NCBI RefSeq assembly: GCF_900114355.1
Contig: NZ_FOSS01000007.1
Span: forward strand, 34,316-87,211
Length of the DNA stretch: 52,896 nt
Source of the DNA: Lysobacter sp. cf310
Lineage (GTDB): Bacteria; Pseudomonadota; Gammaproteobacteria; Xanthomonadales; Xanthomonadaceae
Direction: 5' to 3'
A program made the position numbers and the translations under genes. Of the stretch, positions 1 to 52,896 are shown piece by piece. Below the pieces are notes generated by a model. The model did no database searches. It worked only from the letters and a program-made list of their open reading frames with translations, and was not told the DNA's origin. How positions within the stretch are numbered: position 1 is the stretch's first letter; each line of letters begins with the position of its first letter.

Positions 1-34
1 GTCGAATGCGTCGCCCGCATACGCATCTGTCCGT

Positions 35-103
35 GTGGGAGCGGCGTAAGCCGCGATCGCGCCGTCACCACGGCGGCGCACTCGCGACTCACGCCGCTCC
101 TAC
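35..103 (-). repeat. 69-bp palindromic intergenic repeat (single inverted copy)
   Basis: This is an inverted copy of the palindromic unit found in arrays at 2986-3320 and 6770-7500. It starts with GTGGGAGCGGCGTAAGCCGC and ends with ACGCCGCTCCTACCCC, so the arms pair imperfectly. It looks like a REP-type element; no REP-associated transposase gene is visible in the window. Confidence 0.75.
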
Positions 104-467
104 CCCAAAGCAGGCGCAATCGAAGGATCGAGTGGAAGCTGGCTTGCGATGCGTATCGCGCTGCCTGTCGTTCGCGCGCGCCGCGCATCGCACCGCGCGC
201 ATTCCGATCGCCCAAAAGAAAAGAGCGCGTCCCGTGGAACGCGCTCTTTGGTGCGGAGACGGCCGTCCTCAGCATGGCGCGATCCTGCGCCCCTTCCCCC
301 GAACCGACCTCGTGTCGTTTGCCGACATCCTTGTTGGCGTGAGTGGATGGTGTTCACTCCCCGTCACATTTTCTAGATGCCTGGTCGCGAAACCTGCCGA
401 CTCCTGGTGGCACCCGGAAAGCACGAATGCCGTCACCATTGACTTACGACCACCCAGTAAGCTCATA
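104..467. other. intergenic stretch without a convincing gene
   Basis: Short open frames exist on both strands, but none has a ribosome binding site together with a recognisable protein. From about 340 onward the base composition is clearly more AT-rich than the neighbours, as expected for a regulatory region or recently acquired DNA. It holds one strong hairpin, listed separately. Confidence 0.5.
214..248 (-). terminator. candidate Rho-independent terminator, minus strand
   Basis: A perfect 10-bp stem, AAGAGCGCGT (221-230) with ACGCGCTCTT (239-248), is followed on the minus strand by TTCTTTTGGG. No confident minus-strand gene lies upstream of it (250-510), so what it terminates is unclear. 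Confidence 0.45.
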
Positions 468-547
468 TTGCTACCGAAAGCACACAAGGTCTTCTCTCTA
501 TTGGTCGCCTAGTGACTTTTGGTAGCAAATGGCTATTTTGTAGGCAA
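439..547 (+). promoter_or_regulatory. candidate promoter and three operator boxes upstream of the XRE regulator
   Basis: Three related boxes are visible: TTGCTACCGAAAG (468-480), its near-perfect inverse CTTTTGGTAGCAA (516-528), and ATTTTGTAGGCAA (535-547), about 19 bp downstream of the second. A possible -35 TTGACT lies at 439-444, with CATATT near 464-469 as a weak -10 next to the first box. Autoregulation by the adjacent XRE protein is an inference from position and symmetry. Confidence 0.4.
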
Positions 548-580
548 AAACCCCCATCCAACCCCGCTAGGAGCGCAAGG

Positions 581-997
581 ATGACGCCTCAACAACGGAT
601 TCGATTGGCCCGGCGCCACGCCGGCATGTCGCAAGCGGCGCTGGGTTCGGCGGTCGGCGTGCAGCGTAGCGCGGTCGGCCACTGGGAAAGCGCGCAGGGC
701 AAGTTTCCCAGCGTCGCCCATCTGCGCGAGGTCGCGCTGATCACCGGCGTGCAGTTCGAATGGCTGGCGACCGGGCGCGGCAAGATGAACCTGTCGGCCG
801 ACACCGAAATGGATTCGGTGGCCGCGGCCGAGGCCCTGCTGGTCGACGACCCGCTGGAACTGCGCCTGATCGTGGCCTTCCGCGACACCCCGACCAAGTC
901 CAAGGCGCCGCTGGTGGAAATCGCCGAGCAACTGGCCGAGCTACGCACCGGCCGTCCACGCGCCACCCTCACCAAGGGCACACGCGTGGTCTTGTGA
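581..997 (+). CDS. XRE-family helix-turn-helix transcriptional regulator
   Basis: This 138-residue protein has an N-terminal Cro/cI-type helix-turn-helix (about residues 6-60, with MSQAALGSAVGVQRSAVGHW as the core). A short helical C-terminal region (about 80-125) may dimerise. The ATG at 581 follows AGGAGCGCAAGG and begins exactly where the HTH begins; an in-frame extension to 512 adds unconserved residues that overlap the putative operators. It stands alone, with the secreted endonuclease starting 85 bp downstream. Similar small XRE proteins are common in Xanthomonadaceae. Its target is unknown; the inverted TTGCTACC boxes upstream suggest autoregulation. Confidence 0.8.
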   Translation: MTPQQRIRLARRHAGMSQAALGSAVGVQRSAVGHWESAQGKFPSVAHLREVALITGVQFEWLATGRGKMNLSADTEMDSVAAAEALLVDDPLELRLIVAFRDTPTKSKAPLVEIAEQLAELRTGRPRATLTKGTRVVL

Positions 998-1082
998 GCC
1001 GCGCCGCCTGCTGCGCTGCGGCAGACGATGTCACAAAGGCCGACTAGACTCCGGCGACTACCTGGGGAAAGGGAGTCGCCCG

Positions 1083-2861
1083 ATGTCGTTGTCATTACGT
1101 CGTTCCTGTCTGAGCCTGTCCTGCCTGAGCCTGCTGATGGCCGCCGCGCTGCCTACCGCCGCACCGGCCGCCGTCTTCATCAACGAATTCCACTACGACG
1201 ACGCCACCTCCGCGGGCGACGTCGGCGAGAAGATCGAGGTCGTCGCCACCGCCGGCGAAACCCTCAGCAACTACCGCATCTATCTGTACAACGGCTCGAC
1301 GCCGTCGGCCGCCACCAGTTACGACAACGACCTGCTGCCCGCCGGCAGCCTGGTGTCCTGCGGCGGCAGCGTGCGCATCGGCGTGCTGAGCTATCCCACC
1401 AACGGCATCCAGAACGGCAGCAACGACGGCTTCGCGCTGGTCGACGGCAGCGGCAACGTGGTCCAGTTCCTCAGCTACGAGGGCGCGATCACCGCTTCCA
1501 GCGGCCCGGCCGCGGGCATGACCAGCACCAACCTGCCGGTCTCGGAAAGCGGCTCGACGCCGGCCGGCACCTCGCTGCGCCTGTCGGGCAGCGGCAGCAC
1601 TTACGCCAACTTCACTTGGCAGGCCTCCGCCACGCAGAGCTTCGGCGCCTGCAACGCCGGCCAGACCTTCTCGACGCCGAACCCGGCGCCGACCGTGACG
1701 TCGACCACACCGGCCAACGGCAGCAACAGCTTCCCGGCCGCCGGCGATCTGGCGGTGAGCTTCAGCGAAGCGGTGACCCTGGGCAGCGGCGCGCTCACGC
1801 TGCAGTGCGCGAGCTCGGGCACGGTCGCGCTGACCTATCCGTCCAGCGGCACCAGCTTCACCGCCTCCACCGGCACCGCGCTGGTCGCGGGCGAGAGCTG
1901 CACCTACACCGTGGTCGCCGCGCAGGTCACCGACAGCGGCGGCGCGCATCCGGCCGCCAACACCGTGGTCAACTTCAGCGTGGCCAGCGGCGGTGGCGGC
2001 GGCGGTTACTACGCCCACGTCAACACCAGCAGCGCCAGCCAGCTGCGTTGCTCGCTGCACGAGACCATCAAGGGCCACACGGTCTATCCCTACAGCGGCG
2101 GCACCACCAACACCTGGACCATCCTGGAGATCGCCGACGAGGATCCGAACAACGCCGGCCGCATCCTCGATGCCTATCGCAACCGCAGCTACCTCAAGGT
2201 CACCGATCGCGCGGGCAGCGGCAGCGGCCTGAAGTACAACCGCGAACACACCTGGCCGAACTCGCTGGGCTTCGGCAGCACCACCGGCAACCTCGGCCTG
2301 CCCCACGCGCCCTACACCGACACCCACATGCTGTACCTGACCGACGCGACCTGGAACGCCGACCGCGGCAACAAGCCGTACGCGGACTGCACCCTGGCCA
2401 GCGGCTGCGGCGAGCGCATCACCGAGGCCAACGCCGGCTACGGCGGAGGCAGCGGCGTGTACCCGGGCAATTCCAACTGGGTCAAGACGCCCGACGGCAA
2501 CGCCGGTTCGTTCCAGGTCTGGAACCACATGAAGGGCAACATGGCGCGCGCGGTGATGTACATGGCGATCCGCTACGAAGGCGACAGCCATCCGGTCACC
2601 GGCCAGGGCGAGCCGGATCTGGAGCTCACCGACAACCGCAGCCAGATCGTGATCACCTCGTCGTCGCCGGCTTACATGGGCCTGCTGAGCACGCTGCTGG
2701 CCTGGCACACCCAGGATCCGCCGGATGCCGCCGAGCAGGCGCGCAACGAAGTGATCTTCAGCTTCCAGGGCAACCGCAACCCCTTCATCGATCATCCGGA
2801 ATGGGCGAGCAATGCGTTGTTCACTTCGAGCAAGCCGGCTAGCTGCGTGTTGATTCCGTAA
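1083..2861 (+). CDS. secreted multidomain endonuclease I family protein
   Basis: This 592-residue protein opens with a signal peptide (cleavage near residue 26-30, after the APAA region). Next comes a lamin-tail-like beta domain beginning VFINEFHYDD, which is common in exported nucleases. An Ig-like domain follows at about 200-298 (PAPTVTSTTPANGS...), then a run of glycines, then the nuclease from about residue 308. The nuclease shows REHTWP, with H389 as the expected general base, plus DTHMLYLTD and WNHMKGNMARAVMYMAIRY, where an Asn normally helps bind the metal. This is the His-Me finger EndA/Vvn family, which cleaves DNA or RNA non-specifically with Mg2+. A likely role is extracellular nucleic-acid digestion. 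The ATG follows GGGGAAAGGGAGTC, and a strong terminator follows the gene. Confidence 0.85.
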   Translation: MSLSLRRSCLSLSCLSLLMAAALPTAAPAAVFINEFHYDDATSAGDVGEKIEVVATAGETLSNYRIYLYNGSTPSAATSYDNDLLPAGSLVSCGGSVRIGVLSYPTNGIQNGSNDGFALVDGSGNVVQFLSYEGAITASSGPAAGMTSTNLPVSESGSTPAGTSLRLSGSGSTYANFTWQASATQSFGACNAGQTFSTPNPAPTVTSTTPANGSNSFPAAGDLAVSFSEAVTLGSGALTLQCASSGTVALTYPSSGTSFTASTGTALVAGESCTYTVVAAQVTDSGGAHPAANTVVNFSVASGGGGGGYYAHVNTSSASQLRCSLHETIKGHTVYPYSGGTTNTWTILEIADEDPNNAGRILDAYRNRSYLKVTDRAGSGSGLKYNREHTWPNSLGFGSTTGNLGLPHAPYTDTHMLYLTDATWNADRGNKPYADCTLASGCGERITEANAGYGGGSGVYPGNSNWVKTPDGNAGSFQVWNHMKGNMARAVMYMAIRYEGDSHPVTGQGEPDLELTDNRSQIVITSSSPAYMGLLSTLLAWHTQDPPDAAEQARNEVIFSFQGNRNPFIDHPEWASNALFTSSKPASCVLIP

Positions 2862-2880
2862 TCGCGGCCACTGCCGCTAT

Positions 2881-2915
2881 GACGAACGCCCGCGCTATGC
2901 GGGCGCTCGTTTTTT
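2881..2915 (+). terminator. Rho-independent terminator of the endonuclease gene
   Basis: The stem ACGCCCGC/GCGGGCGC with loop GCTAT is followed by CTCGTTTTTT, 20 bp after the stop codon. Confidence 0.8.
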
Positions 2916-2985
2916 GGGAAGGCAAAACCAGCCGGGCACTCTCCAACTGCAGGTGCCTACTCGCTGCGATGGCCTGCCGCTTTCT

Positions 2986-3320
2986 GTGGGAGCGGCGTGA
3001 GCCGCGATGACGCCGCTTCGGCTACGACGCGGCCGCGGCTTGCGCCGCTCCTACAGGGGGAGGCTTTGCCTCTCTGCCTAATGCGTCGGTCGTTGTGTTT
3101 GGTGACGTCGGCTTTGGGGTAGGAGCGACGTGAGTCGCGATTGCGCGACTTTGGCTACGACGCGATCGCGGCTTACGCCGCTCCCACAGGGGAACTGTCG
3201 TCGCCGGTTCGCAGCAACGTCACCTCCACATATCGCCGCGCGTGCTTTGGGGTAGGAGCGACGTGAGTCGCGACCGCGCGACTTCGGCCGCCACGCGGTC
3301 GCGGCTTGCGCCGCTCCTAC
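2986..3320 (+). repeat. array of three 69-bp palindromic repeats, 133-bp period
   Basis: Units lie at 2986-3054, 3119-3187 and 3252-3320, exactly 133 bp apart. Each starts GTAGGAGCGACGTGAGTCGC (the first GTGGGAGCGGCGTGAGCCGC) and ends GCCGCTCC[TC]AC, forming a long imperfect hairpin. Two spacer types alternate: one carries GAGGCTTTGCCTC, the other AACTGTCGTCG and CACATATCGCCGCG. The array fills the space between the endonuclease terminator and the WG-repeat gene; no gene is visible in it. Confidence 0.85.
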
Positions 3321-3394
3321 AGGGGGCCCTCGCGCCGTCGAGGCGGCGCGTGCCTCTTTCCATCATGGACATGCGGGAACGCCGGGCGCGCCGC

Positions 3395-5494
3395 CTAGGG
3401 CATCGCCTCATTCGGCGCGGGATCGGTGCGCACCCATTGCGTGGGCAGGCCCTGGCGCGCGCAGTTCGCGCAGTCCCAGGCCTGGTCGGCGCGCGTGCGG
3501 AATTCGAGTTTCGGTGCGGCCGGGTCCTCGCAGGCGTTCTCGAACGTCGCCGCCGCCGGCAAGGGAATGTCGAAACCGTCGTCGCGCGCGCAGTAGTACT
3601 CCAGGAATTCGAAATCCGGGCGCTTCTTGCTGGCGATCATGTCCAGGTCGAAGATCACCGTGTCCGCGTCCAGCAACAGCAGCGGCGCGACCGCGCGCGA
3701 CAAACGACCCGCGGCGGCCGCCGCGCGCACCTGCTCGGCGCTGCGGTAGTCGGCGGGCACGTAGCGTCCGGCGTACGGCGTCGCCGCGCTGGCGTACGGC
3801 GCAGGCTCCGTGCGCAGGTTGCGCGACAGCGCCTCGTGCAGGCGCGCGCTGCGTTGCGGCCCCAATCCGGACACCCAGGGCAATTCGCGTTCTCCGCGCA
3901 TCGGCTGCAGCCGGCCCCAGGCGTCCAGACCCTCCAACCTGTCGTACTCGAACGGCACGATCACGCGGCCCTGCAGATCGAGCACGCCGTACTTGCCGTT
4001 GCGTCTGGCCTCGACGACGGCGAACTCTTCCCAGGGCAGGCCGAGCTTCTCCCAGCGGAAGTCGTACCCGACGCTCAGATACTCGTAGTCCCCGGCGAAC
4101 ACGGGTTTGCCGGTGCGCAGGTCGATGAGCGCGTCGCGCTCGCGCTGCGGGCCATCGCCGTCGTCGTCGCGCTCGCTCAGCATCAGATAAGGCAGCGGCA
4201 GGCTGGAGTTGGGCGCGGTCTCGCTAAAGCGCGGCTCCACGCGCCAGCGGCCTTGGCGATCGACCAAACCGATCTTGTCGCCCTGGCGCACCACGTACAG
4301 GCCGAGTTCGGGATAGCGGTCGTACATCTGCGCGTAGCGCGGCGGCAGCACTTCGCTGCCATCCGCGGCGAGCATGCCGTAACGGCGCACGCGGTCCTCG
4401 CCTTCGATACCGACCTCGTATTCGTCGGCCTTCGCCTCCGGCGTCTCTGCGTTCACGCCCCAGGCGTTGTGGGCCGGCTCGATCGAGTCGTAACGCGCCG
4501 GCACGCGCCATTTGCCATCGCGGTCGACCAGGCCCCAGAGGCAGTCGCCGGCATCGCTTTTGGCGCGCGCGCCGCGGAACAGGCCGCCGGCGCGATACGG
4601 GTAACCGCAGTCGAACGTGGCCAGGGTGCGGCCCTGCTCGTCGGCCAGGGTCCAGCCCGGCTGTACCGCCACGGCGGCGACCACCGGATCGTCGGTCGCG
4701 ACCGCCGTCGCCGGCTCGCGCGCCGGCGTGATGACCCAGCGCGCGAGGTCGCGATGAAACGTCGCTTCGGAGAAGGTACGTCCGCCCAGAATCGGCCGGC
4801 CGGCGCCGTCGACGCCACGACAGCTCGATCTTTGGCCATCGCACACGGCGAAGTACCCCGTGGCGGCGCCAGCGCTGTCGTTGAGCGAGGACACCAGGTG
4901 TTCGCTCAACGGCACCACGTAGCGGCCGGTGCGATCCATCAGGCCCTGCCGACCGGCGTCGCCGACCAGTACCGCGCCCGGCGCATCGTTGACGCTGTCG
5001 AGGATCGGCTTGACCACGATCTGGCCGCGCGCGTCGGCCAGGCCCCAGCGCCGCGCCTGTTCGAACGAGAACAACCGGGTACCCGGCAGGTAGCGCAAAT
5101 CCTTCTGAACCGGCGCCATCAGTGTTTGGCCGCGGCCATCGATCAAGCCACCGTCGCCGCCCAGCACCGGGCTGCCGCCGACCCCGACGATCAAGGCATC
5201 CACGGCCGGATCGACCACCTCCAGACTGTCGTAGGGGCCACCGATGCGCGCGCCGCGTGCGTCGTACAACCAGTAGGCGCCGTCGCGCTGGGCCATGAAG
5301 CCGCCGTTGCCGAGCGCGGTGAGCAAACCGGCCGGCGCCAGCACCACGCGGCCCTGGGCGTCGCGCAGGCCGTCGCCGCGCCAGCGCGTCAACTCGTTCT
5401 TGATCGAGAAGATCTGCAGCGGCGGCTCCTGCGCCGCGGCGGCGAAGGCGGCCAACGACAGCGCGGCGGCCAGCAGCAAGGGGCGGATACGCAT
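3395..5494 (-). CDS. exported WG-repeat protein
   Basis: This 699-residue protein has a signal peptide (hydrophobic core LLLAAALSLAAFAAAAQ). It then carries at least seven WG-type beta repeats spread over the first two thirds, such as WGLADARGQIVVKP, GLMDRTGRYVVP, WGLVDRDGKWRVPARYD, IGLVDRQGRWRVEPRF and YGVLDLQGRVIVPFEYD. The C-terminal ~130 residues lack repeats and contain several cysteines, including CANC. WG repeats usually form beta-propeller-like surfaces for protein binding; no enzyme motif is seen. The ATG at 5494 is chosen over a TTG one codon earlier. It shares one base with the stop of the upstream gene (TGATG), so the two are translationally coupled. Confidence 0.8.
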   Translation of the reverse strand: MRIRPLLLAAALSLAAFAAAAQEPPLQIFSIKNELTRWRGDGLRDAQGRVVLAPAGLLTALGNGGFMAQRDGAYWLYDARGARIGGPYDSLEVVDPAVDALIVGVGGSPVLGGDGGLIDGRGQTLMAPVQKDLRYLPGTRLFSFEQARRWGLADARGQIVVKPILDSVNDAPGAVLVGDAGRQGLMDRTGRYVVPLSEHLVSSLNDSAGAATGYFAVCDGQRSSCRGVDGAGRPILGGRTFSEATFHRDLARWVITPAREPATAVATDDPVVAAVAVQPGWTLADEQGRTLATFDCGYPYRAGGLFRGARAKSDAGDCLWGLVDRDGKWRVPARYDSIEPAHNAWGVNAETPEAKADEYEVGIEGEDRVRRYGMLAADGSEVLPPRYAQMYDRYPELGLYVVRQGDKIGLVDRQGRWRVEPRFSETAPNSSLPLPYLMLSERDDDGDGPQRERDALIDLRTGKPVFAGDYEYLSVGYDFRWEKLGLPWEEFAVVEARRNGKYGVLDLQGRVIVPFEYDRLEGLDAWGRLQPMRGERELPWVSGLGPQRSARLHEALSRNLRTEPAPYASAATPYAGRYVPADYRSAEQVRAAAAAGRLSRAVAPLLLLDADTVIFDLDMIASKKRPDFEFLEYYCARDDGFDIPLPAAATFENACEDPAAPKLEFRTRADQAWDCANCARQGLPTQWVRTDPAPNEAMP

Positions 5495-6672
5495 CAAGGA
5501 ACTCCGATGAGGCAGGCAGGAACGAAGCCGTCGCGATGCGCGAGCCAGCGCGCGCGCGCCGCGAGCAGCAAGGGCGCGCCGCTGGCGGCGGGCAAGTCTT
5601 CAGGGTCGATCTCGAACAGGGTTCCCGGCGCCTGCGCCTTTCCGCCGTTGCAGCGCGCGGCGGCGGCAAAGCACAACGCGGCCGCGTCGCCCGGTAGCGT
5701 CGGGCCCAACCACGGCGTCCATGCACTCGCCCATTGGGCGTCGCGCGAGAGGGTCTGCAACGTGTCGAACACCGGCGTGGACGTCCGCAGCAACAGGCGT
5801 TCGCTGTCGGCGGCGTAGTAGGCCTTGGCTACCGGCACGATGAGGCCGGTGCGGCAGTCGATCTTGTGCTCGATGCGCAGATCCGCATCGTCGGGCAGCG
5901 CAGGCGGCGGCTGTCGGTCGTGGCCCGCGCGCTGCGCGACCTCGATCGTGCCGCCGCCGCGATGGCGCAGGCCGGCCACGTGCCAGGCGCCGGCCTCGTG
6001 GTCGCCAACGGTCAGCCACGGCGCGCCTTTGTAGGGTCCCGCCGCCGGGCCCGCGGGCCGCGGCGACGGCATCGAGTCGCGCGCACGCTCGGCGTCGTAC
6101 TGCGCGCGCAGACGCTCGTACAGGCCGTTGCCGTCCGGCGGCGGCGAAGCGCCGATCGCCTCGAAGTCGTAGGCATAGGGCCCGCCGTTGTCGCTCATCG
6201 TCGAACGCGCATCGGCGCCGACCGCGGGATCGCGGCTGGCCGCGCAGGCGAGCCAGATTTCGCTGTGGCTGGGCCAGCGATGCGCGGCCACGTCGGAGCG
6301 GGTCAGCGCGATCTGCTGCAACTGGTCGTCGCGGCGGGTTTCGCGGCGCGCGACCAGGCGGTTGTCGCGATCGAGCAGGGACAGCGCGGTGTCGACGTAG
6401 AGGCCGCTTTCGCAATCGATCAGGCGTTCCAGATATTCGTACCAGCCGCGCTGGTGCTGCTCGGCGGTCCAACCGGCGGCGGAGGTGCGCGGATAGCGAC
6501 TGGCCGATTCCAGCAGGCCGTCCGCACGCAGCTTCTGCGTCGACAGATGGATCGCATGCGCCTGGCTGGCTTCGCCGCCCATGAAGGGCAGCCATTCCGG
6601 GCGCTCTGCCGCGGGTGCGGCGGCGGCGAACAGGCATAGCGACCACCCCCACCGTCCTTGATGCGATGCCAT
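5494..6672 (-). CDS. exported protein of unknown function with an internal duplication
   Basis: This 392-residue protein has a short hydrophobic N-terminus (WGWSLCLFAAAAPAAE) that looks like a signal peptide. It contains two related halves: LIDCESGLYVDTALSLLD (residues 84-101) matches KIDCRTGLIVPVAKAYYA (270-287). Each is preceded by a beta-rich stretch and followed by residues around a cysteine (CAAS, CFAA). The IDC-G pattern resembles small surface-adhesin-E-like periplasmic domains, but that is a weak resemblance. It is the first gene of a two-gene unit with the WG-repeat protein. The block is flanked by arrays of the same palindromic repeat. Confidence 0.65.
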   Translation of the reverse strand: MASHQGRWGWSLCLFAAAAPAAERPEWLPFMGGEASQAHAIHLSTQKLRADGLLESASRYPRTSAAGWTAEQHQRGWYEYLERLIDCESGLYVDTALSLLDRDNRLVARRETRRDDQLQQIALTRSDVAAHRWPSHSEIWLACAASRDPAVGADARSTMSDNGGPYAYDFEAIGASPPPDGNGLYERLRAQYDAERARDSMPSPRPAGPAAGPYKGAPWLTVGDHEAGAWHVAGLRHRGGGTIEVAQRAGHDRQPPPALPDDADLRIEHKIDCRTGLIVPVAKAYYAADSERLLLRTSTPVFDTLQTLSRDAQWASAWTPWLGPTLPGDAAALCFAAAARCNGGKAQAPGTLFEIDPEDLPAASGAPLLLAARARWLAHRDGFVPACLIGVP

Positions 6673-6769
6673 GCACGATCCTGTTGCGAGTCAGGCGCTC
6701 AGGATAACCCGGCGCGATGCGCGGCCCGGTGGCGGATCGCAGGTGTCGATGATGTGCGTGGGCTTTGGG

Positions 6770-7500
6770 GTAGGAGCGACGTGAGTCGCGACTGCGCGAC
6801 TTCGGCTGCGGCGCGATCGCGGCTCACGCCGCTCCCACAGGGGAACCGTCGTCGGCTGTTCGTAGCGACGCCTTCTCCACATATCGCCGCGCGGGCCTTG
6901 GGGTAGGAGCGACGTGAGTCGCGACCGTGCTACTTCGGCTGCGACGCGGTCGCGGCTTGCGCCGCTCCTACAGGGGGAGGCTTTGCCTCTATGCCTAATG
7001 CGCGGGTCGCTGTGTTTGGTGACGCCGGCTTTGGGGCAGGAGCGACGTGAGTCGCGATTGCGCGACTTTGGCTACGACGCGATCGCGGCTCACGCCGCTC
7101 CCACAGGGGAACCGTCGTCGCCTGTTCGTAGCGATGCCTCCTCCACATATCGCCGCGGGGCTTTGGGGTAGGAGCGACGTTAGTCGCGACCGTGCCACTT
7201 CGGCTACGACGCGGTCGCGGCTTGCGCCGCTCCTACAGGGGGAGGCTTTGCCTCTGCCTAGTGCGCAGGTCGCTGTGTTTGGTGACGCGGGCTTTGGGGT
7301 AGGAGCGACGTGAGTCGCGACCGTGCTACTTCGGCTGCGGCGCGGTCGCGGCTTGCGCCGCTCCTACAGGGGGAGGCTTTGCCTCTATGCCTAATGCGCG
7401 GGTCGCTGTGTTTGGTGACGCCGGCTTTGGGGTAGGAGCGACGTGAGTCGCGACCGCGTGGCCTCGGCTAATGCGCGGTCGCGGCTTGCGCCGCTCCTAC
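6770..7500 (+). repeat. array of six 69-bp palindromic repeats, ~133-bp period
   Basis: Units lie at 6770-6839, 6903-6971, 7036-7104, 7168-7236, 7299-7367 and 7432-7500, with starts 131-133 bp apart. All face the same way as the array at 2986-3320. Two subtypes can be told apart: units at 6770 and 7036 end GCTCCCAC and are followed by AGGGGAACCGTCGTCG; the other four end GCTCCTAC and, except the last, are followed by AGGGGGAGGCTTTGCCTCT. The order is A-B-A-B-B-B. The array accounts for most of the 890-bp gap; I see no gene in it. Confidence 0.9.
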
Positions 7501-7563
7501 AGGGGCGGGGTTGGCGCATTGCGGGGGGGCTGACATTGGTTTCGCCTTCGCCGCGAACCCCGA

Positions 7564-8574
7564 TCAATCGAACACGATCACCGGCTTGCCCAGCGCGCGT
7601 TGTTGCGCGACCGAGGCGATCGCGGCGGGGGCAGCGTCGAAGCCGAACACCTCGCCCACCACCGGTACGATGCGATGGCGCTCGAGCTCGGCCAGGAACT
7701 CCGCGAAGTCGCGCGCGCTGCCGACGCTGACGCCGTGGATGTTGAGCTGGTGGGCCATGATCGGCGCGATCAGGTTGCCGGCGACTTCGAAACCGTTGAG
7801 AAAACCGACGATGGCGATGTGCGCGTTGTCCGCGGCCGCGCCCAGCAATTCGATCAGGCCCGGGCCGCCGACCACGTCGACGATGCCGTCGACGCCGCGG
7901 CCCTCGTTGCGTTCGCGCACCGCTGCGGCGAGGTCGGGTCGCTGGCGGTAGTCGATCACCGTGCTGGCGCCCAGCGCGCGCAGGCGTTCGGCCTTGTCCG
8001 GGTCGGCGCTGGTCGCGATCACGCGCACGCCGCGCGCCACCGCCAGCTGCATCGCCATCAGCGAGACGCTGCCGCTGCCCTGCACCAGCAGGCTCGCACC
8101 GGGCGCGAGTTCGAGTTTGCGCAGGGCCGCCCAGGCGGTCAGGCCCGAGACCGGCAGGGTCGCGGCCTGGGCGGCGCTGAGGTAGGTCGGCGCCGGCAGC
8201 ACCGCCGCGGCGGGCAGCAGGATCGAACGCGCGAGCCAGCCGTCGCGCGGGCCGCCGAGCTTGTGGGCATGGTTCTCGGAGCGGAAGGGACCGTCCAGCC
8301 AGGGGGTGGTGTAGTGGCCGAGCACGCGGTCGCCGACCTGCAGGCCGCTCACGCCCTCACCCAGCGCCTCGATCCGGCCGACGCCGTCGGACAGCGGCAC
8401 GAAGGGGCGCGCCAGCTCGGGCTGATAGAGGCCGGTGGCCAGGGCGTAGTCGCGGTAGTTGATCGAGGCGGCCTCGGTGCGGATGCGCACCTCGCCGGGG
8501 CCGGGCGCGGGCTCGGGCAGGCGCACGCGGCGCAGGCTGTCCAGGCGGTGGCCCTGCAATTGGTAAGCGTCCAT
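7564..8574 (-). CDS. MDR-family NAD(P)-dependent alcohol dehydrogenase / quinone oxidoreductase
   Basis: This 336-residue protein is a full-length medium-chain dehydrogenase. An N-terminal GroES-like catalytic domain contains EAASINYRDYALATGLY and GDRVLG. A Rossmann domain near residue 155-260 carries VQGSGSVSLMAMQLA and the helix ALGASTVIDYR. The C-terminus ends ALGKPVIVFD, typical of the family. The four-cysteine structural zinc lobe is absent, and the zinc ligands of classical alcohol dehydrogenases are not obvious, so a zinc-independent NADPH:quinone oxidoreductase-like enzyme is likely. The substrate is unknown. It is transcribed divergently from a LysR gene 93 bp away, its probable regulator. 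Confidence 0.8.
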   Translation of the reverse strand: MDAYQLQGHRLDSLRRVRLPEPAPGPGEVRIRTEAASINYRDYALATGLYQPELARPFVPLSDGVGRIEALGEGVSGLQVGDRVLGHYTTPWLDGPFRSENHAHKLGGPRDGWLARSILLPAAAVLPAPTYLSAAQAATLPVSGLTAWAALRKLELAPGASLLVQGSGSVSLMAMQLAVARGVRVIATSADPDKAERLRALGASTVIDYRQRPDLAAAVRERNEGRGVDGIVDVVGGPGLIELLGAAADNAHIAIVGFLNGFEVAGNLIAPIMAHQLNIHGVSVGSARDFAEFLAELERHRIVPVVGEVFGFDAAPAAIASVAQQRALGKPVIVFD

Positions 8575-8667
8575 GGGTGTCTCCGGATCGGGGAGACACA
8601 GGCTATTGTTGAAGCAGAAGTGGATATAGGATCAATCCATCAACTCATCATTGAGTGAATATCAATA
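8575..8667. promoter_or_regulatory. divergent promoter region between oxidoreductase and LysR genes
   Basis: This 93-bp region is AT-rich compared with its neighbours. It contains a dyad ACTCA-TCAT-TGAGT at 8643-8656, close to the LysR start, and a second dyad TCTCC-GGATCGG-GGAGA at about 8580-8596, by the oxidoreductase start. LysR regulators typically bind dyads in such shared regions; the assignment is inferred. Confidence 0.4.
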
Positions 8668-9600
8668 ATGTTGGGCGGCCTGTACTCCGAGCTCGAGGCC
8701 TTCGAGGCCATCCTCACCCAGGGCAGCTTCACCGCCGCCGCGCGCCAACTGGGCGTGACCACGGGCGCGATCACGCGCCGGCTGCATGCGCTGGAGACCC
8801 GGCTGGGCGCCAAGCTGCTGAACCGCTCGACCCGCCGCCTCAGCCTCACCGAATCCGGCCGCGACTACTACGCCCAGATCGCGCCCGCGCTGGCCCAGAT
8901 CGCCTCGGCGGCCGAGCGCGTGCACGACCTGGGCGGCGAACCGCGCGGCGAGCTGCGGGTGTCGCTGCCGATGAACTTCGGCCGCCTGTACGTGACGCCG
9001 CGCCTGCCCGCATTCCTGCAGCGCTGGCCCGGCATCGCCCTGGATGCGCAGTTCGACGACCGCTACGTCGATCTGATCGGCGAGGGCTACGACCTGGCGA
9101 TCCGGATCGGCGCGCTCGACGATTCGCGCCTGGTCGCGCGCCGGCTGGCCGACACCCGCCGCATCCTGGTCGCCTCGCCCGACTACCTGCAGCGCCGCGG
9201 CGCGCCGCGCGCGCCCGGCGAACTGGTCGGGCACGACTGCCTGCACTACACCCTGTTCCGCGACGTGGCGACCTGGGAATTCCACCGCGGCCGCGAAACC
9301 CTGCGGGTGCCGGTGCGCGGGCGTCTGCGTTCGAACTACGGCGCGCCCCTGGTCGAGGCCGCGCTGCACGGCGGCGGCATCCTGCAGACCGCGACCTTCG
9401 CCGTCGCCCAGGAACTCGCCGACGGCCGCCTGTGCGAGGTGCTGCCGGACTGGAGCCTGGTCCCGATCGGCCTCTACGCGGTCTACCCGGGACGCGAGTA
9501 CCGGCCGCGCAAGGTCGAGGTCTTCATCGACTTCCTGGAGGAAGCGATCGGCCGGCCCGCGCACTGGGAACGCCTGCTCGGCGGACCGCCCCACGGCTGA
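8668..9600 (+). CDS. LysR-family transcriptional regulator
   Basis: This 310-residue protein has the winged helix-turn-helix at residues 1-62 (ILTQGSFTAAARQLGVTTGA, then RLGAKLLNRSTRRLSLTESG). A type 2 periplasmic-binding-like effector domain follows from about residue 90 (GELRVSLPMNFGRLYVTPRL; YDLAIRIGALDDSRLVARRL). It resembles the large DsdC/AaeR-like group that usually controls a neighbouring, divergently transcribed oxidoreductase, exactly the arrangement here. The ATG at 8668 starts immediately before the helix-turn-helix. The inducer cannot be predicted. Confidence 0.88.
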   Translation: MLGGLYSELEAFEAILTQGSFTAAARQLGVTTGAITRRLHALETRLGAKLLNRSTRRLSLTESGRDYYAQIAPALAQIASAAERVHDLGGEPRGELRVSLPMNFGRLYVTPRLPAFLQRWPGIALDAQFDDRYVDLIGEGYDLAIRIGALDDSRLVARRLADTRRILVASPDYLQRRGAPRAPGELVGHDCLHYTLFRDVATWEFHRGRETLRVPVRGRLRSNYGAPLVEAALHGGGILQTATFAVAQELADGRLCEVLPDWSLVPIGLYAVYPGREYRPRKVEVFIDFLEEAIGRPAHWERLLGGPPHG

Positions 9601-9653
9601 GCGCGGAACAGTCCGTGGCCGCATCCACGGTCGCCGCGCCCAGAGGCGGGCAT

Positions 9654-9659
9654 TACACT
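9654..9659 (+). promoter_or_regulatory. candidate -10 element of the cutA-dsbD operon
   Basis: TACACT lies only 9 nt before the cutA ATG, leaving a leader of a few bases at most and no visible ribosome binding site. No good -35 is seen. Confidence 0.35.
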
Positions 9660-9668
9660 GCGCCCCTC

Positions 9669-10004
9669 ATGCCCGCACCCTCGCCCGTCCGCCTGGTCTT
9701 CAGCAGCTGCCCCGATGCCGCCAGCGCCGACGCGATCGCGCAGGCCCTGGTCGGCGAGCGCCTGGCCGCCTGCGTGAGCCGCCTGCCGGGCCTGCGCTCG
9801 ACCTACCGCTGGCAGGGCCAGGTGGAAAGCGCGGACGAGGTGCAGTTGCTGATCAAGACCAGCGCCGACCGCCTGGACGCCCTGATCGAGCGCCTGCGGG
9901 CGCTGCATCCCTATGAACTGCCGGAGGCTGTCGCGGTCGAAGCCTGCGGCGGCCTGCCCCAGTACCTGCACTGGGTGGCCGAACAGACTCGTGACGATGA
10001 CTGA
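9669..10004 (+). CDS. cutA: divalent-cation tolerance protein CutA
   Basis: This 111-residue protein has the usual length of trimeric CutA1. It shows SSCPDAASADAIAQALVGER, LAACVSRLPGLRSTYRWQG, EVQLLIKTSADR and the C-terminal YLHWVAEQT, all family hallmarks. CutA is linked to copper and other divalent-metal tolerance; its biochemical role remains uncertain. It overlaps the dsbD start by 8 nt. cutA directly before dsbD is a conserved pairing in proteobacteria, probably because metals and periplasmic thiols interact. The ATG at 9669 is the only start that fits the family N-terminus. Confidence 0.92.
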   Translation: MPAPSPVRLVFSSCPDAASADAIAQALVGERLAACVSRLPGLRSTYRWQGQVESADEVQLLIKTSADRLDALIERLRALHPYELPEAVAVEACGGLPQYLHWVAEQTRDDD

Positions 10005-12450
10005 ACTGAAAGCCTTGCTCCGGCGCGCGCGCGCCGGTTACGCCGCCGCTGCGCTCGCGTTCGGCCTGTCCCTGGCCGGTCCGGCCCTGGCGATCGACGA
10101 GTCCGATCTGCTGCCGGTCGAACAGGCCTTCGTGCTCAGCACCGAAGCGCCCGCCGCCGACCGCATCGTGCTGCGCTGGAAGATCGCCGACGGTTACTAC
10201 CTTTATAAGCACCGCATCTCGGTCAAGGCCGATCCCGCGTTCGCGGCGCAGGCGCTGCAGCTGCCCAAGGGCGACAAGCACAAGGACGAGTTCTTCGGCG
10301 AGGTCGAGACCTACCGCAAGGCCCTGAGCGCGACCCTGCCCGGCCGCGCCGGCGCCACCCGCGTCGATCTGCAGATCAAGTACCAGGGCTGCGCCGACGC
10401 CGGCATCTGCTACCCGCCGGTGACGCGCAATGTCAGCGTGAACCTGCCCGCGGCCGCGAACGCGGCGGCCGGCAACGACGAACCCCTGGTCGCGTTCGGC
10501 AACGCCGGCGCAGGCGGCGCGCCGCCGCTGGGCGGCGGCCTGCTCGGCAACGCGCCCAGCGCCGCGGCCGGCGCCGATGCGCTGCCGCTGCCGCCGGAAC
10601 AGGCCTTCGGTTTCGAGGCCATCCCCGGCGACGGCAACACCCTGCTGCTGCGCTTCACCCCGGCGCGCGGCTACTACCTGTACCGCGACAAGACCTCGTT
10701 CAAGCTGGACGCGGCCGCGAGCAAGGCCGGCATCGCGCTGGGCGCGCCGCAATGGCCGCGCGGCAGCGCGCACCGCGACGAGCACTTCGGCCAGGTCATC
10801 GTGTTCTTCGACCAGATCGACGTGCCGCTGCCGCTGCGGCGCACCCGCGAGGACGCGGCCCGGTTCGTGCTGACCGCGAACTTCATGGGCTGCCAGACCG
10901 ACGGCATCTGCTATCCGCCGATGACGCGCCGGGTTTCGATCGATCTGCCGCGCGGCAAGATCGTGGCCGAAACAGCGGTCGCGGCGACCGACGCCGCCCA
11001 ACCGGCCGCCGCTACCGATGCCCCGACCGCCGATGCCGCGGCAACGACGGCGCTGGCGGACCCTGCATCGACCGCCACCGCGCAAGCCGGCGTCGACAGG
11101 AGCGCAGCGCGGTCCGACGCAGCCGCGATCCAGGCCGCGCGCAGCGCCGCGCCCGAACAGGCCGAAGACAGCCTGCTCGCCGCCGCCCTGTCCGGCCCCA
11201 ACCGCTGGTTCACCCTGCTGGTGTTCCTGGCGATGGGCGTGGGCCTGTCGTTCACGCCCTGCGTGCTGCCGATGATCCCGATCCTGTCGGGCCTGATCGC
11301 CGGCCACGGCCCGGGCATCGGCGTGCGCCGCGCGTTCTCGCTGTCGCTGGTGTACGTGCTGGCCAACGCGGTGGTGTTCGCGATCGCCGGCGTGATCGCG
11401 GCCAGCGTCGGCGCCAATCTGCAGATCCTGTTCCAGACGCCGTGGGTGATCGTCGCCTTCTCGCTGCTGTTCGTACTGCTGGCGCTGTCCAGCTTCGGCC
11501 TCTACGAACTGCAGATGCCGGCCGCGCTGCGCAATCGCCTGGGCAGCCTCAGCGACCGCCAGCGTGGCGGCTCCTGGCTGGGCGTGGCGGCGATGGGCGC
11601 GCTGTCCTCGCTGATCGTCGGCCCCTGCGTGGCGCCGCCGCTGGCCGCGGCGATGCTCTACATCGGCCAGAGCGGCGACCAGTGGTTCGGCGGCGCGGCC
11701 TTGTTCCTGCTCGCGCTGGGCATGGGCGTGCCGCTGCTCGCGTTCGGCGTGGCCGCCGGCAAGGGCGTGCCGACCAGCGGGCCGTGGATGGTCGGCGTGC
11801 AACGCGCGTTCGGCTTCGTGTTCCTGGGCCTGGCGGTGTGGATGCTCACCCGCATCCTGCCTGGCCCGGTGGTGCTGGCGCTGTGGGGCGCGCTGCTGTT
11901 CGGCGCGGCCGCGGCGATCGGCCTGATCGCGAGCCGTGCCGGCGGCAGCGGCGGGCTGCGCGCGCTGGGCTGGACCGCGGCGCTGCTGCTGGGCCTGACC
12001 GGCGCCGCGCAGATTGTCGGCGCGCTGGCCGGCAGCAGCGATCCGCTGCAGCCGCTGGCCGGCCTGCGCGGCGGCGGCGCCGCGCATCGCGAGCTGCCGT
12101 TCCGCACCATCAAGTCGGTGGCCGACCTCGACCGCGAGGTCGCCGCGGCCCAGGCCGCGGGCCAGCCGCTGATGCTGGACTTCTACGCCGACTGGTGCGT
12201 GTCCTGCAAAGAGATGGAGAAGTACACCTTCACCGAACCCACGGTGCACGAGGCGCTGTCCGGCTTCGTCCTGCTCAAGGCAGACGTGACCGCCAACGAC
12301 GAACTCGACGCGGCGCTGATGAAGCGCCTGGGCATCCACGGCCCGCCGGCCACGCTGTACTACAGCGGCGGCGCCGAACGTCGCGAGCTGCGCTTGTTCG
12401 GTTTCGAGGAAGCGCCCAAGTTCGTCGAACGCGCACGGCGCGCGCGCTGA
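9997..12450 (+). CDS. dsbD: thiol:disulfide interchange protein DsbD with duplicated N-terminal alpha domain
   Basis: This 817-residue inner-membrane reductase passes electrons from cytoplasmic thioredoxin to periplasmic partners (DsbC, cytochrome c maturation). After a signal peptide (about 1-32) there are two alpha domains. The first carries C132 and C138 (GCADAGICYPPVTR), the second C299 and C305 (GCQTDGICYPPMTR). An Ala/Thr-rich linker (about 330-395) leads to the eight-helix beta domain with C422 (FTPCVLPMIP) and C544 (VGPCVAPPLA). The C-terminal thioredoxin domain has WCVSC (C734, C737). Escherichia coli DsbD (about 565 residues) has one alpha domain, so the duplication explains the extra length. 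The ATG at 9997 overlaps cutA; the next gene starts 1 nt after the stop. Confidence 0.93.
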   Translation: MTELKALLRRARAGYAAAALAFGLSLAGPALAIDESDLLPVEQAFVLSTEAPAADRIVLRWKIADGYYLYKHRISVKADPAFAAQALQLPKGDKHKDEFFGEVETYRKALSATLPGRAGATRVDLQIKYQGCADAGICYPPVTRNVSVNLPAAANAAAGNDEPLVAFGNAGAGGAPPLGGGLLGNAPSAAAGADALPLPPEQAFGFEAIPGDGNTLLLRFTPARGYYLYRDKTSFKLDAAASKAGIALGAPQWPRGSAHRDEHFGQVIVFFDQIDVPLPLRRTREDAARFVLTANFMGCQTDGICYPPMTRRVSIDLPRGKIVAETAVAATDAAQPAAATDAPTADAAATTALADPASTATAQAGVDRSAARSDAAAIQAARSAAPEQAEDSLLAAALSGPNRWFTLLVFLAMGVGLSFTPCVLPMIPILSGLIAGHGPGIGVRRAFSLSLVYVLANAVVFAIAGVIAASVGANLQILFQTPWVIVAFSLLFVLLALSSFGLYELQMPAALRNRLGSLSDRQRGGSWLGVAAMGALSSLIVGPCVAPPLAAAMLYIGQSGDQWFGGAALFLLALGMGVPLLAFGVAAGKGVPTSGPWMVGVQRAFGFVFLGLAVWMLTRILPGPVVLALWGALLFGAAAAIGLIASRAGGSGGLRALGWTAALLLGLTGAAQIVGALAGSSDPLQPLAGLRGGGAAHRELPFRTIKSVADLDREVAAAQAAGQPLMLDFYADWCVSCKEMEKYTFTEPTVHEALSGFVLLKADVTANDELDAALMKRLGIHGPPATLYYSGGAERRELRLFGFEEAPKFVERARRAR

Positions 12451-12451
12451 T

Positions 12452-13054
12452 ATGGGTTCGACCGCGAAGGTGCTGCTGGTCGCCGGCATCGCCGGCGTGC
12501 TCGGCGCCGGCCTCGGGATCTGGCTCAACGGTCCCGGCCCGCTGCTGCGCAGCGAGGCCGGACAGCGCGTGCTGCAGGGCGTGATCGCCTCGACCGCGCC
12601 CGCACCGCCGCGGGACCTGCCTGTGGCCTCGCGCGGCGCGCCGGTGCCGGTGATCGAACTGCCGACGCTGGACGGCAAGCCGCTGCGTCTGCCCTCGGCG
12701 TACCCGGGCCGGCCGGTGCTGATCAATCTCTGGGCCAGCTGGTGCGGCCCCTGCATCAAGGAAATGCCCGAACTGGACCGTTACGCCGCCCAGCAGGGCG
12801 CGAGCGGCACCCAGGTGGTCGGAATCGCTCTGGACGACGCCGACGCGGTGCGCGAGTTCCTGCGCCGGGTGCCGGTGCGCTACCCGATCGTGCTGGACCG
12901 GGCCGGCCCGCGCGACGCCGGCGTGCAGTTGGGCAACCCCAAGGGCGTGCTGCCCTACACCGCCCTGGTCTCGGCCGAGGGGCGGCTGCTGAAGCAGAAG
13001 ATCGGGCCGTTCGAACCCGGCGAACTCGAGGCCTGGGTCGGCTCGGCGCAGTGA
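12452..13054 (+). CDS. membrane-anchored TlpA-like thioredoxin
   Basis: This 200-residue protein has one N-terminal membrane segment (VLLVAGIAGVLGAGLGIWL). A periplasmic thioredoxin fold of the TlpA/ResA/AhpC-TSA type follows: LINLWASWCGPCIKEMPEL with active-site C98 and C101, the cis-Pro region VLPYTALV, and GRLLKQKIGPF. It starts one base after the dsbD stop, so the two are almost certainly co-expressed. The natural reading is a periplasmic disulfide reductase recharged by DsbD. Its client protein is unknown. Confidence 0.88.
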   Translation: MGSTAKVLLVAGIAGVLGAGLGIWLNGPGPLLRSEAGQRVLQGVIASTAPAPPRDLPVASRGAPVPVIELPTLDGKPLRLPSAYPGRPVLINLWASWCGPCIKEMPELDRYAAQQGASGTQVVGIALDDADAVREFLRRVPVRYPIVLDRAGPRDAGVQLGNPKGVLPYTALVSAEGRLLKQKIGPFEPGELEAWVGSAQ

Positions 13055-13061
13055 GCGCCGC

Positions 13062-13526
13062 TCACAGCGAGGGGTATCGGCCCTCGTCGTCGACGTAGTA
13101 GACCTGCTGCAGATACCAACGCCCGTCGGCGCGGATCAGCCGGTACTCGTAGTCGGCTTCCAGCACGGTGCCGGCGATGGTGTGGGTGTCGCGCGTGCGC
13201 ACCACCGCGCGGGCGCCGTCGATATCGGTCGACAGGATCCGCTCGTCGGCGGGGCTGTGATTGGCGCGCGAGCCGAACGCAAGCGGTTCGCCGCGGAAGC
13301 CGGGCTGGCAGTACGCGCGCAGCAGGCGGTCGTAGTCGGCCTGGGCCCGGGCGACGCCGCGCTCCTGCCCTTCGGTCTCGACGGCGCGCTGGGCGCGGTC
13401 GTTCCAGGCCTGGTAGTCGGCCAGGAACGCGCGCACCAGGCCGTCCGGCGTCGACGCGGGCACGGGCTTGGCGGCCAGGGCCACCGACATGAACAGGCAT
13501 AGCAACAGACCCAGCCCACCGCGCAT
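13062..13526 (-). CDS. exported NTF2-fold-like protein of unknown function
   Basis: This 154-residue protein has a signal peptide (LGLLLCLFMSVALAAKPVPA). The rest looks like an NTF2-type cone: an N-terminal helix (DGLVRAFLADYQAWNDRA), then beta strands ending YEYRLIRADGRWYLQQVYYV and DDEGRYPSL. That ending resembles a family named NTF2-fold immunity proteins, but no toxin gene is nearby, so an immunity role is not supported. The ATG at 13526 gives a clean signal peptide. The gene converges on the tlpA-like gene with only 7 bp between stops. The region upstream of it (13640-13700) is AT-rich and probably holds divergent promoters shared with aroQ. Confidence 0.65.
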   Translation of the reverse strand: MRGGLGLLLCLFMSVALAAKPVPASTPDGLVRAFLADYQAWNDRAQRAVETEGQERGVARAQADYDRLLRAYCQPGFRGEPLAFGSRANHSPADERILSTDIDGARAVVRTRDTHTIAGTVLEADYEYRLIRADGRWYLQQVYYVDDEGRYPSL

Positions 13527-13769
13527 CGCATCCCCCGTTTGACATCGGCCGCGCCGGAGGCCACTTTGCCCGAACCGCCATCGCGCCGCCTGCCCGCGCC
13601 ATCGTCGGCGATCGCGCCGGCAACGTGCCCGACGGCCGCGAAATTTAGAGTCGCCACTCAAACAACTGCTTAAATCGTAACAACTTCGCCGATTTGGCGG
13701 CGAACTTCTGGACATGGCACCGGCCTTCACGCACACTGCCGCCCTTTGAAGGCCACCGCTCCGGTTCCG

Positions 13770-14216
13770 ATGGCGACGCTTCTGGTCCTGCACGGCCCCA
13801 ACCTCAACCTGCTCGGCACGCGCGAGCCGGAGGTCTACGGCCGCACCACGCTGGCGCAGATCGATGCCGACCTGCGCAGCCGCGCCGAGGCCGCCGGGCA
13901 CCGCTACGACAGCCTGCAGTCGAACGCCGAGCACGTCCTGGTCGATCGCGTCCAGGACGCGCGCGAAGACGGCACCGCCCTGATCCTGATCAATCCGGCC
14001 GCGTTCACCCACACCAGCGTGGCCCTGCGCGACGCCCTGGCCGCGGTCGCGATCCCCTTCATCGAGATCCACCTGTCCAACCCGCACCGCCGCGAAGACT
14101 TCCGCCGCACCAGCTACTTCAGCGATCTGGCGCTGGGCGTGATCTGCGGCTTCGGCGCGGACAGCTACCGCTACGCGCTGGATGCGGCGCTGCAGCGGCT
14201 CGACCCCCAATCCTGA
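13770..14216 (+). CDS. aroQ: type II 3-dehydroquinate dehydratase
   Basis: This 148-residue enzyme of the shikimate pathway dehydrates 3-dehydroquinate to 3-dehydroshikimate. Family landmarks are [20 protein letters not shown] at the N-terminus (substrate loop with the catalytic Tyr and Arg), [17 protein letters not shown], and [15 protein letters not shown] with the catalytic His. Length is normal for the dodecameric type II enzyme. The ATG at 13770 fits the family better than the in-frame TTG at 13746. It sits directly upstream of accB, a conserved order in Xanthomonadaceae and many other proteobacteria. Confidence 0.95.
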
Positions 14217-14257
14217 AACCACCGCCCCGTCGCCGGGGCATTACCTGAGGCCCGTCC

Positions 14258-14737
14258 ATGGACCTGCGCAAAATCAAGAAACTCATCGACCTGCTCGAGG
14301 AATCCAACCTCGCCGAGATCGAGATCAAGGAGGGCGAAGAGTCGGTGCGCCTGGCGCGCACGCCCAAGGGCGGCTACGCCGTGGCCGCGCCGATGATGCA
14401 GGCCGCGCCGATGGCCGAGCGCGCGCCGCAGGCGATGCCGATGCACTCGCCCACCGAAGCGGCCACCGGCGGCAGCGCCAAGCCCGCCAACGACCTGCCC
14501 GACGGCCACGTCGTGCGCGCGCCCATGGTCGGCACCTTCTACACCTCGCCGTCGCCGGACAAGCCCGCCTTCGTCAGCGTCGGCCAGGCGGTCAAGGCCG
14601 GCGACACCCTGGGCATCATCGAGGCGATGAAGATGTTCAACCCGATCGAGGCCGACGTGTCCGGCACCGTGCTCAAGGTGATGGCCGAGAGCGGCCAGCC
14701 GATCGAGTTCGATCAGCCCCTCTTCGTCATCGGCTGA
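14258..14737 (+). CDS. accB: acetyl-CoA carboxylase biotin carboxyl carrier protein
   Basis: This 159-residue protein has the N-terminal dimerisation helices ([20 protein letters not shown]), an Ala/Pro/Met-rich flexible linker (about 50-85) and the biotinyl domain ([18 protein letters not shown]). The biotin-accepting K125 sits in EAMKM. The protruding thumb loop YTSPSPDKP is typical of the fatty-acid-synthesis carrier. It carries CO2 from AccC to the carboxyltransferase AccAD in the first committed step of fatty acid synthesis. accC starts 10 nt after its stop. Confidence 0.96.
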
Positions 14738-14747
14738 GGCGACCTCC

Positions 14748-16115
<1,368 letters not shown>

Positions 16116-16136
16116 TCGCGACGGCGGTGACACGCG

Positions 16137-16168
16137 GGGCGGCGTCGGGCGACCGGCGCCGCCCTTTT
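16137..16168 (+). terminator. Rho-independent terminator after accC
   Basis: The stem GGGCGGCG (16137-16144) with CGCCGCCC (16157-16164) is followed by TTTTCG, 21 bp after the accC stop. Confidence 0.75.
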
Positions 16169-16296
16169 CGTTGGCGCGTGTCCGTAGGCCGCCAAGCGCC
16201 ACGGTTTTTGCGTACTCTTTGCCCGCCCGCCCCGTGCCCCGGTCCGGCCCCGCAGCGGCGGCGGCGATCCCCAAACCCAACCAGGTACCGCCCCGT

Positions 16297-16995
16297 ATGA
16301 AACACGGAATTTTCGTACTGACCGCCGCCGCGATCCTGTCGCTGAGCGCCTGCAAGAAATCCGAGGAGGCCGCCGCACCCGCGGCCGAGCCCGCCGCCGC
16401 GACCACCGCCGCCGCGCCCGCGCCCGAAACCGCCGCCCCCGCGGCCGCCCCGGCCGAGCCCAGCGCCGAGGATGCCGAGCGCGCCCAGGCCCAGGCCAAG
16501 CTCGACTTCGCGACCATGGAGGACGGCTATATCAACGACCCCAAGGGCCAGTGGGCGAGCGCGGCCAAGGCCAGCACCTCCTACGGCTCGGCCAACGGCA
16601 AGGATTCGAGCGCGCAGGAGTCCTACTCGCCCTACCACGCCACCGGCGCGGCCAATAACGAGTCCTGGAGCAACAACAGCCAGAGCGTCGGCTTCGACTG
16701 GATCGAGCTGAGCTACGACAAGCCGGTCAGCGCCAGCGAAGTGCGGGTCGCGTTGGAAGGCGGCAATGGCGCCAAGGGCATCACCAAGATCGAACTGATC
16801 GACACCGCCGGCCAGGCCCACACCGTGTGGAGCGGCCTGAGCGACAGCAAGCGCGACGAGCGCGGCGGCCGCACCTGGATCGTGCGCAAGTTCGAACCCA
16901 CCGCCTACCAGGCCAAGAGCGTCAAGCTGACCTTCGCCAACAACGTCGAGAACGGCTACAGCTACGTCGACGCGGTGCAGCTGATCGGCGGCTGA
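16297..16995 (+). CDS. lipoprotein with a predicted carbohydrate-binding-like C-terminal domain
   Basis: This 232-residue protein has a lipobox ending LSAC, with lipidated C19. An Ala/Pro/Glu-rich tether of about 50 residues follows. The globular domain from about residue 70 contains DPKGQWASAAKASTSYGS, WIELSYDKPVSASEVRVALE, IELIDTAGQAHTVWSG and a C-terminal YSYVDAVQLIGG. The pattern of a strand after 'Q-W-A-xx-A-xAS-S-Y' and the ending 'AVQLIG' looks like an F5/8-type or galactose-binding-like jelly roll, so ligand binding at the envelope is likely; the ligand is unknown. It stands alone between terminators. Confidence 0.7.
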   Translation: MKHGIFVLTAAAILSLSACKKSEEAAAPAAEPAAATTAAAPAPETAAPAAAPAEPSAEDAERAQAQAKLDFATMEDGYINDPKGQWASAAKASTSYGSANGKDSSAQESYSPYHATGAANNESWSNNSQSVGFDWIELSYDKPVSASEVRVALEGGNGAKGITKIELIDTAGQAHTVWSGLSDSKRDERGGRTWIVRKFEPTAYQAKSVKLTFANNVENGYSYVDAVQLIGG

Positions 16996-17000
16996 TCGCG

Positions 17001-17026
17001 AAAAAAAGGCCGCCCGATGGGCGGCC
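17001..17026 (-). terminator. Rho-independent terminator, minus strand
   Basis: The stem GGCCGCCC-GAT-GGGCGGCC (17008-17026) reads on the minus strand with a TTTTTTT tract after it. It ends the two-gene minus-strand unit at 17136-18595 and lies 5 bp beyond the stop of the convergent lipoprotein gene. Confidence 0.8.
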
Positions 17027-17135
17027 CTGCGGTTCCAGCATCCCGGCGCGGCTGCGCGCCTGGGATGGACGGCCCGCTCCGGATGCGGATTCGATCCGGA
17101 GCCCGGCCTGGGCGACACGGCGTCTCACCGTGCGC

Positions 17136-17588
17136 TCAATCCAACTGGCGCGGCACCGTGACCTCGCCGACTTCGCCCAGGTCGCCGACCCGGACGCCGT
17201 TGAGATCGGGCGCGGGCACCGTGATCGGGCCGCCCTGCGCGCGCGACTGCGTGCCCTGGATGGGCTGCGCGCCGGCGCTGGAGGCCGGGCTGACGATCAT
17301 CACGTACTCGCTGGAGCCGTCGGGCCAGACCACCTTGAAGGTGCTGCCGGGAGGCAACGACGAGAACGGCGTGCCGCTCTGGGCGCGATACATCGCCGCG
17401 ATCTGCGCCGAGCTCGCGCGCCGGGTCTGTTCCGGCGAGTGCACCGTGGTCACCGCGACCTGCGACAGCTCGCTGTAGTCGTCGGCGAGCACGTCGATCA
17501 CGACCCCGGCCGCGCCCACCGAATAGGCGGCGAACAGCAGCACCCAGAAGCACAGCTTGGCCTTGTGTACGAAGCGCTTGTCTTTCAT
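17136..17588 (-). CDS. single-pass membrane protein of unknown function
   Basis: This 150-residue protein has a positively charged N-terminus ([11 protein letters not shown]) and one membrane segment ([20 protein letters not shown]). An exported Ser/Ala-rich domain follows, containing [19 protein letters not shown] and ending in a hydrophilic Gly/Pro/Val tail. I recognise no family. Its ATG overlaps the stop of the upstream gene by 4 bases (ATGA), so both products are probably made in fixed ratio and may act together. Confidence 0.65.
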
Positions 17589-18595
17589 TTGGTTATCCTC
17601 GTTCCGCCGACAAGACCGTTGACCATGTCGTTCATCACTTCCGTTCCCTGGCGCGGCACCGCCGCGTCGAATACGAAACTGCTGAAGTCCTGGTTCGGGT
17701 CCTGCGAGCAGATACCTCCGTTGGCGCAATAAGTCGTCATCAGCACGCTGTTGGGGCTGCAATCCAGCCCCAGTCTGCAAGCAGCCAGCTGCCAGGCCAG
17801 TTCCGAGAACTGGGTACCGGCGATCGGCCCGTAAAAATTCCTGCGTCCGCTGGAGGCGATGCCCATCTTCGGCGAGATCGCGAAGAAGGCCTCCGGGTCC
17901 AGCGAATTGCGCACCCGGTCGACCAGGTCGCGCACATAGGCTTCGTCGTTCTGCAGCGGCTCGTCCATGCCCAGCAGCGAGGCTTCCGCGGGCAGGCTGC
18001 CGGCCTTGGCCGCGCGGATGCGGGTGCGCTGGATGGTCGCGTACGACAGGTCGTCGGCGGGCGTGAAGCGCGCGCAGCGTTGGCCGACGCGATTGCGCGC
18101 GGCCACCATCGCCTCCGAGGTGCGCAGGTTCATGCCGGCGATGGCCTGGGTGTCGCGGCCGTAGTCGGCGGGCGCGGCGGCGTAGCCGGCGCAATAGTCG
18201 AGCACGCGGCTCAGCATCCAGGTCGATTCGGGCTCGCCCGCGCGCACCGCCGCACCCAGCTCCTGGGCGTAGGCGTACAGATCGTCGCTGTGTTCGAAGC
18301 GTTCGCGCAGGCGTTGCGCGGGCGTCAGCGCGCGCGTGCGCTGGGGCGCGTCGGCATCCAGATCGCCCACGCCGCGGTCGACGCGCGCGGCCGTCGCGGC
18401 GACCGCCTCGGCGGAGGTCGCGGCGATCTCGGGCGCGGCCTCCGGCGCGATCTGGCCGCGTCGCGCGTACAGCACGCCGCCGGCCAACAAAGCTACGGCA
18501 GCCACCGCCCACATCGGTCGCACGATAGCGGACACGCCAGCCCGAACCGCGGGCGGCGCCTCCTTCTCGAGCTGGGATGTCAGCAAGTCGGACAT
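17585..18595 (-). CDS. single-pass membrane protein of unknown function, coupled to the next gene
   Basis: This 336-residue protein has a cytoplasmic stretch of about 25 residues, one membrane helix ([16 protein letters not shown]) and a long helical periplasmic domain. That domain contains paired cysteines ([35 protein letters not shown]), suggesting disulfides. The last 60 residues resemble no domain I know. The ATG at 18595 has GGAG 13 nt upstream; a longer reading frame to 18814 is Pro/Arg-rich and unlikely to be translated. It is first in a two-gene unit that ends at the terminator at 17001. Confidence 0.65.
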
Positions 18596-18830
18596 TCGGT
18601 CCTGATCTCCGCCGCGTGCGGGGCTGGGTCCTGCGGCCTGGTGCCAGCGGGCCCGCCCTTCCTCGCCGCGCAGCCTGCGCGCGGTAGCGGGTGGCACCCT
18701 GATACCACGAATAGTAAAGCAAGCCGCCAGCCGGCGCCGAAACGGCCGGCCCACCGGCGCCGGCGGCGGCACGAACGGCGGCGGCGCCCCGACCTGAACC
18801 GGAACCGCGGCCAAGGGTGGGATAATGCGA

Positions 18831-18836
18831 TCCCGT
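18831..18836 (+). promoter_or_regulatory. candidate -10 element for prmA
   Basis: GATAAT lies 17 nt before the prmA ATG, implying a leader of only about 10 nt. No clear -35 is visible in the GC-rich upstream sequence. Confidence 0.35.
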
Positions 18837-18853
18837 TACCCGCTGCGACCGCG

Positions 18854-19774
18854 ATGCCCTTCCTCGAACTGACCCTGCGTTGCCGCGAATCCGAACAGCC
18901 CCGCTACGAGACCGCGCTGGACGACGTCGGCGCGCTGGCCGTGACCATGCTCGACGCCGATGCCGACACCGACGACGAGCACGCCATCCTCGAACCCGGC
19001 GTCGGCGAAACCCCGCTGTGGGACGAGATCGTGCTCAGCGCGCTGTTCCCGCACGAGACCGACGCACTGGTGCTGCTGGCCGCGCTGGAATCCTTCGACG
19101 CCGGCCTGGACTGGACCCAGGCGCGCTTCCGCGCGGTCGAGGACCAGGACTGGGAACGCGCCTGGATGGACCAGTACGTGCCCCTGCATTTCGGCGCGCG
19201 GACCTGGATCGTGCCCTGGAACCACGACCTGCCCGAGGGCGCCGACGCCGTCGACGCGGCGGTGATCCGGCTCGACCCGGGCCTGGCCTTCGGCTCCGGC
19301 ACCCATCCGACCACCGCGCTGTGCCTGCAATGGCTGGACGGCCTGGCCGCCGACGGCGCGCTGGGCGAAGCGCGCGTGCTCGATTTCGGCTGCGGCTCGG
19401 GCATCCTCGCCCTGGCCGCGCTCAAGCTCGGCGCCGCCCACGCGATCGGCGTCGACAACGACCCGCAGGCCCTGCTCGCCACCGCCGACAACGCGCAGCG
19501 CAACGGTGTGGCCGAACGCATGCAGGTCTACCTGCCGCAGGACGAACCGGTTGCGACCTATCCGATCGTGGTCGCCAACATCCTCGCCTCGGCGCTGATC
19601 GCGCTGGCCGACACCCTGGCCGCGCGCGTCGCGCCAGGCGGCCGCATCGCGCTGTCGGGCATCCTGGCCGGACAGGAGGACGAGGTACTGGCGCGCTATG
19701 CCGAGACCTTCGAGGATCTGCGCGCCGACCGCCTCGAAGACTGGATGCGCGTCACGGGCAAGCGTCGCCGCTGA
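18854..19774 (+). CDS. prmA: ribosomal protein L11 methyltransferase
   Basis: This 306-residue SAM-dependent enzyme trimethylates amino groups of ribosomal protein L11. The N-terminal substrate-recognition domain ([20 protein letters not shown]) is followed by the Rossmann methyltransferase domain. Key motifs are [40 protein letters not shown] (motif I) and [14 protein letters not shown]. Length and motifs match PrmA throughout. It begins the conserved prmA-DUF3426-fis string seen across Xanthomonadaceae. Confidence 0.95.
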
Positions 19775-19820
19775 GTCCGGGGGGCGGACAGCGGCGAAGC
19801 CGGCGTGCTTGAATACGCCG

Positions 19821-20771
19821 ATGTTCGTCGCCTGCCCCCATTGCGGATTCCTGGTCGCGCTGATCCTGCCTCCCAGCGGCAGTGGCGCGCGCGAAACGCC
19901 GCAACGCTGCCCGCGTTGCGAACGACCCTTGCAAGCCGATGCCGCCGATGCCGCGAGCGCGGACACCGACGGCGCGCCCGCCGCCGCGGAGCCCGTCGCC
20001 GATGCGGCCTCGCCGCAGGCGCCGCTGGAACGCGCGCACGGCGAGCCCGCCGTGGACGCGGACGCGAACCCGGCGCCCGAGCCGCAGGCCCCCGACACGG
20101 TCGCGGCCGAAGCCGACACCGCAGAAGCCGATGGCGCGGTAGCGGATGTCGCCGTCAGCGCCGCCACGGTGCCCTCGCTGGAAGAGGCGGTGGCCGCGTC
20201 CGCCCTGCCCGACACCCGCACCCGCCCGGCCCGCGGCGCGCGCGCGCCGCGCGCCAAGCGCGATGCGCCCAGCTTCGTGCGCGGCACCGCCGCCGCGCCG
20301 CCGCCGCGCCGCGACTGGCGCGCCGTGGCCGCGCTCGCCGCGCTGGTGCTGGCGCTGGCCTTGCAGTTGGTCCTAGCGCAACGCCAGGAGCTCGCCGCCG
20401 ACGCGCGCTGGCGCCCACTGGTGGGCGCGCTGTGCGGCGTCCTGCGCTGCAGCCTGCCGCCCTGGCACGAGCCCACCGCCTACAGCATGCTCAACCGCAA
20501 CGTGCGCCCCAGCCCCGGCGCGCCCGGCGTGCTGCGCGTCAACGCCAGCTTCCGCAACGACGCGCGCTGGCCGCAGCGTTGGCCGACCTTGCTGCTGACC
20601 TTGTCCGATGTCGATGGCCGGGAAGTCGGACAGCGCGCTTTCGCTCCCTCCGACTACCGCCGCGACCACGACCCCGGCGACGAACTCGCCCCCGGGCAGA
20701 GCGCGACCGTGCAGTTGGACGTGGTCGAGCCGGCGCCCCGGATCGTCGCATTCACCTTCGACTTCCAATAA
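19821..20771 (+). CDS. DUF3426 zinc-ribbon membrane protein
   Basis: This 316-residue protein has an N-terminal zinc ribbon (CPHCG at residues 5-9, CPRC near 33). A long Ala/Pro/Glu-rich low-complexity region follows (about 40-155), then one membrane helix ([17 protein letters not shown]). The exported DUF3426 domain contains [20 protein letters not shown] and [20 protein letters not shown]. This zinc-ribbon / helix / DUF3426 layout is typical of a family always found next to prmA and fis. Its function is unknown; it is sometimes named MJ0042-type zinc finger protein. Confidence 0.88.
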
Positions 20772-20892
20772 AAACTGCGACGGTCGCGTTGTCCGCCGCG
20801 ACCGTCGCGCGCTAGACTCCCCCTCCCGCCCGTACGCCGCGCTCAGCGCCAGGCACCCGCCCGGCGGGACGACACTGCATCAGGGGAACCGC

Positions 20893-21165
20893 TTGAACGC
20901 CGCAACCGATCGCAACGAAGCCACCCGCAGCGGACCGCGCGTCCCGCTGCGCGACCACGTGGCCACCTCGATCCGGCGCTACCTGGGCGACCTCAACGGC
21001 AGCGGCACCGAGAACCTCTACGAGATCGCCCTGCGCGAACTCGAAATCCCGCTGTTCGCCGAAGTCCTGCAACACTGCGACGGCAACCAAAGCCGCGCCG
21101 CCTCCATGCTGGGCATCCACCGCGCCACCCTGCGCAAGAAGCTGCGCGAGTACGGGCTGGAGTAA
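20893..21165 (+). CDS. fis: nucleoid-associated DNA-binding protein Fis
   Basis: This 90-residue protein matches Fis in its C-terminal two thirds: [20 protein letters not shown], then the helix-turn-helix [20 protein letters not shown] and LREYGLE. Fis bends DNA and regulates rRNA and growth-phase genes. The start is TTG at 20893, preceded by CAGGGGAACC; no suitable ATG exists, and this gives the length I recall for Xanthomonas Fis. In relatives purH follows fis closely. Here about 7 kb of repeats and lipid genes intervene. Confidence 0.92.
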
Positions 21166-21273
21166 TCCGCCGCCGCTGCGCCAGCAGCCGAAAGCCCCGT
21201 TTTCCCAGGCTTTCCCGCCGTTCCGACCGTTCCAGGCCAACACGACAAGGTCCGCCGCACATCGAACCGCCGC

Positions 21274-21715
21274 GACGATGCGGTTCGCCTTCGGCTCACC
21301 GCATCCTACGACTACCGCCTTTCACGGAGCTGCGGTTGCGGCTGCGGCTGCGATTGCCGTTGCCGTTGCCGTTGCCGTTGCCACGGCATTGAAGTCCAAA
21401 AGCCCCGCACTCACACGACCACCCGTAGACCCGAAGGGCGGCGCGCAGGACGCGCGCCGTTTTTCGAATGGACAGGGACGTCCATTCGAAAAATCCCCGC
21501 GCAAGCACCGAACCCGCAGGGGAGGTTTGGTCCCGCTAGCCCTTCTCTTTGGTTACTTTTGACCGAAGGGAATCCAGACGGACTCTTGGGCTAGCAAGAG
21601 AAAGTAACCCGCATGCGCAGCAGGCGGAAGCCTTTGACCTTCGAGCCGAAGCGGACGAAGCAACAGCAAGAGCAAATCCTCCCCAACCCTCCTTTTCCAA
21701 AGGAGGGAGCCAGGA
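21274..21715 (+). repeat. dispersed structured repeat module, copy A
   Basis: This matches copy B at 44861-45345 over most of its length. In order it contains: a TTGCCG microsatellite (four full copies from 21354); the CG-stem CGGCGCGC-AGGAC-GCGCGCCG (21439-21459) followed by TTTTT; a 14-bp AT-rich stem at 21460-21493; a region with GCTAGCCC, GGTTACTTT, GGGCTAGC and AAGAGAAAGTAACC (about 21536-21609) that can fold two ways; and CCTCCTTT-TCC-AAAGGAGG near 21690-21709. Relative to copy B there is an extra ~24 bp after GGTTACTTT. Open frames through it look spurious. It occupies the first half of the 920-bp gap after fis. Confidence 0.85.
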
Positions 21716-21761
21716 GCACAAGCAAGCTAAAAAGCGCGACATCAAGAAGGCGGTTGTTGCC

Positions 21762-22046
21762 GTCCATGGCGCCGCCTGCACAGACTTTGGATCGCCCGGC
21801 CCGGCCATTCATGGCTGGGCGCGTAGCCGGACTGCGCGCAATGCGCGAGACGCTTCTTGGGAGTGCTCCGCTGCCATCCATGGCGAGAAGACACGGACTT
21901 CGGATCGCCCGGCCCGGCCATCCATGGCCGGGCGCGTAGCCGGACTGCGCGCAATGCGCGAGACGCTTCTTGGGGGTGCCCCCTGCCATCCATGGCGAGA
22001 AGACGCGGACTTCGGATCGTCCGGCCCGGCCATCCATGGCCGGGCG
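21762..22046. repeat. three tandem ~112-bp repeats with internal palindromes
   Basis: The shared segment GGATCGCCCGGCCCGGCCAT starts near 21788, 21902 and 22014, about 112-113 bp apart. Each copy has a palindrome, CCCGGCCAT-CC-ATGGCCGGG in the second and third copies, and carries GCGCGTAGCC; copies are joined by GCGAGACGCTTCTTGGG. The first copy is the most diverged. The open frames it creates encode near-identical peptide repeats on both strands and are not convincing genes. Confidence 0.85.
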
Positions 22047-22047
22047 C

Positions 22048-22090
22048 GTAGCCGACGCGCGAGCCAATGGCTCGCAAGCGCGTCGGCTAC
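22048..22090 (-). terminator. long perfect hairpin at the 3' end of the lipid operon
   Basis: GTAGCCGACGCGC (22048-22060) pairs perfectly with GCGCGTCGGCTAC (22078-22090), with the inner stem GAGCC-AAT-GGCTC. The right arm contains the stop codon of the CdsA-like gene (22087-22089). There is no T tract, so it may be a 3'-end stabiliser or REP-type element rather than a true intrinsic terminator. Confidence 0.5.
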
Positions 22091-23058
22091 GCCCACCAAT
22101 ACCGGATCAAATGGAAGAACACCGGCGCCGCGAAACACACCGAATCCAAACGATCCAGCATGCCCCCGTGCCCCTCGATCATGTGTCCCCAATCCTTGAT
22201 CCCGCGATCGCGCTTGATCGCCGACATCACCAGACCACCGTAGAACCCCATCAGATTGATCACCAACGCCAACGCCGCCGCCTGCAACGGCGTGAACGGC
22301 GTGATCCACCACAAAGCCGCCCCTAGCGCCGTCGCCGAGGCCACCCCGCCGATGAAACCCTCCACCGTCTTGGACGGCGACAGCTTGGGCGCGATCAAGC
22401 GGCGCCCGCACAACTTGCCCCACACGTACTGCAACACGTCCGAGGACTGCACCACGATCACCAGGAACGCGATCAACAACAGATTGCGCCCCTCGTAGCC
22501 CGGAATGTCCAGATTCAACAACGCCGGCACGTGCGAAATGCAGAACACGCAGATCATCAGCCCCCACTGCACCTTGGCCGCGCGCTCCAGATAATGCGTG
22601 GTGTCGCCCCCCACCGTGGACAGGATCGGCAACAGCAGGAAGGCGTAGACCGGAATCAGCAGCGTGTACAACCCGTACCAGTCGGTGTAGACCAGCCAAT
22701 ACTGCAAGGGCAGCGCCGCGTAGAACGCCACCGCCAGCGCGTAGTAATCGCTGCGCCGCGTCGGCGTCAGGGTGATGAACTCGCGCAGCGCGAACAGCGA
22801 CACCAGCGCGAACAGCACGATCACCCCGACCCGGCCGATCAGGAACGACGCCCCCACCACCGCCGCCATCACCCACCAGGCGCGGATGCGCGCGGTCAGG
22901 TTGGCGATCACCGGGCTGGGCCGTCCGCGCGTGCGCCAGCGCAGGAATTCCGCGATCGCCGTGGCCAGCAACAGCACCCCCGCCACGCCCAGGAACAACA
23001 GCACCGAATGCGGCAGCACCTTCACCCGCTCGATCAGGATCGCGAGATTCGCGCTCAT
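22087..23058 (-). CDS. CdsA/YnbB-like phosphatidate cytidylyltransferase (CDP-diacylglycerol synthase)
   Basis: This 323-residue polytopic membrane protein has about eight hydrophobic helices. It carries the CDP-diacylglycerol synthase signature at residues 279-306 (SAIKRDRGIKDWG, then GHGGMLDRLDS), with the Asp and Lys residues that bind Mg2+ and CTP. The reaction is phosphatidate + CTP to CDP-diacylglycerol + PPi. SPSKTVEGFIGG is also conserved. Being last in a YnbABCD-like operon, it is more likely a YnbB-type paralogue dedicated to that pathway than the housekeeping cdsA, which usually lies near uppS and dxr. Its start overlaps the preceding acyltransferase stop (ATGA). Confidence 0.9.
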   Translation of the reverse strand: MSANLAILIERVKVLPHSVLLFLGVAGVLLLATAIAEFLRWRTRGRPSPVIANLTARIRAWWVMAAVVGASFLIGRVGVIVLFALVSLFALREFITLTPTRRSDYYALAVAFYAALPLQYWLVYTDWYGLYTLLIPVYAFLLLPILSTVGGDTTHYLERAAKVQWGLMICVFCISHVPALLNLDIPGYEGRNLLLIAFLVIVVQSSDVLQYVWGKLCGRRLIAPKLSPSKTVEGFIGGVASATALGAALWWITPFTPLQAAALALVINLMGFYGGLVMSAIKRDRGIKDWGHMIEGHGGMLDRLDSVCFAAPVFFHLIRYWWA

Positions 23059-23723
23059 GCGCCGCCCTCCGATCCGCGCGCGCCCGCACCGTCGCCGGAC
23101 AAGGCCAGCAGCGCCTCGCGCGCGCGCGCCAGGAACGCCGGCTTGTCCTCGTCGCTATGCAGCCGCAGCGGTTCGCCGAAGGTGGCCGTGCACAGCAGGG
23201 GCAGCGGCAGCAGCTTGCCCTTGGGCATCACCCGCGCCAGGTTGTCGATCCACACCGGTACGAACTCCAGCTCCGGACGCAGCCGGGCGAGATGGAACAG
23301 GCCGCTCTTGAAAGGCAGCAGGCCGTCGCCCTGGTTGCGCGTGCCTTCGGGAAACAGGATCAACGAAGCGCCGCCGTCGACCGCATCGCACAGGGTCTGC
23401 ATGGCCTCGTGGCGGCGCTGGTCGGGATCGCCGCAGTCCTGCGGCTTGGGCTCGCGGTCCACCAGCACGCCATTGAAGACTTCGCGTATCAGGTAACGGC
23501 GCAGTGCGTCGCGCTGCCAATAGTCGGCGCCCGCGACCGGCCGGGTCTCGTCGCGCACCGCGCGCGGCAGGGCCGACCAGATCATCACGAAGTCGCCGTG
23601 GCTGACGTGGTTGCCGTAATAGACCCGGCGATCGCCCAGCGGCGGGCAACGCCACAGCGCACGCGCACCGGTCAGGGCGCGGATCGCGAAACTGAAACCG
23701 TCGGCGATCCAACCGCTAAGCAT
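23055..23723 (-). CDS. PlsC-type 1-acyl-glycerol-3-phosphate acyltransferase
   Basis: This 222-residue protein shows the acyltransferase HX4D motif NHVSHGD (H39, D44) and the glycerol-phosphate-binding motif FPEGTR (124-129). A third conserved patch is LEFVPVWIDNL. The family transfers an acyl chain to a lysophospholipid or lysophosphatidate. A hydrophobic N-terminus suggests membrane association. It overlaps both neighbours (8 nt upstream, ATGA downstream), so its product probably makes or remodels the phosphatidate used by the adjacent CDP-diacylglycerol synthase. The substrate is not certain. Confidence 0.87.
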   Translation of the reverse strand: MLSGWIADGFSFAIRALTGARALWRCPPLGDRRVYYGNHVSHGDFVMIWSALPRAVRDETRPVAGADYWQRDALRRYLIREVFNGVLVDREPKPQDCGDPDQRRHEAMQTLCDAVDGGASLILFPEGTRNQGDGLLPFKSGLFHLARLRPELEFVPVWIDNLARVMPKGKLLPLPLLCTATFGEPLRLHSDEDKPAFLARAREALLALSGDGAGARGSEGGA

Positions 23724-24264
23724 CGATACGCACTCCCCCATAGGTCGACGGCACGCGCTCGTACCGCCATAGACTCGCGACCGGCGCGTCGTCGAACGCT
23801 TCCGGTCCCGCCTCATGATCCAGCGGCAGCGGCGCCAGCCACCAGGCCGTCGCCAACAACAAGGCCTGCGCGATCAGGCACGCGGCCTGACGCCGCAGCA
23901 GGCCGCGCGCGCCGCGCCAGCGCGCGGACCAGTCGCGGCCGGCGCGTTGGGGCGGCTGCAGGCCCAGGGCTTGCAGACTCGCGTCCACCGCCGTCGCCGC
24001 GTGCGCCGGATCGCGTTCGCGCGCGGCGGCCAGCAGCAGGCCGGCGTCGAAATCCACGCGCGCGGCGTAATAGACCTGCAGCAGGCCGGCGATCGCGCTC
24101 AGGCCCAGCCCGTAGGCGGTCCAGCCTACGAGCGCGCCGAAACCGAAGCCGGCCAGCAGCAGCCACAGGCCAGTCAAAGCCAGCAAGCCCAGCGACAACG
24201 CATGCAAGCGCCGCCCCTGGCGCAGCAGCAGGCCCATGGTGTGCAGCTCGAAAGCGGTGGTCAT
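23716..24264 (-). CDS. small multi-pass membrane protein of the lipid operon, unknown function
   Basis: This 182-residue protein has two adjacent membrane segments near the N-terminus (LSLGLLALTGLWLLLAGFGF and TAYGLGLSAIAGLLQVYYAA) and one near the C-terminus (ACLIAQALLLATAWWLAPLP). A soluble loop lies between them. No family is recognised. It overlaps the PAP2/phosphatase gene (ATGA) and the acyltransferase gene (8 nt), so it is an integral part of the operon. It is not one of the four genes of the E. coli ynbABCD set as I recall it. It could be a scaffold, a flippase partner or a subunit. Confidence 0.7.
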   Translation of the reverse strand: MTTAFELHTMGLLLRQGRRLHALSLGLLALTGLWLLLAGFGFGALVGWTAYGLGLSAIAGLLQVYYAARVDFDAGLLLAAARERDPAHAATAVDASLQALGLQPPQRAGRDWSARWRGARGLLRRQAACLIAQALLLATAWWLAPLPLDHEAGPEAFDDAPVASLWRYERVPSTYGGVRIDA

Positions 24265-25604
24265 GTCGCGGGCGCTCCCGACTGTACGGAGATCGGCATC
24301 GCACCGGCGCGGACCTGCTCCAGCGCACGCAGATGCGCTTCGCCCAGGACCACCGCCGGCCGTGCGGCGCGCACCTGCGCGACCGCAGTCTCGACGGTAT
24401 CGGCGCGGCCGCTGATCAGCAACCAGGCCGCGACCGTCGCCGCGCTGCGCGAATACCCCAGTGCGCAGCACACCAGCACCGCACCGGCCGCGCGCGCGGC
24501 TTCGATGTCCTGCGCGGCCGCGCGCAACGCCTGCGGTTCGGGTGCCACCAGGTCCAGCATCGGCCGCACCGCCGCCAGCCGCAGCGTCGACGGCGCCGAC
24601 AACTCGGCGCAGACATCGACCGCGGCCGCGTAGCGCGCAGCCTCGTCGCGACCGGGCATGCGGCCCAGCCAGACGCCGTCGGCGACTTCGACCGGCTGCG
24701 GCGCGCGCCGCGTCCACCACCGCGAATTGATCCATGCCGCCCACAGGTAGGGGGCATACAGCCAACGCGCGGCCGGACCGAGGCGGCCATCGGCGCGCTT
24801 CTGGAATCCGTCCGCGCCCAGCAGCGCATAGTTCAGCGCCACCAGCAGCAGCGACAGCGCCGGCCACAACAGCCACCACGCCGCGCCGCGCAGCATCCAG
24901 GCCAGCGCCGCGCACAAGGCCGCGCCGACCAGATACAGCGATGCCAGCCGCCAACGCTTAGGATCGCGCGCCCAAGCCGCCGCACGCCACGGCGAGCGCG
25001 CGCCTTCCGGCCACAGCCACACGCACAGCCAGCCCGCGAGCAGCCCGGTCGGCACGTCGACGAAATGGTGCTGATAGGTGGTCAGCACCGACACGCCGAT
25101 CAGGCCGAACCACAGGTGCAGCAGCCAGCGCCAGGCGCCGCTCAGGTGTTGGGCGAAACGCACCCACAGCACGATCAGCAGCACGATATGCAGCGACGGC
25201 GCCTGGTTGAACGGCTTGTCGAAACCCAGCAGCACGTCGAACATCCAGCCGAAGACGCCGTCGGTCTCGGGCCGTACGAAGCTGAAGGTCAGCGGGAACG
25301 CCAGGAAGCAGGCGATCGCGATGAACTGCGCGCTCAGCAGGCGCAGGGCCTGGTTGTCGAGTTCGCGGCGGTCGCGGCACACGAACAGCGAGATGCCGTA
25401 GAACAGATCGATCGACCAGTACGGCAGTATGGTCCAGGCCCAGAACGGGATCGCCCGCTCCCAGCCGAAGACGATGCTGGGCACGCCGACGCGCGCGGCC
25501 GCGACCGAATTCGCATAGCCGTAGCTGAGAAAGAACAACGGCCCCAGCAAGGCCAGCCACAGCAGCGCGCGGCCCCAGGGCCGGCGCACGGCGGTCTCGC
25601 TCAT
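24261..25604 (-). CDS. YnbD-like PAP2 phosphatase / dual-specificity phosphatase fusion
   Basis: This 447-residue protein joins two phosphatase types. The N-terminal ~200 residues are an integral PAP2_3 domain: PSLH with H139, and TYQHHFVDVPTG with H179 and D183, resembling inositol-phosphorylceramide-synthase-like lipid phosphotransferases. More membrane helices follow (about 225-265). The C-terminal ~150 residues form a dual-specificity phosphatase domain with the CX5R loop CALGYSR (C380, R386); the residue before the catalytic Cys is Cys, not the usual His. E. coli YnbD has the same fusion, as I recall. A likely role is dephosphorylating a phosphatidyl-alcohol-phosphate intermediate, as PTPMT1 does for PGP. 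ATGA overlaps couple it on both sides. Confidence 0.85.
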   Translation of the reverse strand: MSETAVRRPWGRALLWLALLGPLFFLSYGYANSVAAARVGVPSIVFGWERAIPFWAWTILPYWSIDLFYGISLFVCRDRRELDNQALRLLSAQFIAIACFLAFPLTFSFVRPETDGVFGWMFDVLLGFDKPFNQAPSLHIVLLIVLWVRFAQHLSGAWRWLLHLWFGLIGVSVLTTYQHHFVDVPTGLLAGWLCVWLWPEGARSPWRAAAWARDPKRWRLASLYLVGAALCAALAWMLRGAAWWLLWPALSLLLVALNYALLGADGFQKRADGRLGPAARWLYAPYLWAAWINSRWWTRRAPQPVEVADGVWLGRMPGRDEAARYAAAVDVCAELSAPSTLRLAAVRPMLDLVAPEPQALRAAAQDIEAARAAGAVLVCCALGYSRSAATVAAWLLISGRADTVETAVAQVRAARPAVVLGEAHLRALEQVRAGAMPISVQSGAPAT

Positions 25605-27343
25605 TCCTCGACCCGCTGCGCCAGCGACACGGTGAAGATGCCCCAGCGGTCGATGCGCTGATCGAGCTTGCGGAAACCGGCCGCGCGCACCAGCTCGTCC
25701 ATCTCGGCCTGCGAGCGCCGCCGCATCACCCAGGCCTCGCCGCCGCGGTGGCTGGTCAGGGCGCGCGCGATGAACTCCAACTGCGGGTGCCAGGGCTGAC
25801 CGGTGTAGACCAGATAGCCGCCCGGCGCGACCGCGTCGCCCAGGCCGGCCAGCGAGCGCCGCACCAGGGCGTTGTCGGGGAACAGTTCGTACAGGCCGGA
25901 CACGATCGCCAGGGTCGGGCGCGGCGCCAGCGCGGCCAGGGCGGCGCGGTCGAAGGCGTCGCCCTGCTCGAACTCGGCCACGCCGCCGGCGCCCAGCTCG
26001 GCGATCAGCGCGCGGCCCTGGCGCACGTTGAGATCGCTGTAGTCGCGCAGGCGGATCGAATCGGCGCCGCCGGCCAGGGCCTCCAGCGCGTAGCGGCCGT
26101 GACCGGCGGCGATATCGACCACGTCCACGCGCGCACCGGCCGCGCGCAGGCGGCGCATGGCCTCGCCCAGCAGTTCGTGCAGATGCGTGCGGCGTACGCG
26201 GATGCCGCGCCAGCCGATCGCGTCCAGATAGTTGCGATCGACCATGCGCCCCAGCGGACCGGCGCCGCGCGCCTGGTCGCGGTAGACGTAGTCCAGGCTG
26301 CTGCCGGAGTCGAAGCCGGTGTCCAGGCCGGTGCGGATGCCTTCGGACAGGTGGCCGCCGAAGCGCAGGCCGGCACGCACGAAGCGCCAACGCAGGTCCT
26401 GCAGCGAATTGCGTTCCGGCGGCCAGGCCAGGCGCTCGGCCTCCTCGAAACTGTCGCCGTGGCGATGCGCGTCCAGCAGCGAGGCATGCTGCAGCGGCTC
26501 GTCGAAGCGCGCGCGCAGGAAGTCGCGGATCTTGGCCAGCGCCGGCGCGCGCTCCTTCTCGCCCAAGGTGTCGTGATAGAAACCGGGCAGGAAGTGGCGC
26601 TGCTTGATGCTCGAGCCCAGGCGCTCGTAGAAGCGGTCCTGCGGCGCGCGGTGGACCACGAAATCCGAGCCCGAGACCAGCAGCTGCACCGGCACCCGGA
26701 TCGCCTGGGCGTCGGCGACGATGCGGTCGGCGGCCTCGTACAGGCCCAGCAGCACGCGCACCGAGATCGGCCGCGCGATCAGCGGATCGCTGCGGTAGCT
26801 GGCGACGCGCTCGCGGTCGTGGGTCAGCCATTGCGGCTGCACGTAACTGTTGACGAAGAAATTGCCGCGCAGCTTCTGCATCAGGCCCAGGCCCGCGCGT
26901 GCGAACGGCACGTACAGCTTGACCTTGAACGCAGGCGAGGCCAGCACCAGCGCGCGCAGGCGCGGCGCGTAGTCGTGGGCCCAGGTCGCAGCGACCACCG
27001 CGCCCACGCTCTGCGCGATCAACGCGGTGTCCTCCACCGCGATCCCGTGGACGTCGCCGATGTGGGCGACGAAGCGGTCCAGATCGCGCACCAGCGCCTC
27101 GAAGCCCGGCGCGTCGCCGCGCTCGCCCGGCGAGCGGCCGTTGCCGCGCGCGTCCCAGGCGAAGAAATCGCAATCGTCCAGACCCAGCTCGTCGACCAGG
27201 TGCGCGACCCGGCCGGAATGTTCGTGGCCGCGATGCAGCAGCACCACCGCGCGCCGCGGGCCCTCGCCGCGCGCCGGCCAATGACGGTAGTACAGCTCGG
27301 TGCCGTCGAAGCTGGCGTAGTGGCGTTCCTGGTGTTCCCTCAT
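25601..27343 (-). CDS. YnbC-like alpha/beta hydrolase - SAM methyltransferase fusion
   Basis: This 580-residue protein has an N-terminal serine hydrolase of the monoacylglycerol lipase/lysophospholipase type (VVLLHRGHEHSGR; FAWDARGNGRSPGERG). The nucleophile is S112 in AQSVG, with D227 in SGSDFVVH and H257 in GFYHD as the other triad members. From about residue 340 comes a class I methyltransferase domain with motif I VVDIAAGHGRY (408-418). The fusion matches E. coli YnbC and the annotation 'bifunctional alpha/beta hydrolase/SAM-dependent methyltransferase'. No signal peptide is seen, so it should act at the cytoplasmic face. It overlaps both neighbours by ATGA. The lipid substrate is unknown. 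Confidence 0.87.
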   Translation of the reverse strand: MREHQERHYASFDGTELYYRHWPARGEGPRRAVVLLHRGHEHSGRVAHLVDELGLDDCDFFAWDARGNGRSPGERGDAPGFEALVRDLDRFVAHIGDVHGIAVEDTALIAQSVGAVVAATWAHDYAPRLRALVLASPAFKVKLYVPFARAGLGLMQKLRGNFFVNSYVQPQWLTHDRERVASYRSDPLIARPISVRVLLGLYEAADRIVADAQAIRVPVQLLVSGSDFVVHRAPQDRFYERLGSSIKQRHFLPGFYHDTLGEKERAPALAKIRDFLRARFDEPLQHASLLDAHRHGDSFEEAERLAWPPERNSLQDLRWRFVRAGLRFGGHLSEGIRTGLDTGFDSGSSLDYVYRDQARGAGPLGRMVDRNYLDAIGWRGIRVRRTHLHELLGEAMRRLRAAGARVDVVDIAAGHGRYALEALAGGADSIRLRDYSDLNVRQGRALIAELGAGGVAEFEQGDAFDRAALAALAPRPTLAIVSGLYELFPDNALVRRSLAGLGDAVAPGGYLVYTGQPWHPQLEFIARALTSHRGGEAWVMRRRSQAEMDELVRAAGFRKLDQRIDRWGIFTVSLAQRVEE

Positions 27344-27984
27344 TCGCGACTCCCTTGCGTTGCGGCGTCGGCGGATGCCGCGCCGTGGCGCACGCCGGCG
27401 GTCACCCGCCGCAGCACCGTCCACACACACAACAATGCGGCCAGGATCGCGACCAGTTCGGTCGCGCGCGCGCCGGCCCAGCCCAGGGCCAGCGCCAGTC
27501 CCAGCGCGCCGACCACGAAGGCGCGGTCGCTCTTGCCCATGGGGCCGTCATAGCGGCGCGGCGCGCCGACCATCGGAGCGAGGATCCCGGCGAACTCAGT
27601 CAGCGCCGCCAGCCCCGCGAATGCCAGCAGGGTCCACGGCGCGACCCCAGGCACCGCCAACAAGGCCAGGTACAGCGCGCTGTCGGAGACCACGTCGCAG
27701 AGTTCGTTGAGGTAGGCGCCCAGGCGCGACTGCTGGCCGTGCTCGCGCGCCAGCATGCCGTCGATCGCGTTCAGGGCCATGCGCAGGAACATCCACAGCG
27801 GCAGGGCCGCGAACGCCCAGGGCTGCTCGGCGCCGTTCCAGGCCACCCAGGCCGCGACCGCCAGCGAGCCCAGCCCGGCCAGCACGGTGACCTGATTGGC
27901 GGTCACGCCGGCCGCAAACAGCGCGCGTACCAGCGGCCGCAACAAGGCCTGGAAGCGCCCCTTCAACGCATAGATCGATGCCAT
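27340..27984 (-). CDS. YnbA-like CDP-alcohol phosphatidyltransferase family protein
   Basis: This 214-residue multi-pass membrane protein has the CDP-alcohol phosphotransferase signature, in variant form. It reads N72-AI-D75-G76-ML-A79-R80, then G89-AYL-N93-ELC-D97. In the usual motif the positions of N72 and N93 are aspartates that bind metal; D75, G76, A79, R80, G89 and D97 are kept. I recall the same asparagines in E. coli YnbA. The family moves a phosphatidyl group from CDP-diacylglycerol to an alcohol. It is the first gene of the six-gene operon. The acceptor is unknown. Confidence 0.87.
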   Translation of the reverse strand: MASIYALKGRFQALLRPLVRALFAAGVTANQVTVLAGLGSLAVAAWVAWNGAEQPWAFAALPLWMFLRMALNAIDGMLAREHGQQSRLGAYLNELCDVVSDSALYLALLAVPGVAPWTLLAFAGLAALTEFAGILAPMVGAPRRYDGPMGKSDRAFVVGALGLALALGWAGARATELVAILAALLCVWTVLRRVTAGVRHGAASADAATQGSRE

Positions 27985-28201
27985 TCCCTGAGCCGGTCCC
28001 CATGCCCTCGCGGGCGATCGGGCATCAGCTTAGCCGCTGGCGCACGCGATGACGGCGCTGCCGCGGCTCGATCGCAGGGGTAGCGCATTGCTGACCCCCG
28101 GGGCCAGCGCGGCGCCACCTTCGGCTGCGCCGGACGCCCCGCGGGCGGGCGCACCGGCTGGATTCGGCGCGCGCAGGGCCGGGATGACGCGGCCGCACCG
28201 C

Positions 28202-28207
28202 TATAAT
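28202..28207 (+). promoter_or_regulatory. -10 element of the purH promoter
   Basis: A consensus TATAAT lies 31 nt before the purH ATG. No convincing -35 is present 16-18 bp upstream (GGGATGACG region). The 254-bp gap also holds the divergent start of the lipid operon and a dyad GCCCTCGCGGGCGATCGGGC near 28010-28030. Confidence 0.55.
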
Positions 28208-28238
28208 TCCCGCGCCCTTCCGCTGCCCGACTCCCCGC

Positions 28239-29813
28239 ATGACCTCCGATCGCCTGCCCGTCCGCCGGGCGCTGCTCTCTGTTTCCGACAAGAGCGGCCT
28301 GCTCGACCTCGCCCGTGCCCTGTCCGCCCATGGCGTCGAACTGCTGTCCACCGGCGGCACCGCCAAGGCGATCCGCGACGCCGGCCTGGCCGTGCGCGAC
28401 GTCTCCGACGTCACCGGTTTCCCGGAAATGATGGACGGCCGGGTCAAGACCCTGCACCCGCTGGTGCACGGCGGCCTGCTCGGCCGCGCCGGCATCGACG
28501 ATGCGGTCATGGCCGAACACGGCATCGGCGCGATCGACCTGCTGGTGTTGAACCTGTACCCGTTCGAGCAGGTCTCGGCCAAGGCCGACAGCTCGTTCGA
28601 GGACATCGTCGAGAACATCGACATCGGCGGCCCGGCGATGCTGCGCTCGGCGGCCAAGAACTTCGCCCGCGTCGCGGTCGCGACCGATCCGGCCCAGTAC
28701 GCCGGCCTGATCGAGGAACTGCAGGCCAACGCCGGCACGCTCTCGGCGCAGACCCGCTTCGCGCTGTCGGTGGCCGCGTTCAACCGCGTCGCCCAGTACG
28801 ACGCCTGCATCGCCAACTACCTGTCCTCGCTGGACGCCGACGGCGTGCGCAGCCAGCAGTTCCCGGCCCAGCAGCACAGCAACTTCGTCAAGGTCATGGA
28901 CCTGCGCTACGGCGAAAATCCGCACCAGCAGGGCGCGTTCTACCGCGACCTGTACCCGGTGCCGGGCACGCTGGCCACCTTCAGCCAGCTGCAGGGCAAG
29001 GAGCTGAGCTACAACAACCTCGCCGACGCCGACGCGGCCTGGGAATGCGTGCGCCAGTTCGAGCGCCCGGCCTGCGTCATCGTCAAGCACGCCAATCCCT
29101 GCGGCGTGGCCGAGGGCGTGGCCTGCGGCGACGCCTACGAGCTGGCCTACGCCACCGACCCGACCTCGGCCTTCGGCGGCATCATCGCCTTCAACACCCG
29201 CCTGGACGCGGCCACCACCAAGGCCATCCTCGACCGCCAGTTCGTCGAAGTGCTGATCGCGCCGGACTACGACGAGGCCGCGCTGGCCTACTGCGCCAAG
29301 AAGGCCAACGTGCGCGTGCTGCGCATCCCACACGGCGACGGCAGGAACAACTTCGACGTCAAGCGCGTCGGTTCGGGCCTGCTGATGCAGACCAGCGACA
29401 TCCGCGAGGTCGGCCGCGACGAGCTCAAGGTGGTCTCGCAGCGCGCGCCCAGCGACAGCGAACTGTCCGACCTGCTGTTCGCCTGGCGCGTGGCCAAGTT
29501 CGTCAAGTCCAACGCCATCGTCTATGCGCGCGACCATCGCAGCATCGGCATCGGCGCCGGCCAGATGAGCCGCGTGGTCTCGGCCAAGATCGCCGCGCTC
29601 AAGGCCGAGGAAGCCGGCCTGGCGGTGCCGGGCTCGGTGATGGCCTCCGACGCCTTCTTCCCGTTCCGCGACGGCATCGACGCCGCCGCCGCCGCCGGCG
29701 TGCGTGCGGTGATCCAGCCCGGCGGCTCGATGCGCGACGGCGAAGTGATCGCCGCCGCCGACGAGCACGGCCTGGCGATGGTGTTCACCGGCGTGCGCCA
29801 CTTCCGCCACTGA
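28239..29813 (+). CDS. purH: bifunctional AICAR transformylase / IMP cyclohydrolase
   Basis: This 524-residue enzyme catalyses the last two steps of IMP synthesis. The N-terminal MGS-like IMP cyclohydrolase domain starts [20 protein letters not shown] and contains [18 protein letters not shown]. The C-terminal transformylase domain has [20 protein letters not shown] with the catalytic Lys-His pair, and [14 protein letters not shown]. Length is normal. A GNAT gene starts 2 nt after its stop and purD follows. Confidence 0.97.
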
Positions 29814-29815
29814 AC

Positions 29816-30328
29816 ATGGAAACCGGCGCGCTGGTCATCCGCGACGAGCGCGCCGACGACCGCGACGCGATCCGCGATGTGGTCGCGGCCGCATTTCTCG
29901 GGCATCCGCACAGCCAGCAGACCGAGCACCGCATCGTCGACGCCCTGCGCGCCGCCGATGCGCTGAGCCTGTCGCTGGTGGCGGTGCGCGACGGCAAGGT
30001 GCTCGGCCACATCGCATTCTCGCGGGTCGGCATCGGCGACGGCAGCCCGGACTGGTACGGCCTGGGCCCGGTCGCGGTGGCGCCGGCGCAACAGGGGCGC
30101 GGCATCGGCCGCGCCCTGATCGAAACCGGGCTGACCCGGCTGCGCGCGCGCCGCGCCGCGGGCTGCGTGGTCGCGGGCGATCCGGCCTACTACGGCCGCT
30201 ACGGTTTCGCCGCCGATCCGGGCCTGCGCTATCCGGGGCTGCCGCCGGAATACTTCATGGCCCAGCACTGGAGCGACGCGCCGGCACGCGGCGAGGTGGC
30301 CTACCACCCCGCATTCGAGCTGGCCTGA
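29816..30328 (+). CDS. GNAT-family N-acetyltransferase
   Basis: This 170-residue protein follows the GNAT fold: [19 protein letters not shown] at the N-terminus, [20 protein letters not shown] as the acetyl-CoA-binding motif A (Q-x-x-G-x-G) and [11 protein letters not shown] in motif B, as in YhbS-like members. The acceptor substrate is unknown. It starts 2 nt after the purH stop and is co-transcribed with it; whether it acts in purine metabolism is open. Confidence 0.85.
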
Positions 30329-30415
30329 ACGCGGTCGCAGCGCTAGCACTCATCGCCCGCTCCGGCCGGCTCGCGTAAAATTCGCGGTTCGCATCGCCCC
30401 ACTTCAGGAGTTCGC

Positions 30416-31711
30416 ATGAAAGTCCTCGTTATCGGTTCCGGCGGACGCGAACACGCGCTGGCGTGGAAGCTGGCGCAATCCTCGCGGGTGAGCGAGGTGC
30501 TGGTGGCCCCGGGCAACGCCGGCACCGCCACCGAGAATGGCTGCCGCAACGTCGCGGTGTCCGCCACCGACATCGACGGCCTGCTGGCCCTGGTCGCGGC
30601 CGAGGGCGTGGCGGTGACTGTGGTCGGCCCCGAGACGCCGCTGGTCGCGGGCGTGGTCGATCGCTTCCGCGCCGCCGGCCTGCGCATCTTCGGACCGACC
30701 GCGGCGGCGGCCCAGCTCGAAGGCAGCAAGGCCTACGCCAAGGACTTCCTGCACCGCCACAAGATCCCGACCGCGCACTACGCCGTGCACACTCATGTCG
30801 AGGAAGCGTTGGAGTACGTCCGCGAGAAGGGCGCGCCCATCGTGATCAAGGCCGACGGCCTGGCCGCCGGCAAGGGCGTGATCGTGGCGATGAGCCTGGC
30901 CGAGGCCGAGGCCGCGATCACTGACATGCTGGCCGACTACGCCTTCGGCGCCGCCGGCGCGCGCGTGGTGATCGAGGAATTCCTCGACGGCGAGGAAGCC
31001 AGCTTCATCTCCATGGTCGACGGCCGCACCGCCCTGCCGATGGCCACCTCGCAGGACCACAAGCGCGTGCACGACGGCGACACCGGCCCCAACACCGGCG
31101 GCATGGGCGCCTACTCGCCGGCGCCCGTGGTCACCCCCGAGGTACATGCGCGGGTGATGCGCGAAGTGGTCGAGCCGACCGTGCGCGGCATGATCGCCGA
31201 CGGCATCCCCTTCACCGGCTTCCTCTACGCCGGCCTGATGATCGACAAGACCGGCGCGCCCAAGGTCATCGAGTTCAACGTGCGCTTCGGCGACCCGGAA
31301 ACCCAGCCGGTGATGTTGCGCCTGCAGTCGGATCTGCTGGACCTGGTCGAAGCCGCGATCGACGGCCGCCTGCGCGAGACCGAAGCCCAGTGGGATCCGC
31401 GCCCCTCGCTGGGCGTGGTGATGGCCGCCGAGCATTATCCGGAGACGCCGCGCATCGGCGATCCGATCAGCGCCTGGGACGTGCCCATGCCCGAGGACAG
31501 CAAGGTCTTCCACGCCGGCACCAAGCTGGTCGACGGCCAGGTCGTGACCGCGGGCGGCCGCGTGCTGTGCGTGTGCGCCCTGGGCGCCAGCGTGGCCGAG
31601 GCCCAGCACCGCGCCTACGAAGCGGTGGCCGGCATCTCCTGGCACGGCGAGTTCCACCGCCACGACATCGGCTGGCGCGCGATCGAGCGCGAGCGCGCCA
31701 CGCAGTCCTGA
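30416..31711 (+). CDS. purD: phosphoribosylamine-glycine ligase (GAR synthetase)
   Basis: This 431-residue ATP-grasp enzyme joins glycine to phosphoribosylamine in purine synthesis. It opens MKVLVIGSGGREHALAWKLA and contains IVIKADGLAAGKGVIVA, the ATP-binding loop, and DHKRVHDGDTGPNTGGMGAY. The C-terminal domain carries GRVLCVCALGASVAEAQ. The ATG follows CAGGAGTTCGC. It ends with a strong terminator. Confidence 0.97.
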   Translation: MKVLVIGSGGREHALAWKLAQSSRVSEVLVAPGNAGTATENGCRNVAVSATDIDGLLALVAAEGVAVTVVGPETPLVAGVVDRFRAAGLRIFGPTAAAAQLEGSKAYAKDFLHRHKIPTAHYAVHTHVEEALEYVREKGAPIVIKADGLAAGKGVIVAMSLAEAEAAITDMLADYAFGAAGARVVIEEFLDGEEASFISMVDGRTALPMATSQDHKRVHDGDTGPNTGGMGAYSPAPVVTPEVHARVMREVVEPTVRGMIADGIPFTGFLYAGLMIDKTGAPKVIEFNVRFGDPETQPVMLRLQSDLLDLVEAAIDGRLRETEAQWDPRPSLGVVMAAEHYPETPRIGDPISAWDVPMPEDSKVFHAGTKLVDGQVVTAGGRVLCVCALGASVAEAQHRAYEAVAGISWHGEFHRHDIGWRAIERERATQS

Positions 31712-31734
31712 GCCGACATCGCCGCACCCAGAAA

Positions 31735-31771
31735 AACGGCCGGGAGCCTGGCGCTCCCGGCCGTTTTCTTT
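31735..31771. terminator. terminator after purD
   Basis: A perfect 13-bp stem AACGGCCGGGAGC (31735-31747) / GCTCCCGGCCGTT (31753-31765) is followed by TTTCTTT on the plus strand. Upstream AAAAA gives a T tract on the minus strand too, so it can also end the minus-strand gene at 31838. Confidence 0.85.
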
Positions 31772-31780
31772 AGGCTCTCT

Positions 31781-31809
31781 GTGGGAGCGGCGTAAGCCGC
31801 GATCGCGCC
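31781..31809 (-). repeat. half unit of the 69-bp palindromic repeat
   Basis: GTGGGAGCGGCGTAAGCCGC followed by GATCGCGCC matches the left arm of the unit at 35-103. The second arm is missing. Confidence 0.65.
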
Positions 31810-31837
31810 AACACGAGCACCGGCGCGACCACCGCAA

Positions 31838-32119
31838 CTAGTGCGCCGCCCCAGCCGCCTCCTCAGGCGCAGGCTGCAAGGACGCCGCCACCTCCTCCAA
31901 CTCCGCGATCTCCTTTTCCAGGGCCTCGTACAACTCGCCCTGACGCACCATCAGATCCTCGATATGCGCGGCCAGCTTCAGCTTCGACAGCTCGCCGTCG
32001 AACAGCAGCCACTGCGCGGTCAACTGCTCCACATAGTTCTTGGAGTAATGGCGCATTTCCTTGAGCTGGTTCAACGCCGAATTCACGTGATCCAGCGGCG
32101 TCTTGGTATCGGCGGACAT
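31838..32119 (-). CDS. small coiled-coil protein of unknown function
   Basis: This 93-residue soluble protein is almost entirely helical: LDHVNSALNQLKEMRHYSKN, then LYEALEKEIAELEEVAASLQ with heptad-like hydrophobic spacing, and an Ala/Glu-rich tail. The ATG follows GAGGAGGTCGCC, a strong ribosome binding site that supports real translation. No known family. It is a single-gene unit ending towards the purD terminator. Confidence 0.65.
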   Translation of the reverse strand: MSADTKTPLDHVNSALNQLKEMRHYSKNYVEQLTAQWLLFDGELSKLKLAAHIEDLMVRQGELYEALEKEIAELEEVAASLQPAPEEAAGAAH

Positions 32120-32256
32120 GGCGACCTCCTCTGCACAAGCTGGGCCCCAGGTTAGCCAGACCAAGCTGGCTGGACGCGAAACGGATCGCGCCTTGCACAC
32201 GCGGTCTTCACAGCTTCCCCCGGCCCCGCCAGCGACGGCGCAGGCCGGGACTGCGC

Positions 32257-33126
32257 TTAGTTGTCGTTGAGTCCGAACGGCGCGCGCGTATGCAACCGTC
32301 GCTTCCACTGGCTTTCGACGGCGACTACTTCCGCGGCGTCCATGTCCGGCGACACCCGCTCCAGGATGCTGAAGACGAAGTGGTTGGGCTCGCATTGTCT
32401 AAGCAGGCGATTGCCGCCGTGACCGCTGGCGGCGTAGTTCTGCCAGCGACCCAGCAGGTTCTCGTCGCCGCTGGCCGACCCCACGTATCCGAGCTTCCGA
32501 ACGGTATCGAAGATGTAGTACACGCCGCGCCATTGCGACAAGGCGCGTCGCCAGCTCTCGGGCAGCAGGTTGATCTCGCTCCAATCCAGGACCAGATCGT
32601 TCCATGCCGGCATCGCCCTGACCAACCGGCTCTCCTCGTGTATGGTCCGAACGAGAAACCGGTTGCGCTCGGCCCAGCGCCACCACGCGCGCTCGATGCC
32701 CGGCCACTCCACCACGAGCCGCCCTTTGAACTCGGCCAGCAGCGGCAGCACGCGCAGGTCGAACCACATGGGCGAACGCTCCCAGGTCGGGCCGCGGCAA
32801 CCCAGCGAAGCCAGGGTTTCCATCTCCGGTATCCGCTCGTACTGCGCGCGGTCGATGCGCGTCCAGCCCGCGACTTCGTACACGCCCACGAACATGGCTT
32901 TGCCCGCCTCATGCCCGATGAACGAGGCCAGATGGCTGGCCTTCGACAGCGCATTCTCGGTTCGGGCGCTGTGCTGGCACTGGTAGGCGTTGTAGACAGG
33001 GTGCCGTTCGGCCGCCATGGTCGGCAGCGCTTCGCGCAGGGCCCTTTCCGTGGGGCGATGACGCATCACCAGCACCCGGCTCGGGTCGAGATCGGCCTTG
33101 GCCAACAAGTCGTTCAATTCGATCAT
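32257..33126 (-). CDS. GIY-YIG domain protein with an N-terminal domain of unknown function
   Basis: This 289-residue protein ends in a GIY-YIG nuclease-like domain. GVYYI (201-205) and YVGSA (214-218) are the namesake strands, R227 in LGRW is the expected catalytic Arg, and E271 in VESQWKRRL is the expected metal-binding Glu. The N-terminal ~195 residues are unlike UvrC or homing endonucleases: they contain the Gln-rich VYNAYQCQH, many Trp (WWRWAERNRF) and no HTH I can see. The ATG at 33126 is preferred to an in-frame TTG at 33180. It stands alone; no methyltransferase or restriction partner is adjacent. It could be a stand-alone defence or repair nuclease. Confidence 0.7.
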   Translation of the reverse strand: MIELNDLLAKADLDPSRVLVMRHRPTERALREALPTMAAERHPVYNAYQCQHSARTENALSKASHLASFIGHEAGKAMFVGVYEVAGWTRIDRAQYERIPEMETLASLGCRGPTWERSPMWFDLRVLPLLAEFKGRLVVEWPGIERAWWRWAERNRFLVRTIHEESRLVRAMPAWNDLVLDWSEINLLPESWRRALSQWRGVYYIFDTVRKLGYVGSASGDENLLGRWQNYAASGHGGNRLLRQCEPNHFVFSILERVSPDMDAAEVVAVESQWKRRLHTRAPFGLNDN

Positions 33127-33414
33127 CGTGCCGGCGCCCCTAGCCTCGCTTGGTGATGCGTCCGTCGCCGTCGCCGGCAACCCGCTGTCGGGCGCTAGGT
33201 TAACGGCTGGCGCCGCACCGGCGTGGGCACGACCCGCAGGCCTCCAAGCGAAGCCGTCCTGATCCGGGGTTAGCCTGGCTGCATCGCCGGGCTAGTTTTC
33301 CGCTACCCCGCGCGAGCCGCTACACCCCGTCAGGGCGGTTTGCTAGGCTCCACCGGCGAATCCTTCGCGCGAGCCGCACATCGACGTGCGGACCTGACCG
33401 GACCCGCAGGCCGC

Positions 33415-35298
33415 ATGGCGCACAACCAGCTCGAGCTGCTCAAGCAGCGACGTTTCCTGCCGTTCTTCCTGACCCAGGCATTCGGTGCGTTCAACGACAA
33501 CGTCTATCGCCAGGCCATCATCGGCCTGCTGTTCTATCTGGGGGTCAGCGACGAGCAGCGCACCCTCTACACCAACCTGGCGCCGGCGCTGTTCATCCTG
33601 CCCTACTTCCTGTTCTCGGCCACCGCCGGCCAGATCGCCGAGAAGCTGGAGAAGCACAAGCTGATCCGGATCACGACCGCGATGGAAATCGCGATCATGT
33701 CGCTGGCCGCGGTCGGCTTCCTGACCCAGAGCCTGCCGGTGCTGCTGGTCGCGCTGTTCGGCACCGGCCTGCAATCGACCCTGTTCGGGCCGGTCAAGTA
33801 TTCGATCCTGCCCTCGGTGCTCAAGCCCGAGGAGCTCACCGGCGGCAACGGCCTGGTCGAGATGGGCACCTCGATCTCGATCCTGGCCGGCATGATCTTC
33901 GGCGGCCTGATCTTCACTCTCGCCGGCACCCACGGGCCGGTGGTCGCGGCCACCGCGATCGTGCTGCTGGCGATCACCGGCAACCTCGTCAGCCGCATGA
34001 TCCCGCGCGCCGACGCCGGCGAACCGGACCTGGCGATCAATTGGAACCCCGTCCCCGAGTCGGTGAAGATCATGCGCATGACCCGGCGCCAGCCGGCGGT
34101 GCGCAACGCGGTGCTGGGCGTGTCGTGGTTCTGGTTCGTGGGCACCGTGCTGACCTCGCAGCTGCCGGGCTATGCGGAGGACAACCTCGGCGGCGGGCCC
34201 ACGCTGTACATCTTCGCGCTGGCGCTGTTCTCGATCGGCACCGGCGTGGGCTCGATGCTGTGCGAACGGCTGTCGGCGCGCACGGTCGAGATCGGCCTGG
34301 TGCCGCTGGGCGCGTTCGGCATGACCGCCTTCATGGTCGATCTGTATTTCGCCCGCACCGGCGCGGCCACCGTCGCCGGCCTGGACGTGGCCGGCTTCGT
34401 CGGCCAGCCCGGCGCCTGGCGGGTGATGGTGGACCTGGTCGGCATCGGCGTGTTCGCCGGCTTCTTCGTGGTGCCGCTGTTCGCGCTGATCCAGAGCCGC
34501 TCGCCCAAGAACGAGCTGTCGCGCGTGATCGCCGGCATGAACATCCAGAACGCCGCCTTCATCGTGTCGGCGGCGGTGCTGGGCGTGGTCGTACAGCGCT
34601 ACTTGCACTGGACCATTCCGCAGGTGTTCCTGGGCCTGGCCGTGGCCAACGCCCTGGTCGCGATCTGGATCTTCACCCTGGTGCCCGAGTTCCTGATGCG
34701 CTTCATGAGCTGGGTGCTCGTGCGCGCGCTCTACCGGCTGCGCGTGCAGGGCGTCGAGCGGATCCCCGACGAGGGCGCGGCGCTGGTGGTGTGCAACCAC
34801 GTCAGCTACATGGACGCCCTGATCCTGAGCGCCAGCATTCCGCGCCCGGTGCGTTTCGTCATGTACTACAAGATCTTCAACATTCCGGTGATGAGCTGGA
34901 TCTTCCGCACCGCCAAGGCGATTCCGATCGCCGGCGCGCGCGAGAACCCGGAGATCATGCGGCGCGCGTTCGAGGAGATCGAGGCCGCGCTCGCCGACGG
35001 CCAGATCGTCGGCATCTTCCCCGAGGGCGCCCTGACCAAGGACGGCGAGATCGCCAAGTTCAAGTCCGGCGTCGAGCACATCCTGGAAAAGCAGCCGGTG
35101 CCGGTGATCCCGATGGCGCTGCGCGGCATGTGGACCAGCATGTGGAGCCATCGCGACTCGCGCATGGCGCGCATGCGCGTGCCGCGGCGTTTCCGCGCCC
35201 AGGTCGAGGTGGTCGCCGCCGCGCCGGTGGACGGCGCCGCGGCCAGCGCCGAAAGCCTGGAAGCGCAGGTGCGCGCGTTGCGCGGCGACGCCGCGTGA
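33415..35298 (+). CDS. MFS (LplT-like) lysophospholipid transporter - PlsC acyltransferase fusion
   Basis: This 627-residue protein has an N-terminal 12-helix MFS domain resembling LplT (FLTQAFGAFNDNVYRQAIIG; GPVKYSILPSVLKPEELTGG; RVIAGMNIQNAAF). A glycerolipid acyltransferase domain follows from about 435, with NHVSYMD (H462, D467) and FPEGA (535-539, where the family usually has FPEGTR). It resembles the Aas/LplT system that imports and re-acylates lysophospholipids, but without the AMP-binding acyl-ACP synthetase domain, so it must take acyl groups from ACP or CoA made elsewhere. The ATG at 33415 begins just before the first helix. Confidence 0.88.
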   Translation: MAHNQLELLKQRRFLPFFLTQAFGAFNDNVYRQAIIGLLFYLGVSDEQRTLYTNLAPALFILPYFLFSATAGQIAEKLEKHKLIRITTAMEIAIMSLAAVGFLTQSLPVLLVALFGTGLQSTLFGPVKYSILPSVLKPEELTGGNGLVEMGTSISILAGMIFGGLIFTLAGTHGPVVAATAIVLLAITGNLVSRMIPRADAGEPDLAINWNPVPESVKIMRMTRRQPAVRNAVLGVSWFWFVGTVLTSQLPGYAEDNLGGGPTLYIFALALFSIGTGVGSMLCERLSARTVEIGLVPLGAFGMTAFMVDLYFARTGAATVAGLDVAGFVGQPGAWRVMVDLVGIGVFAGFFVVPLFALIQSRSPKNELSRVIAGMNIQNAAFIVSAAVLGVVVQRYLHWTIPQVFLGLAVANALVAIWIFTLVPEFLMRFMSWVLVRALYRLRVQGVERIPDEGAALVVCNHVSYMDALILSASIPRPVRFVMYYKIFNIPVMSWIFRTAKAIPIAGARENPEIMRRAFEEIEAALADGQIVGIFPEGALTKDGEIAKFKSGVEHILEKQPVPVIPMALRGMWTSMWSHRDSRMARMRVPRRFRAQVEVVAAAPVDGAAASAESLEAQVRALRGDAA

Positions 35299-35344
35299 GG
35301 CCGCCGGCCTGGATGGCGGAACGGCCGCGAAAGCCCATTCAGGA

Positions 35345-35374
35345 CTGACAGCCGTCGCAGCCCGCTGCTAGGAT
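35345..35374 (+). promoter_or_regulatory. sigma-70-like promoter of the CD225/DUF2752 cluster
   Basis: CTGACA (35345-35350) and TAGGAT (35369-35374) are separated by 18 bp. The start codon lies 60 bp further, after AAGGATAGGGGACACCC. Confidence 0.5.
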
Positions 35375-35434
35375 GGGCAAGGGGGCGCCGGCGCGTGCCG
35401 GCGATCACAAACACAACAAGGATAGGGGACACCC

Positions 35435-35764
35435 ATGTACGAGCCGCCTCAGGCCGCGCCTGCGCAGCCGATTCAAAACTACCTGGCCTGGTCGATCAGC
35501 ATGACCGTGCTCGGCTTCTGCCTGTGCTGCTTCATCGGCTGCGCGCCGGGCATCGTCGGCATCGTTTACGGCTCGCAGGTCAACAGCAAGTCCAACGCGG
35601 GCGATCTGGAAGGCGCGCGCAAGGCCTCCGAGAACGCCAAGATCTGGTGCTGGGTCGCGACCGCGCTGGTCGTCGTCGGCCTGCTGCTCAACATCGCCAG
35701 CTTCATGATGGGCGGCACCGCTCAGTACATGGAAATGATGCAGCAGATGCAGAACGCGCGTTGA
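35435..35764 (+). CDS. CD225/dispanin family membrane protein
   Basis: This 109-residue protein has the two-helix dispanin layout: a Pro/Gln-rich head (MYEPPQAAPAQPIQNY), a first hydrophobic helix with a cysteine-rich stretch (FCLCCFIGCAPGIVGIVYGS), then SKSNAGDLEGARKASENAKI and a second helix (WCWVATALVVVGLLLNIASF). The segment 'GIVGIVYGSQVNSKSNAGDLEGA' region matches the CD225 consensus known from interferon-induced transmembrane proteins. Bacterial members are common but uncharacterised. A DUF2752 gene starts 1 nt after its stop. Confidence 0.85.
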   Translation: MYEPPQAAPAQPIQNYLAWSISMTVLGFCLCCFIGCAPGIVGIVYGSQVNSKSNAGDLEGARKASENAKIWCWVATALVVVGLLLNIASFMMGGTAQYMEMMQQMQNAR

Positions 35765-35765
35765 T

Positions 35766-36188
35766 ATGACCGCGTTGCGCCAGCCCCGACTGTGGCACGC
35801 GACGGCTGCGGCCGCCGCGCTCGCGGCGGCCGGGGCCGGCGTCTGGCTGTTGCGGCGCTTCGATCCGAACGCGCCCGACAGCCCGCTACCGGGCTGTCTG
35901 TTCTTCCATTTCACCGGGCTGTACTGCCCGGGCTGCGGCAGCACCCGCGCCATGCACGGCCTGGTCCACGGCGACCTGGGCCAGGCGCTGGCGATGAATC
36001 CGCTGCTGTTCGTGGTGATCCCGGCGATGCCGTTGCTGATCGCGCACGGCATGGGCTATCGCCTGCCCCTGCCCAAGCGCGCGATCGATCTGATGCTCAG
36101 CGGAAAATTCTGGCTCACGCTGATCTTCGGCTACTGGATCGCGCGCAATCTGCCCTGGTGGCCCTTCAGCTGGCTCGCTCCGGGCTGA
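35766..36188 (+). CDS. DUF2752 membrane protein
   Basis: This 140-residue protein carries the DUF2752 hallmark CPGCGSTRAMHGLVHGDLGQ, then ALAMNPLLFVVIPAMPLLIA. It has about three membrane helices. The Cys-x2-Cys-Gly-x-Thr-Arg motif may bind metal. Function is unknown. It lies between two CD225 genes, 1 nt after the first and 61 bp before the second, so the three are probably one unit. Co-occurrence of DUF2752 with CD225 proteins is frequent in bacteria, as far as I recall. Confidence 0.85.
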   Translation: MTALRQPRLWHATAAAAALAAAGAGVWLLRRFDPNAPDSPLPGCLFFHFTGLYCPGCGSTRAMHGLVHGDLGQALAMNPLLFVVIPAMPLLIAHGMGYRLPLPKRAIDLMLSGKFWLTLIFGYWIARNLPWWPFSWLAPG

Positions 36189-36249
36189 GCCGCATCATCC
36201 GTCTCGGCGCCGCGAACGCGGCGCACCGCCTCATCTACAGAAGAACCGC

Positions 36250-36525
36250 ATGAACGCACCTCACGGCGAGTACGTCCCCAATCACCTGGTCTGGGCGATC
36301 CTGTCCACCCTGTTCTGCTGCCTGCCGCTGGGCGTGGTCTCGATCGTGTATGCCGCGCAGGTCGACGGCAAACGCGCCGCGGGCGACATCGCCGGCGCGC
36401 GCGCGGCCTCGCGCAGCGCGGTCAATTGGGCGATCGCGTCGGTGGTCGCGCTGCCGGTCGCGATCGTGCTGTGGTTCGTGTTGTTCGGCGGACTCGCCGT
36501 GCTCGGCGCCGCGCTCGGGCAGTGA
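36250..36525 (+). CDS. second CD225/dispanin family membrane protein
   Basis: This 91-residue protein is a paralogue of the one at 35435: YVPNHLVWAILSTLFCCLPL, then GVVSIVYAAQVDGKRAAGDI and AGARAASRSAVNWAIASVVA. It keeps the Cys-Cys-Leu-Pro-Leu/G-x-V-x-I-V-Y-A pattern of CD225. The second helix is VALPVAIVLWFVLFGGLAVL. The ATG follows AGAAGAACCGC. The two dispanins differ enough that they probably form different complexes or a heteromer. Confidence 0.84.
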   Translation: MNAPHGEYVPNHLVWAILSTLFCCLPLGVVSIVYAAQVDGKRAAGDIAGARAASRSAVNWAIASVVALPVAIVLWFVLFGGLAVLGAALGQ

Positions 36526-36559
36526 GCCGACGCTCGCGTGACGGCCGCCCGTCGGGCGA

Positions 36560-37459
36560 TCAGCTGACGAAGCCGGCGATCACGAACAGCGCCAGCACCG
36601 CCAGCCACACCAGCAGGCTGCGCCAGACCAGGCTCATGGCATCGCGCAATTCGGGCAGCTCCGCGCTGACCAGGTTCGCGCCGCCGTTGTCTTCGGCATA
36701 GTCGGCGGCCTCTTCGGCCAGCTCGATCTTCACGCTCGCGCGCGCGACCGCGCCCAGGAAGCGGTTGTCCAGGCTCAGCGCGGCGCCGCCGGATTCGCGC
36801 CAGGCGCCCAGCACGGTGTCGAAATTGCCGACCAGGGCCATCGCCAGGGTCAGCAGCTGCGCCACCGGCCACTCCAGGATCGCCAACAGCGTGCGCGCGC
36901 CCGCGGCGGTTTCGCCGGGCAGCTCCTGCGCACCTTCGCCCTCGGCCGCCAATTCGGTCAGCCGGTACAGCACCGCGCCGAACGCGCCCAGCACCAGGAA
37001 CCAGAACAGCACGCCGAACCAGCGCCGCAGCGCATTGCGGAACACCGCCTCGACCAGCGAGCCGCCGTCCAGCGAGGGCGTCGCGCCCGCCGGCCACAGC
37101 CGCGACGCGGCTTCGCGGCGCGAGGCCGCGTCCGGCGCGGCGACGATCGCGTCCACGTCCAGATCCAGATCGCGCGGGCCCCACACGTAGAACAGCACGG
37201 CGATCCCGAACACCAGCCCGGCCAGCCCGTACAGCGGTTCGTCCAGCGCAAGCTGGAACAGGCCCACCGCAAGCAGCGGCGGCAGCAGCGCCAGCGCGAT
37301 GCCCCAGCGGCCGCGCCAGATGCTGTCCTCGGGGAAACGCGTGCCCAGCCAGCGCAGCCAGTCCGCGTACCAGCCGTAATGCCGCACCGAGGCCGCCAGC
37401 GACTGCGCGAGGTGGCCGAGCACGAGCGCGACGACGGCGGCGATCAGCGTTTCTGACAT
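36560..37459 (-). CDS. ampE: AmpE-like regulatory membrane protein
   Basis: This 299-residue integral membrane protein has about four helices. It matches AmpE features: the N-terminal helix with LIAAVVALVLGHL, SLVEAVFRNALRRWFGVLFW, VLGAFGAVLYRLTELAAEGE and LAILEWPVAQLLTLAMALVG. AmpE is a putative sensor linked to beta-lactamase induction and AmpD, although ampD is not next to it here. Function at the molecular level is not settled. Confidence 0.8.
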   Translation of the reverse strand: MSETLIAAVVALVLGHLAQSLAASVRHYGWYADWLRWLGTRFPEDSIWRGRWGIALALLPPLLAVGLFQLALDEPLYGLAGLVFGIAVLFYVWGPRDLDLDVDAIVAAPDAASRREAASRLWPAGATPSLDGGSLVEAVFRNALRRWFGVLFWFLVLGAFGAVLYRLTELAAEGEGAQELPGETAAGARTLLAILEWPVAQLLTLAMALVGNFDTVLGAWRESGGAALSLDNRFLGAVARASVKIELAEEAADYAEDNGGANLVSAELPELRDAMSLVWRSLLVWLAVLALFVIAGFVS

Positions 37460-37565
37460 TGCGACCCGGCTCCCGGCGTTGCGTATCGGTTGAATGCGTG
37501 GGCGGCGCGCCTGGCGCTTGCCGCCGTCATGGCCGAACCGGCCATGGCCCCGATTCTACCGTGGC

Positions 37566-38534
37566 TCAACGCGCCGCACGTGCCTCGGCGGCCGCCAGCC
37601 ACCGATCGATCAGCCAGCGCGAGATCGAAATGCTGGGCGAGAGCAGCGGGCCCTCGTCGCCTTCGCGCGGCGGGCGCTCGCCGCGGGCCTGGGCCTCGCG
37701 GACTTCCTGCGTGCTGAACCAGCGCGCTTCTTCCAATTCGTCGCCGACCTGCGGCTCGTCCGGGCCGGCCTCGGCGAAGAAGCCCAGCATCAGCGCGCCC
37801 GGGAACGGCCAGGGCTGCGAGCCTTGGTAGCTGCAGCGCAGCACGCGCACGCCGGCCTCTTCGAACACTTCGCGCGCGACCGTCTGCTCCAGCGATTCGC
37901 CGGGCTCGACGAAGCCGGCCAGCACCGAGTAACGGCGCGCCGGCCAGCCGGTCTGGCGCCCCAGCAGCAGGCGCTCGCCGTCGCTGACGGCGACGATCAC
38001 CGCCGGATCGGTACGCGGATAGTGCTCGGCGCCGCATTGCGTGCAGCGGCCTTGCCAGCCGCCGCGCGAGAACCCGACTTCGCCGCCGCAGACGCCGCAG
38101 TGGCGGTTGCGCGTGCGCCAATGCTGCAGCGCGCGCGCCTGCGCGAACACGCTGGCGTGCAGCGCCGGCCAATGCGCGGCGGCGCCGCGCAGATCGACCC
38201 GACGCGGCGCCTCGAACGCGGCCAGCGCCGACTCAAGCGCGAACCAGCCGCCGCCGTCGGGCGCCAGGCCCAGGAACACGGCCGCGCCGACCCCGCCCGG
38301 ACCGGCGCTGAGTTCGGCGCCACTGGGCGCGAGCAAGCGGCCTTCGTCGTCGGCCAGAGCCTGGCCGGATTCGTCCAGCAGGATCACGCGCGCCTGCGGC
38401 CACAGCGCGGTCAGCGCCTCGGGCTGGTCGCGCAGATGATCGGCGCGGTCCAGGGCCGCGCGCACGGCGGCATCGCTGCCGGCTTCGACGAAGGCGTAGG
38501 GCGCGCGCTCGGGTTGGTCGGCGGTATCGCTCAC
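37566..38534 (-). CDS. nudC: NAD+ diphosphatase / decapping Nudix hydrolase NudC
   Basis: This 322-residue protein hydrolyses NAD(H), and in other bacteria removes NAD caps from RNA. A zinc ribbon (HCGVCGG ... [16 protein letters not shown]) precedes the Nudix domain, whose box runs from [16 protein letters not shown] to VFEEAGV. It is followed by the NudC-specific SQPWPFP. The start is GTG at 38534, overlapping the erpA stop (GTGA), so erpA-nudC is an operon. The N-terminal ~130 residues are diverged from E. coli NudC. Confidence 0.93.
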
Positions 38535-38908
38535 ACCGCGAACGAAGAACCGCAGCCGCAGGTGGTCTTGGCGTTCGGATTGCGGATCACGAACTGCGCA
38601 CCGTGCAGGCTTTCGGTGTAGTCGACCACCGCGCCCATCAGGTATTGCAGGCTCAACGGATCCACCAGCAGGGTCACGCCGTCGGTCTGCACGGCGAGGT
38701 CGTCCTCGCCCTGCTGCTCGTCGAACTCGAAGCCGTACTGGAAGCCCGAGCAGCCGCCACCCTGGATATAGACGCGCAGCTTGAGCGCGGCATTGCCTTC
38801 TTCCGCGATCAACTCGCGGACTTTGGTCGCCGCCGAGGCGGTGAAATCCAGCGGGCGCTCCAGCGACTGGTAGTCCGGCGCCGTGGGCAGGGCAGTGATC
38901 GTTTCCAT
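38531..38908 (-). CDS. erpA: iron-sulfur cluster insertion protein ErpA
   Basis: This 125-residue A-type carrier delivers Fe-S clusters to apo-proteins. The three ligand cysteines are present: C53 in [11 protein letters not shown], and C117 and C119 in TTCGCGSSF. The N-terminal extension ([20 protein letters not shown]) is also seen in Xanthomonadaceae. Its stop overlaps the nudC GTG start. Confidence 0.94.
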
Positions 38909-39224
38909 CCCGTCAGGATGGGGCGCGAAGGGCCCGCATTCAAGCTCGCGGATCGAACGCTGCGGTTGATGGGTGGGGTGTAGCGGCGTTGCGGGCTTCG
39001 ATTGAGGCCTTACGACACCGGCCGCGGTCGCCCTTCCAAACCGTCACGCCCACGAAAGCGGGCATCCAGTGACGTTGGCCGGGTCTCCGGGGGGCGATGC
39101 AGCGACAGTCGGGCCGCTATGAACGCACGGCGCTACGCTGTTGCTGGTGATTCCCGCGGGGCCGGGAATGACGAGCAACCGCGTCGAGGTCCGAGGGGAT
39201 TTCGCAAAAAACGCGTAGCCGCCC
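38909..39224. other. intergenic region with degenerate palindromic repeats
   Basis: No gene is seen. It holds CCACGAAAGCGGGCATCCAG near 39049-39068 and GATTCCCGCGGGGCCGGGAA near 39150-39169. These look like decayed copies of the common repeat 'cgtcattcccgcGAAAgcgggaatccag'. Confidence 0.6.
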
Positions 39225-39953
39225 CTACTCCGCCGCCGTCGCCCCGCTCCCCTCGCGCGTCGCCTCGGCCCAGGTGAAGGACTGCTCCACCGCCGCGCCG
39301 CTCTGCGGGGTCAGGCGCACGATCACCCGCACCGGGGTCACGCCCGCGGGCAGGAACAGGTCGCCTTCGATCTGCTGGAAGTACTTGAACGAATAGGCCA
39401 GGCCCGGCGCATTGGGCTGCTGGCGCAGATCGTCCCAGGCCAGCTTCTGCAGCTTGCCGCCGCGGCTGCCTTCCAGGGCCACCGTCAGGCGGCCGGCGCT
39501 GACCGCGCCGCGGTTGAGGTTCTGGGTCAGGGTGCTGGTGAAATGCCAGGCCCCGCCGTTCTGGGCCTGCACCCGCAGCGCGTGCACGGCCAGGCCGCGG
39601 CGTTGCGCGGTGGAACCGACCAGGCGTTCGTAGAAGGCGACGTCGGCGCGCAGGCCGGCGATTTCCTCGTCGCGCTCGGACAGCGTGCCCTGGAGGTCGC
39701 GGTTGGCCTCGCGGCTGATCTGGTCGGAGCGGCTGAGCGTGGTCACGCGCTGGCGCAGCTGCTCGAGTTCGGCGTGCTGGGCGCGCGCGTCGCGGGCCGC
39801 TTCGGGGCCGGCCGGAGCCGGCGGCGGAGCGGGCGACCAGGCCCGCCACAGGCCCCAGCCGCCGAACGCGAGCACGCCGGCCATGGCCACGCCGGCGGCG
39901 TAGCGCCAGTGCCTGGGCGCGTTCTGGGGACTGCGCGGTTCGGATTCGGCCAT
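39225..39953 (-). CDS. DUF6776-type single-pass membrane protein, copy 1
   Basis: This 242-residue protein has a cytoplasmic start, one helix (YAAGVAMAGVLAFGGWGLW) and a coiled coil (HAELEQLRQRVTTLSRSDQI, then LQGTLSERDEEIAGLRADVA). A C-terminal beta domain contains FYERLVGSTAQRRGLAVHAL, FTSTLTQNLNRGAVSAGRL and YSFKYFQQIEGDLFLPAGVT. It is a clear paralogue of the protein at 40421-41155. The trio with the bactofilin between them is conserved in Xanthomonadaceae, as I recall. A periplasmic partner of the bactofilin filament is plausible, but not shown. Confidence 0.8.
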   Translation of the reverse strand: MAESEPRSPQNAPRHWRYAAGVAMAGVLAFGGWGLWRAWSPAPPPAPAGPEAARDARAQHAELEQLRQRVTTLSRSDQISREANRDLQGTLSERDEEIAGLRADVAFYERLVGSTAQRRGLAVHALRVQAQNGGAWHFTSTLTQNLNRGAVSAGRLTVALEGSRGGKLQKLAWDDLRQQPNAPGLAYSFKYFQQIEGDLFLPAGVTPVRVIVRLTPQSGAAVEQSFTWAEATREGSGATAAE

Positions 39954-39995
39954 GCCCCATTAATAGGGCGCGGCGCGGGCCGGCGCAATCTCCCG

Positions 39996-40418
39996 TCAGT
40001 CGACCAGGGCGTGCGCGGTCACCGGGGCTTCAGCGCCCGCGCGCGGGGCACCGGCGGTGTCGGAATGGATCAGGCGGCCGGTCAGCATCGAACCGGCGAT
40101 CATCTCGACCACCTTGTAGTGGACGTTGCCCAGCACGCGCGCCTTGGCCGCCAGCTCGACGCGCTCGGCGGCGTAGACGTCGCCGGTGAGCTCGCCGTTG
40201 ATGATCACCACCGGCGCATGCACCTCGCCCTCGATGCTGCCGTTCTCGGCCAGGGTCAGCACCGCCGGCTGGCCCGGTTCGGCCACGATCTTGCCGACGA
40301 TGCGGCCCTCGATGTACAGGCCGCCGCTGAACTGCAGATCGCCGCGCATCACCACCTGCGGGCCGATCATGGTGTCGACCTGGCCGGCCGCGAGCTGGGT
40401 GGGTTTGTTCTTGAACAT
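39996..40418 (-). CDS. bactofilin (polymer-forming cytoskeletal protein)
   Basis: This 140-residue protein has the bactofilin beta-helix core: DTMIGPQVVMRGDLQFSGGL, YIEGRIVGKIVAEPGQPAVL, GSIEGEVHAPVVIINGELTG and VYAAERVELAAKARVLGNVH. Short disordered tails flank it. Bactofilins form membrane-bound filaments that place cell-wall enzymes or appendages. It lies 2 nt after the stop of DUF6776 copy 2 and 42 bp before copy 1, which suggests one operon. Confidence 0.93.
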   Translation of the reverse strand: MFKNKPTQLAAGQVDTMIGPQVVMRGDLQFSGGLYIEGRIVGKIVAEPGQPAVLTLAENGSIEGEVHAPVVIINGELTGDVYAAERVELAAKARVLGNVHYKVVEMIAGSMLTGRLIHSDTAGAPRAGAEAPVTAHALVD

Positions 40419-40420
40419 GC

Positions 40421-41155
40421 TTAGGTTTCCCCGGTGACGGTAGCGCCGCTGCGCCAGTCGAACGCCTGCTCCACCGAGGCGTCGTCGCCTCGCAGCGACA
40501 CGCGTACGCGCTGCGGAGTGAAGCCGGCCGGCAGCATCACGCTGCCGTCGAGCTGCTGGAAGTAGCGGAAAGAATAGTCCTGCGCCGGCGCCGCCGGGCG
40601 TTGATGCAGCTCGGCCCAGCCGACCGTGGTCAGCTTGCCGTTGCGCACGCCCTCGACCGCGAACTCCAGCCGGCCGGCGCTGACCGCGCCGCGGTTGAGG
40701 TTCTGGGTCAGGACGATCAGATAACGCCAAGTGCCGCCGGCCTCGGGCGAGAACTGGGTCGAGTGCACGTTCAAGCCCTGCGGCTTGCCGGTGGAACCGA
40801 CCAGGCGCTCGTAGAAGGCGACGTCGGCGCGCAGATCGGCGATCTCTTCCTCGCGATCAGCCAGCGCGCCCTGGATCTGCTTGTTGGCGACCCGGCTGAT
40901 CTGATCGGAGCGCTGCAAGGTGGCCTCGCGCTGCTCCAGCTGGTCCAGACGGGCCTGGCGCTCGCGCAGGGTCGCGCGCACGGCGTCGAGCTCGGCGCTG
41001 ACCTTGGGCAGTTGCGGTGCCGCGCGCCAGGTCGCCCAGGCCCAGGCGCCGGCCAGCGACGCCAGCCAAATCACCGCCACCACGGCCGCGATCAACGGCC
41101 GCCGGTCGGGTTGCTGCTGGACGATGACGAAACGGGGCGGTGGTGCCTTGGCCAT
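40421..41155 (-). CDS. DUF6776-type single-pass membrane protein, copy 2
   Basis: This 244-residue paralogue of the 39225-39953 protein has the same order: membrane helix (LIAAVVAVIWLASLAGAWAW), coiled coil (LRERQARLDQLEQREATLQR; LADREEEIADLRADVAFYER) and C-terminal beta domain (YLIVLTQNLNRGAVSAGRLE; YSFRYFQQLDGSVMLPAGFT). The ATG at 41155 is preferred to an in-frame upstream start at 41203 that adds a basic, unconserved stretch. It is first in the three-gene unit with the bactofilin. Confidence 0.8.
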   Translation of the reverse strand: MAKAPPPRFVIVQQQPDRRPLIAAVVAVIWLASLAGAWAWATWRAAPQLPKVSAELDAVRATLRERQARLDQLEQREATLQRSDQISRVANKQIQGALADREEEIADLRADVAFYERLVGSTGKPQGLNVHSTQFSPEAGGTWRYLIVLTQNLNRGAVSAGRLEFAVEGVRNGKLTTVGWAELHQRPAAPAQDYSFRYFQQLDGSVMLPAGFTPQRVRVSLRGDDASVEQAFDWRSGATVTGET

Positions 41156-41187
41156 GCGACGGAGCGGCGGGGGCCGCCGGGTGGTTC

Positions 41188-41193
41188 TATACT
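41188..41193 (+). promoter_or_regulatory. -10 element for the DUF4126 gene
   Basis: TATACT lies 29 nt before the GTG start, in the short divergent region shared with DUF6776 copy 2. No clear -35. Confidence 0.4.
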
Positions 41194-41222
41194 CGGCCGA
41201 CAAGTCTAGCGGGGTTGCCGCC

Positions 41223-41810
41223 GTGTCCGATGCGCACCTGTTCGCAATTGGGGTAGTTCTTGCCTGGCTGGCCGGGGTCCGGGTCTACATGACCGTATTC
41301 GGGGTCGGCATCGCCGGTGCCCTGGGCTGGCTGGACCTGCCGCAGGCCCTGCAGGCGACCCAGTCGCCGTGGGTAATCGGCGTCTCCGGCGTGCTCGCCG
41401 CCACCGAATTCTTCGCCGACAAGATTCCCGGCGTGGACTCGGGCTGGGACCTGCTGCACACCCTGCTGCGGGTGCCGGTCGGCGCCTTCCTGGCCGCCGC
41501 CACCCTGTCCCCGGACGGCCAGCTCGGCGCCGGCGCCCTAGCCACCGGCGCCGGCGTGGCCCTGAGCAGCCACCTGCTCAAGGCCGGCTCGCGCGTGCTG
41601 CTCAACACCTCGCCCGAGCCGGTGACCAACTGGACCGCCTCGGTCGGCGAAGACCTGGCCGTGGTCGGCACCCTGGCCCTGGTGTTCGCCCACCCGTGGA
41701 TCGCGCTGTCGCTGGTCGCCCTGATCAGCCTGGTCGTCGCCCTGCTGCTGTGGTGGGTCTGGCGCCTGATCTTCCGGCGCGCGCCCAAGGTCGCCCCGGT
41801 CGCGCAATAA
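41223..41810 (+). CDS. DUF4126 membrane protein
   Basis: This 195-residue protein has about five hydrophobic segments. It shows family landmarks: LAWLAGVRVYMTVFGVGIAG, FADKIPGVDSGWDLLHTLLR, GAGVALSSHLLKAGSRVLLN and EPVTNWTASVGEDLAVVGTL. The alternation of short membrane segments with polar turns is typical of DUF4126, whose function is unknown. The start is GTG at 41223 (VSDAHLFAIGVVL); no ATG precedes the conserved N-terminus. It converges on bfr. Confidence 0.82.
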   Translation: MSDAHLFAIGVVLAWLAGVRVYMTVFGVGIAGALGWLDLPQALQATQSPWVIGVSGVLAATEFFADKIPGVDSGWDLLHTLLRVPVGAFLAAATLSPDGQLGAGALATGAGVALSSHLLKAGSRVLLNTSPEPVTNWTASVGEDLAVVGTLALVFAHPWIALSLVALISLVVALLLWWVWRLIFRRAPKVAPVAQ

Positions 41811-41837
41811 AAAAAGCCACCGGCGTACCGGTGGCTT
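41811..41837. terminator. convergent terminator between DUF4126 and bfr
   Basis: The stem GCCACCGG (41816-41823) / CCGGTGGC (41828-41835) has an A tract on its left, giving TTTTTT on the minus strand for the bfr transcript. On the plus strand the T tract is short (TTCG). Confidence 0.75.
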
Positions 41838-41917
41838 CGATGTCTGGCTGGCGACTAGGCGCGTAACGCGCTTCGATGGCTGGCTGGATCTTGTGGCCGC
41901 GCGCGAGGCGCGGCGGC

Positions 41918-42388
41918 TTACTCTTCGATCTTGGTCAGCAGGTAGTTCTGCTCGCCCAGGCGATCGATCAGCGCGAGCTGGGTCTCGATCCAGTCGATGT
42001 GTTCTTCCTCGGAGTCGAGGATGTCGGCGAACAGCTGGCGGCTGACGTAGTCGCCGACGGCTTCGGCGTGCTTGATGCCGTCGCGCAGCACCGGCAGCGC
42101 TTCCAGTTCCAACGCGAGATCGCAGTTGAGCAGCTCGCGCGGATTCTCGCCGATGCGCAGCTTGCCCAGGGCCTGGAAGTTCGGCAGGCCGTCGAGGAAC
42201 AGGATGCGCTCCGACAATTTGTCGGCATGCTTCATCTCGTCGATCGACTCGTGGTACTCGTGATCGGCCAGTTCCTTCAGGCCCCAGTTCTTCAGCATCT
42301 TGGCGTGCAGGAAGTACTGGTTGATCGCGGTCAGCTCGTTATAGAGCGCCTTGTTGAGAAATTCGATGACCTTGGCGTCGCCCTTCAT
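41918..42388 (-). CDS. bfr: bacterioferritin
   Basis: This 156-residue protein forms the 24-subunit iron-storage shell. Ferroxidase ligands E18, E51 and H54 are present, as is haem ligand M52, within [15 protein letters not shown] and [13 protein letters not shown]. The rest ([39 protein letters not shown]) is canonical. The ATG follows CGGAGCACGGCC. It lies downstream of bfd on the same strand, and iron release probably depends on Bfd. Confidence 0.96.
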
Positions 42389-42416
42389 GGCCGTGCTCCG
42401 ACTTTGCAATGGCGGC

Positions 42417-42422
42417 ACTCTA
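42417..42422 (-). promoter_or_regulatory. candidate -10 element of bfr
   Basis: TAGAGT on the minus strand lies 29 nt before the bfr ATG. CGTCACG about 17-18 bp further upstream could be a weak -35. This would let bfr be expressed separately from bfd. Confidence 0.35.
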
Positions 42423-42531
42423 GCCCTTTCGCGCGCAGCGTGACGGAACGCGAATCGAGTGCATTTCGCGTACGCCTAAGGGCGCAAAACATCGGGGGTT
42501 CGCGAACGCGCGGCGCGCTCGCGGGAGACGA

Positions 42532-42735
42532 TCAGGCGGCCTGCTGCAATACCGGCAGCGGCAGATCGCGCAGCGCGCGGGCGCGCTCGAGCAATTCGGA
42601 AGCCATGTCCAGGCAGCTGCCGCAATTGGCGCCGGCGCCGGTACGCATGGTCAATTCGGGCACGCTGCGGCAACCGGCCTCGGCGGCCTGGAGGATGTCG
42701 CGTTCGGTGACTCCGTTGCAGATGCAGACGTACAC
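42532..42735 (-). CDS. bfd: bacterioferritin-associated ferredoxin
   Basis: This 67-residue [2Fe-2S] protein of the BFD type reduces iron in bacterioferritin so that it can be mobilised. The four ligand cysteines are C4, C6, C38 and C41 (YVCICNGVTE; ANCGSC). The start is GTG at 42735, which gives the standard N-terminus. Longer in-frame starts would run through the Fur box. The Fur box lies about 56 bp upstream, as expected for a gene turned on by iron starvation. Confidence 0.92.
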   Translation of the reverse strand: MYVCICNGVTERDILQAAEAGCRSVPELTMRTGAGANCGSCLDMASELLERARALRDLPLPVLQQAA

Positions 42736-42790
42736 GGTGGTGTTGGGCGGGCAGGCAGCCGGATCGGCTGCAGGTCCATTTCGCCAGGAA

Positions 42791-42805
42791 TGAGAATGAT
42801 TGTCA
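42791..42805 (-). promoter_or_regulatory. Fur box upstream of bfd
   Basis: On the minus strand TGACAATCATTCTCA matches the 7-1-7 Fur consensus TGATAATNATTATCA at all but two defined positions. It overlaps the rppH stop codon (42803-42805). Confidence 0.75.
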
Positions 42806-43426
42806 ATTCGACGACGGGTCCTGGCCGCCACGGGCGTTCATCCCGGGTTGCCGGGCGCGCGGCCGCTGGCGGTTGCGTCCCGGTCCGCCCGCACGCGGGT
42901 CTAGCTGCGGGCGCGGGTCCGGGCCGGGCGCCGGCACCGCCTGGGCGCCGGCGATGCTGCGCGCGAACGGGGCCAGATGGCGCAAGGCGCTGGAATAGAC
43001 CCCGCGCTTGAACACCACCACGTGCTCGACCGGGTACCAGAAGTCCACCCAGCGCCAGTGGTCGAACTCGGGCTTGTCGGTCAGGTCCAGGCGCAGGTCG
43101 GACTCCTGGCCGGTCAGGCGCAGCAGGAACCAGACCTGTTTCTGGCCGATGCAGACCAGGCGGTCGTTGCGCCGGATCGCGCGCTGCGGCAGGCGATAGC
43201 GCAGCCAGCCCGGGGTCGCGCCCAGCACTTCGACGTGCTGCGGCAGCAGGCCGGTCTCTTCGCGCAGCTCGCGGTACATCGCCTCGAGCGGCGTCTCGTC
43301 GGTGTTCATCCCGCCTTGCGGGAACTGCCAGCCGTCGCGATGCACGCGTCGGGCCCAGAACAGGCGGCCGTCCGGGTGCATCAGCACGATGCCGACATTA
43401 GGCCTGTAGCCGTCCGGATCGATCAC
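42803..43426 (-). CDS. rppH: RNA pyrophosphohydrolase
   Basis: This 207-residue Nudix enzyme removes pyrophosphate from 5' ends of mRNA and starts RNase E-dependent decay. It shows [40 protein letters not shown] and ELREETGLL (Nudix box), then GQKQVWFLL and [14 protein letters not shown]. The GTG at 43426, preceded by GGAGTCCGCATC, matches the E. coli start. The C-terminal ~45 residues are Pro/Arg/Gly-rich and extend beyond the conserved enzyme. Confidence 0.93.
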
Positions 43427-43541
43427 GATGCGGACTCCAAATTCACTGCGACCGACTCTGCCACGGCCCCCGCCCGACGACAAGCCGGCCCGGGACGATT
43501 GACGGCACCCGCCCCGGCATGAATAATTCGCGGTTCCCCGT

Positions 43542-43618
43542 GGCTATGTAGCTCAGCCGGTTAGAGCACAGCACTCATAATGCTGGGGTCGGTGGTTCGA
43601 GTCCACCCATAGCCACCA
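43542..43618 (+). tRNA. tRNA-Met (anticodon CAT), elongator type
   Basis: A 77-nt cloverleaf runs GGCTATGTAGCTCAGC to CATAGCCACCA, with encoded CCA. Acceptor stem GGCTATG/CATAGCC; anticodon arm CAGCA-CTCATAA-TGCTG with CAT; T arm GGTGG-TTCGAGT-CCACC. The G1-C72 pair rules out the initiator, and the overall sequence is close to E. coli elongator tRNA-Met. Confidence 0.95.
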
Positions 43619-43646
43619 TCGTTTCAGGCGCCTGGCGCCGCAGTTC

Positions 43647-43670
43647 AAGCCCGCCGCCGGCGGGCTTTTT
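43647..43670 (+). terminator. Rho-independent terminator after tRNA-Met
   Basis: The stem AAGCCCGCC-GCC-GGCGGGCTT is followed by TTTCG, 29 bp after the tRNA. Confidence 0.85.
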
Positions 43671-43732
43671 CGTATCCGCCGCCCTCCCACGCCCTCGCCA
43701 AAGGCTGGATCGCCGACCGCGACGGCTTGCCG

Positions 43733-43738
43733 CACAAT
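43733..43738 (+). promoter_or_regulatory. candidate -10 element of queD
   Basis: CACAAT ends 6 nt before the queD ATG, which would place the transcript start on the start codon itself. No ribosome binding site is visible. Confidence 0.3.
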
Positions 43739-43744
43739 GACGCC

Positions 43745-44098
43745 ATGAACATCTACAAGGTCTTTACCCTGGAAGCCGCGCATCGGCTGCCGAATGTGCC
43801 GGAAGGCCATAAGTGCGCGCGCCTGCACGGGCATTCGTTCCGGGTCGAGGTGCACCTGGAAGGCGAGCTCGGCGAGCACAGCGGCTGGGTGATGGACTTC
43901 GGCGACGTCAAAAAGGCGTTCCAGCCGCTGTACGACCAGCTCGACCACCACTATCTCAACGACATCCCCGGCCTGGACAACCCGACCAGCGAACGCCTGG
44001 CGGTCTGGATCTGGGAGCGCCTGAAGCCGGCGCTGCCGCTGCTGAGCGAGATCGTGGTCCACGAGACCTGCACCTCCGGCTGCCGCTACCGCGGCTGA
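43745..44098 (+). CDS. queD: 6-carboxy-5,6,7,8-tetrahydropterin synthase (QueD)
   Basis: This 117-residue enzyme converts dihydroneopterin triphosphate to carboxytetrahydropterin in queuosine/preQ0 synthesis. Zinc ligands H13 (EAAHRLP), H28 and H30 (RLHGHSF) are present, with catalytic C24. [20 protein letters not shown] and [15 protein letters not shown] are typical. Neither queC nor queE is adjacent. It may be leaderless, as the -10-like CACAAT sits only 6 nt upstream of the ATG. Confidence 0.93.
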
Positions 44099-44246
44099 GC
44101 CCGTCCGGACGGCGGCGCCTGCCGCCGTTTCGTCATCGCCCGGTCATCGCGGCGGCCGATTCTGGGCCGCGCCGGACCGCCTTCGGCGATGTAAGCCTTT
44201 GATTGCAAAGACCGCATGAACGGTCCGCAACCGCTCGTCAGTTCGA

Positions 44247-44294
44247 TGTTGCAACGCAACAAAACCCGGATTATGCTGCACCGCACAATCCGGG
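44247..44294 (+). promoter_or_regulatory. phasin promoter with overlapping palindromic operator
   Basis: A perfect palindrome TGTTGC-AAC-GCAACA (44247-44261) covers a -35-like TTGCAA (44249-44254). Exactly 17 bp later comes the -10-like TATGCT (44272-44277). A second dyad, CCCGGATT/AATCCGGG (44265-44272 / 44287-44294), spans the -10 and start site. A PhaR-type repressor is a reasonable guess because it binds TGC-rich dyads before phasin genes. Confidence 0.5.
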
Positions 44295-44335
44295 CATTCC
44301 CCCGGCCCGGACCATCCAAATCTCAGGAGCACGCC

Positions 44336-44737
44336 ATGTACCAGCAGTTCAACGAGCAGTTCGCCGCCGCGACGCGTCAGTTCGCTGACACGGCCGCTCA
44401 GGTCAACCGTCTGACCCTCGACAACGCCGAGGCCGTGTTCGGCCTGCAGCTGGCCGCGATCGAAGACCGCGTCAACGCCACCTTCGCTTTCTTCGGCGAA
44501 GCCGCCGAAGCCCGCGACTTCGACAGCCTCAAGACCCTGTGGCCGAAGGCCGCGCAGGTCGCCCGCGAGAACGTCGAGCGCGCCGTCAGCACCGGCCAGG
44601 AAGTCTTCGGCCGCACCCTGAAGGCCAACGAAGCCATCGGCGAGCTGGCCAAGTCGCAGATCGAGTCGGCCGCCAAGACCACCCAGGCCAACGTCGAAAA
44701 GGCCGCCAAGGCCGCGACCAAGGTCGCCGCCAAGTAA
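44336..44737 (+). CDS. phasin family protein
   Basis: This 133-residue protein is almost wholly helical, with the phasin pattern: FNEQFAAATRQFADTAAQVN, ALQLAAIEDRVNAT-like region (FGLQLAAIEDRVNATFAFFG), and a C-terminal Ala/Lys-rich amphipathic tail (ANVEKAAKAATKVAAK). Phasins coat polyhydroxyalkanoate granules. The ATG follows CAGGAGCACGCC. It is monocistronic, between its own promoter and a strong terminator. No PHA synthase is in the window, so a granule role is inferred from the family. Confidence 0.85.
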   Translation: MYQQFNEQFAAATRQFADTAAQVNRLTLDNAEAVFGLQLAAIEDRVNATFAFFGEAAEARDFDSLKTLWPKAAQVARENVERAVSTGQEVFGRTLKANEAIGELAKSQIESAAKTTQANVEKAAKAATKVAAK

Positions 44738-44779
44738 TTCGCAACGTCTCTCTCCTCGTCGTACCCCCGACGGACACGA

Positions 44780-44810
44780 AACCCGGTAGCGCCAGCTACC
44801 GGGTTTTTTG
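44780..44810 (+). terminator. Rho-independent terminator after the phasin gene
   Basis: A perfect 11-bp stem AACCCGGTAGC-GCCA-GCTACCGGGTT is followed by TTTTG. Confidence 0.9.
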
Positions 44811-44860
44811 TTGGGCGCGGTTTAGGGATCGGGTTTAGCAGTAGCGATCCAAGGCATCGA

Positions 44861-45345
<485 letters not shown>

Positions 45346-45467
45346 AAAGGCCAAACTCGCGTGCGCGTGCGAGCGAGTGCTAAAGACGGCGGCTCCCCGC
45401 CTTCGCGAGGATGACAAGTCAAAATATGCATAGCAGGCGGGAGCGTTTGATCAGAGCAGCGCGCCCC

Positions 45468-45494
45468 AAAGAAAAGCCCGCCGTTCGGCGGGCT
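45468..45494 (-). terminator. Rho-independent terminator of the RND efflux operon
   Basis: The stem AGCCCGCC-GTTC-GGCGGGCT (45475-45494) reads on the minus strand, followed by TTTCTTT. It lies 22 bp beyond the RND permease stop. Confidence 0.85.
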
Positions 45495-45516
45495 CTTCGG
45501 TAACAGCGGATCCGGA

Positions 45517-48500
45517 TCAGCCCGCGGGCTTGGCCGCCGGCGGCTCATCGTCGTGACGCACGATCTTCGGCGCCTCGTCCAGCTTGTCGCCAAGAATCCG
45601 GCGAACGACCACATAGAACACCGGAATCAACAGCACGCCCAGGAAGGTCGCGAACATCATGCCGCCGATCACGCCCGTGCCGATCGCGTGACGCGAGTTC
45701 GCGCCCGCGCCCGACGAAATCGCCAGCGGGATCACACCCATGATGAAAGCGAAGGACGTCATCAGGATCGGGCGGAAACGCAGCTTGCAGGCCTCGATGG
45801 TCGCCTCGCGCAGCGTCTTTCCGGCCTGACGCTGCTCGATCGCGAACTCCACGATCAGGATCGCGTTCTTCGCCGCCAGGCCGATCACCGTGATCAGACC
45901 GATCTTGAAGTAGATGTCGTTGGGCAGACCGCGCAGCAACGAGAACACCACCGCACCGAGCACGCCCAGCGGCACCACCAGCAACACCGCCACCGGCACC
46001 GACCAGCTCTCGTACAACGCCGCCAAGCAGAGGAACACCACCAGGATCGACAGCGCCATCAACATCGGCGCCTGATTGCCCGACAGGATTTCCTGATAGG
46101 ACTGACCGGTCCAGTCGTAACCGAAGCCCTCCGGCAGATCGTTGTCGACGATCGCCTGCATCGCGTTCATGGCCTCGCCCGAACTGTGCCCCGGCGCCTG
46201 CGAACCCACGATCTCGACCGCCGAATAACCGTTGTAACGGGTCAGCGACGGCGAGGCCATGATCCACTTGCTGTGGACCACGTTGGTCAGCGGGATCATC
46301 GCGTTGGTGGTGCTGTCGGCCGCGCTGCCGTCGACGTTGGTCGCCGCCGACGGGTTGGGCGTGTAGAACCGGGCCAAGGCTTCCGGACCGGTGCGGTACT
46401 GCGCATCGGCCTGCATGGTCACGCGCTTGATGCGGCCGTTGTCGACGAAGTCGTTGACGTACACCGGCGCCAGCATCAGCTGGATCGAGCTGTAGATGTC
46501 GTTCACCGACAGGCCCATCGCCTGCGCCTGCACGCGATCGACGTCGAGCTTGAGCTGCGGCGAATCTTCCTGCGTGTTCGGACGCACGCCGACCAGCGCC
46601 TGGTTCTTGCCGGCGTTGCCGAGCAGGATGTTGCGGGCCTCGGTCAGCGCCTCGCGGCCCTTGCCGCCGCGGTCCTGCAGGTACATGTCGAAACCGCCGA
46701 ACGAACCCAGGCCGCTGACGGTGGGCAGGTTGATCACGAAGATCTGGGCGTCGCGGATGCCGCTCAGGGTGCCGTAGGTGGTCTGGATGAAGGTGCTTGC
46801 GTCGACCTTGCGCTCGTCCCAGGGCTTCAGGCGGATGAAGGCCATGCCCATGTTCTCGCCCTGGCCGACGAAGCTGAAGCCGGCCACTTCCATCATGCCG
46901 TCGTAGCCTTCCTGCTTCTCCAGGGCCTTGCGCATGTCGTCGAACACGGCCTGGGTGCGGCGCATGGTCGCGCCCGGCGGCAACTGCACCAGTGCCAGCG
47001 CGTAGCCCTGGTCTTCTTCCGGCAGGAAGCTGCCCGGCAGCTTGGTGAACAGGAAGCCGCACAGCACCGCCAGCGCCACGAACACCGCCATCCAGCGCGG
47101 CGCGTGCTTGACCGCGCTGCCGATGTGACCGACGTAGGTATTGGCGACCTTGTTGTAGACCGTGTTGAAGCCGCGGAACACGAAGTTCGATTTGTGATGT
47201 TCGGTGGGCTTGAGCATGGTCGCGCACAGCGCCGGGGTGAAGCCCAGGGCGAGGAACGCGGAGAAGCCCATCGCCATGGCGATGGTGATGGCGAACTGCT
47301 TGTAGATCTCGCCGGCCGAACCGCCCTGGAAGGCGCTGGGGATGAACACCGCCGCCAGCACCACCGTGATCGCGATGACCGCGCCGCTGATCTGGCTCAT
47401 CGCCTTGATCGTGGCCTGGCGGGCGTTGAGCCCCTCCTCGGTCATGATGCGTTCGACGTTCTCGATCACCACGATCGCGTCGTCGACCACGATGCCGATC
47501 GCCAGCACCATGCCGAACAGGCTGAGCTGGTTGATGGTGAACCCGAGGATGTACATGCCCAGGAAGGTGCCCATCAAGGCGATCGGGATCACCAGGGTCG
47601 GGATCAGGGTGGCGCGGAAGTTCTGCAGGAAGATCAGCATCACCAGGAACACCAGCGCGATCGCCTCGAGCAGGGTCTTGACGACCTCCTCCACCGAGAT
47701 CCGCACGAAGGTCGAGGTGTCGTAGGGCGAGAACCACTTCACGCCCTGCGGGAAACTGGTCTGCAGCTCGTCCATGCGCTTGCGCACCGCCTCGGCCACG
47801 CCCAGGGCGTTGGCGCCGGGGCTGAGCAGCACGGCGAAGGCGCCGGTCGGGGCGCCGTTCCAGCGCGCCTCGAAGCCGTAGGACTGCGCACCGATCTTGA
47901 TCCGCGCGACGTCCTTCAGGCGCACCGTGGTGCCGTCGGCGTTGGCGCGCAGGATGATGTTGCCGAATTCCTCGGGCGTGCTGAAACGGCCTTCGGCCGA
48001 GACCGTGGCGGTGTAGGCCTGTTCCTTCGGCGAGGGCTCGGCGCCGATCGAACCGGCGGCGAACTGCACGTTCTGGCCGCGCACCGAGTTCAGCACCTGG
48101 GTGGCCGAGAGGCCGTAACCCTGCAGCTGCTCGGGGTTGAGCCAGATGTTCATGGCGTATTCGCTGCCGAACTGCTGGGTGCTGCCCACGCCGGGCACGC
48201 GCGCGATCTGGTCGAGCACGCGCGAGCCGATCATGTCGCTGAGCGCGTTGGTGTCCACGCCCGGATTTTCCGAGCGCAGCGCGACCACCATCAGGAAGTT
48301 CGAGTTCGACTTGGCCACCACCACGCCCTGCCGGGTCACTTCCTCCGGCAGTCGCGGCGTCGCCAGGGCGACCTTGTTCTGCACCTGGACCTGGGCGATG
48401 TCGGGATCGGTGCCCGGCGCGAAGGTCAGGGTGATCGAGGAGCCGCCCGAGGCGCTGGACGAGGAGCTGAAGTAATCGAGGTTGTCGATACCGGTCAGCT

Positions 48501-48702
48501 GCTGCTCGATCACCTGGGTGACCGCGCCTTCGGCGGTCTCGGCGCTGGCGCCCGGGTAGCTGGCCGAGATGCCCACCTGCGGCGGCGCGATGTTGGGATA
48601 GGACTCGACGCCGAGATTGAAGATCGCGAGCACGCCGCCCAGCGTGATCAGGATCGCGATGACCCAGGCGAAGACCGGGTGATTGATGAAGAATCTGGAC
48701 AT
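45517..48702 (-). CDS. RND multidrug efflux permease (AcrB/MexB, HAE1 family)
   Basis: This 1061-residue inner-membrane pump exchanges protons for drugs. It has the N-terminal SRFFINHPVFAWVIAILITL, two large periplasmic loops, and the conserved helix-4 GMVLAIGIVVDDAIVVIENV with the proton-relay Asp pair. FALALALAF-type regions give way here to MGFSAFLALGFTPALCATML. The C-terminal half repeats the fold (LKIGLITVIGLAAKNAILIV-like region, ISSGAGANSRHAIGTGVIGG). It lies 17 nt after its adaptor gene. No outer-membrane TolC/OprM gene is attached, so it must use one from elsewhere. Substrates cannot be predicted. Confidence 0.95.
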   Translation of the reverse strand: MSRFFINHPVFAWVIAILITLGGVLAIFNLGVESYPNIAPPQVGISASYPGASAETAEGAVTQVIEQQLTGIDNLDYFSSSSSASGGSSITLTFAPGTDPDIAQVQVQNKVALATPRLPEEVTRQGVVVAKSNSNFLMVVALRSENPGVDTNALSDMIGSRVLDQIARVPGVGSTQQFGSEYAMNIWLNPEQLQGYGLSATQVLNSVRGQNVQFAAGSIGAEPSPKEQAYTATVSAEGRFSTPEEFGNIILRANADGTTVRLKDVARIKIGAQSYGFEARWNGAPTGAFAVLLSPGANALGVAEAVRKRMDELQTSFPQGVKWFSPYDTSTFVRISVEEVVKTLLEAIALVFLVMLIFLQNFRATLIPTLVIPIALMGTFLGMYILGFTINQLSLFGMVLAIGIVVDDAIVVIENVERIMTEEGLNARQATIKAMSQISGAVIAITVVLAAVFIPSAFQGGSAGEIYKQFAITIAMAMGFSAFLALGFTPALCATMLKPTEHHKSNFVFRGFNTVYNKVANTYVGHIGSAVKHAPRWMAVFVALAVLCGFLFTKLPGSFLPEEDQGYALALVQLPPGATMRRTQAVFDDMRKALEKQEGYDGMMEVAGFSFVGQGENMGMAFIRLKPWDERKVDASTFIQTTYGTLSGIRDAQIFVINLPTVSGLGSFGGFDMYLQDRGGKGREALTEARNILLGNAGKNQALVGVRPNTQEDSPQLKLDVDRVQAQAMGLSVNDIYSSIQLMLAPVYVNDFVDNGRIKRVTMQADAQYRTGPEALARFYTPNPSAATNVDGSAADSTTNAMIPLTNVVHSKWIMASPSLTRYNGYSAVEIVGSQAPGHSSGEAMNAMQAIVDNDLPEGFGYDWTGQSYQEILSGNQAPMLMALSILVVFLCLAALYESWSVPVAVLLVVPLGVLGAVVFSLLRGLPNDIYFKIGLITVIGLAAKNAILIVEFAIEQRQAGKTLREATIEACKLRFRPILMTSFAFIMGVIPLAISSGAGANSRHAIGTGVIGGMMFATFLGVLLIPVFYVVVRRILGDKLDEAPKIVRHDDEPPAAKPAG

Positions 48703-48719
48703 GGCGTTCGCTCAGTCCT

Positions 48720-49886
48720 TTATTTGGCGGCCGGCGCGGCGGCTTCGGGCTTGCCCTTGGCGCCCTCGGGCTGCCACGGCGTGGCCTTGGCCGCCTCGCC
48801 CGGAACGGCGCGCTGGATGCCGGAGACCACGACCTGATCGCCCGCGGCCAGGCCGCTGCTGATCACCCAGTTGCCGCCCTGGCTGCGGTCGGCGGTCACG
48901 CCCTTGCGCGCGACCTTGCCGTCGGCGCCCACCACCAGCACATAGGAACCGCCGGCGTCGCGCTGCAGCGCGGCCTGCGGCACCAGGAAGGCGTTGGCCT
49001 GGTTGCCCAGGGTGGCCTTCAGGGTCACGTAGGTGCCGGGCAGCAGGGTCTTGTCCGGGTTCGGGATGCGCGCGCGCAGCGCGATCGCGCCGGTGGCCGG
49101 ATCGACCACGTCGCCGGAGAAATCCATCACGCCGGGACGCTGGTAGACCGTGCCGTCGGGCAGCACCACCTGGACCTGGGTTTCGCCCTGGGTCTGGCCG
49201 GCCTGGGCGCGGCGGATCTGCTCGAGCTCGGACACGCTGAGCGAGAAGTTCACGTACAGCTGATCGATCTGATCGACGGTGGTCAGCAGGGTCGCGGTGC
49301 CCTGCCCGACCAGCGCGCCCTCGGTGACCTGCTGCTTGCCGGCGCGGCCGTTGATCGGCGAGCGCACGGTGGCGTAACCCAGGTTGATGCGCGCGTTGGC
49401 CAGCGCGGCCTCGGCCTGCTTCACCGCGGCCGAGCCACTGCGTTCGGCGGCCAGCGCGTTGTCGAGATCGGAGCGCGAAATGAACTTCTCCGGCGCCAGC
49501 CGGCGCGCGCGATCGGCGGCGGCGCGCGCGTTGGCGTAGTTGGCTTCGGCCGAGGCCAGCGAGGCCTGGGCCTGGCCGACTTCGGCCTGCATCTGCGAGG
49601 GATCGATCTGGAACAGCACCTGACCTTCGCTGACGTCGCTGCCCTCGGCGTAGACGCGGCGCTGCAGCACGCCCGGCACGCGCGCGCGCACGTCGGCGCT
49701 GCGGTAGGCGGCCAGGCGGCCGACCAGATCCTTCTGCAGCGGCACGTTCGCCGGCTGCGCCTTGATCACGCCCAGTTCCGGCGGCGGCGGCGCGCCGCCG
49801 GCTTGTTCGTCGCCTCCACCTCCGCAAGCGGAAAGTGCGAGGGCCAACGCGAAGGCCAGGGCCGCGCAGCGCGGGATCATGATCAT
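48720..49886 (-). CDS. RND periplasmic adaptor (AcrA/MexA family) lipoprotein
   Basis: This 388-residue membrane-fusion protein has a lipobox LSAC (lipidated Cys at about residue 21). The barrel-sandwich domain carries VRARVPGVLQRRVYAEGSDV and GQVLFQIDPSQMQAEVGQAQ, the alpha-hairpin lies at about 100-165, and the second lipoyl half has ATVRSPINGRAGKQQVTEGA. The beta-barrel and membrane-proximal domains follow (LLPGTYVTLKATLG; FLVPQAALQRDAGGSYVLVV). The start may be at 49886 or 49880 (MIMIP); both lie after GGAG. It links the pump to an outer-membrane channel. Its promoter region is AT-rich. Confidence 0.94.
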   Translation of the reverse strand: MIMIPRCAALAFALALALSACGGGGDEQAGGAPPPPELGVIKAQPANVPLQKDLVGRLAAYRSADVRARVPGVLQRRVYAEGSDVSEGQVLFQIDPSQMQAEVGQAQASLASAEANYANARAAADRARRLAPEKFISRSDLDNALAAERSGSAAVKQAEAALANARINLGYATVRSPINGRAGKQQVTEGALVGQGTATLLTTVDQIDQLYVNFSLSVSELEQIRRAQAGQTQGETQVQVVLPDGTVYQRPGVMDFSGDVVDPATGAIALRARIPNPDKTLLPGTYVTLKATLGNQANAFLVPQAALQRDAGGSYVLVVGADGKVARKGVTADRSQGGNWVISSGLAAGDQVVVSGIQRAVPGEAAKATPWQPEGAKGKPEAAAPAAK

Positions 49887-49938
49887 GGGAAAGACTCCGG
49901 TTCCATCGTTGTCTGAGCGCGATCGCTCGGTGGTTGTT

Positions 49939-49976
49939 TCTAATTCCTATACTGAAAAGTCTAACATTCTGATACT
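49939..49976 (-). promoter_or_regulatory. AT-rich promoter/operator region of the RND operon
   Basis: Two direct repeats lie 21 bp apart on the plus strand: TCTAATTCCTATACT (49939) and TCTAACATTCTGATACT (49960), an exact two-turn spacing. They fall 53-90 bp before the adaptor start, in a strikingly AT-rich stretch. They may bind a regulator encoded elsewhere. Confidence 0.35.
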
Positions 49977-50012
49977 TGGCCCCACCCCCCATAAGTCACG
50001 GGGCCAGCGCCG

Positions 50013-50684
50013 CTAAACCACGCTGAGCAAGTGCGAGAAACGGCTGGCGTCGGGTTCGGGCGCGTACGGCAGGCGGCCCCAGCAGGGCGCCGGCAGGCGC
50101 TCACGCAGTAAACGGAAATTGTCATCGCGTCGGTCCATATGAGGGTCCATCTCATTGCCGATCCAGCCGACCAGACGCAGGCCGTCGGCCTCGATCGCAC
50201 GCGCAGTCAGGCGCGCATGGTTGATGCAGCCTAGCCGCATTCCGACCACCAACACCACCGCCGCATCCAGTTCGCGCGCCAGTTCGGCCTGATCCAGGGT
50301 CGCCGACAGCGGCGCCGCCCAGCCGCCCACGCCTTCGACCACCACCACCTCGGCCTGCGCGGCCAGGCGCGCGTGCGCGGCCAGCAGGGTGGGCAGCGCG
50401 ATCTCGACGCCGTCGTCGGCCGCGGCCAGTTCCGGCGCCAGCGGAGCGCGCAAGGCATAGGGGTTGATGTCGGCATACGCGGGCGTGGGCGAACTGGCGG
50501 CCTGCAACAGCAGCGCGTCCTCGTTGCGCAGCCCCTGCGGCGTGAGCTCGCAGCCGCTGGCGACCGGCTTCATGCCGACCGCGCGCAGCCCCTGCGCGCG
50601 CAGCGCGTGCAGCAGCGTGGCGCTGGCCACCGACTTGCCAATGCCGGTGTCGGTGCCGGTGACGAAGTAGCTGCGCGCGCTCAA
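50013..50684 (-). CDS. bioD: dethiobiotin synthase
   Basis: This 223-residue enzyme forms the ureido ring of dethiobiotin from DAPA, CO2 and ATP. The P-loop GTDTGIGKS is at 9-17. Further landmarks are GMKPVASGCE (DAPA-binding Lys), NPYALRAPLAPELAA, VVVEGVGGWAAPLS and VGWIGNEMDP. The start is TTG at 50684, because the family N-terminus begins there and no ATG precedes it. That TTG overlaps the upstream TMEM175-like stop (TTGA). No other bio gene is adjacent. Confidence 0.94.
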   Translation of the reverse strand: MSARSYFVTGTDTGIGKSVASATLLHALRAQGLRAVGMKPVASGCELTPQGLRNEDALLLQAASSPTPAYADINPYALRAPLAPELAAADDGVEIALPTLLAAHARLAAQAEVVVVEGVGGWAAPLSATLDQAELARELDAAVVLVVGMRLGCINHARLTARAIEADGLRLVGWIGNEMDPHMDRRDDNFRLLRERLPAPCWGRLPYAPEPDASRFSHLLSVV

Positions 50685-51442
50685 GCGGCGGCGGCCTTCG
50701 ATTGATGGGCCAGCCAGCGCCGATTGCGACGCACCGCATAGGCCGGCATGACCGCGCCCAGTCCCGCATACACCCACACCGGCAGCGCCGCGATCAGGCC
50801 CGGTGCGTTCTCGCCCGGCCAGGCCAGTGCCAGGCCGCTCAGCAGCAGGCTCAGCACCGCGGTGCCGGTGAGGATCCAGTGCAGGCCGATCTCGGTGCCG
50901 GTCTCGTAGCGCTCGGCCGCGGTCAGACCCAGCTTGTCGGCGCGTCGCAGCGCGTGCCGGTTGAGCTCGCACACGATCCACGACAGCAGACCGAAGCCCA
51001 CCGCATAGACCATGAAAGCGGTCTGCAGGTCGGCGTTCCAATGCGCGGGATCGATGCCCAGCTCGCTCTTGACCCAGCCGCCGGTGAACATCGACATCGC
51101 GCTGGAGACCACCATGCGCAGCGGATAGACGTAGATCATCACCACCAGCACCAGCGCCAGGCTGAGCACGTTGGAGCGTCCGTCGTCGAGCCCGTAGCGC
51201 CGGCTCCAACGGTTGTGCGCGCCCCAGAACAGCGCGAGCAGCACGAAGCAGAACACGAAGGTCGGCACCCGCCGCAGCGCTTCGCGCAGTTCGGCGACGG
51301 TGTCGGGCAGTTCGTTGAACAGGATCACCAGCATCGTCAGCGAGAACGCGAACGCGGCGTCGACGAAACTTTCCAGCCGCGTCACCTGGTGGCCGCGTTC
51401 GCGGAAGGCGGGCATGGTCGAGCCTGACTCGGTCATCGGCAT
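50681..51442 (-). CDS. TMEM175-like (DUF1211) membrane protein
   Basis: This 253-residue protein has six membrane helices in the TMEM175 order. The hallmark RxxxFSD of helix 1 appears as RLESFVD (R22, F26, D28), with Val instead of Ser. Other helices include VPTFVFCFVLLALFWGAHNR and LALVLVVMIYVYPLRMVVSS. TMEM175 proteins are potassium channels in other organisms; whether the variant still conducts is unknown. Its stop overlaps the bioD start, an unexpected pairing. The ATG at 51442 precedes MPMTESGSTM. Confidence 0.8.
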   Translation of the reverse strand: MPMTESGSTMPAFRERGHQVTRLESFVDAAFAFSLTMLVILFNELPDTVAELREALRRVPTFVFCFVLLALFWGAHNRWSRRYGLDDGRSNVLSLALVLVVMIYVYPLRMVVSSAMSMFTGGWVKSELGIDPAHWNADLQTAFMVYAVGFGLLSWIVCELNRHALRRADKLGLTAAERYETGTEIGLHWILTGTAVLSLLLSGLALAWPGENAPGLIAALPVWVYAGLGAVMPAYAVRRNRRWLAHQSKAAAA

Positions 51443-51503
51443 CCTCGGCGGCGGTCTTGGGGGGGCGGGGTCCGGCCATGGTAATGCCCGGGCGTGCCGC
51501 TGC

Positions 51504-51509
51504 TACACT
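51504..51509 (+). promoter_or_regulatory. candidate -10 element of msrC
   Basis: TACACT ends 6 nt before the ATG at 51516, so transcription would begin at or beside the start codon. No Shine-Dalgarno sequence is visible. Confidence 0.4.
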
Positions 51510-51515
51510 CGCGGT

Positions 51516-51998
51516 ATGTTCGCCGCCAACCCCCTGTCCGGCAGCAAGCCGGAACAATACGACCTGCTCCTGGCCCAGGCACGCGCCCTGATCGAGGGCG
51601 AGCGCGACCGTGTCGCCAACGCCGCCAACCTGTCGGCGCTGGTCTATCACGCCCTGCCGGACCTCAACTGGGTCGGCTTCTACTTCTACGACGGCCGCGA
51701 GTTGGTGGTCGGACCGTTCCAGGGCCTGCCGGCCTGCATCCGCATTCCGCTCGACAAGGGCGTGTGCGGCGCGGCGGCCTCCAGCGGCCAGACGCAGCGC
51801 ATCGCCGACGTGCACCGCTTCCCGGGGCACATCGCCTGCGATTCGGCGTCGAACTCCGAACTGGTGGTGCCTTTGTCCTTGAACGGCGAGTTGATCGGCG
51901 TGTTCGATCTCGACAGCCCCAAGCTCGACCGCTTCGACGCCGACGACCAGCGCGGCCTGGAAGCGATCGCCCAGGCCTTCGTGGAGTCGCTGCGATGA
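51516..51998 (+). CDS. msrC: free methionine-(R)-sulfoxide reductase (fRMsr, GAF domain)
   Basis: This 160-residue GAF-domain enzyme reduces free methionine R-sulfoxide. The three cysteines of the family are C74 (LPACIRIPLDKGVCG), C84 and C108 (HIACDSASNSELVVP), corresponding to E. coli C84, C94 and C118. NWVGFYFYDG and GVFDLDSPKLDRFD are typical. The TfoX-C gene overlaps its stop (ATGA). The gene may be leaderless. Confidence 0.93.
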   Translation: MFAANPLSGSKPEQYDLLLAQARALIEGERDRVANAANLSALVYHALPDLNWVGFYFYDGRELVVGPFQGLPACIRIPLDKGVCGAAASSGQTQRIADVHRFPGHIACDSASNSELVVPLSLNGELIGVFDLDSPKLDRFDADDQRGLEAIAQAFVESLR

Positions 51999-52399
51999 CC
52001 GCGGCCAAGCTGCGCAACATCGGCCCCAAGAGCGCGGCCTGGCTGCGCCAGGTCGGCCTGCGCTCGCACGAGGACATCGCCGCGATCGGCACGGTCGAGG
52101 CATTCATGCGGGTCAAGCGCGCGGGCTTCAAACCCACGCTCAACCTGCTGTACGCGATCGAAGGCGCGCTGCTGGACTGCCATTGGCAGGAGATCCCCGA
52201 CCAGCGCCGCAACGAACTGATCGCCGCCGCCGAGGCCGCCACCGCCCTGCTGCCCGCGCCGCGCAACCGCCCGGCCGCCGGCCCGGTGCGCACCACCGTG
52301 CTGACCGAGGACACGGTGGCGATGCCGCCGTCCTACGACGACGGCTTCGACGACGAGCCCGCGGGCGAAGGCCGCGACGAGGCCGAAGAGCGGGAGTAA
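51995..52399 (+). CDS. TfoX C-terminal domain protein
   Basis: This 134-residue protein begins with the TfoX_C helix-hairpin-helix-like domain: LRNIGPKSAAWLRQVGLRSH, then EDIAAIGTVEAFMRVKRAGF and TLNLLYAIEGALLDCHWQEI. An acidic tail (DDGFDDEPAGEGRDEAEERE) follows. TfoX/Sxy proteins control competence, but the N-terminal domain of true TfoX is absent, so a competence role is doubtful. It overlaps the msrC stop by ATGA and is co-expressed. Confidence 0.85.
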   Translation: MTAAKLRNIGPKSAAWLRQVGLRSHEDIAAIGTVEAFMRVKRAGFKPTLNLLYAIEGALLDCHWQEIPDQRRNELIAAAEAATALLPAPRNRPAAGPVRTTVLTEDTVAMPPSYDDGFDDEPAGEGRDEAEERE

Positions 52400-52571
52400 G
52401 GCGGCCCTGCGTTTCCCTTTGCGGCGCGGATTGGCGGCGCTTGGCTACGCTCCCAACCTGGCTTTCCCCGCTCCCAACCGCGGGAGCCGGTGCCCCGCTC
52501 GGCGGGCTGAGGACAGGCTGCGGGCCGGATGAAGCGCCGGGTGAAGTTGGAGCTGCGCGCTCTGCGCCGGG

Positions 52572-52896
52572 CCCTCACCCCAACCCCTCTCCCGCGAGCG
52601 GGAGAGGGGCTCACAACGCCGGTTCTTGATCTTCCCCTGCCCGCTTGCGGGTGAGGTTCTTGATCTGCCCTTCTCCCGCTTGCCGGAGAAAGTGCCCGCA
52701 GGGCGGATGAGGGCGCGCGGCGGGGTTCAAGCAACGCGCTCGCGCCGGGCCCTCACCCCAAGCCCTCTCCCGCGAGCGGGAGAGGGGCTCGCAACGCTAG
52801 TTTTTGATCTTCCCCTGCTTGCTTGCGGGAGAGGTTCTTGATCTGCCCTTCTCCCGCTTGCGGGAGAAGGTGCCCGCAGGGCGGATGAGGGCGCGC
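52572..52896. repeat. two tandem copies of a 178-bp palindrome-rich repeat, cut by the window end
   Basis: CCCTCACCCCAACCCCTCTC at 52572 recurs as CCCTCACCCCAAGCCCTCTC at 52750. Each copy contains CTCTCCCGC-GAGC-GGGAGAG and a second hairpin region CTTCTCCCGCTTG..GGAGAA, then GGTGCCCGCAGGGCGGATGA or its near match. This is the widespread 'ccctcaccccaacccctctccc' type of intergenic repeat. No gene is visible from 52400 on. Confidence 0.8.

What the first reader, a model, noticed from the sequence alone, without database searches (positions are those of the whole stretch)
22087..27984. A six-gene, overlap-coupled YnbABCD-like lipid operon between fis and purH
Seen: six minus-strand genes with four ATGA overlaps and one 8-bp overlap. 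They encode a CDP-alcohol phosphotransferase, a hydrolase-methyltransferase fusion, a PAP2-dual-specificity phosphatase fusion, a small membrane protein, a PlsC acyltransferase and a CdsA-like synthase. Known: CdsA makes CDP-diacylglycerol, CDP-alcohol transferases add a head group, and PTPMT1-type phosphatases trim phosphatidyl-alcohol phosphates; E. coli ynbABCD has four of these activities and no established product. Inference: this is a complete cytoplasmic-to-membrane route to an unidentified phospholipid, with acyl supply and head-group methylation or hydrolysis included.
Basis: partly seen in the sequence, partly recalled or inferred. Interest (0 to 1): 0.8.

Follow-up and report, generated by a model that had tools for sequence, protein, structure and literature searches.

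The report
Conserved operon for an unidentified phospholipid
Six tightly joined bacterial genes, also present in reduced form in E. coli, look like a kit for building a membrane lipid that has not been identified, and its probable key enzyme has an unusual active site.

Summary
Their order A-C-D-E-F-B (CDP-alcohol transferase, hydrolase-methyltransferase, PAP2-DSP, small membrane protein, PlsC, YnbB-type CDP-DAG synthase) recurs in 120 of 127 loci. The interpretation needs changing. In 398 Pseudomonadota genomes the hallmark gene C (27 genomes) is never without B (68 genomes; nominal p 1e-23), but B and its PlsC partner also occur without C, D and E, with the same transferase (8 of 45 regions) or a second type (19 of 45). 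So acyl supply, CDP-DAG and head-group transfer form the core; methyltransferase, hydrolase and phosphatase are additions. The transferase breaks its family's signature: two metal-binding Asp are Asn in 127 of 127 loci. Published work ties E. coli YnbB to the glycolipid MPIase, which distribution and gene content do not support as the general role. Most likely the operon makes a phospholipid from a phosphorylated polyol, then dephosphorylates and methylates it. The head group is unknown; no reaction was shown here.

The parts
27340..27984 (-). A: YnbA-type CDP-alcohol phosphotransferase relative, 214 aa, first gene
   Evidence: PF01066 35.7 bits over cut-off 22; nearest NCBIfam models archaetidylinositol-phosphate synthase 74.4 bits and PIP synthase 51.3 bits, both far under their cut-offs
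27694..27771 (-). altered signature of A: N72-x2-D75-G-x2-AR-x8-G-x3-N93-x3-D97
   Evidence: read; Asn at D1 and D3 in 127 of 127 loci, 120 distinct A proteins; the other three CDP-alcohol transferases found in this genome have Asp at both
25601..27343 (-). C: alpha/beta hydrolase fused to PF12147 methyltransferase, 580 aa
   Evidence: PF12147 496 bits, PF12146 234 bits; presumed triad Ser112/Asp227/His257 invariant in 14 aligned sequences
25604..26491 (-). methyltransferase part of C
24261..25604 (-). D: PAP2-like membrane domain fused to dual-specificity-phosphatase domain, 447 aa
   Evidence: DSPc 35.9 bits over cut-off 33.5; PAP2_3 25.5 bits just under 27; CxxGxxRS in 124 of 125 loci with D, the miss being cut at a contig end
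23716..24264 (-). E: small protein with predicted long helices, presumed membrane protein, 182 aa, no known family
   Evidence: two Pfam hits at E 0.07 only, among 19 relatives; helical AlphaFold2 model pLDDT 83.8, no PDB match at E<=0.001
23055..23723 (-). F: PlsC-type lysophosphatidate acyltransferase, 222 aa
   Evidence: PF01553 61.5 bits; HX4D in 121 of 122 (the miss has masked letters there) and FPEG in 122 of 122 loci with F; PDB acyltransferase 5kym E 3e-9
22087..23058 (-). B: YnbB-type CDP-diacylglycerol synthase, 323 aa, last gene
   Evidence: PF01148 233 bits; SAIKRx..KDWG..HGG.DR.DS motif in 122 of 122 loci with B; PDB phosphatidate cytidylyltransferase 4q2g E 2e-22
27985..28238 (.). 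254-base divergent intergenic region between A and purH, presumed promoter region
   Evidence: coordinates; no sigma-70-like site and no Rfam match, so the promoter is not located

Best explanation
This is a co-translated operon of the ynb type that builds a specialised, probably minor, phospholipid from a dedicated CDP-diacylglycerol supply. F (PlsC) acylates lysophosphatidate to phosphatidate; B (YnbB-type synthase) turns it with CTP into CDP-diacylglycerol; A, a CDP-alcohol transferase with an Asn-for-Asp metal site, moves the phosphatidyl group onto a phosphorylated polyol or sugar; the phosphatase domain(s) of D remove the terminal phosphate; the methyltransferase of C methylates the head group; the hydrolase of C trims or remodels acyl chains; E is a membrane accessory. 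F, B and A are the core; C, D and E are an added layer. Shown by sequence: the genes, their order, conservation, linkage, intact catalytic motifs and the altered signature. Inferred: every reaction, their order and the phosphorylated acceptor. Unknown: the head group.
For: C occurs with B in 27 of 27 genomes against 68 of 398 overall. A-type transferase (E<=1e-45) occurs with B in 35 of 37 genomes; of the two misses, G110 has broken remnants of A and B side by side. PlsC lies beside B in 44 of 45 further B regions, and A with F and B but without C, D, E in 8 of them. A's closest named models are archaetidylinositol-phosphate and PIP synthases, whose acceptors are phosphorylated; GKSDR and T-x3-R are invariant in A and lie about where MtPIPS has R155 and R195, implicated in binding the acceptor phosphate by mutagenesis (PMC4634129, passages; alignment, one residue out of register at R155). 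D's phosphatase domain matches dual-specificity phosphatases, PTPMT1 among them. The hydrolase of C matches monoacylglycerol lipases. E. coli YnbB can make CDP-DAG (PMC7018664, passages).
Confidence: 0.55

Rival explanations
1. The locus serves MPIase-type glycolipid synthesis: YnbB makes CDP-DAG and GlcNAc-PP-DAG, and the other genes assist or remodel that glycolipid.
For: YnbB overproduction raises MPIase in E. coli, YnbB could not replace CdsA for bulk phospholipid, and the effect of losing ynbB was stronger when Tam41p was expressed (PMC6362211, passages; PMC7018664, passages). cdsA and ynbB are raised in the cold together with MPIase (PMC10881803, passages).
Against: Deleting ynbB alone did not significantly change MPIase. 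The window genome has no match to PF07429, the Fuc4NAc transferase family of the ECA-type glycan (its role in that glycan is recalled); in 398 genomes only 3 of 68 YnbB-type genomes have it, and 23 of 26 genomes that have it have no YnbB-type match at E<=1e-60. A CDP-alcohol transferase, methyltransferase and phosphatase have no place in that scheme. MPIase glycans outside enterobacteria could differ.
Confidence: 0.12
2. A is a second phosphatidylglycerophosphate synthase, so that the operon makes extra or remodelled phosphatidylglycerol under stress.
For: Same fold family; D could supply PGP phosphatase; PTPMT1 is among D's matches.
Against: The genome has a canonical PgsA (TIGR00560 161 bits over cut-off 109) with an intact signature; A scores only 20.4 bits for TIGR00560 against 74.4 for archaetidylinositol-phosphate synthase; E. 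coli YnbD did not act as PGP phosphatase in complementation; a methyltransferase is unexplained.
Confidence: 0.13
3. A works in the Kennedy direction, joining diacylglycerol or another lipid alcohol to a soluble CDP-polyol, and B, F and the PAP2 domain supply or recycle the lipid part.
For: A divergent A relative without B (G287, L318) lies beside a glycerol-3-phosphate/heptose-type nucleotidyltransferase. PAP2 enzymes can make diacylglycerol (recalled).
Against: That relative has only half of the change (Ala at D1, Asn at D3); A-type transferases occur in genomes with a YnbB-type CDP-DAG synthase in 35 of 37 cases.
Confidence: 0.08
4. A is no longer an enzyme; B and F feed ordinary CDP-DAG into the general pool, and C and D degrade or salvage membrane lipids.
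For: Two of four signature Asp are Asn in all 127 loci.
Against: The Asn, D75, D97 and the GKSDR and T-x3-R residues are all invariant in ten sequences from Proteobacteria, a Fusobacterium and a cyanobacterium, which a dead domain would not be expected to keep.
Confidence: 0.07

Closest known systems
Escherichia coli ynbABCD
   Same: Orthologues of A, B, C and D (HMM scores 235, 240, 922 and 446 bits), same Asn signature in YnbA; the four-gene stretch is held at 80% cover or more in 4242 of 5426 E. coli genomes
   Different: Order A-B-C-D and no PlsC or E gene there; the window has A-C-D-E-F-B. A Citrobacter plasmid keeps A-B-F-C-D and a small gene
Phosphatidylinositol-phosphate synthases (M. 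tuberculosis PgsA1, R. salmoninarum PIPS) and archaetidylinositol-phosphate synthase
   Same: Best PDB and NCBIfam matches to A; likely phosphate-binding residues kept
   Different: D1 and D3 of the signature are Asn in A; scores far below equivalog cut-offs; no myo-inositol-phosphate synthase family member in the genome
CdsA CDP-DAG synthase
   Same: C-terminal catalytic motif intact; PF01148
   Different: A second PF01148 locus exists in this genome, presumably the housekeeping cdsA; PRK11624 score 92 against cut-off 385
PTPMT1 and other dual-specificity phosphatases
   Same: CxxGxxRS loop in D and profile matches
   Different: Fused to a PAP2-like membrane domain; substrate unknown
Parabacteroides four-gene lipid cluster that aids growth in bile acids (PMC11300592, one passage)
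   Same: Also a CDP-alcohol transferase with a lysophospholipid acyltransferase, product unknown
   Different: Its other two genes are a nucleotidyltransferase and a dehydrogenase/reductase; no CDP-DAG synthase, methyltransferase or phosphatase is named

Membership tests
ynb-type operon (as in E. coli ynbABCD) | orthologues of YnbA, YnbB, YnbC, YnbD in one cluster | tested here: met
   HMMs built from the window family hit all four E. coli proteins
ynb-type operon (as in E. coli ynbABCD) | E. coli gene order A-B-C-D without PlsC | tested here: not met
   window order A-C-D-E-F-B; the six-gene form is the common one in the loci read
class I CDP-alcohol phosphotransferase | Pfam PF01066 over gathering score | tested here: met
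   35.7 bits against 22
class I CDP-alcohol phosphotransferase | signature D1xxD2G1xxAR...G2xxxD3xxxD4, called absolutely conserved in PMC4634129 | tested here: not met
   N at D1 and D3 in 127 of 127 loci; so A is a relative with a changed signature, activity unproven
PIP synthase / archaetidylinositol-phosphate synthase | NCBIfam equivalog cut-off | tested here: not met
   51.3 against 170 and 74.4 against 180 bits
PIP synthase / archaetidylinositol-phosphate synthase | supply of inositol phosphate | tested here: inconclusive
   no PF01658 match in the genome; import or other routes not tested
CDP-DAG synthase (CdsA superfamily) | PF01148 and catalytic motif | tested here: met
   233 bits; motif in 122 of 122 loci with B
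PlsC acyltransferase | HX4D and FPEG motifs | tested here: met
   121 of 122 (miss masked) and 122 of 122
cysteine-dependent dual-specificity phosphatase | CX5R loop, DSPc over cut-off | tested here: met
   35.9 against 33.5 bits; CxxGxxRS 124 of 125
PTPMT1 (PGP phosphatase) | PGP phosphatase activity | not testable with these tools
   sequence match only; E. coli YnbD negative in complementation in PMC7413402
PAP2 phosphatase | Pfam PAP2 or PAP2_3 over cut-off | tested here: inconclusive
   window 25.5 against 27 bits; PAP2_3 at E<=0.01 in 12 of 14 members; TT.QHH..D.PTG in 117 of 125
PF12147 methyltransferase | PF12147 over cut-off with SAM motif | tested here: met
   496 against 21 bits; D[IV]A[AS]GHG in 127 of 127
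MPIase pathway (ECA-type glycan) | co-occurrence with Fuc4NAc transferase PF07429 | tested here: not met
   3 of 68 YnbB-type genomes; no match in own genome
operon | single transcript | not testable with these tools
   only overlaps and conserved order

The most novel reading that the evidence does not exclude
A and its second type A2 form an unrecognised class of CDP-alcohol transferase with an N-D-N-D metal site, as a rule served by its own CDP-DAG supply (YnbB + PlsC), and in the full operon the methyltransferase caps a phosphatidyl-polyol phosphate or its head group, giving a methylated bacterial phospholipid comparable to the methyl-capped phosphatidylglycerophosphate of haloarchaea (that comparison is recalled).
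Probability: 0.12. Interest if true: 0.85.

Novelty: new variant of a known kind. Interest (0 to 1): 0.6.

Why it matters
The four-gene form lies in 4242 of 5426 complete E. coli genomes, the fuller form in many Pseudomonas, Xanthomonas, Stenotrophomonas and Lysobacter species, and smaller sets in single Fusobacterium and cyanobacterial records, yet its product is unknown. If the reading is right, common laboratory bacteria can make a phospholipid that has been overlooked, through an enzyme class whose metal site departs from the textbook signature. The modular picture says which genes to test first (A with B and F) and gives a clear contrast with the published MPIase assignment of YnbB.

Tried and rejected
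Head-group clue from own genome: no myo-inositol-phosphate synthase family member, so plain phosphatidylinositol synthesis was set aside. Head-group clue from neighbours in plasmid records (two of these records carry no gene table for the stretch): contexts vary and show no shared precursor gene. A2 in plasmids: only two partial matches. Structure of the methyltransferase part: fold confirmed, substrate not indicated. Structure of E: no match; the VIA second look was not run for it. PAP2 part against the PDB by profile: only weak matches to phospholipid phosphatases 1 and 2, best E 0.003. Phages: no relative of C at E<=1e-20. Promoter and Rfam scans gave nothing usable. My first motif search for the second CDP-alcohol transferase was too strict and found none in 25 loci; a phmmer search then found it in 25 of 25. 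My first HMM round was contaminated by wrong-frame ORFs and was rebuilt with one best ORF per locus. In ten loci the E hit began in a longer frame that overlaps D, which makes E and D appear swapped; I count them as the normal order. Paper searches for the operon and for the altered signature listed no paper that I recognised as describing its product or the Asn signature; I looked only at listings and passages, the library lacks most subscription journals, and Sato et al. 2019 on YnbB was seen only as a reference-list entry.
Full report
OBSERVATION.

CONSERVATION. In 398 evenly drawn Pseudomonadota genomes C occurs in 27, the window's included. With 20 of 40 other near relatives and 80 named contigs, the cap of a search that had more, 127 loci were read; the order A-C-D-E-F-B, inserts allowed, is in 120, and all six are detected in 121. 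The sample is uneven (Pseudomonas and Lysobacteraceae dominate) and holds 122 distinct C proteins. Exceptions are informative: in L074 and L083, and in Shinella, A is divergent from C; in L077 and a Burkholderia ambifaria plasmid, F and B are divergent from A-C-D-E. Thirty plasmid records hold a relative of C, 29 over at least 80% of its length; several are chromosome-sized.

CORE AND ADDITIONS. YnbB-type B (E<=1e-60) occurs in 68 of the 398 genomes and in all 27 that have C (p 1.2e-23, nominal because genomes are related). Outside the C loci, 45 B regions were read: PlsC lies beside B in 44; an A-type transferase without C, D or E in 8; a second type, A2, in 19; one partial A2; none recognised in 17. 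A-type transferases (E<=1e-45) occur in 37 genomes, 35 of them with B; the two others are G110, with broken remnants of A and B together, and G287, a divergent relative beside a nucleotidyltransferase. A2 was found in 12 of 299 genomes at E<=1e-10, each with F and B nearby; but in G397 an A2-type gene has no F or B within 13 kb while the genome's F-B pair lies elsewhere. A2 also sits inside the full operon, between E and F, in 25 of 127 loci, all Lysobacter or Xanthomonas where named, in L088 next to a TIGR04222 membrane protein. In a Fusobacterium record the set is C-A-B, and in a Pseudanabaena plasmid A-B-F plus a methyltransferase without hydrolase or D, within the stretches read. E. coli has A-B-C-D. 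So acyl supply, CDP-DAG and transfer are the core, and C, D and E are additions that are usual in the Proteobacteria that have C.

THE ALTERED TRANSFERASE. PMC4634129 (passages) calls the eight signature residues absolutely conserved, with D1-D3 binding metal and D4 as likely base; PMC6506517 (passages) shows two magnesium ions held by D1, D2, D3 and by D3, D4. In A, D1 and D3 are Asn in 127 of 127 loci, in E. coli, Fusobacterium, Moraxella and Pseudanabaena copies too, and in all 19 full A2 genes; some Lysobacter A2 genes have Ser at D3, and the divergent G287 relative has Ala at D1 and Asn at D3. The other three transferases of this genome, one PgsA and two PssA-like, are normal. Residues near those of the phosphate-binding Arg pair of MtPIPS are kept, with the caution that the R155 match is one residue out of register in the printed alignment.

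MECHANISM. Best reading (confidence 0.55): F, B and A make a phosphatidyl-polyol phosphate; D dephosphorylates it; C methylates and trims it; E assists. Only genes, motifs, order and linkage are shown; the reactions are inferred and the head group is unknown. No myo-inositol-phosphate synthase family member was found.

KNOWN WORK. YnbB raises MPIase when overproduced, can make CDP-DAG, and cannot replace CdsA; its deletion alone did not significantly change MPIase (PMC6362211, PMC7018664, passages). YnbD failed to complement phosphatase mutants (PMC7413402, passages). ynbD is listed among candidate fitness genes in a uropathogenic E. coli screen (PMC3855560, one passage), and ynbC with a substitution and raised expression in a persister study (PMC13313352, passages). 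PF07429, a marker of the ECA-type glycan, is in 3 of 68 YnbB-type genomes and not found here, so MPIase is unlikely to be the general role. No paper listed was seen to give the operon a product.

VERDICT. A real, conserved, uncharacterised lipid operon; a six-gene member of the ynb type with a changed transferase signature. New variant of a known kind; interest 0.6.

Noticed in passing
L088:11348-13577 and 24 other loci: Two extra genes between E and F in Lysobacter and Xanthomonas: a second CDP-alcohol transferase (A2, in 25 of 25 such loci) and, in L088 where it was tested, a TIGR04222 membrane protein.
   Followed up: partly
L207-L218, L256, L269-L271, L273, L274, L276: A2 + PlsC + YnbB-type synthase occur together without C, D, E in other Proteobacteria.
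   Followed up: partly
L318:6243-7564: Divergent A relative (Ala at D1, Asn at D3) beside a glycerol-3-phosphate/heptose-type nucleotidyltransferase.
   Followed up: no
window 21779-22061: 113-bp tandem repeat, 2.5 copies, 93% matches, directly downstream of B.
   Followed up: no
window 33340-35298: Another lipid gene nearby: a protein that looks transporter-like by eye with a C-terminal PlsC-type acyltransferase domain.
   Followed up: no
L192:3895-9620: Kosakonia cowanii plasmid-borne C relative (38% identity) in a cluster annotated with ketoacyl synthase, FabG, MaoC and phosphopantetheine-binding genes, a different setting for this family.
   Followed up: no
L191:7272-15248: Moraxella osloensis plasmid with A, a C relative interrupted by a stop, a patatin-like phospholipase, an SDR, a CdsA relative and a PAP2 protein.
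   Followed up: no
L076:10208-12361: 717-aa protein of unknown kind inserted between C and D.
   Followed up: no
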